From NCBI GenBank assembly GCA_902826815.1, contig CADEGF010000023.1:39316-93171 (forward strand): a stretch of 53,856 bases of DNA. Reading direction: 5' to 3'. This document shows positions 1 through 53,856 of this stretch, one piece after another. The notes beneath the pieces were generated by a model that searched no databases, had not been told where the DNA came from, and worked only from the letters and a program-made list of their open reading frames with translations. The stretch is from an uncultured Mycobacteriaceae bacterium. GTDB taxonomy: Bacteria; Actinomycetota; Actinomycetes; Mycobacteriales; Mycobacteriaceae. The translations under genes and the position numbers were made by a program. The stretch's first letter is position 1. Each line of letters begins with the position of its first letter.

Positions 1-272
1 CGGTGCTGATGTCCGAGATCGGGCGCACCACACCGGGTGCGCAAGCCGTGACGTCGGCACTGATGGACAAGTGGCACAACGAGATTGCCAACGGCGTGCG
101 GCACATGCAGCGGCAAAGCAAAGTCGTCGGCAGGCTCGATGCCGATCGGACAGCCGCCGCGCTGCTGGCAGGCATTCAGGGTGGCGTCGGCGTCCTTCTG
201 GCGACAGGCGATATCGGCTACCTCGAGGCCGCGCTCGACGTCGGAATCGACTCGCTGCGCAGCACCATCTAA
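1..272 (+). CDS. TetR-family regulator, C-terminal fragment (5' end outside window)
   Basis: The reading frame is open from the window edge and ends in TAA. The 90 or so visible residues are helical, and the segment AALLAGIQGGVGVLLATGD followed by LEAALDVGIDSLR resembles the last two helices of TetR C-terminal ligand domains. The DNA-binding domain would lie upstream and is not seen. It runs convergent to the acyltransferase-like gene at 292-1554. The family call rests only on this C-terminal pattern, so the ligand and targets are unknown. Confidence 0.6.
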   Translation, partial: VLMSEIGRTTPGAQAVTSALMDKWHNEIANGVRHMQRQSKVVGRLDADRTAAALLAGIQGGVGVLLATGDIGYLEAALDVGIDSLRSTI

Positions 273-291
273 GCCCCGGCGGTCACGGCAC

Positions 292-1554
292 TCATCCTGG
301 CAACGCGGCGTCGAGCCGGGCGACGTATTCGTCGACGTCGCCGATCGCCGACTCGGCTGCATGCACGCTGACGGCGATGGTGTCGCCGATCCCGTGCACG
401 CCATGGGTGAGGCCCATCATCGGTGACAGCGCCGGATAGCCAGCGGTGAGCACCACGGGTGCGTCCCCGAAGTACAGGTCCGCTGGACCCCTGTTGACGC
501 TGGAGACGACGGTGTTGCCGGTCACGGTTGGCGATCGCACGGTCGGATCGAACTGCGCCACACCCCAGCGCAACAGCGGCGCGGGCACCACTGCGGTCGC
601 CCTGCTTGCGGCCCGCATCGCCGGATGTCCTGCCCGTCGCCGGCGATCGGCGAGATCGGCGACGATGCGCGCCTCGCGCTCGTCGACGCCCAGCTCCGGA
701 TACAGGCTGACGCCGACGTTGCCGAAGTGATTATTCGCCTCACGTGCAGTGGTTTTCGCCATCGGCACCTCGGCGCCCAGTGTCGAAGGGTCGTCGCCCA
801 TCGCCCGCAGATGGGCCGACAGCGCGGTGGACACCGCACACAGCACGCCGACCGTCACCGTTGGACCGGGCATTCGATCGCGGCGCCGGACCAGGGTGCG
901 CACGCTGCGCGCGCCCGCCGGTCGGGCGTTGGTTCGCAACGCAGGACGCGTCGGCGCCTGGGGCGGCACGAGGCCGTCCTCGGTGTCCTCGGTGAGCCTG
1001 CGTTGCGCGCGAGCCGCGAGGAAGCCGCGCCACGGCAGCTTGACTCCGCGCAGCCGAGGCGTCGATACCGGCGCGACGTCTTCCGCGCGCCCGAACAGCC
1101 GCGCCGCCAACGCCGAGGATCGCGCGCCGTCTGCATAGGCGTGCGACATCTGCACGACGGCCACCGTGCCTGCTCCCGACACGGTGGGCACACCGTCGAT
1201 CCCACTGAAGACGTGCACCCGCCACGGCGACACTCGGGGGTCGAGCTGGTCGTCGGCGAGTCTGCCGACGGCCGCCAGGCAGCTCTCCCAGCTGTTGTCG
1301 TCGAGCTCGTGCACCGAAAACTGGCCCGCCTCGACGTCGCCGCTGACCCACGCCGGATAGGTCAGTGCGATGCCGTCGCGGATGCGCAGCCGAAGCTCCG
1401 CACAGTCTTGCGCCCGACGCCGGACGACTTCGATCGCCTGCTCGAGATCGCCCGGGACACCGGCGAACCCGTACAGCAGGAACGCGTCGTTGGGGATCTT
1501 GGCCGATATCCAGTACGACTGCGCATCGACGGAAGCAAGCCGGCGAACCGTCAT
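292..1554 (-). CDS. WS/DGAT-like acyltransferase (condensation-fold)
   Basis: A 420-residue protein of the wax ester synthase/diacylglycerol acyltransferase superfamily. These enzymes move acyl groups from acyl-CoA to alcohol acceptors, for example in storage-lipid synthesis. The active-site motif reads SHAYADG, with the catalytic His at about residue 138 and Asp-Gly at 142-143. The first His of the classic HHxxxDG is Ser here. The C-terminal part (VNRGPADLYFGDAPV, then LTHGVHGIGDTIAVSVHA) fits the DUF1298-like half. An AGGAG lies just upstream of the ATG. It is the last gene of a minus-strand run, 9 bp after the hydrolase, which suggests co-transcription. The substrate is not predictable. 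Confidence 0.75.
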   Translation of the reverse strand: MTVRRLASVDAQSYWISAKIPNDAFLLYGFAGVPGDLEQAIEVVRRRAQDCAELRLRIRDGIALTYPAWVSGDVEAGQFSVHELDDNSWESCLAAVGRLADDQLDPRVSPWRVHVFSGIDGVPTVSGAGTVAVVQMSHAYADGARSSALAARLFGRAEDVAPVSTPRLRGVKLPWRGFLAARAQRRLTEDTEDGLVPPQAPTRPALRTNARPAGARSVRTLVRRRDRMPGPTVTVGVLCAVSTALSAHLRAMGDDPSTLGAEVPMAKTTAREANNHFGNVGVSLYPELGVDEREARIVADLADRRRRAGHPAMRAASRATAVVPAPLLRWGVAQFDPTVRSPTVTGNTVVSSVNRGPADLYFGDAPVVLTAGYPALSPMMGLTHGVHGIGDTIAVSVHAAESAIGDVDEYVARLDAALPG

Positions 1555-1563
1555 GAACTCCTG

Positions 1564-2469
1564 TCAGCCTCGCCCGATGAAGTCGACGATGTGACCCGCG
1601 ACCACATCCGGTTGTTCTAGCTGCAGGAAGTGTCCCGCGCCCTCGACGACGAAGGCGTCTCCGCCGGGAAGCAGGAGACGTTCGACCCACGCGACGTAAT
1701 CCGCTGCCATGCAGCCGTCGTCGTCGCCGTGAAGGTACAGAAACGGCATCGCGGGCTGCTTCATGAACAGGGAATGCAGATCCGCGTATTCGTCGGGCGG
1801 CTTGGTGCCGCGAAAGTTCTGCCGGTACATGCTGATTGCGGCGCGCCAATTCTCGGGCGCGCCGATGGCCTCCTCGACAAGTCGGGTGTCGACGTCGGTG
1901 TCTTCGTAACCCGGTGACCATTGACGCCACAGGATCGGAACCACTCGCGATGCGGAAACCTCAGGAAGCCATGGCAATTGGAAGTACATGATGTACCAGC
2001 TGCGAAGCAGTTGCCGGGGAATCTGGGCCACCAGCCGGATTTGATCAGGCGCCCGCCCCCACGGCTGGTATGACGCGAACGGCGGCACCGACATGATCAC
2101 CGACTTGGTGAACGGGCTGTCTGGCAATGCGGCGAGCCCGGCGGCGGCCGCCGCGCCCCAGTCGTGCCCGATGACCACGTCGCGTCCGGTCGAGCCAACG
2201 GCATCCAGCACCTGCAGCGCGTCGTCCATCAACGCGCCGACGTGATAGCTGCCGTCGGCGGGGATCGACGACGGCCCGTACCCGGGCAGGACCGGCGCCA
2301 CCACCCGCCAGCCGGCGTCGACCAGCAGGGGCACGACCTTCCGCCAGCCGTGGGCAGTGTCGGGAAAGCCGTGCAGGCACAACGCAATCGGCGCATCGGC
2401 CGACCCCCACGTCAATGCGCGCAGTTGCACCGAGGGAGTCGCAACGTCAATCCATTCGGGTTCGCGCAT
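1564..2469 (-). CDS. Alpha/beta-hydrolase, epoxide hydrolase-like
   Basis: A 301-residue alpha/beta-hydrolase. An oxyanion-hole HGFP motif (HGFPDTAHGWRK) is followed by a nucleophile elbow GHDWGA. The nucleophile is Asp rather than Ser, as in epoxide hydrolases and haloalkane dehalogenases. The late His lies in GAGHFLQLEQP. The order Asp-cap-His and the WG after the nucleophile favour epoxide hydrolase (EphA/EphB-like in mycobacteria). It starts 8 bp after the stop of a Mce-associated protein gene and precedes the acyltransferase, so the four minus-strand genes from 3769 to 292 look like one transcription unit. Confidence 0.8.
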   Translation of the reverse strand: MREPEWIDVATPSVQLRALTWGSADAPIALCLHGFPDTAHGWRKVVPLLVDAGWRVVAPVLPGYGPSSIPADGSYHVGALMDDALQVLDAVGSTGRDVVIGHDWGAAAAAGLAALPDSPFTKSVIMSVPPFASYQPWGRAPDQIRLVAQIPRQLLRSWYIMYFQLPWLPEVSASRVVPILWRQWSPGYEDTDVDTRLVEEAIGAPENWRAAISMYRQNFRGTKPPDEYADLHSLFMKQPAMPFLYLHGDDDGCMAADYVAWVERLLLPGGDAFVVEGAGHFLQLEQPDVVAGHIVDFIGRG

Positions 2470-2477
2470 TGCGGTGA

Positions 2478-3158
2478 CTACACCGGTTCGAATTCCGAGA
2501 TCAGCCAGCGATCGCCGGTCTTCTCCAGCGTGATGCGGACGCTGGATGCGGTGTCAGTGGGTACGCCGTTGCCGACCGTCACGGTCTGGTTGACGAACAA
2601 CAGCACGACGGCGCGGCCGGGATCGGCCGTTACCGACGCCGCTGCAGGCACGCTGGCGACCGCCGAGATCTGCTTCTGCTTGGCGCCGGGGATCACGACG
2701 TTGTTGGTGAGCTCGGTGTACTGATCCCGGAACTCGCCGGTGAGCCTGTCCCGTGCGGCGCTCAACTGCTGCTCGACGGTATCGGGCTTATAGGACAGCA
2801 GCGCAACCGTGCTGTCCTTGGCGACCTGCATCGACTGGTCGCGCGCGGTATTGCTCTCGCGCACGCCCGAGTCCAGGAATTTCAGCCAGCCTGCGCCGAT
2901 GGCGAGCAGCAACGCGAGCGCGGGTAGCACCGCGAACGCAACGATGCGTGACCAGTCGATCTCACGTTTGGGCTCAGCGAAACCGGCGACCGCGGCCTCA
3001 TCTTCGGCGGTGATGACGGGTCCGTCGGCGGCCTCGTGCTTGCCCCCCGATTCGACCGCGTCCTCGTCACCGGTGTCGGTGTCGGAGTCGGTGTCGGTGG
3101 CCAGCCTGGCCGCAGCTTCCTCGACGGTCTCTTCGCTGGCGTGCTTGTCTTCGGTCAC
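2478..3158 (-). CDS. Mce-associated membrane protein
   Basis: A 226-residue protein with an acidic N-terminal cytoplasmic tail (many Asp/Glu/Thr, including a TDTDSDTDTG run), one transmembrane helix (VAFAVLPALALLLAIGAGW), and an extracytoplasmic alpha+beta domain typical of Mas proteins encoded near mce operons. Those proteins are thought to stabilise or assist Mce lipid transporters. It starts with GTG overlapping the upstream gene's TGA by 4 bp (GTGA), so translation is coupled. No mce genes are in the window, so this pair may be an orphan set. Its partner at 3155-3769 has the same architecture. Confidence 0.8.
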   Translation of the reverse strand: MTEDKHASEETVEEAAARLATDTDSDTDTGDEDAVESGGKHEAADGPVITAEDEAAVAGFAEPKREIDWSRIVAFAVLPALALLLAIGAGWLKFLDSGVRESNTARDQSMQVAKDSTVALLSYKPDTVEQQLSAARDRLTGEFRDQYTELTNNVVIPGAKQKQISAVASVPAAASVTADPGRAVVLLFVNQTVTVGNGVPTDTASSVRITLEKTGDRWLISEFEPV

Positions 3159-3769
3159 GATACGAACCTCACGTTTGCCACCTTGGCTTCGTCGCCGACC
3201 TTCTGCACCGTGATCCGCATCCGCCAGGCACGTGGCTCCTGTTCTGCCGCACCGGCATTGGAGGTCCTGACGGTGACCGCGACAAGCACCTCTGCCCCAT
3301 CCTCGGTCTCGCTCTCGATCCCGGCTTCGGCGATTGTGCCGACGGATTTTGACTTCGCCTGCTTCACCACCTCTTTGAACGGCTGCGCGCGCGTATTGAA
3401 GTCGTCATAGAAGGTGCCCGTGGACGAGTCGAGTACCCGCTGCACGTCCTCGTCGGCGTGTTCGAAGTCGATCGTGGTGAGGTTCAACGCCGCCTGCCGA
3501 CCCACCTGGAGGAACAAACTGCGCTCCTCGGCGGATTTGTGCGACTGATACGTCCGGAAGCCGAGCCAGCCGCACAGCCCCGCCAGCGCGACGACGGCGA
3601 CCAGTCCGAGGATGGTGGCGAGCCGGACGTGCGACATCGCGGGCTTGGCGGACGCCGATTCGTCGCCCCCGTCCTCGTCGGCCGAGTCAGCGGCCTCGGC
3701 TTCTCCTGCGTCCGACTCCAGTACCTCGTCGCTCAGTTCCCCTTCGGGGGCAGCAGCATCGTCTGCCAT
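3155..3769 (-). CDS. Mce-associated membrane protein, first of the pair
   Basis: An acidic N-terminal tail, a single transmembrane segment (ATILGLVVAVALAGLCGWLGF), then a roughly 130-residue extracytoplasmic domain ending in KVANVRFVS. The layout matches the adjacent gene and the Mas protein family. I place the start at 3769 because GAGGAG sits 5 nt before that ATG; a longer frame to 3835 has no ribosome site and is basic and low in sense. It probably heads the operon with the second Mas gene, the hydrolase and the acyltransferase. Confidence 0.8.
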   Translation of the reverse strand: MADDAAAPEGELSDEVLESDAGEAEAADSADEDGGDESASAKPAMSHVRLATILGLVAVVALAGLCGWLGFRTYQSHKSAEERSLFLQVGRQAALNLTTIDFEHADEDVQRVLDSSTGTFYDDFNTRAQPFKEVVKQAKSKSVGTIAEAGIESETEDGAEVLVAVTVRTSNAGAAEQEPRAWRMRITVQKVGDEAKVANVRFVS

Positions 3770-3913
3770 GTTTGCTCCTCTGTGGCGCGACGGGCCGTTT
3801 CGGCCGGCGTCTTCGCATGGATCGTCGGCGTCCAACGTACGTGCCGGAAGCTGGGAAGTTTCCGGCGGCCACGCGCGCAGCCGCGAAATGAAAGAACCTC
3901 GGTGATTCTTCTA

Positions 3914-3924
3914 GAACAAAGTTC
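3914..3924. promoter_or_regulatory. Inverted repeat GAAC-AAA-GTTC, candidate TetR operator
   Basis: A perfect 4-bp inverted repeat with a 3-nt centre lies between the divergent Mce-associated and TetR genes. It sits about 22-32 bp ahead of the -10 hexamer of the TetR promoter, where a repressor would cover the -35 region. It resembles KstR-type sites, but the spacer is 3 nt rather than 2. Function is inferred from position only. Confidence 0.4.
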
Positions 3925-3945
3925 CAAAAGTGGAGCGAACTGCGC

Positions 3946-3951
3946 TAGCTT
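3946..3951 (+). promoter_or_regulatory. -10 hexamer TAGCTT for leaderless tetR
   Basis: TAGCTT fits the mycobacterial TAnnnT -10 consensus and is followed by exactly 6 nt and the ATG at 3958. Transcription would therefore start at the initiation codon. There is no Shine-Dalgarno sequence. Confidence 0.5.
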
Positions 3952-3957
3952 GTTCGC

Positions 3958-4536
3958 ATGACGACGCCGGTGCGGCGTTGGGCCAGGACCGACGCCACGC
4001 AGCAGCGCATCCTCGACGCGGCGACCGACGTGTTCAACGCCCGGGGTTTCTCGGCGGCGACGATGGCCGACATCGTCGATCGGTCGGGGTGCAGCATCGG
4101 CAGCATCTATCACCATTTCGGCGGTAAGAAAGAGCTGTTCCTGGCGATCTACGACCGGCTGTCCGCTGACGTCGAGCTGCGCCTGGCCGAGGCTGCCGAC
4201 GACGCCGCCGACCTGGACAGCCAGCAGGCCTTCGCAATGCACGTGCGGACGTACCTGAATGCGATCTGGGCGAACCGGAAGGCTGCGATGATGATGGCCG
4301 CCGGCGATGCCCCCGCCGATTTCGAGCAGATCCGCCGCAAGCACACGCTCATGTTCTTCGACAGGTGGATGGGTGTGCTCGACGTGGACGCGACGAAGCG
4401 GGGTCAGCTGCTGTCCCGCGTGTTGATCGCGATCATGTCGGAATCCTCGCTGATGGTCACCAAGTGCGACGACGTCGCCGATGTCGGGCCGATCAGCGAC
4501 GCCACCATCGAGTGGATCGCCCGGCTGAGGACGTGA
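3958..4536 (+). CDS. TetR/AcrR-family transcriptional regulator
   Basis: A 192-residue repressor-type protein. The N-terminal helix-turn-helix reads RILDAATDVFNARGFSAATM then CSIGSIYHHFGGKKELFLAIYD, the classic TetR signature with YxxF. The all-helical C-terminal domain (residues about 65-190) would bind an unknown ligand. It is divergent from the Mce-associated/hydrolase/acyltransferase run, with an inverted repeat in the shared 188-bp intergenic region. That run and itself are therefore its most likely targets. Start chosen from the leaderless promoter spacing. Confidence 0.88.
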   Translation: MTTPVRRWARTDATQQRILDAATDVFNARGFSAATMADIVDRSGCSIGSIYHHFGGKKELFLAIYDRLSADVELRLAEAADDAADLDSQQAFAMHVRTYLNAIWANRKAAMMMAAGDAPADFEQIRRKHTLMFFDRWMGVLDVDATKRGQLLSRVLIAIMSESSLMVTKCDDVADVGPISDATIEWIARLRT

Positions 4537-4547
4537 CTGGCGCGGAT

Positions 4548-5021
4548 TCAGGCGTTGGCGGCGGCTTCTTCCAGATCGGCGATGATGATCTTGCTCATTC
4601 CGTGCATCGCTTTGTCGGCGGCGGCCGCCCGTGCTGGATCAGGATCGGTGGTCAGCTCCAGCAGTCGTTCCGGACAGATCTGCCAGCTCAGCCCGAAGCG
4701 GTCCTTGAGCCAGCCGCACTGGGATTCCTCACCGCCGTCGACCAGTCGGTCCCAGTAGTAGTCGACCTCGGCCTGATCCTTGCAACGCACCATGAACGAC
4801 ACCGCTTCATTGAACTGGAAGTGGGGTCCACCGTTGAGTGCCATGAATCGCGTGCCGTCCAGGACGAAGTACCCCCACAGCACGTCGCCTGGCGTGCCCC
4901 CACCGTCCTCGGTGCCGTTGTAGAGCTCCTCAATGGATGAGTTGGGGAAGATCGAGGCGTAGAACGCCGCAGCCTCCTCGAGGTTGTTGTCGAACCACAG
5001 ACACGGAGTGATGGCCGGCAT
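4548..5021 (-). CDS. VOC-family protein (PhnB-like)
   Basis: A 157-residue vicinal-oxygen-chelate protein. The opening ITPCLWFDNNLEEAAAFYASIFPNS is characteristic of PhnB/3-demethylubiquinone-methyltransferase-like VOC proteins. A metal-site-like segment GPHFQFNEAVSFMVRCKDQAE and GWLKDRFGLSWQICPERLLEL follow. Such proteins are often of unknown substrate despite the methyltransferase label. An AAGGA precedes the ATG by 6 nt. It lies 59 bp downstream of the TetR gene at 5081-5686 on the same strand, so it may be co-transcribed with it. Confidence 0.8.
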   Translation of the reverse strand: MPAITPCLWFDNNLEEAAAFYASIFPNSSIEELYNGTEDGGGTPGDVLWGYFVLDGTRFMALNGGPHFQFNEAVSFMVRCKDQAEVDYYWDRLVDGGEESQCGWLKDRFGLSWQICPERLLELTTDPDPARAAAADKAMHGMSKIIIADLEEAAANA

Positions 5022-5080
5022 GCGGAGTCCTTTCTATGGGGTCTACTGAAGGTGCAGACTCCGCAGGCCGGCGAAACTCA

Positions 5081-5686
5081 TCAGCGGGCGCCGGCCGCGC
5101 CCAACGCCCGTAAAGCGAAATCCAGCACCCGCGCCCGCGCTTGCCGCAAATCGTCGTTGCTGCCCGGGCCCGAGACCGTCAGCTCCCGACTGACGATCGC
5201 GCTGATCGCGACCGCGTCTCGCTGCGGCTGGGCCAGCGGGAACGACCCGTCGTCGTGGCCGCGCTCAAGGACCCGCACCAAGGACCGCTCCCGGTCGGCG
5301 TGCAGCCGCTCCCGCATCTCCCGATAGCCCTTGGCGGCGCGCACCTCGTCTGAGTCGATGACCGTCAGATGCATCCGCAGGTCAGGGTCGCGGGCCAGGA
5401 CGAACATCATGTCGACCCACGCCGTCAGCTGCTTGACCGGATCGCCGGGCAGTTCGTCGGCGATGCGGTCCAGCCGACCGGCCAACGCACTGGCCTCCTG
5501 CTCCAGCATCGCGAGGAACAGCTCGTCCTTCGACGCGAAATGGCGGTAGAACGCGCGGGTGGACAGGCCGGCCCGCTCGAGGATCGCAGCCACCGGGATG
5601 GGACCGCTGTGCGGTTCGGACAGGCAGCCGTACGCGGCGTCGATGATGCCCTGGCGGTCATCGAGGTTCGGCGAGTCGGGCTGCAC
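5081..5686 (-). CDS. TetR-family transcriptional regulator
   Basis: A 201-residue protein with HTH segment IIDAAYGCLSEPHSGPIPVAAILERAGLSTRAFYRHFASKDELF split over residues 14-57 (the FYRHFxxKDELF tail is diagnostic) and a helical C-terminal domain. GTG start. A strong -10 (TACAAT at 5695-5700, minus strand) lies 8 nt before it, so the mRNA would have essentially no leader. It is divergent from the hydrolase/aminotransferase operon at 5792, with a short inverted repeat between them. That operon is the likely target. Confidence 0.85.
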   Translation of the reverse strand: MQPDSPNLDDRQGIIDAAYGCLSEPHSGPIPVAAILERAGLSTRAFYRHFASKDELFLAMLEQEASALAGRLDRIADELPGDPVKQLTAWVDMMFVLARDPDLRMHLTVIDSDEVRAAKGYREMRERLHADRERSLVRVLERGHDDGSFPLAQPQRDAVAISAIVSRELTVSGPGSNDDLRQARARVLDFALRALGAAGAR

Positions 5687-5724
5687 GTTCGCAGATTGTA
5701 GGGATGACGGTTTCTGGCGTTAGG

Positions 5725-5737
5725 TCACCATCGGTGA
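5725..5737. promoter_or_regulatory. Inverted repeat TCACC-ATC-GGTGA, candidate operator
   Basis: Perfect 5-bp arms around a 3-nt centre in the roughly 100-bp gap between the divergent TetR gene and the hydrolase gene. This is a plausible site for the TetR protein to control both directions. Only the symmetry and position support it. Confidence 0.35.
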
Positions 5738-5791
5738 AACGGCGTTTTTCCGCTGGGTAACGTGAGCGCGGGGGTTGGCGAGAGGACGTCC

Positions 5792-6646
5792 GTGAGCACT
5801 GGGCACAGCGAGTTGCAGACGGTGAAGTTTCGGGGGGCCGACGGCCTCACCCTCATCGCAGATGAGTGGAATCGGGCAACTGCGACGGGACCGTCGGTGC
5901 TGTTCCTGCACGGCGGTGGGCAGAACCGCTACTCCTGGAAGAACACGTGCCAGGTGCTGGCCGACACGGGTTTGCACGTGGTTGCGCTCGACTCCCGCGG
6001 CCACGGCGACAGCGACCGCGCGCCCGACGCGAACTACTCCGTCGACGCGCTGTGCACGGACACACACTCGGTGCTCGACCAAATCGGTCGGCCGACGATC
6101 CTGATCGGCGCGAGCATGGGCGGCATGACGGCGATGCCCGTCGCCCACGAAGCCGGGCCGGAGAAGGTGACGAAGCTGGTCCTCGTCGATGTCGTACCGC
6201 GGTACGAGAAGGACGGCAGCGCACGCATTCGTGAGTTCATGGCCAGCGGCCTGAACGGCTTCGAGTCACTGGACGAGGCCGCAGAAGCTGTCGCGTCGTA
6301 TCTCCCGTATCGAACGAAACCGCGCAGTCCCGAGGGGCTGAAGAAGAACCTGCGGCTGCGCGACGGGCGCTGGTTCTGGCATTGGGATCCGGCGTTTCTG
6401 ACCGTGCCTGCCGACGACAAGTTCGTTCGGGTGGCGAAGTTGGAGCAGGCTGTCATGGCACTGACCATCCCGATCCTGCTGATCAGGGGCAGGCTGTCCG
6501 ACGTGGTGAGCGAGGAGGGCGTCAAGGACTTCCTGGAGAAGGTGCCCAACGCCGAGTTCGTCGAGCTCTCGGGCGCCGGGCACACCGCCGCCGGTGACGA
6601 CAACGACGCGTTCAGCGACGCCGTGGTGCAGTTCGCCCTCCGATGA
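5792..6646 (+). CDS. Alpha/beta-hydrolase, coupled to the aminotransferase fusion
   Basis: A roughly 284-residue alpha/beta-hydrolase. It shows the oxyanion segment LFLHGGGQNRYSW, HGDSDRAPDANY, a nucleophile elbow GASMGGM (Ser), and a late His in ELSGAGHTAAGDDNDAF. The protein is serine-type, unlike the Asp-type hydrolase at 1564. The GTG at 5792 is chosen because AGAGGA sits 5 nt before it; an in-frame GTG at 5762 has no ribosome site. Its TGA overlaps the next ATG by 4 bp, so the two proteins are likely made together, possibly for one catabolic step. Substrate unknown. Confidence 0.8.
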   Translation: MSTGHSELQTVKFRGADGLTLIADEWNRATATGPSVLFLHGGGQNRYSWKNTCQVLADTGLHVVALDSRGHGDSDRAPDANYSVDALCTDTHSVLDQIGRPTILIGASMGGMTAMPVAHEAGPEKVTKLVLVDVVPRYEKDGSARIREFMASGLNGFESLDEAAEAVASYLPYRTKPRSPEGLKKNLRLRDGRWFWHWDPAFLTVPADDKFVRVAKLEQAVMALTIPILLIRGRLSDVVSEEGVKDFLEKVPNAEFVELSGAGHTAAGDDNDAFSDAVVQFALR

Positions 6647-9600
6647 GTACCGCACGCCGCACCGTCGGCTTCAACTTTCTCGAAGAGCCCGAACTGCCCG
6701 GCCCGCAGGTGACCGAAACGCAGGCCGAGCAGATCGTCGAGAAGCATTACGGGATCACGGCCCGGGCCAAGCTGCTCGGCAGCAACCAGGACTGCAATTT
6801 CGTCATCTACGACGCCAGCGACGACATCGTCGGAATCCTCAAGATCGCGAATCCCGCCTTCAACGCAACGGAATTGGACGCCCAGGACGCCGCAGCGGAC
6901 CGGATCGCCGAGGCCGAGCCTGCGCTGCGTATCGCGGTGCCGCTGCCGAACCTCGCAGGCGAGAAGTGCACCGCGATAACGGGTCTGCTCGACAAGACCG
7001 CGTACGTTCGGCTGCTGCGGTTTCTGCCAGGCGGCACCCTGTACGAATCGGGCTACCTGCCGCCCGCCGCCGTCGCGGGCCTCGGCGAGGTGGCCGCGCG
7101 AGTGAGCCGCGCGCTGGCCGGGTTCACCCATCCGGGACTCGACCGTGCCCTGCAGTGGGACCTTCGCTACGGCGCGGACGTTGTCACGCAACTGGCTTCC
7201 CACGTCACCGACCCGTCGCGGCGGGCCACGGCCGAGGACGCGGCGGCTGCCGCATGGGCGCGGATCAGCCCGTTCGCCGACCGGCTGCCCCGGCAGGCCA
7301 CACATCTCGACCTGACCGATGCCAACCTCGTCGTGACCCGCGGTGTCGGTGGGGACCCCCACCCCGACGGCGTCATTGATTTCGGCGACCTGTCGCACTC
7401 CTGGGCGGTTTCGGAACTGGCGATCACGGTGTCCTCGGTGCTCGGCCATCCGGGAAGCGATCCGACGTCGATCCTGCCCGGGGTGAGGGCATTTCACGCG
7501 ATCCGCCCGTTGAGCGCCGACGAGGCCGAAGTGCTGTGGCCGTTACTGGTGCTCCGCACGGCCGTGCTGATCGTCAGCGGTGCACAACAGGCCGTCCTCG
7601 ATCCCGACAACGCCTACGTCAGCGGGCAGTCCGTCGTCGAGATCCGGATGTTCGAGCAGGCCACCTCCATCCCGGTCGACGTGATGACCGCAGTGATCAA
7701 GGCGGACCTCGGGCTTGCGGGTGAGCCGGTCGTGGTTTCGGTCGACGCTCCGCTCATCGATGGCCTCGATCAGGACTCGGCGGTGACGCTGGATCTGTCG
7801 TCGCAGTCGGATGCGTACGACGACGCGTTCGTGCCGGGCGGATGGCTGCGGCCCGACGTCGAAGACGAACTCGCAAGGGAGGCAGTCGATAACGGCGCCA
7901 CCCTGGTGGTAACCCGATTCGGTCAGCCACGGCTGGCCTGCGCCCGTCCGCTGAGCCAGGACAGTCCCGACGTGGTGCCGACGGGCATCAGCCTCTGGCC
8001 CGCGACGGATGTCCGGGCAGCGGCGCCATGGGACGGCGAGGTCGTCGATACGGTTGAGCGCAGCATCACGCTGCGCGGCGGCGGCCATCAATTGACGCTG
8101 TCCGGCGTCACCCCGGTCGCGACGCCGGGTGACCGGTTGCGCGCAGGTGATCTGCTGGCCGACATGTCCGCGGCCCGCTGGGCGCAGGCACGTGTGCAGC
8201 CCGTCGATGCACCGCAGGCGCCGCAGCTCACCACTGCAGAACTCGCGAAGGGATGGCTTGCGCTCAGCCGAGACCCGCGCCCGCTGTTGGGACTTCCCGA
8301 CCTGCCCGAAACACACCGCGACGACGACCTGCTGGCCCGGCGCGACGACAGCTTCGCGCCGGTGCAGGAGCACTACTACGCAAGGCCGCCGCAGATCGAA
8401 CGCGGCTGGCGGCACTTCCTGATGTCGACAGCCGGCCGGTGCTACCTCGACATGGTCAACAACGTCACGGTCCTCGGTCACGCGCACCCACGCGTCGCCG
8501 ACACCGCATCACGACAGCTGCGGAAGCTGAACACCAACTCGCGCTTCAACTACGAAGCGGTGGTGAAGTTCAGCGAGCGGCTCGCCGCCATGCTGCCTGA
8601 ACCTCTGGACACGGTGTTCCTGGTGAACTCTGGTTCGGAGGCAAGCGATTTGGCGCTACGGCTGGCGATGGCGGCGACCGGCAGACGCGACATCGTCGCG
8701 GTTCGCGAGGCCTACCACGGGTGGACGTACGGCACCGACGCGGTGTCGACATCGGTTGCCGACAATCCGAATGCCCTTGCCACCCGGCCTGACTGGGTGC
8801 ACACCGTGGAGTCGCCGAACAGCTTCCGCGGCAAGTACCGCGGCGCCGACGCCAATCGTTACGCCGTTGACGCGGTCGCCCAGATTCAGGAGCTGATCGC
8901 CGATGGACGGGCACCCGCCGGGTTCATCGCCGAATCCGTGTACGGCAACGCAGGCGGAATGGCGCTACCGGACCGCTACCTGGAGCAGGTGTATGCGGCG
9001 GTGCGCGGCGGAGGCGGCCTGGCCATCGCCGACGAGGTCCAGGTCGCGTACGGCCGGTTGGGCAACTGGTTCTGGGGCTTCCAACAGCAGGACGTCGTGC
9101 CCGACATCGTCTCGGTGGCGAAATCCACCGGCAACGGCTCGCCGCTCGGCGCAGTGATCACCAGCCGCGACATCGCTGACCGGTTCCGCAGCCAGGGCTA
9201 CTTCTTCTCGTCCACCGGTGGGAGCCCGCTGTCCTGCGCGATCGGTATCACCGTCCTCGACACCCTGCGCGATGAGAAGCTGCAACAGAACGCGGCGCAG
9301 GTCGGCGCGCACCTGAAGGCGAGACTGCAAGCGCTGCAGGACAAACACCCGATCATCGGCACCGTGCACGGCATCGGGCTGTATCTGGGTGTCGAGATGG
9401 TCCGCGACAGGGACACCCTCGAGCCTGCCGTCGAGGAGACCGCGGCGATCTGTAACCGGATGCTCGAACTCGGTGTGGTGATCCAGCCGACGGGCGATTA
9501 CATGAACATTCTCAAGACCAAGCCGCCGCTGTGCATCGACGTCGAGGGCGCGGACTTCTACGCCGACGCGCTGGATCGGGTGCTCACCGAAGGCTTTTAG
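6643..9600 (+). CDS. Fusion: APH-type kinase, M23-like domain, class III aminotransferase
   Basis: A 985-residue three-part protein. Residues about 35-340 are an aminoglycoside-phosphotransferase-like kinase: Brenner motif HLDLTDANLV from residue 221, metal motif IDFGDLSHSW shortly after. Residues about 430-530 resemble the M23/hybrid-barrel module found in such fusions (APWDGEVVDTVERS, GDRLRAGDLLADM). Residues about 565-985 are a PLP class III aminotransferase, with the Schiff-base Lys at about 827 in VAKSTGNGSPLG. Similar kinase plus phospholyase pairs act on amino alcohols or hydroxylysine (hydroxylysine kinase with 5-phosphohydroxylysine phospholyase; ethanolamine-phosphate phospholyase). 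Phosphorylation then PLP-dependent elimination in one chain is therefore a reasonable inference. The actual substrate is unknown. Confidence 0.85.
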   Translation: MSTARRTVGFNFLEEPELPGPQVTETQAEQIVEKHYGITARAKLLGSNQDCNFVIYDASDDIVGILKIANPAFNATELDAQDAAADRIAEAEPALRIAVPLPNLAGEKCTAITGLLDKTAYVRLLRFLPGGTLYESGYLPPAAVAGLGEVAARVSRALAGFTHPGLDRALQWDLRYGADVVTQLASHVTDPSRRATAEDAAAAAWARISPFADRLPRQATHLDLTDANLVVTRGVGGDPHPDGVIDFGDLSHSWAVSELAITVSSVLGHPGSDPTSILPGVRAFHAIRPLSADEAEVLWPLLVLRTAVLIVSGAQQAVLDPDNAYVSGQSVVEIRMFEQATSIPVDVMTAVIKADLGLAGEPVVVSVDAPLIDGLDQDSAVTLDLSSQSDAYDDAFVPGGWLRPDVEDELAREAVDNGATLVVTRFGQPRLACARPLSQDSPDVVPTGISLWPATDVRAAAPWDGEVVDTVERSITLRGGGHQLTLSGVTPVATPGDRLRAGDLLADMSAARWAQARVQPVDAPQAPQLTTAELAKGWLALSRDPRPLLGLPDLPETHRDDDLLARRDDSFAPVQEHYYARPPQIERGWRHFLMSTAGRCYLDMVNNVTVLGHAHPRVADTASRQLRKLNTNSRFNYEAVVKFSERLAAMLPEPLDTVFLVNSGSEASDLALRLAMAATGRRDIVAVREAYHGWTYGTDAVSTSVADNPNALATRPDWVHTVESPNSFRGKYRGADANRYAVDAVAQIQELIADGRAPAGFIAESVYGNAGGMALPDRYLEQVYAAVRGGGGLAIADEVQVAYGRLGNWFWGFQQQDVVPDIVSVAKSTGNGSPLGAVITSRDIADRFRSQGYFFSSTGGSPLSCAIGITVLDTLRDEKLQQNAAQVGAHLKARLQALQDKHPIIGTVHGIGLYLGVEMVRDRDTLEPAVEETAAICNRMLELGVVIQPTGDYMNILKTKPPLCIDVEGADFYADALDRVLTEGF

Positions 9601-9619
9601 CGGCTTCAGTTTGCCTCGC

Positions 9620-9675
9620 GAGCAGACGCGAAAACCCCCAAAAATCGCGGTTTCTGGGGGTTTTCGCGTCTGCTC
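9620..9675. terminator. 21-bp perfect palindrome between convergent genes (repeat copy 1)
   Basis: Two perfectly complementary 21-nt arms (9620-9640 and 9655-9675) surround a 14-nt loop. The outer arm reads GAGCAGACGCG and the inner arm is a C-run/G-run flanked by A4/T4. It follows the aminotransferase stop by 19 bp and its right end overlaps the stop of the transporter gene, so a hairpin would form at the end of both transcripts. A related palindrome lies at 16029-16088. Confidence 0.7.
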
Positions 9676-10414
9676 AGCGGGCTTCGGTCGAGGAGGTCTC
9701 GGCTCCCCCGACACCGACGGTCGGCGCAGCGGCGGCAGGGCGCATCACCGCAGGACGGAACCGCTGCGGGAGTGCGCGTAGCACCGCTCCGATGAGCACC
9801 ACGACACCGAGCGAGATGGCGACCATCGCCACGCCCGCCAGCGCGGGGAAGAAGCTGTCAAGCAACATGAAGGCGCCGAAGACGACGAACAGGGCAGCGG
9901 CGGTGATCTGAATGAACCGCTCGGGAAGGTGCTTACCCGCGATGGCGCCGACAAGAATGGCCAGCGCGTCGGCGGCCACCATTCCCAGCGTCGAGCCGAT
10001 CCAGACGCCGACCCAGTCGTTGTCGGCGGCAAGTGTCACCGTCGCGAGCATCGTCTTGTCGCCGAGTTCGGCGAGGAGGAAAGCCGAGGTGACCGCGAAG
10101 AATGCCGGTGCGGTGGAGCGCTGGGCACGTGTCGCCTCGTCATCGGAGAGGCTGTCGCCCCGCAACGTCCACAACCCGAACAGGACGAACGCCACCCCGG
10201 CGAGGATGCCCAGCAGGTGTGTCGGCAGCGCCGCACCGAGGTAATGGCCGACCGCGACCGAGATGAGGTGAATCGCCGTGGTCGCGACGGTGATCCCGCC
10301 AAGCACCACCCACCAGCTGTGACGCAGCGCGAACGTCATCGCCATCAGCTGCGATTTGTCGCCCAGCTCGGCGACGAAGATGACGGCGAAGCTCAGCAGC
10401 ACGGCTGCGAACAC
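9674..10414 (-). CDS. TMEM165/GDT1 (UPF0016) family cation transporter
   Basis: A 246-residue polytopic membrane protein with two copies of the family signature: FVAELGDKSQLMAM near residue 15 and LAELGDKTMLATV near residue 115. The halves each carry about three transmembrane helices, the known inverted-repeat design of GDT1 proteins that move Mn2+, Ca2+ or H+. GTG start with GAGGAG 6 nt upstream. The leader carries a yybP-ykoY manganese riboswitch, which strongly favours a Mn2+-export role. It ends in the palindromic terminator shared with the convergent gene. Confidence 0.88.
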   Translation of the reverse strand: MFAAVLLSFAVIFVAELGDKSQLMAMTFALRHSWWVVLGGITVATTAIHLISVAVGHYLGAALPTHLLGILAGVAFVLFGLWTLRGDSLSDDEATRAQRSTAPAFFAVTSAFLLAELGDKTMLATVTLAADNDWVGVWIGSTLGMVAADALAILVGAIAGKHLPERFIQITAAALFVVFGAFMLLDSFFPALAGVAMVAISLGVVVLIGAVLRALPQRFRPAVMRPAAAAPTVGVGGAETSSTEAR

Positions 10415-10457
10415 CTAGGTCTCCTCGGTCGGAGGCTGCTGATCGGAGGAATCTTCG

Positions 10458-10501
10458 AAAAACGCCTCCGGCCGGCAACCGATACGGTCTACGGCCGAAG
10501 G
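10458..10501 (-). terminator. Intrinsic terminator of the Mn riboswitch expression platform
   Basis: On the minus strand CCTTCGGCCG (10501-10492) can pair with CGGCCGGAGG (10474-10465), 10 pairs with one G-U, followed by CG and five T. The 5' half of this stem contains CCTTCG, which is also the 3' strand of aptamer helix P1. Terminator and ligand-bound aptamer are therefore mutually exclusive. The predicted behaviour is termination without Mn2+ and read-through with Mn2+. Confidence 0.7.
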
Positions 10502-10589
10502 TCTCGCCCACCGACCTCTCGGCCGGTTCGGGAACCGGGTCCAGCAGGACCAGTGTGTCGATTACCCGATTGGGGGCTACTCCCCTTCG
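10496..10589 (-). ncRNA. yybP-ykoY manganese riboswitch aptamer
   Basis: The leader of the transporter gene carries the family hallmarks: P1 formed by CGAAGG/CCTTCG, the conserved GGGGAGTAGCC right after the 5' strand, and GGCGAGACC right before the 3' strand, with internal hairpins between. The aptamer is about 94 nt. This family binds Mn2+ and commonly precedes Mn exporters, matching the GDT1-type gene downstream. Identification is by motif recognition, not a covariance search. Confidence 0.85.
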
Positions 10590-10598
10590 CTGGAACCC

Positions 10599-10628
10599 AT
10601 GTTACAGATACCTCTGCGCGACCCGCAA
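10599..10628 (-). promoter_or_regulatory. Promoter for the riboswitch-transporter transcript
   Basis: On the minus strand TTGCGG (-35, 10628-10623) is followed after 18 nt by TAACAT (-10, 10604-10599). The expected start is about 7 nt further on, just ahead of the first base of helix P1. The region from here to 10757, between the transporter leader and the regulator's stop, shows nothing else recognisable. Confidence 0.5.
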
Positions 10629-10757
10629 CTCGACCGGATTGAAATGCGCTCTGCCGCAATAAGTTTGAGCACCCCGTTACAATTCTTCGGGTACCCGTAA
10701 ATTAGCGGCAGCGTTGCCGGAGTTCCCGATATGGATAGCCGCCGCTACTGTGAGCAG

Positions 10758-13376
10758 TCAGTCCGCGGCGGTCGGGCCTTTCCGGATGATGGCGGCCAGC
10801 TCCTCGCGCGAGTTCGCGCCGACGCGCTGGCAGGCGCGATACAGATGGCCCTCGACACTGCGGACAGACATGAACAGCCGCTTCGCGATGTCCTTGTTCG
10901 ACATGCCGGCGACGGCGAGCTCGACGATTTCACGCTGCCGCTCGGTGAGCGGGTGCCCCGTCGGACTCCGCAGCGCGGGCGTGCTCAGGCCACCGCACTC
11001 GTCGGAAAGCCCCTGCGCGATCGCCGCCGCGTACAGCCGACGCCTGCGCAGCTGATTCTGCGAGAACGCCACCGCCGCCTGCGCGGCAGCATCGGCGGCC
11101 GTGGCCTTGTCGCCGAGCGCCTGGTACTCGTTCGACGCCGCGAGCAGACCTTCGCCATCCTTGGCCGCCAGCGATTCCACATGGCGCGCAACGGCATCGG
11201 CCAGCGGCAGCGACAATTCGTCGGCAAGCGCGCGCGCCCTGTTCGCCATGGACGCGTCGCCCCACTGGGCCGCTACCTGCATACAGATCAACTCGTGGGT
11301 GGGCTGACCCCGGTCGCGCGCATTGGCGGCTGCCTGGAGAACGGTTCCCACCGCGTCGGACAGATATCCGCCCGCCGCGAGTGCCCATCCGGTCGCGATC
11401 GCCAAAGCGGTGTGCATGTACACGTAGGTGTCCGGCACATTCTCGCGCGCCTCTTCGAGGGCGGCATTCGCCTCGGCCGACTGGCCGAGCTTGGCGTGTA
11501 CCTCCGTCAGCGCAAAGCAGGTCGCAGGCCGCAAACCGGTTGTGATGCTGTGGTGTTCGACGCCCGCCAGCGCTTCGTGTAGAAGCTTTGCCGCGCCGGG
11601 CAGGTCTCCGCGCATGAGATCGGACTGACCCAGCAGGAACACCAGGTTGGCGTAGGCCAGGCCAGGAACGTCGTTGACGGAGTCGGCCATCTGCTTGGCG
11701 AGCTTCGCGCAGTCGTCGATTCGGCCGGTGAGCCTGCAGGCGCGGGCATAGACGCCACCGAACCAGAACCGCAGATGCGCGGTCTGAAACGACGTCGACG
11801 CACGGTCGAGGGCCCGGTCTGCGACGGCCGTCAGCTCATCTCCCCGGCCGAGCGCGCCGAGCGACATCGCCAACGCGAACGATGCCATCATCGCGTGAAA
11901 GTCGCCGAGCTGCTGCGAATCCAGTGCGGCGGTGGCCTTTTCGACAGCGAGCTCGCAGTGGCCGTAGACCGCGTCGACACACGCTTCCACCGCTGCGCGG
12001 GACGCCTGCTCGGTCGGCGTCTCCTGGCCGCCGGTGAGGCCCTCGAGGATGACCGCGGCGTCGGTCGGCCTGCCAAGTGTCCAGATCAGATTGGCCGCGC
12101 GCACGGTCGACCACCGGTGCATATCCTCGTTGCCCTCGGCGGTGATCTCCTTGAGGAACTTCTCGGCGTCGTCGCCTCGGCCGCGCAGCACCAGGTTCAT
12201 GGCCTGCACGCCGGGCGCTTCAGCGGCGCCCGCCGACACGGCGGCTCCGGCGAATCGGTCTGCCAGATCGAGGTCGAGAAGTGTCATCGCGAAGCGCGCG
12301 GCATCGACGAAGAGATCGGGGTCGGCAGGAAGGTCAGACTCGAGCGTGAGCAGGGCGCGCCGCACCGTGGATTGCATGTCGACATCGGGTTTTTCACCGA
12401 GGCCCTGGGCCAACTTCCCGCGAATCCGGGACAGGTACATCTCACCCGCGGCGGACCGCCGGAGCTCGCCGTAGAGCGGATGCGCCAGCCGGGCCATCCG
12501 CTCGTTACCGGAGCGTTCGACGTTGACCAGGCGCATCTGCTCGGCCGATTCCAGGTCGGAGCGGTCGGCCACCGTGCACAGCACATCGACGGCCAACGGC
12601 TCGCACTGCGACAACGTGTCGACGACGAGCGCCACTCCGTCGGACAGCTCACCCAATTGCCTGCCCACCATGTCGGTGATGTTCTGCGACACCGCAACTC
12701 GCTCATCCCACATCCACACCCCGGCGACCTGGCGCATCCGCCCCGCAGCGACCTGATCGCTCAGCAGTTGCCGAAGGAACAGGGCATTACCGCCGGTGAG
12801 CTTCCAAAACCGTTGCGCGCTACGGGCGTCGACCGGCCCGTCGAGGGTCGCTTCGATCAGGCTGCGGGTCCCCTTCTCCGAGAGCGGCTCGAGGTCGAGG
12901 CGGACAAGCAGGCCGTCTTTCCACAACGCGGTAACAGCGTCGGGCTCAGGCTCTCCGGTACGCACGGTGACGACCAGTCGCGGCCCTCGAGTCTGCGCGA
13001 GCTGGTGCACGACGTGGGCGGACAGTCCGTCCAGCAGGTGGGCGTCGTCGACGCCGATCAGGACCTTGCCCTGGCGCTGTTGCGCGATAAAAGAATTGAT
13101 GAGACGGCCGACATCGGGCATCGAACCGGATGCCGTGTCGGTGATGGAACCCGTGAAGGCGCCGAGCGGCAGCGGACGCGCCGACTCGGTTCCAGTGATC
13201 CAGTTCGTCCGCTCACCGGAGGCCTGTGCGCGAGCCAGCACCTCGCGGGCCAATCGCGTCTTGCCGACGCCTGCCGCACCACAGATCACGACGCCGCAGT
13301 GGCTGCCCGCCCCACTGAGCGCACGACGAATCGCCCCGAGTTCGCTGTCGCGCCCCGTCAGCAGATCCGCGGTCAT
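10758..13376 (-). CDS. LuxR-family regulator with N-terminal AAA/STAND ATPase
   Basis: A roughly 872-residue regulator of the large LuxR (LAL-like) type. An N-terminal P-loop GAAGVGKTRLAREVL (Walker A) is followed by a Walker B-like segment KVLIGVDDAHLLDGL. Next comes a long helical, TPR-like middle (residues about 350-800). The C-terminal LuxR helix-turn-helix is LTERQREIVELAVAGMSNKD then RSVEGHLYRACQRVGA. The start at 13376 is preferred because GGAGG lies 7 nt upstream; the frame could begin at 13418 but has no ribosome site there. The ligand and target genes are unknown. It lies 105 bp downstream of a TetR gene on the same strand. Confidence 0.88.
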   Translation of the reverse strand: MTADLLTGRDSELGAIRRALSGAGSHCGVVICGAAGVGKTRLAREVLARAQASGERTNWITGTESARPLPLGAFTGSITDTASGSMPDVGRLINSFIAQQRQGKVLIGVDDAHLLDGLSAHVVHQLAQTRGPRLVVTVRTGEPEPDAVTALWKDGLLVRLDLEPLSEKGTRSLIEATLDGPVDARSAQRFWKLTGGNALFLRQLLSDQVAAGRMRQVAGVWMWDERVAVSQNITDMVGRQLGELSDGVALVVDTLSQCEPLAVDVLCTVADRSDLESAEQMRLVNVERSGNERMARLAHPLYGELRRSAAGEMYLSRIRGKLAQGLGEKPDVDMQSTVRRALLTLESDLPADPDLFVDAARFAMTLLDLDLADRFAGAAVSAGAAEAPGVQAMNLVLRGRGDDAEKFLKEITAEGNEDMHRWSTVRAANLIWTLGRPTDAAVILEGLTGGQETPTEQASRAAVEACVDAVYGHCELAVEKATAALDSQQLGDFHAMMASFALAMSLGALGRGDELTAVADRALDRASTSFQTAHLRFWFGGVYARACRLTGRIDDCAKLAKQMADSVNDVPGLAYANLVFLLGQSDLMRGDLPGAAKLLHEALAGVEHHSITTGLRPATCFALTEVHAKLGQSAEANAALEEARENVPDTYVYMHTALAIATGWALAAGGYLSDAVGTVLQAAANARDRGQPTHELICMQVAAQWGDASMANRARALADELSLPLADAVARHVESLAAKDGEGLLAASNEYQALGDKATAADAAAQAAVAFSQNQLRRRRLYAAAIAQGLSDECGGLSTPALRSPTGHPLTERQREIVELAVAGMSNKDIAKRLFMSVRSVEGHLYRACQRVGANSREELAAIIRKGPTAAD

Positions 13377-13481
13377 GTCACCGCCTCCGGCAAGACCATG
13401 CGCCCCTCCGCCGGTCATGGACTGTTTTACGCGCTAAGCATAGGGCTCCACCGCTGACGAGACCGGTAATTGACGACGCAA

Positions 13482-14105
13482 TTAATGGTTCGCTCCACCG
13501 GACGTTCCGACGCCCAGCTCGGACGTGAAGTACGCCCGTGCAATGTGCTTGGCTTCGCTGGAGGGAACGGCTCTGACGACCATCTGCGCGCCGAGGCCGT
13601 CGATCATGGTCAACAGGCGCCGCGCCGAAACATCGGCGTCTGCCACGTGAAACTCACCGGAGCTGACGCCAGAGCGAACGATCTCGGCGATGCATGCGAG
13701 CCATTCGACGGTCAACGTGTTGGCCACTTCGGCCAGCGCGATATTGCGTCTGCCCAGGCTCCACGCCTCGAGCCAGAGAGCGCTGGCGTCCTCGCTGGAC
13801 TCATCGAGCACGTAATCCATCAGCGTGTCCATCTTCGCGGTCGGCGAATCGACGGCAGCCACCCGCGAGCGCGCCTCGGCCAGATCGGCGTCCGCGGAGG
13901 CCGTGAACGCCGCGATGATCAGCTGCTCCGCGGACGAGAAATAGTGGCTGACCAGACCCGGCGTCACGCCGAGATCGGTGGCCACCCGCCGCAGCGTCAC
14001 CGCGGAAAGCCCCTCGTCGGCGCTGATCTCGACAGCCTTGGCGAGCAGCTCGCCGTGGCGTTCGGCGGGCAGCTTCCGCTTCGCGTCACGCACCTGGACG
14101 GTCAA
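13482..14105 (-). CDS. TetR-family regulator (BetI-like), divergent from the permease
   Basis: A 207-residue protein with HTH LLAKAVEISADEGLSAVTLRRVATDLGV and GLVSHYFSSAEQLI. The C-terminal domain (YVLDESSEDASALWLEAWSLGRRN) is of the BetI/TetR_C type. The start is TTG with GGAG about 8 nt upstream. It is divergent from the NCS1 permease operon, which it probably represses in response to the transported base or a breakdown product. A direct repeat in the shared region may be its site. Confidence 0.83.
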   Translation of the reverse strand: MTVQVRDAKRKLPAERHGELLAKAVEISADEGLSAVTLRRVATDLGVTPGLVSHYFSSAEQLIIAAFTASADADLAEARSRVAAVDSPTAKMDTLMDYVLDESSEDASALWLEAWSLGRRNIALAEVANTLTVEWLACIAEIVRSGVSSGEFHVADADVSARRLLTMIDGLGAQMVVRAVPSSEAKHIARAYFTSELGVGTSGGANH

Positions 14106-14154
14106 TTTCTCGTTCTCCTATCGATGACCTCTTGACGAACTCGATTTCTTATTG

Positions 14155-14172
14155 AACACTACATCAACACTA
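14155..14172. promoter_or_regulatory. Direct repeat AACACTA x2, candidate operator
   Basis: Two exact AACACTA heptamers begin at 14155 and 14166, 11 bp apart (one helical turn), in the AT-rich stretch between the divergent TetR and permease genes. TTGACG at 14132-14137 could be a -35 element for the permease. The direct-repeat arrangement is less usual for TetR proteins than a palindrome, so the call is tentative. Confidence 0.3.
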
Positions 14173-14208
14173 TTGAAGTACCCGTCAACAAGCCGAATCG
14201 AGCAGCTC

Positions 14209-15636
14209 ATGACCGCAACACTCCCCGCCTCCGCCGCCTCCACCGCCGAGGACCGCATCGGCGCGGTCGAAGCAGCAGGCGTCGAATACCTACCCGAGGA
14301 CGCCCGCGACTCGGGCCCGCGCAACCTGTCTGCGGTGTTCCTCGGCGCGAATCTGACTTGGACGAACGTCGTCTTCGGCGCCTTCGCGATCCTGTTCGGC
14401 CTGAGCTTCTGGCAGACGGTCACCTCGATGGCCGTCGGTACCGCCGTCGGCACGCTGGCCGTCCTGCCCACCGCGATCATCGGGCCGCGCACCGGCACCA
14501 ACATGACCGTGTCCAGTGGCGCGTTCTTCGGCATCCGCGGGCGGTTCATCGGGTCCGGGCTTGCGCTGGCGATCGCCCTCGCCTTCGCCGCGGTCACGGT
14601 GTGGACCAGTGGCGACGCCCTTGTCGCCGCCGGCCATCGCCTGCTCGGCACATCGGAGAGCGACATCGTGCATGCCATCGCGTACGCCGCAGTCGCCGCG
14701 CTGATGGTGACGGTGGCGCTCTACGGCCACGCCACAATCGTCGCCATCCAGAAGATCGTCGTGCCGGTCGTCGGCGGGTTGATGATCCTCGGTGTATTCG
14801 CGTTCGCCGCCGGCTTCGACCCCAGCGCGTCGGGCGGTGAATACGCACTGGGCGGCTTCTGGCAGACCTGGGCGCTGTCGGCGGTGCTGTTCGCGGCCGC
14901 GCCGATCTCCTACGGCCCGACCATCGGCGACTACACGCGGCGCATCTCGTCAATCCGGTTCAGCAACAAGCAGATCTGCACCGCACTCGGTGCCGGCATG
15001 TTCATCGGCGTGCTGTTGCCAAGCCTGTTCGGCGCGTTCACGGCGTTGACGTTCGCCAACCCGACGGACTCCTACATCGACGATCTGGTCGCGGCCTCCC
15101 CCGCCTGGTATGTCCTGCCGATCGTGGTGATCTCGTTGTTCGGCGGCATGAGCCAGGGTGTGTTGTGCGTCTACGCCAGCGGCCTCGACCTCGAAGGGCT
15201 GGCGCCGCGGCTGAAGCGCACGCAGACCACGATCATCACCGCCGCCGTCGCGATCGCATTGCTGTACATCGGGGTGTTCGTCTTCGACGCCATCGACTCG
15301 GTGACCGCGATGACCGTTGCGCTCAACGCTGTCATCACGCCGTGGGTGGCGATCCTGGCGATCGGTGCGCTGCGCACCAAATCGTATGACCCCGTTGATC
15401 TTCAGGCGTTCGCACACGGGCGGCGCGGTGGCCGGTACTGGTTCACCGGCGGCTGGAACGTGCCTGCCGTCGCCGCCTGGGTCGTCGGCGCCACGTTCGG
15501 GATCCTGACGGTGAACACCACGCTCTACGTTGGGCCGCTGGCCGATATGGCCGGTGGCGTCGACCTGAGCACCGTCGGGTCAGCCGTGCTTGCGGGCTTG
15601 ATTTACTTCGGTTCACTGCGTTTCATCGAGGCATGA
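14209..15636 (+). CDS. NCS1-family permease (cytosine/purine type)
   Basis: A roughly 475-residue integral membrane protein with about 12 helices. The opening ARDSGPRNLSAVFLGANLTW and SYGPTIGDYTRRIS are typical of cytosine/purine/allantoin NCS1 symporters. I place the start at the ATG at 14209; a TTG at 14152 would add 19 residues, but neither has a strong ribosome site. It is followed by a coupled SnoaL/limonene-epoxide-hydrolase-like gene (ATGA overlap) and is divergent from a TetR gene. The layout suggests a substrate-induced uptake and degradation unit. The exact substrate is open. Confidence 0.8.
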   Translation: MTATLPASAASTAEDRIGAVEAAGVEYLPEDARDSGPRNLSAVFLGANLTWTNVVFGAFAILFGLSFWQTVTSMAVGTAVGTLAVLPTAIIGPRTGTNMTVSSGAFFGIRGRFIGSGLALAIALAFAAVTVWTSGDALVAAGHRLLGTSESDIVHAIAYAAVAALMVTVALYGHATIVAIQKIVVPVVGGLMILGVFAFAAGFDPSASGGEYALGGFWQTWALSAVLFAAAPISYGPTIGDYTRRISSIRFSNKQICTALGAGMFIGVLLPSLFGAFTALTFANPTDSYIDDLVAASPAWYVLPIVVISLFGGMSQGVLCVYASGLDLEGLAPRLKRTQTTIITAAVAIALLYIGVFVFDAIDSVTAMTVALNAVITPWVAILAIGALRTKSYDPVDLQAFAHGRRGGRYWFTGGWNVPAVAAWVVGATFGILTVNTTLYVGPLADMAGGVDLSTVGSAVLAGLIYFGSLRFIEA

Positions 15637-16007
15637 CGCGCTCAGCCGACGAACTGGTCACCGAATTCTGCTCGAAGTGGTCGACGCCCGATCCCGAGGA
15701 GCTCGCCGGCTACTTCGCCGAAGACGGCGTCTATCACAACATTCCGATGGATGCCGTGCAGGGCCGCGAGGCCATCAAAGGGTTCATCGCGGGATTCACG
15801 GCGGCCTTTGACGGTATCGACTTCCAGGTGCACAGGCAGGTCAGCGACGGCAACTTGGTGATGAACGAGCGCACCGACGTCATGCGACGCAAGGACGGCG
15901 ATCCGATACCGCTGCCCGTCACCGGGGTCTTCGAGGTCGAGAACGGGCGGATCAAGGCCTGGCGGGACTACTTCGACATGGCGACGGTCACCAACGCGAT
16001 GAGCTAG
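15633..16007 (+). CDS. Limonene-1,2-epoxide hydrolase family protein
   Basis: A 124-residue NTF2-like protein. The pattern NERTDVMRRKDG followed by GVFEVENGRIKAWRDYFD carries the Asp-Arg-Asp set (R and D in ERTD, D in RDYFD) used by limonene-epoxide hydrolase and its mycobacterial relative EphG. It overlaps the permease stop by 4 bp, so the two are made together. Whether it opens an epoxide or acts on a compound imported by the permease is not known. Confidence 0.75.
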   Translation: MTRSADELVTEFCSKWSTPDPEELAGYFAEDGVYHNIPMDAVQGREAIKGFIAGFTAAFDGIDFQVHRQVSDGNLVMNERTDVMRRKDGDPIPLPVTGVFEVENGRIKAWRDYFDMATVTNAMS

Positions 16008-16028
16008 TTCTGCGGGTCACTCCTCTTC

Positions 16029-16088
16029 GCGAGCAGACGCAAACTCACACAAAACCCCAGCTGAACGTGCGATTTTGCGTCTGCTCGC
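16029..16088. terminator. 15-bp perfect palindrome between convergent genes (repeat copy 2)
   Basis: Arms 16029-16043 (GCGAGCAGACGCAAA) and 16074-16088 are perfectly complementary around a 30-nt loop. It lies between two convergent genes, 21 bp after one stop and 8 bp before the other. The outer arm shares GCGAGCAGACGC with the palindrome at 9620-9675, while the loops differ. The likely role is bidirectional transcript termination. Confidence 0.65.
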
Positions 16089-16096
16089 CAGGAGAG

Positions 16097-17050
16097 CTAG
16101 GCCAGCAACGGCACCGACGTGGCGCGAGTGTCGGTGAGGATCTCGAACATCGCGCGACGGGTGGCGGTCAGCTCTGTCGCCGCGATTCCGCTGCCGGACA
16201 GGTGGATACGGCATGTCGCGAGCCCGGAGTTGTAGCAGTACTTCGACTCGCCGTCGGTGTCGGTATAGGTCAGCCCGATGACATCGCCCGGCTGCGCGGT
16301 GATCTCACCGTCGAGGGTCACGTCGTTCACGCGTGCGCCGAACGACCAACTGAACGGCCGGTAGTCGCCGTGCGTACGGCGGGTCGCAAGAACCGAGCGC
16401 ACCGCCACCTCTCGCCCGGTGTCGCGGAGCACCATCAGCGTGGCGGCGGGCAGCGAGACGGGGCCGATCCCCGCATGCGCGCTCACGATCTCCAGGCTCG
16501 ACTCCGGCGCGCCGTCGAACCCGCACACCTGGCCGAATGCGTACGCAGGCGTGTGCCGTCGACCCCAGTTGTGGTTGACACTTCCGGTCCAGCCGGCCAC
16601 CTCGAAGCGGACGTCGTCCAAATCGACGCTGCCATCGAAACGCGCGAGCGGGTCACGAACCGTCGTCTTTGCGGTCGGGAACTTGGCTTTGTAGGCGCGG
16701 TCGGTCAGCAGTTTGACCGGAGCGGCGGCGCCGGGTGCGATCCGCAGGTCCCACCGCGCCGACCGGTCCGCTGCGGTGACCGACCCGCTTGCGGACCAGT
16801 CGTCGATGGAGGTTTCGCCGATCCGGGCGGTCCAGTTGTCATACCGGTAATCGGACTGGTCGATCGGATGCGGCTGCTTGAGTGCCCGGTTGCCCGACCC
16901 GTCGGGATCGAAGAGCATCACCCATGAGTCGGCGACGGGCACGCCCGCCGTCGGCAGCAAAAGAGTCGAGCGCATCCACAGCGCACGGGCACCATCGGGG
17001 TCGTTCGCGCGGATGAACCTGCTCTCGTAGTAGGGCGCCTTCGGCTTCAC
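16097..17050 (-). CDS. Unknown protein with AttH/CrtC-like features
   Basis: A roughly 317-residue beta-rich protein. It has FIRANDPDGARALWMRSTLLLPT near the N-terminus and GWTGSVNHNWGRRH in the middle. The GS-HNWG pattern recalls the lipocalin-like AttH/CrtC/tocopherol-cyclase superfamily. No catalytic assignment can be made. GTG 17050 is chosen because GATGCT lies 6 nt upstream as a possible -10; a TTG at 17065 is the longest alternative. Its start faces that of the cyclase gene only about 25 bp away, so the two share a very compact divergent promoter. Confidence 0.55.
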   Translation of the reverse strand: MKPKAPYYESRFIRANDPDGARALWMRSTLLLPTAGVPVADSWVMLFDPDGSGNRALKQPHPIDQSDYRYDNWTARIGETSIDDWSASGSVTAADRSARWDLRIAPGAAAPVKLLTDRAYKAKFPTAKTTVRDPLARFDGSVDLDDVRFEVAGWTGSVNHNWGRRHTPAYAFGQVCGFDGAPESSLEIVSAHAGIGPVSLPAATLMVLRDTGREVAVRSVLATRRTHGDYRPFSWSFGARVNDVTLDGEITAQPGDVIGLTYTDTDGESKYCYNSGLATCRIHLSGSGIAATELTATRRAMFEILTDTRATSVPLLA

Positions 17051-17075
17051 CGGACCAGCATCCAATACTTGACCG

Positions 17076-17864
17076 GTGACCGGGATGCAGATCGCCGCCT
17101 ATGTTCTGGCGGCTGTCGCCATCGCCGAGGCCGTCGCGCTCGTCGTCCTCTGGGTGCAGCTGACCCGCGTCCGGCGCGAAGCCGAGGAACTGCGCGGCCG
17201 GGTGGATGCCCGCAACATGCTGCTGTCAGGCGGCCGCGAGGCCGTCAAGAACCTCTGGCAGACGGCGACCATCATCCGCAAGGAGGGGTTCGGCGCCGCG
17301 GTTGCCTCTTCGATCGAAGACCTCGCGGACTGGGCCGAGGTGGAGCGGCCCGACCTGGCCCGGCTGGCGCCCGACGGGAAGGTCGCGATCCTCTTCTCCG
17401 ACATCGAGGAGTCGACGGCGCTCAACGAGCGCATCGGTGACCGGGCGTGGGTCCGGCTGATCAGCAGACACGACAAGCTGATCCGGCGATACGTGCAGAG
17501 CCACAAGGGTCACGTCGTCAAGAGCCAGGGCGACGGATTCATGGTCGCCTTCGCCGAGCCGGAACAGGCGGTGCGGTGCGGCATCGACGTGCAACGGGCA
17601 CTTCGTCGGCGCCCCAACGGGATCCGGGTCCGGATCGGCATTCACGCGGGCAAGTCGGTGCGTCGGGGTGACGACCTGTTCGGCAGGAATGTCGCGATGG
17701 CGGCACGCGTGGCCGCGGAGGCCGACGGAGGGCAGACACTGGTCAGCGAGGCGGTCCGGAAGTCGGTCGACGGCCGGGACGACATCGCCTTCGACGACGG
17801 CCGCGACGTCGAGTTGAAGGGCTTCTCAGGACAGCACCGCCTATACGCGGTCCAAGCCGCCTGA
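17076..17864 (+). CDS. Class III nucleotide cyclase with one transmembrane helix
   Basis: A 262-residue membrane-anchored adenylate cyclase. An N-terminal helix ([20 protein letters not shown]) is followed by a coiled, charged linker and a C-terminal cyclase homology domain. The catalytic set is intact: metal Asp in [11 protein letters not shown], Lys and second Asp in [13 protein letters not shown], and transition-state Asn/Arg in [14 protein letters not shown]. It should make cAMP as a homodimer. GTG start with AATACT 6 nt before it, suggesting a leaderless transcript. It contrasts with the cyclase at 36833, which lacks the second Asp. Confidence 0.85.
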
Positions 17865-17961
17865 CCTCAGCGCAAACCTTCGACGCCGAAACATCCGGGC
17901 ATCCAACGTTGCCCCCGGCGCCCAGCGGCAGGACGATCGGTGTCGCTGGAAGGACATCCGC

Positions 17962-18696
17962 ATGACCCGGACAATTGAGGTACACGACCGCGAGGACTAC
18001 AAGCGCGCGATGCGCGACCTGTTGGTCATCGATCCCGCCAAGACCGTTGCGCTGACGATCGATATGCAGCGCGACTTTCTGGACCCGTCGGTGGCGACCG
18101 CGCCGGTTGCCGCCGACGTCGCCGACAACGTCGTCGCCAACACCGCGGCGATGCTCCATTTGTGCCGGGAGTCAGGCATTCCCGTCGTGCACTGTTACGT
18201 CAGTCGCCGACCGCAGGAGGCGGCGCTGGGCGGACACCACGCCCCGTACACACTGGCGGGCCAGCGGGCCGGCCTCTCGCAGAACCGCATCGCGCCCGCG
18301 CGCACGCGGGTGGACAGGGTCGCCGGTTCGGGCAGTGAAGAGGTGATGGCCGCACTGGTGGCCGACGGCGACTTCATGATGGGCAACAAGCGAGAGATGG
18401 ACAGCTTTCATCTGACCGACCTGGAGATGATTCTGCGCCGCTATCTGCAGCCCGACGTCGTGGTGCTGGCCGGCATCAACACCGACACCTGTGTGTACGC
18501 GACGACGTTCGGCGCGTCCGCGCGCGGGTACCGGCCGGTGCTCATCGAGGAGTGTGTCGGCAGCATGCGCGGCGCCGACCATCACCAGATGGCCCTGGAA
18601 CTGATGGCGGGCGGGGTGGCGTGGGTGCTGACGTTGGACCAGCTGCGTGACAAACTCGCAGCGGCCCCGGCGGTCGCCGGTGCCAGGCACGGCTAG
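17962..18696 (+). CDS. Isochorismatase-family cysteine hydrolase
   Basis: A 244-residue hydrolase with the family triad visible: Asp34 in LTIDMQRDFLDP, Lys143 in GNKREMDSF, and Cys177 in GINTDTCVYATT. Relatives cleave isochorismate, nicotinamide, N-carbamoylsarcosine or ureido compounds. The extra central loop (YTLAGQRAGLSQNRIAPART) is unlike isochorismatase itself, so an amidohydrolase role is more likely. GGAAGGA precedes the ATG by about 7 nt, so it has its own ribosome site. No coupled partner is next to it. Confidence 0.8.
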   Translation: MTRTIEVHDREDYKRAMRDLLVIDPAKTVALTIDMQRDFLDPSVATAPVAADVADNVVANTAAMLHLCRESGIPVVHCYVSRRPQEAALGGHHAPYTLAGQRAGLSQNRIAPARTRVDRVAGSGSEEVMAALVADGDFMMGNKREMDSFHLTDLEMILRRYLQPDVVVLAGINTDTCVYATTFGASARGYRPVLIEECVGSMRGADHHQMALELMAGGVAWVLTLDQLRDKLAAAPAVAGARHG

Positions 18697-18738
18697 CGTT
18701 TCGGCTCAGTCTGGGCTTCGATCGCGCGCGCGAGCAAC

Positions 18739-19311
18739 TCACCCTTCCCGGTCAGTTCCAGCATCGTCCAGCGAGTCCTCCCAGGGAACGAACCCAAAAG
18801 CCCCGCTGCCGAAGGCCCCCACCTCGGTAAGCCCACCTGTAACGAGGTCGGCGATCAGCTCAACTGTCCGCAGCTGCAACACCGCGATAGATTCGCCTGG
18901 GCTGACTTCCATCACACGCCAATGGATTTGACCGAGCGCTATCCAATCGATTGTGCCGTATACCAGCACTTCGCGGGCCGCATCTACGAACGGCCAATCC
19001 CATTGCCCGACAGCCATATCTGATGATTCGCCACCGCCTTGAACCGGAACCGCCAGGGCCGCTCGCCGACCCTCCTTCGTCAATTTGAGCCAAGGCGGAT
19101 CGAAATCACCGACAGCCTGGTCTGCGATACTTGCCGCAACGTCCGCCCGGATGCGCTCTAGCCCGTCGAAGACGGGAACGGTCCAGGCCACGAAACCCTG
19201 TTCGGTCCGATCGCCGACGACGGCGAGGCCGTCATCTACCAGCGACCGTATGAGATCAAACGTCGCCTGCTGTAACGCCTTCGGCGACTGGTCAGATAGT
19301 TCCCGGTACAC
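18739..19311 (-). CDS. Unknown protein with an internal duplication
   Basis: A 190-residue protein I do not recognise. Its two ends look like copies of one motif: FDLIRSLVDDGLAVVGD ending in GFVAW near the N-terminus, and VELIADLVTGGLTEVGA ending in GFVPW near the C-terminus. This suggests duplicated small winged-helix-like units around a DFDPPWLKLTKEGRRAAL core. The GTG start is uncertain; no ribosome site is visible. Its 5' end abuts the broken ORF at 19330 on the other strand. Confidence 0.5.
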   Translation of the reverse strand: MYRELSDQSPKALQQATFDLIRSLVDDGLAVVGDRTEQGFVAWTVPVFDGLERIRADVAASIADQAVGDFDPPWLKLTKEGRRAALAVPVQGGGESSDMAVGQWDWPFVDAAREVLVYGTIDWIALGQIHWRVMEVSPGESIAVLQLRTVELIADLVTGGLTEVGAFGSGAFGFVPWEDSLDDAGTDREG

Positions 19312-19329
19312 ACGGCCGAGATCAGGGCC

Positions 19330-19640
19330 TTGTACGAGTATCTGACGGCGAACGGCATGCCCGCACCGCCTAGCACCTATCCGGGCACGGAGCGTCTACT
19401 TGACGACGGAACACGGATCAGGATCCGCGAAACGAGCTCCTCGGAAGGCACGACCGTCGACATCAGATTTCCCGATAAAACGGCGATGAAGGTGCACCTA
19501 CCAGAAGATGGCGAACAACCACAGCCCGAGCCTGCGGCCGAGTCCGGGGGTGGCTTCTGGACCACTTTGGCGGGATCGGCGTCGCGATACTCGGCGGGAT
19601 CGCATCGGTGGGCAGAGCGGTCACGTACCCGCTGCGCTAA
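19330..19640 (+). pseudogene. Broken small ORF, apparent 1-nt frameshift
   Basis: The frame from the TTG at 19330 gives a sensible N-terminal stretch (LYEYLTANG, then DGTRIRIRETSSSEGTTVD). At a run of five G near 19546-19550 it passes into low-sense sequence. One base more there would lead into LLDHFGGIGVAILGGIASVGRAV and a TAA at 19638-19640, which overlaps the stop of the convergent small gene. This looks like a frameshifted gene whose own 5' part may also be missing. Function unknown. Confidence 0.4.
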
Positions 19641-19801
19641 CCCTTCTTCTGCTCGGACTCCGCGAGCCGTGCGTGCAGCCGCGCCCTGATGTCGTCGGGG
19701 GTGTATGAATTTCGCTTTCGCTGATCACGCGCCACCAGCGCGCCACCGGCGACGACGCCTGCGACACCGGCCATGCCAACCCACTTCCAGATGCTCCGCA
19801 T
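19637..19801 (-). CDS. Small membrane-anchored conserved protein
   Basis: A 54-residue protein with N-terminal RSIWKWVGMAGVAGVVAGGAL (one transmembrane helix) and a charged tail RDQRKRNSYTPDDIRARLHARL. Similar short proteins occur in many mycobacteria, from memory, without known function. The longer frame upstream to 20050 is antisense to the 19830 gene and is rejected. Confidence 0.6.
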   Translation of the reverse strand: MRSIWKWVGMAGVAGVVAGGALVARDQRKRNSYTPDDIRARLHARLAESEQKKG

Positions 19802-19816
19802 GCCCGTCAGTGTGCC

Positions 19817-19822
19817 TAAGCT
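19817..19822 (+). promoter_or_regulatory. -10 hexamer TAAGCT for a leaderless gene
   Basis: TAAGCT is followed by 7 nt and GTG at 19830. This spacing fixes the start of the downstream gene and removes any overlap with the divergent small gene. Confidence 0.5.
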
Positions 19823-19829
19823 TCGCCTC

Positions 19830-20522
19830 GTGGATGCGAATACCGTCACCCTCGAGCGCGCCCTCAACGAGACCCGCACCGGCGATATCTGGCTGTTCCG
19901 CGGCGATTCCCGACCGGATCGCGCGATACAGACCATGACGAACGCCCCGGTCAACCATGTCGGCATGACCGTGGCGATCGACGATATGCCGCCTCTGATG
20001 TGGCATGCCGAGCTCGGCGAAAAGCTGCAGGACATGTGGACTGGAACCAACCATCGCGGGGTTCAGCTCAACGACGCAAAGGCCGCCGTGGAGCGGTGGA
20101 TCAACAACTACGGGCAGCGGTGCTGGCTACGTCAACTCTCCCCGTACGCCACCCGCGAACAGGAAGACCAGGTGCTGCGCGTCATCGCGCGGATGGACGG
20201 CACACCCTTTCCAAGCACCGCGCGGCTGACCGGGCGGTGGTTTCGCGGGCGGGTGCCAACAGCCAGCGATTGGACCCGCGGAATCCCCTTCCTGGACAAG
20301 CGGGTTCGCGAGTCCACTCAGCGCAAGCGAGCCGACGAGCGGGTGGCGCTGGAGACCGCCTACTGCGCGGAGACCGTCGCCATCACCTACGAGGAGATGG
20401 GGCTGCTGACCACCGAGAAGCACACAAGCTGGTTCGACCCCGGAAAGTTCTGGAGCGGCGACGCGCTGCCGCTGAATGAGGGATACCGGCTCAGCGACGA
20501 GATCGCCGTCGTACTCGGTTAG
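19830..20522 (+). CDS. Permuted papain-like (YiiX/C92-type) protein
   Basis: A roughly 230-residue protein. It opens with TRTGDIWLFRGDSRPDRAIQ, then TNAPVNHVGMTVAIDDMPPLMWHA, and later has TAYCAETVAITYEEMGLL. The order GDI, then N-H-V-G (catalytic His), then a later C-A-E-T is the circularly permuted cysteine-peptidase arrangement of YiiX/DUF830 proteins. These may cleave amide, isopeptide or lipid bonds. GTG 19830 is chosen from the leaderless promoter. The substrate is unknown and no signal peptide is visible, so it is probably cytoplasmic. Confidence 0.7.
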   Translation: MDANTVTLERALNETRTGDIWLFRGDSRPDRAIQTMTNAPVNHVGMTVAIDDMPPLMWHAELGEKLQDMWTGTNHRGVQLNDAKAAVERWINNYGQRCWLRQLSPYATREQEDQVLRVIARMDGTPFPSTARLTGRWFRGRVPTASDWTRGIPFLDKRVRESTQRKRADERVALETAYCAETVAITYEEMGLLTTEKHTSWFDPGKFWSGDALPLNEGYRLSDEIAVVLG

Positions 20523-20558
20523 CCCGTGTCAGCGGGGCTGATGCGATAGCTTTCGTGG

Positions 20559-20963
20559 GTGCGCCTGACGAATGCCTTCTTCGCCAACCACGCCGAAGTG
20601 GTCGACGACATGCTCAACGTGACCGGTGGGTGCTGGACATCGACGACGGTGGCGGACGGGTCGACCGCGTTCGCGACCCGCTGTGTCATCTTCTGCGAGG
20701 TGAGCAGGCAGGACCGGGGCAAGCAATTCGGTCTGCACATCGATGCGGCGGGCCCGTCGGGCCAGAAGTGGACGCCTGCGCGATCGTCCTATTTCACGGT
20801 GCCCAGCCGGATCGCGTTCATGGTGACGCCGCCGATTGCGCTGCCCATCGAGCCCAACGGTGGGCTGCACTCCTACACGGTTCGGCTCGAGGACCACGAC
20901 GAGCGGATCACCCTGCCGTTGCATGTTCAAGTAGTGGCGGGCAGCGCTTTTCCCAGCCACTGA
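20559..20963 (+). CDS. Conserved protein of unknown function
   Basis: A 134-residue, beta-rich soluble protein (NAFFANHAEVVDDMLNV, WTPARSSYFTVPSRIAF). Nothing in it identifies an activity. A -10 TAGCTT lies at 20547-20552, 6 nt ahead of GTG 20559, supporting a leaderless start and real expression. It sits 36 bp after the papain-like gene on the same strand. Confidence 0.55.
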   Translation: MRLTNAFFANHAEVVDDMLNVTGGCWTSTTVADGSTAFATRCVIFCEVSRQDRGKQFGLHIDAAGPSGQKWTPARSSYFTVPSRIAFMVTPPIALPIEPNGGLHSYTVRLEDHDERITLPLHVQVVAGSAFPSH

Positions 20964-21011
20964 ATTGTCGGAATCGGTATTCGGACGCCTTGGCGACGTT
21001 ATCGTCCGCCC

Positions 21012-21518
21012 ATGCCGCTGCCGCTCCACTACGTGGATCCGCACAAGAAGCGTTCGCGCTGGAACAAGGCCAATGAGCGCGTCTTCCGGACCCGTCCGGG
21101 GCAGTTCATCGCGCGCAAAACCTTCTGGCGAATCGACCCGTGGCTATATCGAGCAACCGGAGGGCGCTATCCGACGATTGTCGGCGGTAGCGCGACGGCG
21201 CCACTGGTCAGCACTGGCGCCAAGTCTGGTCTGCGCCGCGAGCATCAACTCACCTATTTCCACGACGGCCCCGATCCGATCCTGATCGCCTCCAACGCCG
21301 GCGGCCCGAAACATCCGCAGTGGTACTACAACCTGAAGGCCCACCCGGAATGTGAGTTCGGCTTCGATCGATTTATCGCGACCGAGGTCACCGACCCTGA
21401 CGAGCACGCACGCCTGTTCGGACTGGCGGAGCTGGTGTATGGCGGTTACGGCGACTACCGCGCGAAAACGGCCGCGAGCGGACGCCAGATCCCTGTCTTC
21501 CGCCTCGTCGCGCGCTAG
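21012..21518 (+). CDS. Deazaflavin (F420)-dependent reductase, Ddn family
   Basis: A 168-residue protein with the Ddn/FDOR-B pattern: LVSTGAKSGLRREHQLTYF (cofactor phosphate binding) and HPQWYYNLKAHPECEF. In mycobacteria these enzymes use reduced F420 to reduce quinones or nitro compounds. A -10 TATCGT (21000-21005) lies 6 nt before the ATG, so the transcript is probably leaderless. It stands alone between two strands of unknown genes. Confidence 0.85.
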   Translation: MPLPLHYVDPHKKRSRWNKANERVFRTRPGQFIARKTFWRIDPWLYRATGGRYPTIVGGSATAPLVSTGAKSGLRREHQLTYFHDGPDPILIASNAGGPKHPQWYYNLKAHPECEFGFDRFIATEVTDPDEHARLFGLAELVYGGYGDYRAKTAASGRQIPVFRLVAR

Positions 21519-21522
21519 CTCT

Positions 21523-22563
21523 CTACAGCCGCGCGAAGCAGGGGTTGGCGTCCTCCTTGGGAATCGACGCATCCTGGCTGGAGAACTTGCCGACGACGCC
21601 GCTATCGGTGACTTCGACGCTATCGGCGTGGATGCCGAGCGGATAGTTGTCGTTGAGCTTCCTGGTCAGGTCGTTGAGCGCCGTCTGCACCGCGTCCTTC
21701 GGCAACGGACCAGTCACCTCGAGCACCTCGAGATTGAGATCACCGTCGGTGACCACGGGTTTGGCGGTGACGCTGTTGTCGCCCGCATCCACGACGATGG
21801 TGCCCGCAGCGGGATCGGTGCGTACGCCGGTGATCAGGTTTCCGACGGCGGGAAGGTTGGCCGCCAACGTCTCCTTGATGCCTGCGGACTTCCAATCGAG
21901 CGTCGCAGTCAGCGATCCGATGGTGCCCTTGGAGTCGCCGGTTTCGTGCAATCGCACATCGGAAACGGTGACGTCGGCCGTCATTCCGTTGGCGTCCTGG
22001 ACATTTCGTCCGGCCGTCGTGACGGAAATGTTGGTGTAATGGCCGGTGATGTGCTGCCACAGGAACGGCGGATTCACGCCGTAGGAAATCGTGACGCCGT
22101 CTTGCACAACACATTCCGCGACATCGACGAGGACGCCATCGGCGCGGTTGCGCGCGTAGAGTTCGGCGCCGGCCAGGCCGCCCGCGATGAGGGCGACGAC
22201 GATGAGGGCGATCAGGATGATCGACTGCGTGTTGAGGAATCCCCTGCCGCGCCGTTTCTTGGCGACAGGGGGCTCGGCCGCCTGCTGCGGTGGCGACGGG
22301 GGCGGAGGCGGAGGTGCTCCGGGGGGCGGTGGTAACGGAAGCGGAGCGCCAGGCGGCGGTGGTGTGCTTCCGGGCGGTCGCGGCGCCCGGATCTTCTCGG
22401 TCGGCGCCGCATCGGGGGGCTGTCTGCGCGCCCGGATCTGCTCGGTCGGAGGTTCCGGCGGCCGGGCTGGACGCTGAATTCGACGCGTGGCAGGGTCCTG
22501 ATGCGGGTCACCCCTGCCCTGCCGACCGGGCTGCCCCGGGCGTTGCGGCGGCGGCGTGGTCAC
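21523..22563 (-). CDS. DUF2993 (LmeA-like) membrane-anchored lipid-binding protein
   Basis: A 346-residue protein. A proline-rich cytoplasmic N-terminus (residues 1-100, with a poly-Pro/Gly-Ala run) is followed by one transmembrane helix (SIILIALIVVALIAGGLAGAEL). The rest is an extracytoplasmic DUF2993 domain beginning VDVAECVVQDGVTISYG and ending in CFARL. LmeA, a family member, binds phosphoinositides and affects lipomannan length, so an envelope-lipid role is plausible. GTG start with CAGAAT 7 nt upstream. Confidence 0.78.
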   Translation of the reverse strand: MTTPPPQRPGQPGRQGRGDPHQDPATRRIQRPARPPEPPTEQIRARRQPPDAAPTEKIRAPRPPGSTPPPPGAPLPLPPPPGAPPPPPPSPPQQAAEPPVAKKRRGRGFLNTQSIILIALIVVALIAGGLAGAELYARNRADGVLVDVAECVVQDGVTISYGVNPPFLWQHITGHYTNISVTTAGRNVQDANGMTADVTVSDVRLHETGDSKGTIGSLTATLDWKSAGIKETLAANLPAVGNLITGVRTDPAAGTIVVDAGDNSVTAKPVVTDGDLNLEVLEVTGPLPKDAVQTALNDLTRKLNDNYPLGIHADSVEVTDSGVVGKFSSQDASIPKEDANPCFARL

Positions 22564-22704
22564 CTGCGCGATTCTGCCTCATCGAACTGGATACCTCGCG
22601 GTTATTGCCGCCGCCGAGTAGGGCGTAACTGGCGCAGCGGGCCTCAAGACCTTTAGCGTGTGATGACAGTCCACCTGTGAATACACTTCGGATTGGGGGT
22701 AGTC

Positions 22705-22950
22705 GTGAGTGACCTGTTAGCGCCGGCCCTCACGTTGTTGGTGATCGGTTTGGTCGTCGGAGGATGGGTCTTCTATCTCCGCCGCGTCCGTCAGGGCCGC
22801 GCCGATCCCGTGGTCGACCCGAGCTGGCCGAGCAATCTCAGACCGATGCCGCGGACCCTCCACGATCCCGCCGACGTCGATGCGCCGCACAGCCTCTACG
22901 TCGACGAGGGCGAACCTGATTCAGGCCTCGGCGACGAAGAATCCAGATAG
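22705..22950 (+). CDS. Small single-pass membrane protein
   Basis: An 81-residue protein with one N-terminal transmembrane helix (LLAPALTLLVIGLVVGGWVF), a basic stop-transfer patch (RRVRQGR), and an acidic tail. GTG 22705 is chosen because a G-run sits about 5 nt before it, and TACACT at 22682 can serve as a -10. The function is unknown. Confidence 0.55.
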   Translation: MSDLLAPALTLLVIGLVVGGWVFYLRRVRQGRADPVVDPSWPSNLRPMPRTLHDPADVDAPHSLYVDEGEPDSGLGDEESR

Positions 22951-23003
22951 ACACGCCGCTCTCCAGATCGTTGACAGTTCCGGCCCCGCGCTAACCTCAA
23001 TCG

Positions 23004-23366
23004 GTGCCGACCCGAAGGCCAACGCGCGCAACCAGGTACGCACGTCGTCGCAGGCGGCGTATCGCCGCCAAGGTGCACAACCTCACCGTTTTGCAGTGGG
23101 ATGCCCTGAAATTGGCCTGGGGTGGCTGCGCGTACTGCGGGGAGATCGGCACGCCGCTGCAGAAGGATTGCGTTCTGCCCATATCGCGCGGCGGACGTTA
23201 CGAGCTCGCTAACGTCGTGCCGTGTTGCCGTTCGTGCAACACCAGCAAGTGCAACACCGAGGTCACCAGCTGGATGCGACGCAAGAAGCTGGACGAGGGG
23301 CGATTTCTGTTGCGGCAGGCCGAGATCAACCGGCAGATCAGGGATGTAGGCGTATCCGGTATGTGA
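23004..23366 (+). CDS. HNH endonuclease
   Basis: A 120-residue protein with a very basic N-terminus and a complete HNH core: CAYCG, then DCVLPISRGGRYELANVVPCCRSCNTSKCN. The first His position of the canonical HNH is occupied by the VLPISRGG segment, so the catalytic core is slightly unusual (DxLxPxSxGG type). The four Cys form the structural zinc site. TAACCT at 22992-22997 is 6 nt before GTG 23004, suggesting a leaderless mRNA. It may be a homing or defence nuclease; there is no methylase next to it that would pair as a restriction system. Confidence 0.8.
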   Translation: MPTRRPTRATRYARRRRRRIAAKVHNLTVLQWDALKLAWGGCAYCGEIGTPLQKDCVLPISRGGRYELANVVPCCRSCNTSKCNTEVTSWMRRKKLDEGRFLLRQAEINRQIRDVGVSGM

Positions 23367-23400
23367 CCTTGCCGCGATAACCATCGGACATGCTGTCCGA

Positions 23401-23637
23401 ATGCCGACGCTCGAATTGATCTGCCTGCTGGTCGCATCGATGTCGGTGGCCTTTTACCTGGGCCGTCGCAGCGCAAGGTCGACGCAGGCCTGGTACGCCC
23501 GCACCCGAAGACCGCGTTTCGCCCGGCAGGCGATCACATTGATGGCCCTGGGAGCAGCGAGTCAGGCACGGCGGTCGGTTCGGCGCAGATTCCGGCCGGC
23601 GCGAGGCCGTTTCTCATCGTTGGCGCGCTATTTCTGA
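23401..23637 (+). CDS. Small basic membrane protein
   Basis: A 78-residue protein with an N-terminal hydrophobic helix (LELICLLVASMSVAFYLG) and an Arg-rich tail. It follows the HNH gene by 34 bp. CATGCT lies 6 nt before the ATG as a weak -10. No family is recognised; it could be a hypothetical membrane protein or a chance ORF. Confidence 0.4.
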   Translation: MPTLELICLLVASMSVAFYLGRRSARSTQAWYARTRRPRFARQAITLMALGAASQARRSVRRRFRPARGRFSSLARYF

Positions 23638-23693
23638 CCTCGGCCCTTACACGTTGAGCGAAACTCGACAGAGTTACGCCGGCGACCAACCTG

Positions 23694-23960
23694 TCATGTG
23701 CGGTAAGCACCTCGTCGGTGACGAATCGAAATGACCTCGGCACGAATCCTGTTGTCATCGATGTCGTAAATGACCCGAAACTCACCCCTCCTCGCCGAAT
23801 AGGTTCCGGCCAGTTGATTTAGAAGCGGCTTGCCAACACGGCGCGGATTCTCGGCCAGCGGTCCCGTGATGAACTCAATGCAGGCCGCGACAACCGGCTC
23901 CGGACGCCCTTCCGACAGAGCCCTAAGTGCCGACGGGGACAAGATCACTTCATAGGTCAC
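23694..23960 (-). CDS. relE: RelE/ParE-family toxin
   Basis: An 88-residue toxin. VILSPSALRALSEG, then KPLLNQLAGTYSARRGEFRVIYDIDDN and VISIRHRRGAYR match the RelE fold, with the strand-turn GEFRVIYDI and the C-terminal basic HRR residues used for mRNA cleavage in the ribosome. It overlaps the antitoxin gene by 4 bp (ATGA), the usual coupling. It resembles the M. tuberculosis RelE (Rv1246c) type. Confidence 0.88.
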   Translation of the reverse strand: MTYEVILSPSALRALSEGRPEPVVAACIEFITGPLAENPRRVGKPLLNQLAGTYSARRGEFRVIYDIDDNRIRAEVISIRHRRGAYRT

Positions 23961-24241
23961 TTGGGCAATCGCTCTTTGGCCCGCATCTCCTTCGTCACGT
24001 CGTCAACTGTGCGGAAGTCCCCGCGCGCGACGTCTGTCTGCCCTTGGCGGAGCTCCTTCATCAGAACTGGGTCGCTCAAGATATCAAGCGTTTCGATGAT
24101 CGAGTCGTAATCGTCGGCGCTGAGAATCACGGCCGCGCGCCGGCCCTGTCGAGTGACTTCGATACGAAGGTGGGTGCGGACGGCCTCGTCGATGAGCTTG
24201 GAAAGATTCGCCCGAACCTCAGCCAGGGGCAGCGTCGTCAT
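23957..24241 (-). CDS. relB: RelB/Phd-type antitoxin
   Basis: A 94-residue antitoxin. The N-terminal Phd/YefM DNA-binding part reads LAEVRANLSKLIDEAVRTHLRIEVTRQGR split over residues 6-34, with AAVILSADDYDSIIETLDIL after it. The C-terminal tail is charged and probably wraps the toxin. It is close to Rv1247c in pattern. A leaderless promoter with a palindromic AGAATTCT overlapping its -10 lies directly upstream, ideal for autorepression. Confidence 0.88.
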   Translation of the reverse strand: MTTLPLAEVRANLSKLIDEAVRTHLRIEVTRQGRRAAVILSADDYDSIIETLDILSDPVLMKELRQGQTDVARGDFRTVDDVTKEMRAKERLPK

Positions 24242-24245
24242 GTAC

Positions 24246-24304
24246 AGAATTCTAGCGCGATCGGGGGACTTGTGCGACGCTGAAACGAGGTGTCCACCTA
24301 GACT
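24246..24304. promoter_or_regulatory. Divergent leaderless promoters for relBE and the methyltransferase
   Basis: Minus strand: TAGAAT (24254-24249), 7 nt, then ATG of relB; the hexamer overlaps palindrome AGAATTCT (24246-24253). Plus strand: TAGACT (24299-24304), 7 nt, then ATG 24312. Both therefore start transcription at the initiation codon. The palindrome is a candidate RelB operator. Confidence 0.55.
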
Positions 24305-24311
24305 CTGCGCA

Positions 24312-24914
24312 ATGACGGATGCCGTTGTCAGACGTCGCTACACCGAGATGGCTGACATCTACATCCGGATGTTCGGCGCCGCAGCGCACGTCGATCCTGA
24401 CGACCTCGGATTTCTCGCCCGCAATCTCGGTCACTGCAACGGCACTGTCCTAGACGCCGGCTGCGGGCCCGGCCACCTTACGGCCTACTTGACGAGTCTC
24501 GGTCTGACCGCGCGCGGCATCGACCTGGTGCCGCACTTCATCGCCAATGCCCGTTCGAACTGGCCCGCGGTCGATTTCGCGGTTGGCTCGTTGCGCGCGC
24601 TCGACGTGACTGACCGATCACTACACGGCATGCTCGCTTGGTATTCTCTGATTCACTGTGAGCCTTGCGAACTCACGGACGTCTTCAACGAATTCCACAG
24701 AGCGATGTCCAACGGCGGAACGCTCGTCGTGGGCTTCTTCGAAGGCGACGAAGTCGAATCCTTTGACCACAAAGTGACAACCGCCTATCGCTGTCCTGCC
24801 GACGAAATGTCGAGGATGCTGGCCCAGGCCGGGTTCGTCGAGGTCGATCGTCTGCGACGAGCTGGCACTGACACAACGCGGCCGCACGCGGCCCTCGCCG
24901 CGAGGGCCCAATGA
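24312..24914 (+). CDS. SAM-dependent methyltransferase (class I)
   Basis: A 200-residue methyltransferase. Motif I reads VLDAGCGPGHLTAYL, followed by the acidic loop GIDLVPHFI and the post-I region. A later DHKVTTAYRCPADEMSRMLAQAGF segment fits small-molecule methyltransferases. The start is fixed by the leaderless promoter; the longer frame to 24153 runs antisense through relB and is rejected. It is divergent from the toxin-antitoxin pair. Substrate unknown. Confidence 0.82.
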   Translation: MTDAVVRRRYTEMADIYIRMFGAAAHVDPDDLGFLARNLGHCNGTVLDAGCGPGHLTAYLTSLGLTARGIDLVPHFIANARSNWPAVDFAVGSLRALDVTDRSLHGMLAWYSLIHCEPCELTDVFNEFHRAMSNGGTLVVGFFEGDEVESFDHKVTTAYRCPADEMSRMLAQAGFVEVDRLRRAGTDTTRPHAALAARAQ

Positions 24915-24990
24915 ACCGTTGATACTGCGTCCACGGTCGTGATCTGCGTCGAATCGCAGCCCTCAGCGCAATCTCAACGAAGGCGAGCTG

Positions 24991-25005
24991 CCGCTAGACG
25001 TTAAA
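24991..25005. repeat. 15-bp direct repeat, copy 1
   Basis: CCGCTAGACGTTAAA recurs exactly at 25542-25556. On the minus strand it encodes the end of an open frame, F-N-V-stop plus 3 nt past the stop, including the rare TTT codon. The minus-strand frame ending at 24994 reads NAVDVVEFRFNV and is open well into the antisense of the next gene, so it may be a remnant or a tiny ORF. Confidence 0.65.
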
Positions 25006-25094
25006 GCGGAACTCGACGACGTCGACGGCGTTCATCAGCATCGGCGAGATATACAACCGGGCATCGCACACGGCCAAGCGGCAACAATAGTGGG

Positions 25095-25478
25095 ATGAGT
25101 ACGGCAGACCGACTCGGACTGGAGCACCGACTAGCGACATACGGCACTCTCGCTCCGGGACGCCCAAACGCACACCTGCTCGACGAGCTCTCCGGCACCT
25201 GGACGCGGGGGTCGATCAGAGGTCACCTTCACGAACGTGGCTGGGGCGCGGCCGACGGTTACCCCGGGATCGTGTTGGACGACTCAGGTCCTGAGGTCGG
25301 AGTCCACGTCTTCGCCTCGCGGCACCTACCAGCACACTGGCAGCGACTCGATGAATTCGAGGGGTCAGGTTATCGGCGCGTCCCGGTCTCCGTGAGCGGC
25401 GATACCGGCGAGGTGGCCGCCTACATATATGCGCTGGCAGATGATTCGGCGCGGGGCCCTGCCGAGCCTCCGCTGTAA
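25095..25478 (+). CDS. Gamma-glutamylcyclotransferase-like protein
   Basis: A 127-residue GGCT/AIG2-like protein. It has the substrate-loop signature ATYGTLAPGRPNAHLL, the acidic catalytic position in LDEFEGSGYRRVPV, and a beta-barrel core. Relatives release 5-oxoproline from gamma-glutamyl amines. It lies between the two copies of a 15-bp direct repeat, as if it arrived as a unit. No clear ribosome site precedes the ATG. Confidence 0.72.
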   Translation: MSTADRLGLEHRLATYGTLAPGRPNAHLLDELSGTWTRGSIRGHLHERGWGAADGYPGIVLDDSGPEVGVHVFASRHLPAHWQRLDEFEGSGYRRVPVSVSGDTGEVAAYIYALADDSARGPAEPPL

Positions 25479-25541
25479 TTCGGTCATCGAACTAGCCGAA
25501 GGGGCGGAGCCACGCAGCTTGACTATCTGGCGGCGGCTTTC

Positions 25542-25556
25542 CCGCTAGACGTTAAA
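25542..25556. repeat. 15-bp direct repeat, copy 2
   Basis: This is the second exact copy of CCGCTAGACGTTAAA, 551 bp downstream of copy 1. The cyclotransferase-like gene lies between them. It covers the stop codon and last residues of the small minus-strand ORF at 25545-25670. Confidence 0.65.
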
Positions 25557-25670
25557 CCTAAATTCGACCGCGCGTCGCAGTCGTACCGCTACGACCGACG
25601 GCACGATGATGGCGCCGTCAACGGTGTCATTTGGTAGTGCATGCCCGACGTTCTGATGAATATCGGACAT
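25545..25670 (-). CDS. Small ORF ending in VEFRFNV
   Basis: A 41-residue frame from ATG 25670 to TAG, not covered by any other gene. It begins MSDIHQNVGH and ends RRAVEFRFNV; the middle (DGAIIVPSVV) reads like a beta-strand protein. Its last seven residues are identical to those of the open minus frame ending at 24994. No strong ribosome site precedes it. It may be a small protein of an unknown family or the tail of a larger decayed gene. Confidence 0.35.
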   Translation of the reverse strand: MSDIHQNVGHALPNDTVDGAIIVPSVVAVRLRRAVEFRFNV

Positions 25671-25701
25671 GCGGGAAGATGCAGGGCGGGTGGCGAGCCG
25701 T

Positions 25702-26004
25702 CTACTTGGCCGCGACAGCGCCGGGCCCAGATGCTGCTCCGACCGGGTCTGGTCGAAGGAGGTCCATTACGGCGATCGTTTTCTCGCCAGGCTTCGCACC
25801 AGGCTCCCCCGGCTGCAACTCGCGATACACAGCAACCCAGCCGTCCTCCAACAAGGCCGCCTTGTACTCCGTGCCGTCCACCGTCAGCGCGACACCCGGC
25901 CCGTCCGCCAAGGTTTGCAGATCAGCGGCGAGCGCCGCCTTCGCATCGCGTCCGACAGCATGGAGCATGTCTTCAGCTGCGCTCATCAGGTAAATGCTGG
26001 ACAT
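25702..26004 (-). CDS. Small protein with a RelE-like pattern, unassigned
   Basis: A 100-residue protein. SAAEDMLHAVGRDAKAALAADLQTL is helical and is followed by GTEYKAALLEDGWVAVYREL and TIAVMDLLRPD. The helix then strand-strand-strand order with WVAVYREL resembles RelE/ParE toxins, but no antitoxin gene is adjacent. The ATG at 26004 has AGGAGG 8 nt upstream, an unusually strong ribosome site for this region. If it is a toxin it is solitary; it may instead be an unrelated small alpha/beta protein. Confidence 0.5.
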   Translation of the reverse strand: MSSIYLMSAAEDMLHAVGRDAKAALAADLQTLADGPGVALTVDGTEYKAALLEDGWVAVYRELQPGEPGAKPGEKTIAVMDLLRPDPVGAASGPGAVAAK

Positions 26005-26048
26005 CTGACTCACCTCCTGCGTTAGTCAATATTGTAGAGCGCCGTGCT

Positions 26049-26375
26049 CTAGTTATCCCTCGGTAGAGGCTTCCCTGCACCACGATCCAGTTCGGCCTCA
26101 GCCTCCTGGATCTTCCGCAGGTTGAGCGTCGCCTCCACGCCGCCAGGAAACTTGATTGTCTGCGTCCCTTCCATGTCCCGATGGAACAGAGCTAGGAAAG
26201 CAGCCAGAAACAGCAAGATCGCGCCCACACCCAGGAACCCCGCTGTTACCTCCCACGGCTTGTTGACCCAAAGGCTGGCGCACGCGACGCCGATGAGGAG
26301 TACGCCAGTAATTCCAACGACGACAACCCACCAACTCGGTCTCTGATTCCTGGACCGACGTTTCGCCTTGGCCAT
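26049..26375 (-). CDS. Two-helix membrane protein of unknown function
   Basis: A 108-residue protein with a basic N-terminus (KAKRRSRNQRP), two transmembrane helices (WWVVVVGITGVLLIGVACA; AGFLGVGAILLFLAAFLALF), and a cytoplasmic tail FPGGVEATLNLRKIQEAEAEL. GGAGGGGG lies a few bases upstream of ATG 26375. Found near the toxin-like gene; no family is recognised. Confidence 0.55.
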   Translation of the reverse strand: MAKAKRRSRNQRPSWWVVVVGITGVLLIGVACASLWVNKPWEVTAGFLGVGAILLFLAAFLALFHRDMEGTQTIKFPGGVEATLNLRKIQEAEAELDRGAGKPLPRDN

Positions 26376-26458
26376 CACGCAGCCCCCTCCGACCAGGCGA
26401 GAGTAACAATCAGCAACGACAGCGCACCGGTAGGTATTTGGAGTCGAATCAATCAGGA

Positions 26459-27562
26459 CTACTTCTTTGCTTGGTTCCCAGACGTTGCTTGGAACCGGAA
26501 CTCGACGACGTCACCGTCGGCCATCACGTAGTCCTTGCCCTCCATCCGCACCTTGCCCGCCGATTTCGCGGCCGCCATCGAACCGGCCGCGATCAGGTCG
26601 TCGTAGGAGACCGTCTCGGCTTTGATGAAGCCCTTTTCGAAGTCGGTGTGGATGACCCCGGCCGCCTTCGGCGCGGTATCGCCTTGGTGGATCGTCCACG
26701 CCCGCGACTCTTTGGGACCCGCCGTGAGGAACGTCTGCAGCCGCAGCGTGTGGAAGCCGGCCCGCGCCAGCGCGTCGAGTCCGCGCTCGGTCTGGCCGAT
26801 CGACTCGAGCAGCTCGGCGGCCGACTCGTCGTCGAGCTCCTGCAGTTCGGCTTCGATCTTCGCGTCGAGGAACACCGCGTCGGCCGGTGCGACCATCTCC
26901 CGCAGCGAGGCGATGCGGTCGGCGTCGGTCAGCACCGCCTCGTCAGCGTTGAACACATAGAGGAACGGCTTGGTCGTCAACAGGTTCAGCTCCCGCAGCA
27001 GCGCCGAATCAACCGATTTCCCCGCCGCGAAAAGCGTCGTGCCGCCGTTGAGGATCTCCTGGGCGGCCACCGCGGCTTCGTGTGCGGGTCTGCGGTCCTT
27101 GTGCGTGCGCGCTTCCTTCTCCAGCCGCGGCAAGGCCCGCTCCAGTGTTTGCAGATCGGCCAGGATCAACTCCGTCTCGATCACCTCGATATCGGATCTT
27201 GGATCGATCCGGCCGTCGACGTGAGCAACATCATCGTCTGTGAAGACCCGCACCACTTGGCAGATCGCATCGCTCTCGCGGATGTTGGCTAGAAACTTGT
27301 TGCCAAGACCTGCGCCCTCTGACGCACCTTTGACAATCCCGGCGATATCGACGAACGTCACAGGCGCATGCACGATCTTTTCGGATTCAAACATTTTCGC
27401 GAGCTCGTCGAGCCGCGGATCCGGCAGCGGCACCACTCCCTCATTCGGCTCAATTGTCGCGAAGGGGTAATTGGCAGCCAGCACGTTGTTGCGCGTCAGC
27501 GCGTTGAAGAGCGTTGACTTACCGACATTCGGCAGGCCCACGATTCCTAGATTCAAGCTCAC
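26459..27562 (-). CDS. ychF: YchF/OLA1-type redox-regulated ATPase
   Basis: A 367-residue Obg-like P-loop ATPase. G1 reads [15 protein letters not shown]3 [19 protein letters not shown], the G4-like segment is YVFNADE, and a C-terminal TGS domain ends [16 protein letters not shown]. The family normally ends soon after with NV and is about 357 residues; here the end is [10 protein letters not shown], ten residues longer. The DNA suggests a 5-nt insertion plus loss of the old stop. YchF associates with ribosomes and modulates stress responses. This gene opens the conserved block that continues to the 3-beta-HSD. Confidence 0.92.
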
Positions 27563-27633
27563 AGGGAGCCAAGTCTAGGAGACAACCCCGGGCACGCCAG
27601 CGTGCGCTGGCAGCCACTTCCAGCCGAAGCCGG

Positions 27634-27639
27634 TACGGT
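27634..27639 (+). promoter_or_regulatory. -10 hexamer TACGGT for the DUF6542 gene
   Basis: TACGGT is followed by 6 nt and GTG 27646, fixing a leaderless start for the downstream gene. Confidence 0.5.
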
Positions 27640-27645
27640 CAACAT

Positions 27646-28785
27646 GTGTCAGGTCAGCGTGCGAGGTCTGCGGTAGCGGCCGAGCATCGCTCCATGATTC
27701 CCACCATTCCTGGTGTGCCGTCGTGGGGTGCGGTGCTCATTGCCGTCACATTCACCGCAATCGGCTTCGCTTTTGATGCAGGTTCGGGCTCCAAGGAACT
27801 GACCCTCGCGTTTGCTGTCGCTTATGCCGTCGGGTGCGTCGCCGCCGCAGTGGCCGTGCGACAGGCGAGCATTTTCACGGCGGTCATCCAGCCTCCGCTG
27901 ATCCTGTTCGTCGCCGTGCCCGGCGCGTACTTCCTGTTTCACGGCGCGGCGATGGACGGCCTCAAGGATCTGCTGATCAACTGCGGCTATCCCCTGATCG
28001 AGCGCTTCCCGTTGATGTTCTTCACCTCCGCGATCGTGCTGCTGGTCGGTTTGGCCCGCTGGTACATGGGGATGTCGGGCCGTCGCACGACCGCCGCCGA
28101 ACCCGACGAGCCCGCCGAGAGCCGGTTCGCGGCGATCACCGCCAAGATCTCTGGGCTCCTCACCGGCGACGACGAAGAGGACGTCGAGGAGGCGCCCGCG
28201 CCGCGGCGTAGCAGGCAGCATTCGATCGACCGCAGCGCACGACCCGCCAGGCCGGCCGCGGCGACCGCCAAACCCCGCAACGGACGGCCGGTCAAGCGCG
28301 CACAGCCGTCGCGCTCGCGGCATGCCCGCCCGCCGGAGACCGAGATCATCGAGCCGGTCGCAGAGCGTCCGCGCCGGCCGCGCCCAGCCCGCCGCAGCGC
28401 CGACCCGACGCTTCCACCGCCCGAGCCGCGCCGCAGGCCGCGGTCGTCGTCGACGCGCGAATCGGGTCGGTCGGGGTCGACCCGCGAATCCGGTCGGTCG
28501 GGGTCGACCCGCGAACCCCGTAAGCAGCCACCGCCCAACGATCGTCGGTCGCCCTACCAGCGGCCCGACCGGCACACCCGGTTCGACGGCTTCGAGCCCT
28601 TCGAACCGCACGGCACGAGCGGGTCAAACGGCAACGGCTCCAACGGAACCGGATCGAATGGCAGCCACCACCCCGTGTCGCGGGTGCGCTACCGCGGCAC
28701 CGAAGAAGGCGAGGAGCGTCCGCAGTACAGGTCCCGGCCACGCACCGCCAAGCACCAGGCCGAGGCCTGGGAGTACGACGTCTAG
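27646..28785 (+). CDS. DUF6542-type membrane protein with long disordered tail
   Basis: A 379-residue protein. Residues about 17-140 hold three to four transmembrane helices (VLIAVTFTAIGFAFDAG; FAVAYAVGCVAAAVAV; PPLILFVAVPGAYFLF; MFFTSAIVLLVGLARW) of the DUF6542 type. The remaining 230 residues are an Arg/Pro/Ser/Gly-rich, probably disordered cytoplasmic tail with a 27-bp tandem repeat. I recall the equivalent gene in M. tuberculosis as Rv1111c, also beside ychF and ispH. Convergent with ispH, whose stop is 6 bp away. Confidence 0.78.
   Translation: MSGQRARSAVAAEHRSMIPTIPGVPSWGAVLIAVTFTAIGFAFDAGSGSKELTLAFAVAYAVGCVAAAVAVRQASIFTAVIQPPLILFVAVPGAYFLFHGAAMDGLKDLLINCGYPLIERFPLMFFTSAIVLLVGLARWYMGMSGRRTTAAEPDEPAESRFAAITAKISGLLTGDDEEDVEEAPAPRRSRQHSIDRSARPARPAAATAKPRNGRPVKRAQPSRSRHARPPETEIIEPVAERPRRPRPARRSADPTLPPPEPRRRPRSSSTRESGRSGSTRESGRSGSTREPRKQPPPNDRRSPYQRPDRHTRFDGFEPFEPHGTSGSNGNGSNGTGSNGSHHPVSRVRYRGTEEGEERPQYRSRPRTAKHQAEAWEYDV
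28456..28509. repeat. 27-bp tandem repeat inside the DUF6542 gene
   Basis: Two 27-bp units (28456-28482, 28483-28509) differ by one base, with a partial third unit after them. The protein repeat is RESGRSGST. Being a multiple of three it can expand or contract without breaking the frame, in a disordered tail. Confidence 0.7.
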
Positions 28786-28791
28786 ACAGTG

Positions 28792-29805
28792 CTAGCTGCG
28801 GGCCGCGCGAATCTCGCGAGGCAACGCAAAGACCAGTGTTTCGTTGGCCGTCGTCACCGGTTGCACCGTGCCGAAGCCGTAGTCGGCCAGCCTCTCCAAG
28901 ACGCCGCGAACCAAGATCTCGGGAACCGACGCACCGGACGTGACGCCGACGGTCGTGACGCCGTCGAGCCAGGCCGGATCGATGTCGTCGGCGTAGTCCA
29001 CGAGGTAGGACGCATCGGAGCCGGCGTTCAGCGCGACCTCCACCAGCCGCACGGAGTTCGACGAGTTGCGTGAGCCGACGACGATCACCAGCTGACACTC
29101 CGGCGCCATCGCCTTGACCGCGACCTGGCGGTTCTGGGTGGCGTAGCAGATGTCGTCGCTCGGCGGATCTTGCAGCGTCGGGAACTTCTCCCGCAGCCTG
29201 CGCACGGTTTCCATCGTCTCGTCGACACTCAACGTGGTCTGCGACAGCCAGATCACCTTGCTCGCGTCGCGGACGGTGACGGTGTCGACCGCATCAGGGC
29301 CGTCGACGAGCTGTACGTGGTCAGGTGCTTCACCGGCGGTGCCGACGACCTCTTCGTGACCCTCGTGGCCGATCAGCAGGATGTCGAAGTCGTCGCGCGC
29401 GAACCGCTTCGCCTCGTTGTGCACCTTGGTGACCAGCGGGCACGTCGCATCGATGACCTTCAGGTCGCGTTCCTTGGCGTTGACGTGCACCGTCGGTGCC
29501 ACACCGTGTGCGGAGAACACGACGATGGACCCCTCGGGCACCTGGTCGGTCTCGTCGACGAAGATCGCACCCGCCTTGGCGAGCGTCTCCACCACGTGGA
29601 CGTTGTGCACGATCTCGTGGCGGACGTATACCGGCGCACCGTGCTTCTCCAACGCCCGCTCGACCGTCTCAACGGCGCGGTCCACACCCGCGCAGTAGCC
29701 GCGGGGCTCGGCAAGCAGTACACGCTTGCCCACGGGGCTGTTCTGGCTGTCGCCAGCGACCGAGCTGGACGCGCCCGGAATCCCCATGTTGATAGTCGAC
29801 GGCAT
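28792..29805 (-). CDS. ispH: 4-hydroxy-3-methylbut-2-enyl diphosphate reductase
   Basis: A 337-residue [4Fe-4S] enzyme, the last step of the MEP isoprenoid pathway (HMBPP to IPP and DMAPP). The three cluster Cys are in [23 protein letters not shown] and [19 protein letters not shown] and [13 protein letters not shown] are the substrate-binding His and SxN motifs. I set the start at ATG 29805 because TACCCT lies 7 nt upstream (leaderless); the longer frame to 30003 is antisense to the next gene. This is the LytB2-type copy of mycobacteria. Confidence 0.95.
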
Positions 29806-29812
29806 GGTTCCC

Positions 29813-29852
29813 AGGGTACTGACCCGCGCCGCCGAAGGGCCAGCCGTAGGCT
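29813..29852. promoter_or_regulatory. Divergent leaderless promoters, ispH and the Rv1109c-like gene
   Basis: Minus strand TACCCT (29818-29813) is 7 nt before the ispH ATG. Plus strand TAGGCT (29847-29852) is 7 nt before ATG 29860. Both genes therefore begin transcription at their start codons, within a 54-bp gap. Confidence 0.5.
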
Positions 29853-29859
29853 GTGGCGC

Positions 29860-30423
29860 ATGGCAACCGCACCGTATGGGGTCCGTCTGCTGGTAGGAGC
29901 GGCGGTAACCGCCATCGAGGAAACACGAAGGCTTCCGCAGACCATCCTGACGTACCCGATGACCGTCGCCAGTCAAATCGCGCACCTCGTGATGAAGGTG
30001 CAACAGGACGTGGCCGACCTGGTCAACCGGGGTGACGAGACGCTCGAGGGCCTCTTCCCGCCGAAGGACGAGCAGCCCGAGTGGGCGACGTTCGACGAGG
30101 ACCTGAGCGACGAGGTACCGGACCCGTCAAGTCTGGACGGCGAACGGCTCACCGAGGGCAGGTTCGCCCTGTTCACCGGCGGCGAGCCGGAGACGCCGGC
30201 CGACGACCCCGCCGACCCGGTAGCGCCCGCGACGTCCGACCAGCCCGACGTCGTCAGGCGGTTGGACTACGAGTCGCTGACGCTGGCCCAGTTGCGGGCG
30301 CGGTTGGCCTCGCTTCGGGTAGCCGATCTCGAAGAGCTGCTTGCCTACGAGGAGACGACCAAGTCGCGCGCGCCGTTCCAGACCCTGCTCGCCAACAGGA
30401 TCACCCGCGCGACCGCGAGGTGA
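29860..30423 (+). CDS. Rv1109c-like protein (lipid droplet-associated annotation)
   Basis: A 187-residue protein. The N-terminus ([20 protein letters not shown], then [20 protein letters not shown]) is an amphipathic helical region of the kind that coats lipid droplets. An acidic linker follows, and the C-terminus ends in a small helical domain ([26 protein letters not shown]). The last part resembles a SAP/helix-extended-helix module. Some databases, as I recall, call relatives lipid droplet-associated proteins. It overlaps xseA by 4 bp. Confidence 0.65.
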
Positions 30424-31655
30424 CGGCCGACGAGCGGGGTCAATCCGCGGACAACCCGTTTCCCGTCCGGACCGTCGCGATGATGGTCAAGGATTGGATC
30501 GAGAAGCTCGGAACCGTCTGGATCGAAGGCGAAGTCGCTCAACTCTCGATGCGGCCGAACACGAGCACGGCCTTCATCACGCTGCGTGATCCTGCCGCCG
30601 ATATGTCGTTGTCGGTGACCTGCCCGCGCGACCTGGTGATGAACGCCCCGGTCAAGCTGACCGAGGGCACGCGCGTGATCATGCTGGGCCGGCCGAACTT
30701 CTTCGTCGGCCGCGGGACTTTCTCGTTGCGTGTCAACCAGATTCGCGCGGTCGGTGTCGGTGAACTGCTCGCCAGGATCGACCGGCTGCGCAAACTGCTT
30801 GCCGCCGAGGGACTGTTCGATCCCCGGCTGAAGCGGCCGATTCCGTTTCTGCCCGACACCATCGGGCTGATCACCGGCCGTGCAAGCGCCGCAGAGCACG
30901 ACGTCGTCTCGGTGGCCAAAGACCGTTGGCCCGCAGTCAGATTCGCCATTCGCAACACCGCCGTGCAGGGCACCAATACGGTGCCGCAGGTCGTCGAGGC
31001 GCTGCGCGACCTCGATGCCGACCCCGTCGTCGACGTCATCGTCGTCGCGCGCGGCGGCGGCAGCGTCGAGGACCTGCTTCCGTTCTCCGACGAGACGCTG
31101 TGCCGGGCGATCGCGGCGTGCACGACACCGGTCGTCAGCGCCATCGGCCACGAGCCGGACAACCCGCTGTGCGATCTGGTCGCCGATCTGCGCGCCGCCA
31201 CCCCGACCGATGCGGCCAAGCGCATCGTTCCCGACACCGCCGCCGAACTGGCGCTGGTGCTCGACCTACGTCGGCGCAGCGCGCGGGCGCTGCGCTCCTG
31301 GGTGCGCCGCGAGGAGCAGCACATCAGCGGCTTGCGCAGTAGACCGGTGTTGGCGCGGCCGCTGGCCGCACTGACCACGCGCGCTGAGGAGATTGGACGC
31401 TGCAGAGCCACCGCCCGGCGCGACATCACGCGGCTGGTCGGCGCCGAATCCGAGCGGGTCAGCCATTTGTCGGCGCGGCTGGCGACACTGGGGCCAGCCG
31501 CGACCCTGAAGCGTGGCTATGCGGTGGTGCAGGCGGTGTCGGCATCGGGTGAGGCGACGGTGCTGCATACGGTGGCCGATGCTCCCACAGGGACACGGCT
31601 GCGGGTGCGGGTGTCCGATGGGGCGGTAACGGCGGTCAGCGAGGGGAGTCAATGA
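30420..31655 (+). CDS. xseA: Exodeoxyribonuclease VII large subunit
   Basis: A 411-residue subunit. The N-terminal OB-fold domain is [20 protein letters not shown], and the catalytic core carries [20 protein letters not shown] and [18 protein letters not shown] with [11 protein letters not shown] after it. These are the hallmark motifs. Together with XseB it degrades single-stranded DNA from both ends. The GTG start overlaps the previous TGA (GTGA), and the ATG of xseB overlaps its own TGA, so three genes are coupled. Confidence 0.95.
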
Positions 31656-31873
31656 AGCCTATTAGTGAATTGGGCTACGAAGAAGCCCGTGACGAACTGG
31701 CGGAGGTCGTGCGCCAGCTGGAGCAAGGCGGACTCGATCTCGACGCCTCGCTCAAGCTCTGGGAAAGAGGCGAAGAGCTGGCTAAACGCTGCGACCAACA
31801 CCTGGCGGGCGCCCGTAAGCGGATCGAGGACGCGCTGGCCGCCGGCGACGACGCCGACGACGTCAAAAGTTGA
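31652..31873 (+). CDS. xseB: Exodeoxyribonuclease VII small subunit
   Basis: A 73-residue helical hairpin protein with the XseB signature [20 protein letters not shown] then [18 protein letters not shown]. Several copies bind one XseA. It is translationally coupled to xseA (ATGA overlap). The following 62 bp hold the KstR-type operator and promoter of the steroid dehydrogenase. Confidence 0.95.
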
Positions 31874-31907
31874 TAGTTCAAGCAATTTCCCGTTAGGGGC
31901 TCGAAAC

Positions 31908-31921
31908 TGGAACACGTTTCA
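31908..31921. promoter_or_regulatory. KstR-type operator upstream of 3-beta-HSD
   Basis: The sequence TGGAACACGTTTCA matches the KstR consensus TnnAACnnGTTnnA at all fixed positions. It ends 2 nt before the -10 element, so a bound repressor would block RNA polymerase. KstR represses cholesterol catabolic genes in mycobacteria until a sterol CoA thioester binds it. Confidence 0.8.
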
Positions 31922-31923
31922 TT

Positions 31924-31929
31924 TATGCT
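31924..31929 (+). promoter_or_regulatory. -10 hexamer TATGCT of the 3-beta-HSD gene
   Basis: TATGCT, 6 nt, then ATG 31936 gives a leaderless start. The KstR-type site is immediately upstream. Confidence 0.55.
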
Positions 31930-31935
31930 TCCGGC

Positions 31936-33051
31936 ATGGGTGATTCAACGCTGACGACTGAACTTGGCCGTGTGCTGGTCACCGGCGGCTCCGGCTTCGT
32001 CGGCGCCAACCTGGTGGCGGAACTGCTCGAGCGGGGCCACGAGGTGCGCTCGTTCGACCGCGCCCCATCCCCACTGCAAACGCATCCGCGGCTAGAGGTC
32101 ATCGAAGGCGACATCTGCGACAAAGACACCGTTGCGGCCTCTGTCGACGGGATCGACACCGTGTTCCACACCGCGGCGATCATCGACCTGATGGGTGGCT
32201 CGTCGGTCACCGACGAGTACCGCAGGCGCAGCTTCGCCGTCAACGTCGGCGGCACCGAGAACCTGGTCGTCGCCGCACAGCAAGCGGGCGTCAAGCGGTT
32301 CGTGTACACCGCGTCCAACAGCGTGGTGATGGGCGGCAAGCAGATCTCCAATGGTGACGAGACGCTGCCCTACACAGAGCGATTCAACGATCTCTACACC
32401 GAGACGAAGGTCGCAGCCGAGCAATTCGTCTTGTCGCAGAACGGCGTTCGCGACATGCTGACGTGCTCCATCCGGCCAAGCGGCATCTGGGGCCGCGGCG
32501 ACCAGACGATGTTCCGCAAGCTGTTCGAGAGCGTGCTGGCCGGGCACGTCAAGGTGCTTGTCGGTGGTAAGAACGCCAAACTGGATAACTCATACGTGCA
32601 CAACCTGATTCACGGGTTCATTCTGGCCGGCGAGCACCTGGTGCCCGGCGGTTCTGCGCCCGGGCAGGCGTACTTCATCAACGACGGTGAGCCGATCAAC
32701 ATGTTCGAGTTCTCCCGCCCCGTTGTGGAGGCGTGCGGACAGCGCTGGCCCAAGTTCCGCATCTCGGGCGCGTTCGTGCGGTGGATCATGACGATCTGGC
32801 AGTGGCTGCATTTCCGCGTCGGGCTGCCGAAGCCGCCGTTCGAGCCGCTCGCTGTCGAGCGCCTGTACCTCGACAACTACTTCTCCATCGCCAAGGCCCA
32901 GCGCGATCTCGGCTACCGCCCGCTGTTCACCACAGACCGGGCCATGGGTGACTGCCTGCCCTATTACACCGCGCTGTTCGAGCAGATGAAGGTGCAGACG
33001 CACGGCGACCATCGGGTGGAAGCCGTCACGGCGACGCACCCGGCGGGCTGA
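31936..33051 (+). CDS. hsd: 3-beta-hydroxysteroid dehydrogenase/isomerase
   Basis: A 371-residue extended SDR. The NAD-binding motif VTGGSGFVGANLVAELLERG (residues 15-34) is followed by VFHTAAIIDL, and a catalytic Tyr-Lys in DLYTETKVAAEQF with Ser in TASNSVV. The C-terminal part (FRVGLPKPPFEPLAVERLYLDNYFS) matches steroid-type 3-beta-HSDs. The enzyme oxidises cholesterol-type 3-beta-ols to 3-keto-4-ene products, the first ring step. Position after xseB matches Rv1106c. Regulation by KstR is predicted from the operator. Confidence 0.92.
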   Translation: MGDSTLTTELGRVLVTGGSGFVGANLVAELLERGHEVRSFDRAPSPLQTHPRLEVIEGDICDKDTVAASVDGIDTVFHTAAIIDLMGGSSVTDEYRRRSFAVNVGGTENLVVAAQQAGVKRFVYTASNSVVMGGKQISNGDETLPYTERFNDLYTETKVAAEQFVLSQNGVRDMLTCSIRPSGIWGRGDQTMFRKLFESVLAGHVKVLVGGKNAKLDNSYVHNLIHGFILAGEHLVPGGSAPGQAYFINDGEPINMFEFSRPVVEACGQRWPKFRISGAFVRWIMTIWQWLHFRVGLPKPPFEPLAVERLYLDNYFSIAKAQRDLGYRPLFTTDRAMGDCLPYYTALFEQMKVQTHGDHRVEAVTATHPAG

Positions 33052-33055
33052 TCTG

Positions 33056-33334
33056 TCAGTTGGTCAGGTGGACCGGGTGCCTGGTCACGGCCTCGATCCG
33101 GGAACCCGCGCGGTGAAGTAGGTCCGTGCCCAGTGCAATGAGTGCACGGGCCGCGGCAATCTCCTCGCCGATCATCGGCTGGCTGATGTCCGACGGGTTG
33201 CGGAAGGCGTCCCCGATGGCAATCATTTCGCCGTCGTCACCGAGTCGCGCCCGGACCGTCGCATGCGTATGCGTCGCGTCCTCGTCGAACTGGATGTCGA
33301 GATGCCAGTCGTTGTCGGTCGCTCTGTCGTGCAT
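33056..33334 (-). CDS. DUF1876 protein (Rv1738/Rv2632c-like)
   Basis: A 92-residue protein with HLDIQFDEDATHTHATVRARL, then SDISQPMIGEEIAAARALIALG. This is the DUF1876 fold seen in Rv1738 and Rv2632c, which are linked to dormancy and resemble ribosome-hibernation factors. ATG 33334 has GGAAGG upstream; the longer frame to 33556 is rejected. I saw no DosR box in the 163 bp to the sulfatase gene. Divergent from the sulfatase operon. Confidence 0.78.
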   Translation of the reverse strand: MHDRATDNDWHLDIQFDEDATHTHATVRARLGDDGEMIAIGDAFRNPSDISQPMIGEEIAAARALIALGTDLLHRAGSRIEAVTRHPVHLTN

Positions 33335-33497
33335 ATTGCCGCCTTCCCGCCTACAGCGTGCGCTATCGAGCCGACCGCAGCCCACGGTTCCGCAAATTTT
33401 CACTGGCAGCCTGCTGAAGCACTCACTTTTGCAGTCCGCACCTGCATAAGGTTGTACCGCACGATTCAAACAACGACGTGAATCGAAGGGGCACAAC

Positions 33498-35048
33498 ATG
33501 CCTGACGGCAAGCCGAACATTCTGGTCATCTGGGGCGATGACATCGGTATCAGCAACCTCAGCTGTTACAGCGACGGTCTCATGGGCTACCGCACACCGA
33601 ACATCGACCGCATCGCCAACGAAGGCATGCGGTTCACCGACTCCTACGGTGAGCAAAGCTGTACCGCAGGCCGCGCAGCCTTCATCAGTGGGCAAAGCGT
33701 GTACCGCACCGGAATGAGCAAGGTCGGTATGCCGGGCGTGGACATCGGCTGGGCAGCAGAAGATCCCACCATCGCCGAACTCCTCAAGCCGCTCGGTTAC
33801 GCGACAGGCCAGTTCGGCAAAAACCACTTCGGCGACCTCAACAAGTACCTGCCGACCGTGCACGGCTTTGACGAGTTCTACGGCAATCTCTATCACCTGA
33901 ACGCCGAGGAGGAGCCGGAGAGCGCCGACTACCCGCATAAGGATCAGTTCCCGCGGCTCTACGAATTCGCCCTGCCCCGCGGTGTGCTGGACTGCAAGGC
34001 TCTTGACGAAGACTCGACCGAGCCTGATGACCCGAAGTTCGGGCCGGTCGGCAAGCAGACGATCGAGGACACCGGGCCGCTCAACGCCAAGCGGATGGAG
34101 ACCATCGACGACGACGTCGCCGACCGCACGGTCGACTACATCAAGAGGCAGCACGCCGAGGGCAATCCGTTCTTCGTCTGGTGCAACTTCACCCATATGC
34201 ACCTCTACACCCACACCAAGCCGGAGAGCGTGGGGCAGGCCGGCCTGTGGCAGTCGCCGTACCACGACACGATGATCGACCACGACCGCAACGTGGGCAC
34301 GGTGCTCGACGCGCTCGACGAACTCGGGATCGCCGACGACACCATCGTCATCTATTCGACCGACAACGGTCCGCATCGCAACACCTGGCCCGACGGCGGC
34401 ACCACGCCGTTTCGCAGCGAGAAGGACACCAACTGGGAGGGTGCATTCCGGGTCCCTGAACTGATCCGGTGGCCAGGCAAGATCGAAGCCGGCTCGATCT
34501 CGAACGAGATCATCCAGCACCACGACTGGCTGCCCACTCTGCTGGCCGCGGCCGGCGAGCCCGACATCATCGAAAAACTCAAGAAGGGTCATACGGCCGG
34601 CGCGGACGGCAAGACCGACTACAAGGTGCACATCGACGGGTTCAACCTGCTGCCCTATCTGACCGGCGAGGTCGAAGCGAGTCCCCGCCGCGGCTTCTTC
34701 TACTTCTCGGACGACGGCGACTTGGTGGCAATGCGCTTTGAGAACTGGAAGATCGTGTTCCTCGAGCAGCGTTGCCCGGGCACCCTCCAGGTCTGGGCTG
34801 AGCCGTTCACCCATCTTCGAGTGCCGAAGTTGTTCAACTTGCGGACCGATCCCTACGAATTCGCTGACATCACGTCGAACACTTACTACGAGTGGTTCTT
34901 CCGGCGGGACTACTTCATGATCTATATGACGGCGATGGCATCCAAGTTCCTTGAAACATTCGAGGATTTCCCGCCGCGGCACGAACCGGCCAGCTTCAAC
35001 ATCGACCACGCGGTCGAGAAGCTCGAGAAGTTCCTGGCACGGGACTAG
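33498..35048 (+). CDS. Arylsulfatase (type I, formylglycine)
   Basis: A 516-residue alkaline-phosphatase-superfamily sulfatase. The N-terminal metal Asp pair is in LVIWGDDIGISN, the formylglycine motif is SCTAGRAAF (Cys to be oxidised), then GKNHFGD (Lys), FTHMHLY, and the metal Asp-Asn in YSTDNGPHRNTWPDGG. No signal peptide is visible, so it acts in the cytoplasm. AGGGG precedes the ATG. Its Cys must be converted by a formylglycine-generating enzyme, which is encoded two genes later in the same coupled operon. Sulfate-ester substrate unknown. Confidence 0.92.
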   Translation: MPDGKPNILVIWGDDIGISNLSCYSDGLMGYRTPNIDRIANEGMRFTDSYGEQSCTAGRAAFISGQSVYRTGMSKVGMPGVDIGWAAEDPTIAELLKPLGYATGQFGKNHFGDLNKYLPTVHGFDEFYGNLYHLNAEEEPESADYPHKDQFPRLYEFALPRGVLDCKALDEDSTEPDDPKFGPVGKQTIEDTGPLNAKRMETIDDDVADRTVDYIKRQHAEGNPFFVWCNFTHMHLYTHTKPESVGQAGLWQSPYHDTMIDHDRNVGTVLDALDELGIADDTIVIYSTDNGPHRNTWPDGGTTPFRSEKDTNWEGAFRVPELIRWPGKIEAGSISNEIIQHHDWLPTLLAAAGEPDIIEKLKKGHTAGADGKTDYKVHIDGFNLLPYLTGEVEASPRRGFFYFSDDGDLVAMRFENWKIVFLEQRCPGTLQVWAEPFTHLRVPKLFNLRTDPYEFADITSNTYYEWFFRRDYFMIYMTAMASKFLETFEDFPPRHEPASFNIDHAVEKLEKFLARD

Positions 35049-35944
35049 TGCTCGAGTCATGGCACGACGGGCCCACAAAGTCGGCGGTCGTCGACTTCGT
35101 CGGCCGCGTTACCGCAGAAGGTGGCCCCGACTTCGTTGCGCCGGAAGCACGCGTCGCAGTCTTCGACAACGACGGCACCCTGTGGTGCGAGAAGCCGATG
35201 TACATCCAGCTCGACTTCCTGCTGCGCCGATTCAAGGAGCAGGCCGAGGCGGATCCGTCGCTGCGAGACCAGCAGCCGTACAAGGCCGCCGTTACAGGCG
35301 ACCTGAAGTGGCTCGGCGACGCGGTCACCAAGCACTACCAGGGAGACGACGCCGACCTGAAACCGCTTATGGCAGCGATACTCAAGGCCCATCACGAGAT
35401 CACAGTCGAGGAGCACGCCAGCAGGGTCAATGCGTTCTTCGCCGAAGCCGAGCATCCGACGCTGGGCCGACCGTATACGTCATGCGGGTATGCGCCGATG
35501 GTTGAACTGCTCCGCTATTTGGAGGCCAGCGGTTTCACTTGTTACATCGTGTCCGGCGGCGGCCGGGATTTCATGCGTCCGGTGACCAGCGCGCTCTACG
35601 CGATACCACCGGAGCGGGTTGTCGGCAGTACCGTTGGTCTTGTCTACCGCGATGGACACCTGTACACGACAGACCAGCCGGAGTTTCTCGACGACGGGCC
35701 CATCAAGCCGGTGCGGCTGTGGAGCCGGATCGGACGCCGACCGATATTGGCCGCAGGCAATTCCAACGGCGATATCGAAATGCTCGAGTTCACCAGTGGC
35801 CTTCGGCTATTGGTGTTGCACGATGACGCGGATCGCGAGTTCGACTACGTCGCAGGCGCAGAGAAGTCGCTGGATCAGGCGAAGAGTGATGGCTGGACCG
35901 TCGTCAGCATGAAGAACGACTGGACGACCGTCTTCGGTGACTAG
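35048..35944 (+). CDS. HAD-superfamily phosphatase
   Basis: A 298-residue haloacid-dehalogenase-type phosphatase. Motif I is VFDNDGTLW, motif II the Ser in YIVSGGGRDFM, motif III the Lys in GPIKPVRLW, and motif IV the acidic pair in AGNSNGDIEML. It overlaps the sulfatase stop by 1 bp (TAGTG) and overlaps the FGE gene by 8 bp, so it is fixed in the sulfatase operon. It may remove a phosphate from the same substrate class the sulfatase attacks. Confidence 0.85.
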   Translation: MLESWHDGPTKSAVVDFVGRVTAEGGPDFVAPEARVAVFDNDGTLWCEKPMYIQLDFLLRRFKEQAEADPSLRDQQPYKAAVTGDLKWLGDAVTKHYQGDDADLKPLMAAILKAHHEITVEEHASRVNAFFAEAEHPTLGRPYTSCGYAPMVELLRYLEASGFTCYIVSGGGRDFMRPVTSALYAIPPERVVGSTVGLVYRDGHLYTTDQPEFLDDGPIKPVRLWSRIGRRPILAAGNSNGDIEMLEFTSGLRLLVLHDDADREFDYVAGAEKSLDQAKSDGWTVVSMKNDWTTVFGD

Positions 35945-36836
35945 CGATCTCGTCCGAATTCCCGCGCAGGCTTCCGTCGTCGGGTCCGACGCGCACTATC
36001 CAGAGGAGGGACCCGCGCACCCCGTCAGCGTCGACGAGTTCTGGATCCAGCCCCGTGCGGTGACCAACGCGGAATTCGCCGAATTCGTCGACGCCACAGG
36101 CTATGTCACGGTGGCGGAACGAACACTGAATCCCGATGACTTCCCCGATGCGCCGGCAGAGAACCTTCAGCCGGGGTCGATGGTGTTCACCCGCACGCAG
36201 GGGCCAGTCGACTTGCGGCACATGAGTCAGTGGTGGGCGTGGACGCCCGGCGCGTCCTGGCGGCATCCCGTCGGGCCGCACTCGTCGATCGACAAGCGCG
36301 CGAACCATCCTGTGGTGCACATCGCTTACCAGGATGCCGAAAGCTACGCAGACTGGGCGGGTCTCGCGTTGCCGACGGAGGCCGAGTGGGAGGTTGCCGC
36401 CCGCGGCGGACTCGAGGCCGCGACGTACACGTGGGGCGACGAACCCGAGCAGGGCCAACGGCTGGCGAACTACTGGCACGGCGACTTCCCCTGGCGCCCC
36501 GATGCCGGTTACGGCCGTACCACGCCCGTCGGCAGCTTCCCGGCCAACGATTACGGCCTGTTCGACATGGCGGGCAACGTCTGGGAGTGGACCTCTGACT
36601 GGTATGCCGACACCCGCGAGGGCGACCCGTGTTGTGAGGCAGGCAGTTACGACCCGCAGCAGTCGCAGTTCAAGGTGCCGCGCAAGGTGATCAAGGGCGG
36701 TTCATTTCTGTGCGCCGACAACTACTGCCTGCGCTATCGCCCCGCCGCCCGCAGGCCGCAGATGATCGACACCGGGATGAGCCATCTCGGCTTTCGCTGC
36801 GTTACGCGGACACCACCTGGAAAGATGCACGCGTGA
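35937..36836 (+). CDS. Formylglycine-generating enzyme (sulfatase maturase)
   Basis: A 299-residue FGE/SUMF1-type oxidase. The fold markers are WIQPRAVTNAEFAEFV, LPTEAEWEVAARGG, DMAGNVWEWTSDWY and KVIKGGSFLCADNYCLRYRP. The last carries the copper-binding active-site Cys pair (C..YC). It oxidises the Cys of CxAGR in sulfatases using O2. GTG start overlaps the HAD gene's stop region. It is equivalent in role to Rv0712. Its presence here makes the sulfatase operon self-sufficient. Confidence 0.92.
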   Translation: MTSDLVRIPAQASVVGSDAHYPEEGPAHPVSVDEFWIQPRAVTNAEFAEFVDATGYVTVAERTLNPDDFPDAPAENLQPGSMVFTRTQGPVDLRHMSQWWAWTPGASWRHPVGPHSSIDKRANHPVVHIAYQDAESYADWAGLALPTEAEWEVAARGGLEAATYTWGDEPEQGQRLANYWHGDFPWRPDAGYGRTTPVGSFPANDYGLFDMAGNVWEWTSDWYADTREGDPCCEAGSYDPQQSQFKVPRKVIKGGSFLCADNYCLRYRPAARRPQMIDTGMSHLGFRCVTRTPPGKMHA

Positions 36837-38173
36837 AGGACAGCGGCGTTCACTACGCACGCAACGGCTCGGTACGCCTTGCCTACCGCGCATTCGGTGA
36901 GGGCGACACCACACTGATTTGGATACCCGGCTGGATCAGTAATGCCGACATCCTGACCGCCCCGGACATGCCGTTCCAGGCCTTCCTTGACGAACTTGGC
37001 CGTGGCAACCAGCTGGTCGCGTGGGACAAGCGCGGCACCGGCCTTTCGGATCCGGTGACCCATGTCCCGCCGTTGGACGAGCGGATGGACGACCTGCACG
37101 CGGTGATGGACGCAGTAGGCGCAGACTCCGCGGCGCTGTTCGGTGTCTCAGAGGGCGGCCCGATGAGCATCCTGTTCGCCGCGACCTACCCTGAGCGCGT
37201 TGAGTCATTAGCGCTCTACGGCACGCTGGCCCGGTTCACTCCCGAGTTGCCGGATCACCCATGGGGTTTCACCACCGATCAGACGACTACGATCATCAAC
37301 GAGATCGAAAATCATTGGGGCGAAGGCGCACTCGCCGACCTGTTCTTCGGCGAAGTCGCGCGGATGCCCGGGTTTCTGGATTTCTATGGCCGTATTCAGC
37401 GGTTGGGAGCAAGCCCTGCGATGTGCCGCATGCTCTGGCATGCACTGTTGGAAAGTGACGTACGAGGCGTGCTGGGCTCGGTTCACACGCCGGCTCTCGT
37501 ACTGGGCCGGGCCGACGACCACGTGGCACCCATCGACGGTGCGCGCGCTCTGGCGGCGGCCATGCCCAATGCCCGCTTCCTCGAACTGCCCAACGGTCCG
37601 CATGGGCTGATGGATGAGGTATTGGCCAGCGAGGTGGTGAACTTCGTCCTCGGCAAACCTGCCGACGAATCGAGCGAACGCGTCCTTTCGACGGTTTTGT
37701 TCACCGACATCGTCGGGTCGACGGAACGAGTCAGTTCGCAGGGCGATGCGCAATGGCGTCGCCAGCTCGATGCACACGACAAGCTCGCCGACTGGCTCGT
37801 CGACAAGTACGGGGGGCGACGCGTCAAGCACACCGGCGGCGGCATGTTCGCGTTATTCGACGGCCCGACCAGGGCGGCGCGCTGCGCCCTCGAGATGGTT
37901 CCCGCACTCGCCGCGCGGGGTACCAACATCCGCGTTGGCGTCCACACCGGGGAATGCGAGCGGCGTGGCGACGAGTGGAGCGGGTTGGCCGTCCACGTCG
38001 GTGCGCGCATCGGCGCGATGGCGGGCGCCAACGAAGTGCTCGCCAGCCGAACCGTCCGCGACCTGTCGGCGGGATCCGGACTGACGTTCGACCCACTCGG
38101 TGCACAACGGCTCAAGGGCATCGCCGAGGAGGTCGAGGTCTTCCGGGTGACAACGCCGCCCGCTGACCCGTGA
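36833..38173 (+). CDS. Alpha/beta-hydrolase fused to a degenerate class III cyclase
   Basis: A 446-residue fusion. Residues 1-285 are an alpha/beta-hydrolase with Ser in GVSEGGPMS and late His in PNGPHGLM. Residues 285-440 are a cyclase homology domain. The first metal Asp is present (FTDIVGST, D292), but the position of the second metal Asp is Gly336 in KHTGGGMFALF, where active enzymes read GDG. The transition-state Asn is His in GLAVHVGARI. This is the Rv1900c (LipJ) architecture, known for altered active-site residues. It overlaps the FGE stop by 4 bp. It may sense or bind a nucleotide rather than make cAMP. Confidence 0.85.
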   Translation: MKDSGVHYARNGSVRLAYRAFGEGDTTLIWIPGWISNADILTAPDMPFQAFLDELGRGNQLVAWDKRGTGLSDPVTHVPPLDERMDDLHAVMDAVGADSAALFGVSEGGPMSILFAATYPERVESLALYGTLARFTPELPDHPWGFTTDQTTTIINEIENHWGEGALADLFFGEVARMPGFLDFYGRIQRLGASPAMCRMLWHALLESDVRGVLGSVHTPALVLGRADDHVAPIDGARALAAAMPNARFLELPNGPHGLMDEVLASEVVNFVLGKPADESSERVLSTVLFTDIVGSTERVSSQGDAQWRRQLDAHDKLADWLVDKYGGRRVKHTGGGMFALFDGPTRAARCALEMVPALAARGTNIRVGVHTGECERRGDEWSGLAVHVGARIGAMAGANEVLASRTVRDLSAGSGLTFDPLGAQRLKGIAEEVEVFRVTTPPADP

Positions 38174-38179
38174 AACGGA

Positions 38180-38641
38180 TCAGGCTTCGGCGGCCTTCTT
38201 GATCGCCGCAAGCGTGGCGGGTATGCCGGTCTTGGCCGCGTCGCTGCGTTGCTCGATCTGCGCCTCGGCATCGGCGCCGTACCGCTCGTGGAACCCCGCG
38301 ATGCCTGCGGGGAGGAACTCCCACGATTCAGTGAGCCTGGTGCCGTCGCCTTCGGGCTCGAGCGTGTAGCCCCAGTTCACCCAGCCGTTGTTCACCTGCC
38401 ACCCGAACTTCCGGCCGGGATCGGCGGCCACCACCTGGCTGCGGGTCTCCCATGTCCGCGCCGGGGTCTCGTTGCGCCCGGTGAACCACGCGCCCACCTG
38501 CGGTCCTGCGCCGTCGTCCCACCAGCAGGCCTTGCAGACAGGGCTCCACTCCCCCGTCCTCGTCACGTCGGACACCAGCGCGTACAGCTTGTCGGGCGGC
38601 ACCGCCACGAAGATCGAATCGGAGCGCTTGAGTTCAGTCAC
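38180..38641 (-). CDS. SRPBCC-family (START-like) protein
   Basis: A 153-residue ligand-binding protein of the polyketide-cyclase/START superfamily. It opens with SIFVAVPPDKLYALVSDVTRTGEWSPV and has a deep-cavity strand pattern (FGWQVNNGWVNWGYTLEPEGDGTRLTE split over residues 82-108). Such proteins bind hydrophobic ligands, including sterol-like ones. It ends 7 bp from the convergent cyclase fusion and is divergent from the SDR behind the KstR-type site, so it may share sterol control. Confidence 0.8.
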   Translation of the reverse strand: MTELKRSDSIFVAVPPDKLYALVSDVTRTGEWSPVCKACWWDDGAGPQVGAWFTGRNETPARTWETRSQVVAADPGRKFGWQVNNGWVNWGYTLEPEGDGTRLTESWEFLPAGIAGFHERYGADAEAQIEQRSDAAKTGIPATLAAIKKAAEA

Positions 38642-38705
38642 GGGTCGAGTCTGCCAGTCGGTAATCGGTCGCGGCTATTGCCTTTTCGGCGCCCGGGTGT
38701 GAAGT

Positions 38706-38719
38706 TAGAACACGTTCCA
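38706..38719. promoter_or_regulatory. KstR-type operator upstream of the SDR gene
   Basis: TAGAACACGTTCCA fits TnnAACnnGTTnnA exactly, with symmetric AGAAC/GTTC arms. It lies in the 100-bp gap between the divergent SRPBCC and SDR genes, 22 bp before the SDR ATG, so it could control both. Confidence 0.8.
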
Positions 38720-38741
38720 TCGCCGTCGAAAGGCCAACTGG

Positions 38742-39515
38742 ATGTGCAACAGTAGCGACCGGATCGCCGTGGTCATCGGCGCCGCATCCGGGATCGGCTG
38801 GGCGAGTGCACGCGCGCTGGCGGCCGACGGCTGCCGCGTGATGCTCGCGGACCGCAACGGCGACGGCGCCCGCGCCAAGGCCGCCGAACTCGGCGAACCG
38901 CACACCGCCGCGGAAGTCGACGTCACCGACGAAGCGTCGGTACAACGCCTCTTCGACGACATCGGCCCGCTCGACGTCGTGGTCAACTGCGCGGGCTTCG
39001 GCAGCCTCGGGCTGATCACCGATCTGGCGGTCGAGGAGTTCCGCTCCGTCATCGACGTCTGCCTGAACGGCTCGTTCATCGTCGCCAAGCACGCGGGCCA
39101 GAAGCTCCGCGCGGGCGGCTCGCTCGTGACGATCAGCTCGTTGAACGGCCGGCAGGCTGCGGTCGGCATGAGCGCCTACTGCTCGGCCAAGGCGGGGGTC
39201 TCGATGCTGACCCAGGTCGCTGCTCTGGAGTTGGGGCCGCGCGGGATCCGGGTCAACGCGATCTCCCCCGGCTTCGTCGATACCCCGCTCACGGAGGGCT
39301 CGTATCTCGTGCCCGGCCTCGTCGAGGACTATGTCGAGAACACCGCGCTCGGCCGCGCAGGTAAGCCGGAGGAGATCGCCGACGCCGTGGTCTTCCTGTG
39401 CTCGCCGAAGTCGGCATGGCTGACCGGTGAGGTGCTCGACCTCAACGGCGGCGCACACCTCAAACGCTATCCGGACGTGCTCGGCCATGTCATGAAACTG
39501 GCGGAGGCACAGTGA
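38742..39515 (+). CDS. Short-chain dehydrogenase (SDR), predicted KstR-controlled
   Basis: A 257-residue classical SDR. Cofactor motif GAASGIGWASARALAADG, NAG-type motif VVNCAGFGSLG, catalytic Ser in TISSLNG, and Tyr-Lys in SAYCSAKAGVSML. C-terminal LNGGAHLKRYPD is typical. The enzyme oxidises or reduces a hydroxyl/keto group with NAD(P). The perfect KstR-type site upstream suggests a sterol or steroid side-chain substrate. GAAAGG precedes the ATG. The second SDR follows 25 bp later. Confidence 0.85.
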   Translation: MCNSSDRIAVVIGAASGIGWASARALAADGCRVMLADRNGDGARAKAAELGEPHTAAEVDVTDEASVQRLFDDIGPLDVVVNCAGFGSLGLITDLAVEEFRSVIDVCLNGSFIVAKHAGQKLRAGGSLVTISSLNGRQAAVGMSAYCSAKAGVSMLTQVAALELGPRGIRVNAISPGFVDTPLTEGSYLVPGLVEDYVENTALGRAGKPEEIADAVVFLCSPKSAWLTGEVLDLNGGAHLKRYPDVLGHVMKLAEAQ

Positions 39516-39540
39516 CGAGCCCCCGGGCGAGGAACCGGCG

Positions 39541-40374
39541 ATGAAGAGTTTCACCGGTAAACAGGCAATCGTCACGGGTGCCGGATCGGGCATCGGCGCG
39601 GCGTTGTGCCGGGCGCTCGCCGACGCGGGCGCGGACGTCGTGTGCACCGACATCGACGGTGACGCCGCCGAGCGCACCGCGTCGTTGCTCGGCACGCAAG
39701 CCCGCTCGGCGCGCCTGGACGTCACCGACGCCGCAGCGGTACAGGCAACGGTCGATGATGTCGTCGCTCGCACCGGCAGGCTGGACCTGATGTTCAACAA
39801 CGCGGGCATCGTGTGGGGCGGCGACACCGAACTCCTCACGCTCGACCAGTGGAACGCCATCATCGACGTGAACGTCCGCGGCGTCGTGCACGGCGTCACG
39901 GCGGCATACCCCCAGATGATCAAGCAGGGCCACGGCCACATCGTCAACACCGCGTCGATGGCCGGCCTCACCGCGGCCGGACAGATCACCAGCTACGTGA
40001 TGACCAAACACGCGATCGTCGGGCTGTCGCTGGCGCTGCGCTCCGAAGCCGCCGCGCACGGCATCGGCGTCCTTGCGGTGTGCCCGTCGGCCATCGAAAC
40101 CCCGCTGCTCGACAAGGGCGCGATCGGCGGGTTCGACGGTAGGAACTACTTCCTGCAGGGCGGACGCTCGAAGTCGGCCTACGCCGCAGACCGGCTGGCG
40201 CAGGACACGCTTAACGCCGTCGAACGCAACAAGGCGCTGCTGGTCAGGCCGCGCAGCGCGCACGGCCAATGGTTGTTCGCCCGGCTGGCGCCAGCGTTGA
40301 TGCAGCGCGCGTCGATCGGCTTCATCAAGAGCCAACGATCGCACCAGGCCAAGGCCCGCTCGGACAAACGCTAG
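39541..40374 (+). CDS. Short-chain dehydrogenase (SDR)
   Basis: A 277-residue classical SDR. GAGSGIGAALCRALADAG, FNNAGIVWGG, Ser in NTASMAGL, and Tyr-Lys in ITSYVMTKHAIVGLS. The C-terminal extension (residues 215-277, LARLAPALMQRASIGFI) is longer than usual and hydrophobic, possibly membrane-contacting. It follows the KstR-linked SDR at a 25-bp distance and is probably in the same transcript, so it may share its substrate pathway. Confidence 0.85.
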   Translation: MKSFTGKQAIVTGAGSGIGAALCRALADAGADVVCTDIDGDAAERTASLLGTQARSARLDVTDAAAVQATVDDVVARTGRLDLMFNNAGIVWGGDTELLTLDQWNAIIDVNVRGVVHGVTAAYPQMIKQGHGHIVNTASMAGLTAAGQITSYVMTKHAIVGLSLALRSEAAAHGIGVLAVCPSAIETPLLDKGAIGGFDGRNYFLQGGRSKSAYAADRLAQDTLNAVERNKALLVRPRSAHGQWLFARLAPALMQRASIGFIKSQRSHQAKARSDKR

Positions 40375-40417
40375 AGCAAACCGCGTTTCCCGTGACGCGA
40401 CTGGCTACGGTAGGCCA

Positions 40418-41680
40418 GTGGCCGCAATGAAGACCGAGTTCACGCTGACCCAGAAGCGTGCGCTGGCCGTCGCGACAGTCATCGCCATCCTGTTCGGCGC
40501 GTACTTCCTGCGCCAGTACTTCATCCTCATCGTGGTCGCTGCGGTGGTGGCCTACCTGTTCAACCCGCTGTACAACCGGCTCAACAAGAAGTTGGGTACC
40601 GGCCTGTCGGCGACGCTGACCCTGCTGGCCGCCTTCGCGAGCGTGATCGTGCCCGTCGGCCTGATCGTGCTGATCGCTGTCGTGCAGATCACCGAGATGG
40701 TGCGCAGCGTCGCCGTCTGGGTCGAGAAAACCGACATGTCGACGCTCGGAGACAAGACGCTGAAGTTCGTCAACGACCTCCTCGCGCGGGTTCCGTTCGC
40801 CGACGTCACAGTGACGCCTGACATGATCCGGAAGGGGATGACGACCGTCGCGCAGAACGGCGGAGAGTGGCTGCTGCACACCCTTCAGGGCGCCGCGGGC
40901 GGCCTCATCGGCGGCATCACCGCCGCGATTCTCTTTCTCTACGTGTTCATTTCGCTGCTGACCAACAGGGACGCCGTGCAGCGGTTGATCCGTCAGCTCA
41001 ACCCGCTCGGCGAGGAGGCCACCGACCTCTACCTCGCCAAGATGGGCGCGATGGTCAACGGCACGGTCAGAGGTCAGTTCATCATCGCCGTCTGCCAAGG
41101 CATCGCGGGGGCGATCTCGATCTACATCGGCGGCTTCCACGACGGATTCTTCATCTTCGCGATCCTCTTGAGCGCGCTGTCGGTGATCCCGCTTGGCAGC
41201 GGCGTCATCTCGATTCCGTTCGGTATCGGGATGATGTTGTTCGGCAACGTATTCGGCGGCATATTCGTCATCGCCTTCCACATCATCGTCGTGACGAACA
41301 TCGACAACTTCCTGCGGCCGATACTCGTACCGCGGGAGGCCCGCCTCGACTCCGCCCTCATGCTGCTGTCGGTGTTCGCAGGCATCGCGATGTTCGGTGC
41401 GTTCGGCATCGTCATCGGCCCGGTGCTGATGATCGTCATCGTCACGACGATCGCCGTCTACCTGGCGGTGTACAAGGGCGTTCCGCTCGAACAGCACGAC
41501 GACGAAGAAACGGAGAAGTCGAAGAAGAACAAGCGCCGAATGGGCTGGCTGACGCGACGGGCCAGGAAGTCCGACGCCGAAGCACCCAACGCCGACGGGG
41601 ACACGCCCACGCCGGACACTGCGGACAAATCCGAAGCCGAAGCCGAAGCCGAAGAAACCGCTAAACCAAGCGCTCCGTAA
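40418..41680 (+). CDS. AI-2E family (TerC/PerM-type) membrane protein
   Basis: A 420-residue protein with about seven to eight transmembrane helices. It opens with ALAVATVIAILFGAYFLRQYFI; the conserved GxxIGGITAAILFLYVFISLL and FGAFGIVIGPVLMIVIV regions fit the AI-2E transporter family. The C-terminus is a charged cytoplasmic tail of Lys/Glu repeats. TACGGT lies 6 nt before GTG 40418, indicating a leaderless start. It matches Rv1101c in position and opens the second conserved block. Its last 20 bp overlap the convergent hydrolase gene. Actual substrate uncertain. Confidence 0.82.
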   Translation: MAAMKTEFTLTQKRALAVATVIAILFGAYFLRQYFILIVVAAVVAYLFNPLYNRLNKKLGTGLSATLTLLAAFASVIVPVGLIVLIAVVQITEMVRSVAVWVEKTDMSTLGDKTLKFVNDLLARVPFADVTVTPDMIRKGMTTVAQNGGEWLLHTLQGAAGGLIGGITAAILFLYVFISLLTNRDAVQRLIRQLNPLGEEATDLYLAKMGAMVNGTVRGQFIIAVCQGIAGAISIYIGGFHDGFFIFAILLSALSVIPLGSGVISIPFGIGMMLFGNVFGGIFVIAFHIIVVTNIDNFLRPILVPREARLDSALMLLSVFAGIAMFGAFGIVIGPVLMIVIVTTIAVYLAVYKGVPLEQHDDEETEKSKKNKRRMGWLTRRARKSDAEAPNADGDTPTPDTADKSEAEAEAEETAKPSAP

Positions 41681-42488
41681 GGAATTCGACGACGCGCTTG
41701 CGCGCCTCGTAGGCGGGATGACCGTCTCGTTCGCGAACCTCGAGCGTGAGCACCGAGTGCGTCATCTTGCCGAAGCCGTGCTCGTTACCCTTCTTCGAGC
41801 TGATCTCGATGACCTCGAACGCGTCGCCCAGCCTGTCCTTGAGTGTCTTGAACCGCGCACCCGGCGACAGCGGGTCCTCGCTGAACCGCAGGCCCAATGC
41901 GCACAGTCCCTCATCGGCGGCTCGCTTTTCGACGACTTTCAACTCCGCCTCCGACAGTCCGGGATCACGGCGGTGCTTCGCGGTCACTCCGATCGGCAAC
42001 GACGGCTGGCTCAGCACCGGAGCGATCACGCTGTCGTCCACGGCGGCCGCTAGCGCGAACCCACCGCTCCAACACTCGCCGATCACCCCGACGCCTTTAC
42101 CTGGCGTCTTCTCGTTGAGATCGTGCGCCAGTGCCCGCAGATAGTGCGCAACCGGCCGGTCGGCATTCGTTGCGAAGGCCGCGAATTCCTTTGCCACACA
42201 ACCGCGCAGCATGACCGGCAGCGCACCGGGCAGCGCACCGGAGGCGCCGGGCGTGCCGTACAGAGACGGGCAGGCGACGGTGAATCCGTTGTCCACCAGG
42301 TGATTGCCGAGCGCGAGCACGCCGGGATGAATGCCTGGCATCTCCGGTATCAGGACGACGCCGGGCCCCTCGCCCTTGCGGTACACGTCGTGGGTGTAAC
42401 CGGCCGCGGTGAACGACTCAGCGGTCCATCCGGTGAGGTCGGCTTCGGGAGCCGTCCCGGCGGCGACACCGGGGTCGGGAGCTGTCAT
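41661..42488 (-). CDS. Dienelactone hydrolase-family protein
   Basis: A 275-residue DLH-type hydrolase. Oxyanion segment VVLIPEMPGIHPGVLALG, Cys nucleophile in GVIGECWSGGFALA, and His in KKGNEHGFGKM, the Cys-Asp-His set. DLHs open lactone rings in aromatic degradation, though many mycobacterial members are uncharacterised. ATG 42488 has GGAGA upstream; the longer frame to 42659 overlaps the DUF4245 gene and is rejected. Convergent with the AI-2E gene. Confidence 0.82.
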   Translation of the reverse strand: MTAPDPGVAAGTAPEADLTGWTAESFTAAGYTHDVYRKGEGPGVVLIPEMPGIHPGVLALGNHLVDNGFTVACPSLYGTPGASGALPGALPVMLRGCVAKEFAAFATNADRPVAHYLRALAHDLNEKTPGKGVGVIGECWSGGFALAAAVDDSVIAPVLSQPSLPIGVTAKHRRDPGLSEAELKVVEKRAADEGLCALGLRFSEDPLSPGARFKTLKDRLGDAFEVIEISSKKGNEHGFGKMTHSVLTLEVRERDGHPAYEARKRVVEFLTERLV

Positions 42489-42496
42489 CGCGTCTC

Positions 42497-43126
42497 CTAC
42501 TTGGCGGCAAGTGGCGGCTGCTTCTGCACCGCCGCCGCAAGGGTACGGTACTCGTCGGTACCGCCGGCACCCTTGATCGCGATTTGCGCCGGTCCGGTCG
42601 GTCCTTTCAGGCGCGCGGTCCACACCGGCTCTGCCCCTTCGCCTTCGTAGACCACCCATTGCACCCCGTCAATGTCCTGGGTACCGGTCGGCACCATGTT
42701 GGGGTCGATGGAGCCGACCAGCTTCTCCTCGTCGGCGTTGCTCTGGGTCAGCGCCAGGTACATCCCGGTGGGCGTCAGATAACCGACGGTGGAGGACACC
42801 GCGCGGGCGGGCTGCCCTGACGGGTCGGTCCGGCCGGCCTCGATGCCTGCGCGACTGCCGGAGTTCGAATGCCAGCCATCGGGGAGCGCAGGCACCCGGA
42901 TCGGGACGGGAAGTGCGTCGGCGTCGGCCTGCAACGCTGCTGGGGCGTCATAGTCGGGCGTCGGTCCCGGCCCGGGGCCGCTCGGCGAAAACGAGCACAT
43001 CCCGACGATCCCCGCGAGCACGATGCATGCCGCTACCAGCGGCGCGAGAGACCAGAACATGTCGCGTCCGTCCTGCAGCAACCGCGGTTTCGCTGGTCTG
43101 GGAGCGGGTTCCGGCTGGGAGGTCAC
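42497..43126 (-). CDS. DUF4245 membrane-anchored protein (Rv1100-like)
   Basis: A 209-residue protein. A short cytoplasmic N-terminus, one transmembrane helix ([21 protein letters not shown]), then an extracytoplasmic DUF4245 domain ([37 protein letters not shown]). GTG 43126 with GATACT 7 nt upstream suggests a leaderless start. It is divergent from glpX, as in the M. tuberculosis order I recall. Function unknown. Confidence 0.78.
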
Positions 43127-43181
43127 AAGTGCCAGTATCCCAGCTCCCACAGATCGACCGACCAATGGGAGAATCGCAGGT

Positions 43182-44210
43182 ATGAGCCCAGCCCGAGGAG
43201 AAGCCCCCGATCGCAACCTCGCCCTTGAGCTCGTTCGAGTCACCGAAGCGGGCGCAATGGCGGCAGGTCGCTGGGTCGGCCGCGGCGACAAAGAGGGCGG
43301 TGACGGCGCCGCCGTCGACGCCATGCGTGAACTGGTCAATTCGGTGTCCATGCGCGGCGTCGTGGTGATCGGCGAAGGCGAGAAGGACAACGCGCCGATG
43401 CTCTACAACGGCGAAGAGGTCGGCAACGGCGACGGCCCCGATTGCGACTTCGCCGTCGACCCGATCGACGGCACGACGCTGATGGCCAAGGGCCTCGCCA
43501 ACGCAATCTCGGTGCTCGCGGTCTCGGAGCGCGGCTCCATGTACGACCCGTCGGCCGTCTTCTACATGAACAAGATCGCCGTCGGACCCGAGGCCGTCGA
43601 CGTCATCGACATCACCGTCCCCATCGGTGAGAACATCCGCCGGGTCGCCAAGGCCAAGAAGGTCTCGGTATCCGACCTGACCGTGTGCATCCTGGATCGG
43701 CCGCGGCACCGGCAACTGATCACCGACGTCCGCGAGGCGGGCGCCCGATGCAGGCTGATCTCCGACGGCGACGTCGCGGGCGCGATATCGGCGTGTCGGC
43801 CGAACACCGTCACCGATCTGCTCGTCGGCATCGGCGGCACACCCGAGGGGATCATCGCCGCCGCCGCGATCCGGTGCATGGGCGGGGCGATCCAGGGTCA
43901 GCTCGCGCCCAAGGACGACGAAGAGCGTCAGAAGGCGATCGACCGCGGCTACGACCTGGACAAGATTCTGCACACCGAGGATCTGGTGTCAGGGGAGAAC
44001 GTCTTCTTCTGCGCGACCGGCGTCACCGACGGTGACCTCCTCAACGGCGTCCACTATTACGGTGGCGGCTGCACCACGCAGTCGATCGTCATGCGCTCGA
44101 AGTCCGGCACGGTGCGGATGATCGAGGCCTACCACCGGTTGTCAAAGCTCAACGAATACTCCGCCATCGATTTCACCGGCGACAGCAACGCTTTCCAGCC
44201 ACTGCCGTAA
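43182..44210 (+). CDS. glpX: Fructose-1,6-bisphosphatase, class II
   Basis: A 342-residue enzyme of gluconeogenesis. GlpX motifs: [30 protein letters not shown] (metal site), [16 protein letters not shown], and [16 protein letters not shown]. Hydrolyses fructose-1,6-bisphosphate; GlpX is the main FBPase of mycobacteria. ATG 43182 is chosen because the longer frame runs through the DUF4245 gene. Followed by fum at a 26-bp distance, so the two may be co-transcribed. Confidence 0.94.
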
Positions 44211-44236
44211 CTCCACTCACCGAAAAGGATCAGTTT

Positions 44237-45658
44237 GTGAGCGTCGACTCTGCCACTTCGAAGGACGTCGAATACCGCATCGAGCACGACACCATGGGCG
44301 AGGTCCGGGTGCCGATCAACGCGCTGTGGCGCGCGCAGACGCAACGAGCGGTGGAGAACTTCCCGATTTCGGGGCGAGGCCTCGAGCGCTCCCAGATCCG
44401 GGCGCTCGGCCTGCTCAAGGGCGCCTGTGCACAGGTGAACAAGGACCTCGGGCTGCTGCACGGCGAGAGGGCCGACGCCATCATCGCCGCAGCAGCCGAG
44501 ATCGCCGACGGCCAACACGACGACCAGTTCCCGATCGACGTGTTCCAAACCGGCTCCGGCACAAGCTCGAACATGAACACCAACGAGGTGATCGCGGGCA
44601 TCGCCGCGCAGAACGGGGTGCAGGTACACCCCAACGACGACGTGAACATGTCGCAGTCATCCAACGACACCTTCCCGACGGCGACGCACATCGCCGCCAC
44701 CGAAGCCGCTGTACGCCATCTCATTCCGGCCCTCGAGGTGCTGCACGAATCGCTGGCAGGCAAGGCCAGGCAATGGCGGGTCGTGGTGAAGTCGGGGCGC
44801 ACGCACCTGATGGATGCGGTGCCGGTGACACTGGGCCAGGAGTTCAGCGGCTACGCGCGCCAGGTCGAGGCGGGCATCGAACGCGTCAAGGCCACGCTGC
44901 CGCGCCTCGGCGAGCTGGCCATCGGCGGTACCGCCGTCGGCACGGGACTCAACGCACCCGACGACTTCGACGAGCGCGTGGTCTCCGTGCTGAAGGAGCA
45001 GACCGGGCTCGCCGAATTACGTGTTGCCAAGAACCATTTCGAGGCGCAGGCGGCGCGCGACGGGCTGGTCGAGGCGTCCGGTGCGCTGCGCACCGTCGCC
45101 GTCTCGCTGACCAAGATCGCCAACGACATCCGCTGGATGGGCTCCGGCCCGCTGACCGGTCTCGGCGAGCTCCACCTGCCGGACCTTCAGCCGGGTAGCT
45201 CGATCATGCCGGGCAAGGTCAATCCGGTTATCCCCGAGGCGGTTACGCAGGTCGCCGCGCAGGTGATCGGCAACGACGCGGCGATCGCATGGGGCGGAGG
45301 CAACGGCGCGTTCGAACTCAACGTGTACATCCCGATGATGGCGCGCAACACGCTGGAGTCGTTCAAGATCCTGACCAACGTCTCATCGCTGTTCGCGAAG
45401 CGATGCATCGACGGCCTGGTCGCCAACGAAGAGCGGCTGCGTGAGCTGGCTGAGTCGTCGCCGTCGATCGTGACACCGCTGAACTCCGCGATCGGCTACG
45501 AGGAAGCAGCGGCCGTCGCCAAGCAGGCGCTCAAGGAGAAGAAGACCATCCGGCAGACCGTCATCGACCGCGGGCTCATCGGCGACAAGCTGTCCGAGGA
45601 AGAACTCGACAAGCGGCTCGACGTGCTGGCGATGGCGAAAGTGCGCGACGAGCGCTAG
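44237..45658 (+). CDS. fumC: Fumarate hydratase, class II
   Basis: A 473-residue homotetrameric enzyme. [57 protein letters not shown] and the signature [16 protein letters not shown] are all complete. Converts fumarate to malate in the TCA cycle. GTG start with AAAGGA upstream. It corresponds to Rv1098c. Convergent with the polysaccharide deacetylase gene; nothing terminator-like is obvious in the 31-bp gap. Confidence 0.95.
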
Positions 45659-45689
45659 CGCGAGGAGCCGACAACGAAGCCGTGGGTCC

Positions 45690-46571
45690 TTAACTTCCGT
45701 TGTTCGGGCCGCCGGAGTTGGCGCCGGGGATGTCGGTGATCGGGATGTTCGGCATCGGCGGCGGCGACAGCGTGGCGGGCAGTGGCGGAATCTGGTCGAC
45801 CGCGATCTCGCGAAGGTCGTTGGCCGGCGGGCCGTTGTCGCGCGAACCGTAGGCACTGCCCGGCTCACGCGGCCCGAGCAGCTGACTGACCGTCACCAGG
45901 TGGTAGCCGTTGGCCTTGAGCACGGGAATGAACTGGTACACCAGATCGACTGTGCTGGAGTAGGTGTCGTGGAACAGCACGACTGATCCCGGCTTGATCT
46001 GGGTCATCAGCATGTAGCGCGATGCCGCGATGTTGGAGTCGTTCATCCAGTCGAAAGGGATGACGTCCCAATTGATGTCGGCCAGTCCCTGCTTCTTGGC
46101 TTCCGCCAGCACCTGGTCGTTGACCAGCCCGCCCGCGGTGCGGACCAGCTTGGGTCGCTGACCGGTCGCCGCCTCGATGGCGTCGCTGGCCCTGCTGAAC
46201 TGTGCGGGGATGTCCGCCGGCGGGATCGCGGTCATGTTGGGGTGTTCCCAGGTGTGGCTGCCGATCTCCATGCCTGCGTCCGCGATGCGCTTGGCGCCTT
46301 CGGGGTTCGCGACGACCTTGTTGCCGATCAGGAAGAACGTCGCCTTGGCGTTGTTGTCCTTCAGGATCCGCAGCAGCCGATCGGTATACGGGCCCGGCCC
46401 GTCATCGAAGGTCAGCGCGACACATTTGACCTTGGCGCAATCGACGGCGTCGGGCGCTTCACGTTCGGCGTGCCCGGTCAGCAGCGAGACCACCACGACG
46501 ACCACCGCCGCCGCGACACCGAGGACCACCAGCCCGTATTGCCAGGCCCTGCTGTCGCGTCGCTTCGGCAC
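45690..46571 (-). CDS. Polysaccharide deacetylase (Rv1096-like)
   Basis: A 293-residue NodB-type deacetylase. N-terminal transmembrane anchor (YGLVVLGVAAAVVVVVVSLL), then VALTFDDGPGPYTDRLL (catalytic and metal Asp), GSHTWEHPNMTA (metal His pair), and VLFHDTYSST. It acts outside the membrane and is likely to remove acetyl groups from peptidoglycan sugars, as reported for Rv1096. A Pro/Gly tail follows. TAAACT 6 nt before GTG suggests a leaderless mRNA. Confidence 0.88.
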   Translation of the reverse strand: MPKRRDSRAWQYGLVVLGVAAAVVVVVVSLLTGHAEREAPDAVDCAKVKCVALTFDDGPGPYTDRLLRILKDNNAKATFFLIGNKVVANPEGAKRIADAGMEIGSHTWEHPNMTAIPPADIPAQFSRASDAIEAATGQRPKLVRTAGGLVNDQVLAEAKKQGLADINWDVIPFDWMNDSNIAASRYMLMTQIKPGSVVLFHDTYSSTVDLVYQFIPVLKANGYHLVTVSQLLGPREPGSAYGSRDNGPPANDLREIAVDQIPPLPATLSPPPMPNIPITDIPGANSGGPNNGS

Positions 46572-46602
46572 GGCCGCAGTTTACCGGCGATTGCTGAGCG
46601 GT

Positions 46603-47916
46603 TTACGGCAGTGCGCCTGGGCTGATCTCCTCCAGCATCTCGGTCACCAGCGCCGCGATCGGCGAGCGCTCACTGCGCAGAAGCGTGATGTGCGCGAACA
46701 GCGGGTGGCCCTTGAGCTTCTCGATCACCGCCGCCACACCGTCGTGCCTGCCGACGCGCAGATTGTCGCGCTGGGCCACATCGTGGGTGAGCACCACCCG
46801 CGAGCCCGCGCCGAGCCGCGACAACACGGTCAGCAACACGTTGCGTTCCAACGACTGCGCCTCGTCGACGATGACGAAGGAGTCGTGAAGTGATCGCCCG
46901 CGAATATGCGTGAGCGGCAGCACCTCCAGCATGCCCCGCGACAGCACCTCTTCTAGCACGGCGGGGCTCGCCAACCCTTCGAGGGTGTCGAAGACGGCCT
47001 GCGCCCACGGCCCCATCTTTTCGCTTTCGCTGCCGGGCAGGTAGCCGAGTTCCTGACCGCCGACCGCGTACAGCGGCCGGAAGACGACGACCTTGCGTTG
47101 GGTGCGGCGCTCGAGCACCGCTTCCAAACCCGCGCACAGCGCAAGCGCGGACTTGCCTGTGCCCGCCTTGCCGCCGAGGGACACGATGCCAACGGACTCG
47201 TCGAGCAGAAGATCCAGCGCCACCCGTTGTTCGGCGGATCGACCGCGCAGTCCGAAGACCTCTCGATCACCGCGGACCAGTTGCAGCCGCTTGTCGGGAT
47301 TGACCCGGCCCAGGGCATGGGAGTTGGCGCCCAGCAACCGGATTCCGGTGTGGCAAGGAAGATCCCGCGCCTCCTCGAGGTCGATCTCCCCCTCGGCGAA
47401 CAAGCTGTCGACCACCTCTGAGGACACATCGATCTCGTCCATCCCGGTCCAGCCCGACGTGACGACGTCCTGCGCGTGGTACTCGTCGGCGGGCAGACCG
47501 ACGGCGCCCGCCTTGACGCGCAACGGAATATCCTTGCTCACCAACGTGACTCGCTTGCCCTCGGCGGCGAGATTGGCAGCGCACGTCAGGATCCGGGAGT
47601 CGTTGGTGTCGTTGCGGAAGCCCGCAGGGAGCACCGTCGGGTCGCTGTGGTTCAGCTCGACGTGCAGCGTTCCGCCCTGGGTACCAACGGGAATGGGCTG
47701 ATCGAGCCGTCCGTGTTCGAGCCGGAGATCATCGAACAGGCGCAGCGCCTGACGGGCGAACCAACCCAATTCATGATGATGGCGTTTAGCCTCCAACTCG
47801 CTGATGACAACCAGCGGGACAACCACTTCGTGCTCGGCAAACCGGGTACAGGCCCACGGGTCGGACAGCAACACCGATGTGTCGAGAACGTAGGTCCGGA
47901 TGGAGGAATCGGTCAC
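46603..47916 (-). CDS. phoH2: PIN-PhoH fusion RNA helicase/RNase
   Basis: A 437-residue protein. PIN domain (residues 1-140): [19 protein letters not shown] and [15 protein letters not shown]. PhoH ATPase (residues 240-430): [18 protein letters not shown] (Walker A), [16 protein letters not shown] (Walker B) and [15 protein letters not shown]. Mycobacterial PhoH2 unwinds and cleaves RNA. GAGGAG is 6 nt before the GTG start, so it depends on an upstream transcript, consistent with the small overlapping candidate at 47786-48055. Confidence 0.93.
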
Positions 47917-48055
47917 GTAGCGCTCCTCGAGACGAGGGTGGCCGTGCGGTCCCGCACGAACCTCTCGGCGGAAACTGCAGCACCAGGGCCGGGACCGGCC
48001 CTTTCGAGTCCAGTCGACCGGTGCCGCCCGGATAGCAGAGCATGTCGCTAGCCAT
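47786..48055 (-). CDS. Candidate PhoAT-type small protein overlapping phoH2
   Basis: An 89-residue frame that begins before phoH2 and overlaps its first 131 bp in another frame. TAGCGT lies 8 nt before ATG 48055, giving a near-leaderless start. The N-terminus ([20 protein letters not shown] from the second Met) looks coding, while the overlapping part is Arg-rich. A small gene called phoAT upstream of phoH2 has been reported in mycobacteria; whether this is its equivalent I cannot confirm. Confidence 0.35.
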
Positions 48056-48123
48056 CGAAAACGACGCTACTCCCGAGATGGCAAGCGTGGCGCGCAGGCG
48101 CGCCGGGTTAACCGGCCAGCAAC

Positions 48124-48951
48124 TTAGGCGTTGACCAGTGGACGCAATCGGGGGTCGTCGGCCAGCCCCCACGCGGTGATCCGGTCGGTGATCACCTGGC
48201 GCAGCGCGGCTTCGTCGAAGATGCCCGCGTCGGCGACGACCTTGCGCTTGTCCGCGTAGGCGTCGATGTCTCCACCGACGACGTCGAGCTCTGCGGCGCG
48301 GCGCGCAATCGCCTCGATCGTCTCTTCGCGGTGGGTGTCGAGGAGATGGGCGACGAGGTTGTGGAAGAACTCCTCGTGACGCTCTTCGTCCCTGGCGATC
48401 CGGCCGACGAGACCGTTCAGCACCGGCTCGGTGATCTGCGCTTCGAGGTTACGGCTGTAGACCGCGTAGGCGCGCTCGTAGAACGCCATGAACACCAGCC
48501 GCTCGATCTGGCCGTAGGTGTCGGCGCGGTAGCCCTTCATGACGTGCTCGACGCGGACGTCCTCGTTGGCGGTCGGGTCGATCTCACGGGTGACGACGAG
48601 GTAGTTGCGCAGCGCGATCGCGTGCAGATGCTCCTCGGCGGTCCAGCGGCCGAGCCAGCGGCCCCACTTCTCCTCGAGGATGAAGCTGAACACGAACTCG
48701 CGGTGGTAGCCGGCGAGGTTGTCCTTCTCGATGAGCAGGATCTCCAGCGCGTCGGTGATGTGCTTCGGGAGCGTTACCTGCGATGCGTCCCAGTCCTTGC
48801 CGCCGAGGAACGCGAAGTTCTCGCCCTGCTCGAACGGCACGTAATCGTGCGCGAACCAGATGTCCTCGGACTCCAGATGCCGGTTCAGGTTCTCCGCGAC
48901 TACCGGTTCCAGCTCAGCCGTCAGTGCATTAGGGACAGGTTTCTGCGCCAT
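48124..48951 (-). CDS. desA2: Acyl-ACP desaturase DesA2
   Basis: A 275-residue ferritin-like desaturase. WTAEEHLHAIALRNYLV and RIARDEERHEEFFHNLVAHL carry the two EExxH-type di-metal helices, along with FEQGENFAFLGGKDWD. DesA2 is an essential-type mycolate-pathway protein in mycobacteria that introduces or supports double bonds in meromycolate precursors. It sits between phoH2 and glyA as in M. tuberculosis. TACAGT is 7 nt upstream of the ATG. Confidence 0.9.
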   Translation of the reverse strand: MAQKPVPNALTAELEPVVAENLNRHLESEDIWFAHDYVPFEQGENFAFLGGKDWDASQVTLPKHITDALEILLIEKDNLAGYHREFVFSFILEEKWGRWLGRWTAEEHLHAIALRNYLVVTREIDPTANEDVRVEHVMKGYRADTYGQIERLVFMAFYERAYAVYSRNLEAQITEPVLNGLVGRIARDEERHEEFFHNLVAHLLDTHREETIEAIARRAAELDVVGGDIDAYADKRKVVADAGIFDEAALRQVITDRITAWGLADDPRLRPLVNA

Positions 48952-48958
48952 GAAAATA

Positions 48959-48964
48959 ACTGTA
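48959..48964 (-). promoter_or_regulatory. -10 hexamer TACAGT of desA2
   Basis: TACAGT, 7 nt, ATG: a leaderless arrangement. The bases upstream (GTGTGAACGTGGG on the minus strand) form an imperfect AAC/GTT inverted repeat that could be a lipid-responsive operator; its identity is not established. Confidence 0.4.
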
Positions 48965-49009
48965 ACCCACGTTCACACCTTTTTTGAAATCGGGTGAGCG
49001 TGTGTCCGA

Positions 49010-50485
49010 CTACAGCGTCAGGCCCGGGTAGAGCGGGTTTGCCGCCAGCAGTTCTGCCGCTGCGGCGTGCACCCGGTCGGCTGTGCCGTCGGCCAGCTTG
49101 TACTTGGCTTTCGAGGGGCCAGACGACGCAGCGGCGGGCTCGGTGTTGGTGAGGACGTCGACGATCAGCTCGGCCACCCGGTCGAATTCGGCCGCACCGA
49201 AGCCGCGTGTTGTCAGCGCGGGGGTGCCGAGCCGGATGCCGCTCGAGTACCAGGCACCGTTCGGGTCGTTCGGGATCGAGTTGCGGTTGGTCACGACGCC
49301 CGAATCCAGAAGCGCGGACTCGGCCTGGCGTCCCGTCACCCCGAACGACTGCACGTCGAGCAGCACGATGTGGTTGTCGGTGCCACCGGTGACCAGCGTG
49401 GCGCCCCGCTTCAGGAAGCCCTCGGCCAGCGCCTTGGCGTTGTCGGCGACCTTCTGTGCGTAGGTCTGGAAGGACGGCTGGCGCGCCTCGGCCAGTGCGA
49501 CGGCCTTGGCGGCCATCACGTGCGACAGCGGCCCGCCGAGCACCATCGGGCAGCCCTTGTCGACGGCGTCGGAGTATTCGGCGGTGGCCAGCACGAGACC
49601 GCCGCGCGGACCGCGAAGCGACTTGTGCGTGGTGGTCGTCGTGACGTGGGCGTGCGGCACCGGGTCCTCGTCACCGGTGAACACCTTGCCCGCCACCAGG
49701 CCAGCGAAGTGGGCCATGTCCACCATCAACGTCGCGCCGACCTCGTCGGCGATCTCGCGTAGCTTGGCGAAGTTGACCCGCCGCGGATAGGCGGAGTACC
49801 CGCCGACCAGCACCAGCGGCTTGAACTCACGGGCGGCGGCGGCCAGCGCGTCGTAATCCAGCAAGCCGGTCTCCGGGTCGGTCCCATAGCTGCGCTGATA
49901 GAACATCTTGCCGCTGATGTTCGGTCGGAACCCATGCGTGAGGTGCCCGCCCGCGTCCAGCGACATGCCCATCAGACGCTGGTTTCCCAGCTTGGCCCGC
50001 AGCTCCTCCCAATCGGCCTCGGACAGGTCGTTGACGTTCTTGACGCCCGCTTCGGCCAGACCCGGCGCCTCCACCCTGGTGGCGAGGATGGCCCAGTAGG
50101 CGACGAGGTTGGCGTCGATGCCGGAGTGCGGCTGGGCATACGCGTAGGGAGCACCGAAGAGTTCGCGGGCGTGCTCGGTGGCGACCGTCTCGACGGTGTC
50201 GACGTTCTGGCAGCCCGCGTAGAACCGGTGCCCGATGGTGCCCTCGGCGTACTTGTCGGAGAGCCAGGTCCCCATCGTCAGCAGCACCGCGGGCGAGGCG
50301 TAGTTCTCGCTGGCGATCAACTTGAGCGAATCCCGTTGATCGGCAAGCTCTTTGCGTGTCGCCGCCGCGATACGCGGTTCGACGGACTCGATGATCTGCA
50401 GGATGTCCTTGTACGCGGCGCTTGCGGTTTCGGCGTACTCGGCGCCGGGTGCTGGAGCGCTGGTGGTGATGGGTTCAGCAGCCAT
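49010..50485 (-). CDS. glyA: Serine hydroxymethyltransferase, long form
   Basis: A 491-residue PLP enzyme that interconverts serine and glycine with tetrahydrofolate. PLP Lys is about residue 288 in [27 protein letters not shown] and [12 protein letters not shown] are present. Compared with the 426-residue M. tuberculosis GlyA1, as I recall it, there is a roughly 25-residue longer N-terminus and an insertion near residues 138-170 ([20 protein letters not shown]). This long form is shared by some Actinobacteria and Chlamydiae. It occupies the normal glyA1 position between coaA and desA2. TAGGCT is 6 nt before the ATG. Confidence 0.92.
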
Positions 50486-50491
50486 GCCTGC

Positions 50492-50497
50492 AGCCTA
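50492..50497 (-). promoter_or_regulatory. -10 hexamer TAGGCT of glyA
   Basis: TAGGCT (minus strand), 6 nt, ATG 50485: leaderless arrangement, confirming the long N-terminus of the enzyme. Confidence 0.5.
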
Positions 50498-50520
50498 CTT
50501 CGCCACGTTCTGCGCTCGGC

Positions 50521-51735
50521 TCAGGCAGCGCGAAGCGTCGAAGGAATCAGCGGCTCGTCGAGCAGCCTGCCGAACCGTTCGGTGAGGCTGACTTCGGCGG
50601 GCCGGTCGTCCAGCCAGGCCCGCAGCAGCCGGTAACCCTCGACATAGGTGCTGGTGTACGCCCGCCACAGCGGCGAGGACAGAAACCGAAGCGACTGCCT
50701 GGCCCGCTCGTCGCTGACCAGAAGCCAGCGCCGCAGGAACGCCGCCACCTCGTCGGCGTCGCGATGTTCGTCGTGGAGCATCAGCGCGGCGTCCTGCCGG
50801 ACGTCGGCCAGCGCCGCGGTTGCCTCCGACACCGCTTCGGCGCGTTCGCCGTCGAATCGCAGGCCGAGGTCGGCGTAGATCTCACGGGCCCACGCCCCCC
50901 ACTTGGGACCGATCGCCACATACAGCGCGAGGTCAGCCAGCCCCTCGGCCATCAGGCACTGCGGGGTGTTGACCAGAAACAGCGTCTGCTCCTGCTGGTC
51001 CCCTTTGGCGACCAGCCCCGCTTCCTTGCGGCAGTGCTCTGTGTGGTGGCCGGGATACGACTCGTGGGCCACCAGCCGGGGCAGGTTCGACATCTGCTGC
51101 TTGAGGTCGGCGTTGACCGCGACCGTGGAGCGGTAATCGCCGAGGTAGTAGTTGAACCCCGACCACGGCTTGTCGGTCACCACTTCGTAGTCGATGGTCT
51201 CGCTGTCGGGCAGCGGGAACTCGGCGCGCACCTTGTCGCGCAGCGCACTGGAGAACGCGTGGATGCATTCCTCGAGGCGCTCGGGCGGAATCTCTTCGGC
51301 GCTGCGGTAGGCGTGCATCCGCTCGGCCAGCGGGCCTGTGCCCCCGAGCGCCTCGTCGAGGCGCGCGTGTGCCTCGCGGTAGCGATCGGGGTCGCCCTTG
51401 CTGATCTGCACATCGAAGTAGGCGTCGACCTCGTCGACGAATCCGACGGGGTCGCCTGCGAATTTTCTTCCGGCACAAGCCAGCGCGCGCAGATGGGCAC
51501 CGATGTAGTCGGCGCGTGCGTCATCGAAGGAACCGTTCGTGCGGGGCACGCCGGGAATCTCGGCAAGCAGCCGGTCGGCCTGACGCGTCAGGTCAGCCGG
51601 GTCGGGCGCCGGCTCGGATGCGACGGTCTCGCGCAGCGCGGGGTCGCCGGTGAAGGAGTCGACGTAGCCTTCCTCGATCCGGTCGAACCGCAGGCCGAGC
51701 AGCAGATATTCGCGGATCAGGGTGCCGGGGTCCAT
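50521..51735 (-). CDS. DUF885 metallopeptidase-like protein
   Basis: A 404-residue protein with the zinc motif [15 protein letters not shown] and the downstream Glu in [12 protein letters not shown], which place it near DUF885/M32-like metallopeptidases. The rest is helical. ATG 51735 is fixed by TAGCGT lying 7 nt upstream; the frame up to 52200 is antisense to coaA and rejected. It is divergent from coaA. The peptide substrate is unknown. Confidence 0.82.
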
Positions 51736-51765
51736 AGCGAACACGCTAACTGGAAGACTGACGCC

Positions 51766-52704
51766 ATGTCGCGGCTGAGCGAGCCGAGCCCCTACGTGGA
51801 GTTCGATCGGGCTCAGTGGCGCTCGCTCCGCATGTCGACGCCGCTGAAGCTCAGCGAGGACGAGCTGGTCAAGCTGCGCGGTCTCGGCGAGAAGATCGAC
51901 CTGCTCGAGGTCGAAGAGGTCTATCTGCCGCTGGCCCGGCTTATCCACCTGCAGGTCGCGGCGCGGCAGCGGCTGTTTGCCACAACGTCGGAATTCCTCG
52001 GTGAGCCCCAACAGAACCCGGACCGTCCGGTGCCGTTCATCATCGGCGTCGCGGGCAGCGTGGCGGTGGGTAAGTCGACGACCGCCCGTGTGCTGCAGGC
52101 GCTGCTGGCCCGCTGGGAACACCATCCGCGCGTCGACCTCGTCACCACCGACGGCTTCCTGTATCCGAACGCGGAGCTCACCCGCCGAAACCTGATGCAC
52201 CGCAAGGGCTTCCCGGACAGCTACGACCGCAGGGCGCTGATGCGATTCGTCACAGCCGTGAAATCAGGCTCCGACTATGCCTGTGCGCCAGTATATTCGC
52301 ATCTGCTCTACGACATCGTCCCCAAAGAGAAGCAGATCATCAGGCACCCTGACATCCTGATTCTGGAGGGGCTCAACGTCCTGCAAACCGGTCCGGCGCT
52401 GATGGTTTCGGATCTGTTCGACTTCTCGGTCTACGTTGACGCACGCATCGAGGACATCGAGCAGTGGTACATATCCCGGTTTCTGTCGATGCGCGCGGGT
52501 GCGTTCGCGAACCCGGCGTCGCACTTCCACCATTACTCCACGCTGACCGACGATCAGGCGGTATTCGCCGCGAGCGACATCTGGCATTCCATCAACCGCC
52601 CCAATCTGATCGACAACATCCTGCCGACGCGTCCGCGCGCGACGCTGGTGCTGCGCAAGGATGCCGACCACTCGATCAACCGACTGCGGCTGCGCAAGCT
52701 CTAA
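51766..52704 (+). CDS. coaA: Pantothenate kinase, type I
   Basis: A 312-residue CoA-pathway kinase. P-loop [17 protein letters not shown] (residues about 92-108), substrate-binding [26 protein letters not shown], and [13 protein letters not shown] are all typical of CoaA. It phosphorylates pantothenate and is feedback-inhibited by CoA. It matches Rv1092c. Its TAA end overlaps the convergent membrane gene by 4 bp. Confidence 0.95.
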
Positions 52705-53129
52705 ACTGCGCGAGCTCTAGGCTGCGCGAGCAGGCGGCGCAATCCCACGAACTGCACGGTGCCGATCACGGCGGTGTACAGCGCACCGCCGAGCAGGAGC
52801 GCGACGCCCCACGTGGTCAGCGGCCAGACCCCGGCCGCCTCCGCAGCCACGAAACCCACCGTGAACAGCGCGTTGGCGGTGATGGTCGCAATGGCGCCGG
52901 GGCGTACCCGGTCCAGGCCTGCGAGCCAGTAGACGACCACGCCGTAGGCCAGGAAGAACACGCCGAGCGCGAACTCGACGGCTACCGGGACCCCGGTCAG
53001 CGACGCGAGCCAGCCCGCGGCGGCGACGAACGGGATCCCGACGATCCCGACGAGCACAGCGTCGAGGCGCATCGCGAAGCGAAGCAACCCGTCCCTGGTG
53101 CCGGTGGCGGGAGCGGTGATTGCGGACAT
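52701..53129 (-). CDS. Four-helix membrane protein, tandem paralog 1
   Basis: A 142-residue membrane protein with about four helices. It ends in [18 protein letters not shown], a motif repeated in the next two genes (LQYLGVRR, AQYLGVRR). It is convergent with coaA and is the last gene of a three-gene tandem series reading away from the window's right edge. AGGGAA lies upstream of the ATG. Function unknown. Confidence 0.65.
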
Positions 53130-53157
53130 GGGCGATTCCCTTCTGGGTTGAGCAACA

Positions 53158-53550
53158 TCACGACGCGCGGCGCACGCCGAGGTACTGCAGGCCGCCGATG
53201 ACGGCGGTGTAGACGGCGATCACGAGAGCGATTTGGCCTGCCGCGGCCGTCACCGGTGCGATTCTGGCGGCCACCAGCGCGACGAGTCCCACGGTCGTGG
53301 CCACGTTGATCGCCGCGATCACCAACCCGGCGGTGCGCACATGCCGCCTCGAAGCCAGCCAGAAGGCGAGCGGTCCATACGCGACGCTGAGGAGCCCCGC
53401 CACGTACTCGACGCCGGTCGGCAGTCCGGTGAGTGAGGACAGGGACTCTGCCGCGACGACCATCGCGACGCCGAGTGCGGCGACGACGACGCCGTCGATT
53501 CGAATAGCCAAGCGCAGCAACGCATCTGATCTGGTGGCGATGGTGGTCAT
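53158..53550 (-). CDS. Four-helix membrane protein, tandem paralog 2
   Basis: A 130-residue membrane protein aligned with its neighbours over the whole length: MRLDAV/IRIDGV near the start, LTGLPTGVEYVAGLLSVAYG in the middle, YTAVIGGLQYLGVRR at the end. AGGAAAG precedes the ATG. 28 bp separate it from paralog 1, so they are probably co-transcribed. Function unknown. Confidence 0.65.
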   Translation of the reverse strand: MTTIATRSDALLRLAIRIDGVVVAALGVAMVVAAESLSSLTGLPTGVEYVAGLLSVAYGPLAFWLASRRHVRTAGLVIAAINVATTVGLVALVAARIAPVTAAAGQIALVIAVYTAVIGGLQYLGVRRAS

Positions 53551-53640
53551 CGAGCTTTCCTTTCTCGGTGGGTGGGCGACCGTTCCGGAGCCGACGCCGC
53601 AACCTCTGTCGGCGGCGGCTCCGGACCAGTCATAAGGGAG

Positions 53641-53856
53641 TCACGCGAGTCGGCGCACTCCGAGGTATTGGGCATAGGCGAAGGCGACGGTGACGACGGT
53701 GAACGCGATCGTCGATGCGACACCGAGCGCGGTCAGCGGCAGCCAGCCGGCGATCAGTACAACGGCGACGAGGACGGCGAAGGCGATGTTTCCGGCGAGC
53801 ACGAGGACGCCGACGCGTTGCACGTTCGGCACGCGTGCCGCGAGATACAGCCCAAC
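53641..53856 (-). CDS. Four-helix membrane protein, tandem paralog 3 (partial)
   Basis: The last 71 residues of a third copy, open to the window edge. It has LAGNIAFAVLVAVVLIAGWL and TVAFAYAQYLGVRRLA, matching the C-terminal halves of the two preceding genes. A 90-bp gap separates it from paralog 2. Its N-terminus lies outside the window. Confidence 0.65.
   Translation of the reverse strand, partial: VGLYLAARVPNVQRVGVLVLAGNIAFAVLVAVVLIAGWLPLTALGVASTIAFTVVTVAFAYAQYLGVRRLA

Follow-up and report, generated by a model that had tools for sequence, protein, structure and literature searches.

Four plus-strand genes at 33498–38173, in a 53,856-nucleotide stretch of DNA (the window) from an uncultured Mycobacteriaceae bacterium, overlap successively by 1, 8 and 4 bp. 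This layout was described in the initial annotation, and the ORF coordinates agree with it. The same annotation suggested that the products might act in a single pathway, removing sulfate, phosphate and ester groups from one molecule and ending in a nucleotide signal. Which of these genes belong together, and what might they do?

33498–35048, plus strand: predicted sulfatase, 516 aa, ATG start (PF00884, E 1.4e-48)
35048–35944, plus strand: predicted HAD phosphatase-fold enzyme (HAD), 298 aa, GTG start (PF12710, E 2.6e-13)
35937–36836, plus strand: predicted formylglycine-generating maturase (FGE), 299 aa, GTG start (FGE-sulfatase, PF03781, E 9.5e-76)
36833–38173, plus strand: predicted hydrolase-cyclase, 446 aa from the GTG at 36833, within a longer ORF beginning at 36710; Abhydrolase_1 (PF00561, E 6.9e-15) and Guanylate_cyc (PF00211, E 8.5e-7) domains

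Predicted activities of the first three genes

The sulfatase product scored 166 bits against PF00884 (cut-off 25) and places its formylglycine residue, Cys55, within CTAGR (55–59), matching the signature C-x-[AP]-x-R. Motif positions and alignment to arylsulfatase structures located D14, D15, K108, H110, D289, N290 and K309; we take the roles of the metal-binding Asp/Asn and the active-site Lys/His to be those in arylsulfatase A. The octapeptide EQSCTAGR was found in all 107 sulfatase matches at ≥60 % identity, a count in which some genomes appear twice. In a FastTree phylogeny the window protein falls into a clade of 43 rows, the 'type 1' of two cassette sulfatases, and it has no export signal. 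These features predict an FGly-type (S1) sulfatase. Assignment as a choline sulfatase was rejected, the score being 79 bits against the NCBIfam TIGR03417 cut-off of 433.45 bits.

The FGE product scored 255.2 bits against PF03781 (cut-off 23.3) and matched solved FGE-type chains (E 3.7e-62). Its Cys pair, C259/C264 in GGSFLCADNYC (254–264), was kept in 86 of 86 matches at ≥60 % identity (some genomes again counted twice). Sulfatases accompanied by maturases are textbook knowledge. Like known pairs of an FGly-dependent S1 sulfatase and its dedicated FGE (SUMF1 family), the locus has the CTAGR motif, the metal residues, the FGE Cys pair and an FGE close to its sulfatase, but here the HAD gene sits between the two.

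The HAD product carries the phosphatase motif set (Asp-x-Asp, Ser/Thr, Lys and C-terminal acidic motif) as D40-N-D42, S169, K220 and GNSNGD (237–242). Among 50 sequences, D40, D42, K220, G237, N238, G241 and D242 were invariant, and S169 was retained in at least 90 %. By its motifs, the protein is a HAD phosphatase-fold enzyme with a predicted activity. The closest characterized fold is phosphorylcholine phosphatase: Pseudomonas aeruginosa PchP (4as2) shares 20 % identity with the HAD, a likeness at fold level. When the motifs were compared by eye, Asn238 of the HAD occupied the place of the first Asp in the last PchP motif, and the HAD differs from PchP in adjoining sulfatases. The choline-site residues of PchP are E42, E43 and YYY82-84 (PMC3170909). 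A Planctomyces limnophilus HAD (4ovy) is a close known structure; its entry title gives no function.

Conservation of the trio and rarity of the fourth gene

We compared the locus with 148 genomes of the genus, drawn from a larger group. The HAD had matches in 59 of them, 57 of which (window included) were at ≥63 % identity, and the FGE was found at ≥68 % identity in 57. Both subfamilies occurred together in 56 genomes, with one discordant genome in each direction; this co-occurrence was tallied by eye, G067 (matched in pieces only) and G126 (matched at 46 % identity) being set aside. In the 56 relatives having the HAD, the sulfatase lies immediately upstream in 50 and the FGE immediately downstream in 54, and the full order sulfatase–HAD–FGE is preserved in 48. 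Six relatives lack a close (≥60 %) upstream sulfatase, two of them at contig ends and one (L097) with a different sulfatase; two lack the FGE. Across the mycobacterial cassettes measured, the sulfatase and HAD genes are −1 to +11 bp apart, with a single exception of +38 bp, and the HAD/FGE junction ranges from an overlap of a few bases to a gap of 93 bp (start codons projected from the alignment). Judged by these coordinates, the packing of the three genes exceeds chance, and they would be co-transcribed. Sigma-70-type promoters and intrinsic terminators had no match in 33000–38700, a result of little weight in mycobacteria.

Exceptions occur on both sides. A cassette-like sulfatase stands without the HAD in G057, G058, G110 and G147, and the genus also has another HAD subfamily, three of whose four loci (L107–L109) show no sulfatase, FGE or SulP sulfate permease within 4 kb. 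Of the 26 named HAD loci inside the genus, 1 lacks all three markers within 4 kb (named loci being the best 80 of 574).

The proposal that the four-gene order recurs in other genomes thus held for the trio and all but failed for the fourth gene, since the hydrolase-cyclase follows the FGE in 1 of the 56 relatives plus one named genome, Mycobacterium sp. 1274761.0. Tiles covering 36901–38100 found no match in the cassette relatives L052, L112, L053 and L054, in each of which the FGE was matched, and at 19 other mycobacterial loci carrying hydrolase-cyclase homologues there was no sulfatase, FGE or SulP near. The fusion itself is already known: the order α/β-hydrolase then class III cyclase is shared with Rv1900c/LipJ, and the cyclase half aligns to 1ybt (lipJ, Rv1900c; E 1.5e-38). 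With 284.5 bits against the LipJ equivalog NF058673 (cut-off 800), the window protein is best described as a diverged Rv1900c/LipJ relative of another group.

An active class III nucleotide cyclase needs two metal-binding Asp residues. The window protein has the first (D292), but unlike in Rv1900c/LipJ the second is replaced by G336, the GDG motif reading GGG in this copy only and retaining its Asp in all 37 other aligned rows. The cyclase half is therefore probably impaired in the window genome, and the idea of a nucleotide readout, rejected already as the best reading for its rare linkage and its sulfatase-free homologue loci, is further weakened. A single four-gene pathway with a cyclic-nucleotide signal could draw on the 4 bp overlap between FGE and hydrolase-cyclase in the window, on the presence of the hydrolase nucleophile (S106) and His (H257) motifs, and on the adjacency of the two genes in G143 as well as in Mycobacterium sp. 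1274761.0, which indicates a lasting arrangement in a small group. Set against the 1/56 relatives, the 0/19 homologue loci and the lost metal Asp, these points leave it highly improbable. By its distribution, we regard the hydrolase-cyclase as a passenger, a rare late neighbour of the trio.

The variable slot and its flanking genes

The cassette was said to occupy a variable slot between conserved blocks, and this description was borne out: in other genomes, too, variable content is enclosed by the 3β-HSD and SDR genes.

31936–33051, plus strand: 3β-HSD-family gene (PF01073), left border of the slot; occurs also without the cassette
38180–38641, minus strand: SRPBCC/polyketide-cyclase-like gene, between hydrolase-cyclase and SDR
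38742–39515, plus strand: SDR gene, right border of the slot

In some relatives without the hydrolase-cyclase (e.g. L052 and L112), the SRPBCC/polyketide-cyclase-like gene comes straight after the FGE. With 8 kb fetched, the 3β-HSD gene was found upstream in 49 of the 56 cassette loci and the SDR gene downstream in 47. Such neighbours would suit a steroid-sulfate pathway in which the sulfatase releases 3-hydroxysteroids for the adjoining 3β-HSD and SDR genes. However, a 3β-HSD orthologue (≥73 %) is present in most of the 148 genomes whether or not they have the cassette, and both genes also border slots without it. Their adjacency consequently carries little weight, and we have demoted the steroid-sulfate reading to an improbable rival.

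Linkage of the HAD to sulfatases beyond the genus

Beyond the genus there are 54 named HAD loci; in 42 of them at least one of the three markers (sulfatase, FGE, SulP) lies at ≤4 kb, and in 12 none does. Because the named loci are the best 80 of 574 confirmed, these rates lean to near relatives. A sulfatase lies at ≤400 bp in 35 of the 54, SulP at ≤400 bp in 12 and an FGE at ≤4 kb in 24. 'Outside the genus' was assigned by record title, so that the untitled actinobacterial loci L116 and L126 may be mycobacterial, and the marker profiles, derived from these same loci, can miss other types. The corresponding control value was 0/19, the control being the 19 mycobacterial hydrolase-cyclase-family loci rather than random genes of the HAD taxa. 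In a phylum sample drawn more evenly than the named loci (at least L198 duplicates the genome of named locus L167), the HAD occurred in 13 of 396 genomes; six of the nine outside the genus were near a sulfatase, FGE or SulP, and three were not. Among 15 plasmid regions, picked non-randomly by annotation and genus, 11 have the HAD no more than 4 kb from a sulfatase or FGE; the other four are from Rahnella, Pantoea agglomerans, Rhodococcus and Streptomyces. On one Pantoea plasmid, an annotated anSME maturase replaces the FGE.

The claim that a sulfatase with its own FGE is tied to the HAD is upheld by this linkage and by the trio order within the genus. Judged by gene neighbourhoods, sulfatase, HAD and FGE are a real unit, kept together in many bacteria. 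We found no description of the trio among the titles and abstract openings listed from the open-licence literature, which is a weak kind of absence. Given a rare hydrolase-cyclase and a conserved trio, the question becomes why sulfatases travel with a phosphatase.

We favour, with a probability of about 0.6, the reading of 33498–36836 as an accessory cassette that would hydrolyse sulfate esters in the cytosol, in which the HAD is a partner acting on a shared substrate pool and behind which the hydrolase-cyclase (36833–38173) was inserted late. The FGE would turn the sulfatase's Cys55 into formylglycine by oxidation; the matured sulfatase would then cleave an organic sulfate, and the freed sulfate would enter assimilation. 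As the regular third partner, the HAD would work in the same compartment and on the same substrate pool as the sulfatase. Because its fold resembles phosphorylcholine phosphatase, it would most likely be a phosphomonoesterase that cleaves the phosphate ester of the alcohol whose sulfate ester the sulfatase splits.

Alternatively, the HAD could serve the sulfatase itself by keeping the formylglycine site free of phosphate or of some phosphorylated inhibitor, and would then track sulfatases whatever their substrate or maturase. It is indeed joined to two sulfatase classes (~515 aa and ~790 aa), with an FGE or the annotated anSME, and shares its compartment with the sulfatase at the loci inspected: both proteins have export-like N-termini at eight of nine proteobacterial loci, and neither does in Luteimonas L155, five other loci and the window (N-termini scored by hydrophobicity with several possible starts each, not by a trained predictor). 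Nevertheless, the HAD adjoins SulP with no sulfatase detected at L167 (the genome of L198) and L158 (a 4 kb contig), and to our knowledge there is no precedent for a HAD clearing a sulfatase formylglycine site. We consider this role rather unlikely.

The patchy distribution (13/396) and the mosaic identity along the locus suggest transfer in blocks. Together with the HADs that stand alone, they could mean that the HAD is a mere neighbour, held in place by operon economy and horizontal transfer with no functional tie. This is quite improbable, as the linkage outlasts changes in order, sulfatase class, maturase and compartment.

Tentatively, and with the odds against it, formylglycine-sulfatase systems of bacteria could generally include this HAD subfamily as a third component not described before. 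The sulfatase would need it to function or to have its substrate handled, and it would have moved together with sulfatases between phyla and compartments and between two maturases that are unrelated to each other. The idea of a neighbouring cyclase reading out the pathway, tempting but weak, is now removed. A phosphatase-fold partner of sulfatases in Actinomycetota, Chloroflexota and Pseudomonadota would suggest that a step in how bacteria use sulfate esters has been missed.

Gene layout and the three-gene unit in the genus

Four plus-strand genes occupy 33498-38173, and their ORF coordinates bear out the successive overlaps of 1, 8 and 4 bp described in the initial annotation. Pfam assigns them, in order, to sulfatase, HAD (phosphatase-fold), FGE, and α/β-hydrolase plus a guanylate-cyclase-type domain.

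31936..33051, 3β-HSD gene
33498..35048 (+), sulfatase, with catalytic motif CTAGR
35048..35944 (+), HAD, with catalytic motifs D40-x-D42, S169, K220 and GNSNGD
35937..36836 (+), FGE, with Cys pair C259/C264
36833..38173 (+), hydrolase-cyclase
38742..39515, SDR gene

The source is taken to belong to Mycobacterium, the genus of its closest named relatives. The HAD was matched in 59 of 148 genus genomes, a set drawn from a larger group. Identity was at least 63% in 57 genomes, window included, and 46% in G126; in G067 the gene was in pieces. We compared the neighbourhoods of the 56 HAD-bearing relatives at ≥63% identity, leaving the window out. A sulfatase lay directly upstream of the HAD in 50, the FGE directly downstream in 54, and both in 48. 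The proposed four-gene operon is supported for sulfatase, HAD and FGE; the nucleotide readout is not supported, and the hydrolase-cyclase was found behind FGE in 1/56 (G143, locus L032). We conclude that the conserved unit is three genes rather than four.

By an eye tally, cassette-type FGE (≥68% identity) occurs in 57/148 genomes, 56 of them also carrying the HAD; G044 has the HAD without cassette-type FGE, and G110 the reverse. Any FGE-family match occurs in 144/148, those outside the cassette type having about 52-59% identity among the matches listed. The cassette sulfatases split into two tree groups. The window carries group 1 alone; 14/56 relatives have a tandem pair, the first copy being the one nearer to the window's sulfatase.

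Slot between 3β-HSD and SDR

The cassette is flanked by the 3β-HSD gene on one side and the SDR gene on the other. Within the fetched stretches, 3β-HSD was upstream in 49/56, SDR downstream in 47/56, and either in 51/56. The two also lie close together in genomes lacking the HAD (in G093, matches 124 bp apart). Elsewhere the slot holds a SulP sulfate permease, an alkyl sulfatase, a P450 with a TetR regulator, an SDR/epimerase, a SLAC1-type anion channel or a GGDEF-EAL protein. In some mycobacteria (L087, L088, L095, L098) the slot contains both a GGDEF-EAL protein, about 770-810 aa long, and the cassette close by. The G067 slot (L111) is a decayed cassette, HAD and FGE being reduced to pieces between 3β-HSD and SDR (8117-9297).

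The window HAD is nearest to G145 (L052; 89% identity), and the FGE (85%), 3β-HSD (88%) and SDR (93%) are nearest to G143. Compared with L032 and L052, identity along 33498-36836 is thus mosaic, which suggests that parts of the cassette have recombined or been lost differently.

The hydrolase-cyclase gene

Outside the 56 relatives, the hydrolase-cyclase follows FGE in Mycobacterium sp. 1274761.0 (L120). Window tiles 36901-38100 were unmatched in cassette relatives L052, L112, L053 and L054, in each of which FGE was matched. Profile searches for sulfatase, FGE, HAD and SulP gave no match at 19 other hydrolase-cyclase-family loci of the genus, each covering 15-20 kb; the sulfatase, FGE and SulP profiles were built from the cassette loci themselves and can miss other types. 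The gene is an addition to the unit in a few genomes.

Class III cyclases bind metal through Asp residues. The second is Gly in the window copy and Asp in 37/37 other aligned rows; a sequencing error may explain the Gly. The window protein is a diverged relative of Rv1900c, which is LipJ in an excerpt of PMC10865251. An excerpt of PMC4886424 states that in Rv1900c a His replaces the usual Asn and that the enzyme may still be active.

HAD-sulfatase linkage beyond the genus

The named loci are the best 80 of 574, a choice that favours near relatives: 26 are Mycobacterium by record title and 54 are not, although untitled actinobacteria L116 and L126 among the 54 may be mycobacteria. Within 4 kb of the HAD, the 26 had a sulfatase in 24 and FGE in 25. 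Among the 54, 35 had a sulfatase no more than 400 bp away, and 39 had one when the distance was widened to 4 kb; at 4 kb, FGE was found in 24, SulP in 14, any of the three in 42 and none in 12. Gene order varied: Rhodococcus oryzae, Nocardia mikamii, Humibacillus and Luteimonas have sulfatase-HAD-FGE, Cupriavidus and Pandoraea have FGE-HAD-sulfatase, and Agromyces and Oerskovia have long sulfatase-HAD-SulP. SulP adjoins the HAD in L167 (same genome as L198) and L158 (a 4-kb contig), with no sulfatase found near.

Across the phylum, sampled evenly, the HAD was rare (13/396 genomes). Nine of these were outside the genus: six showed linkage to sulfatase, FGE or SulP, and three did not (L201, L205, L206, each with the contig ending close by on one or both sides). 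A second HAD subfamily in the genus (L107-L110, 39-44% identity) had sulfatases near in 1/4 loci.

In 11 of 15 plasmid regions, picked non-randomly by annotation and genus, the HAD lies no more than 4 kb from a sulfatase or FGE. The annotated order in Pantoea sp. At-9b is alkyl sulfatase, arylsulfatase, HAD, anaerobic sulfatase maturase. Plasmid records L211-L214 (Rhizobium, Paracoccus, Pantoea) carry distant HAD relatives (37-43% identity) adjoining VWA-domain genes, with BatD or MoxR genes also in 3/4 and FGE or arylsulfatase nearby in 3/4.

Export was called on N-termini from hydrophobicity alone, with several possible start codons per protein. HAD and sulfatase were both export-like or lipoprotein-like in proteobacterial L184, L185, L186, L188, L192, L193, L194 and L196. 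Neither was export-like in Luteimonas L155, actinobacterial L137, L141, L143 and L172, Chloroflexota L183 or the window. By hydrophobicity, L184, L185, L186 and L196 have an FGE that is apparently exported or membrane-bound; the L188 FGE does not look so, and that of L193 is ambiguous.

Judged from gene neighbourhoods, sulfatase-HAD-maturase is a real and widely conserved unit, predicted to serve sulfate-ester use.
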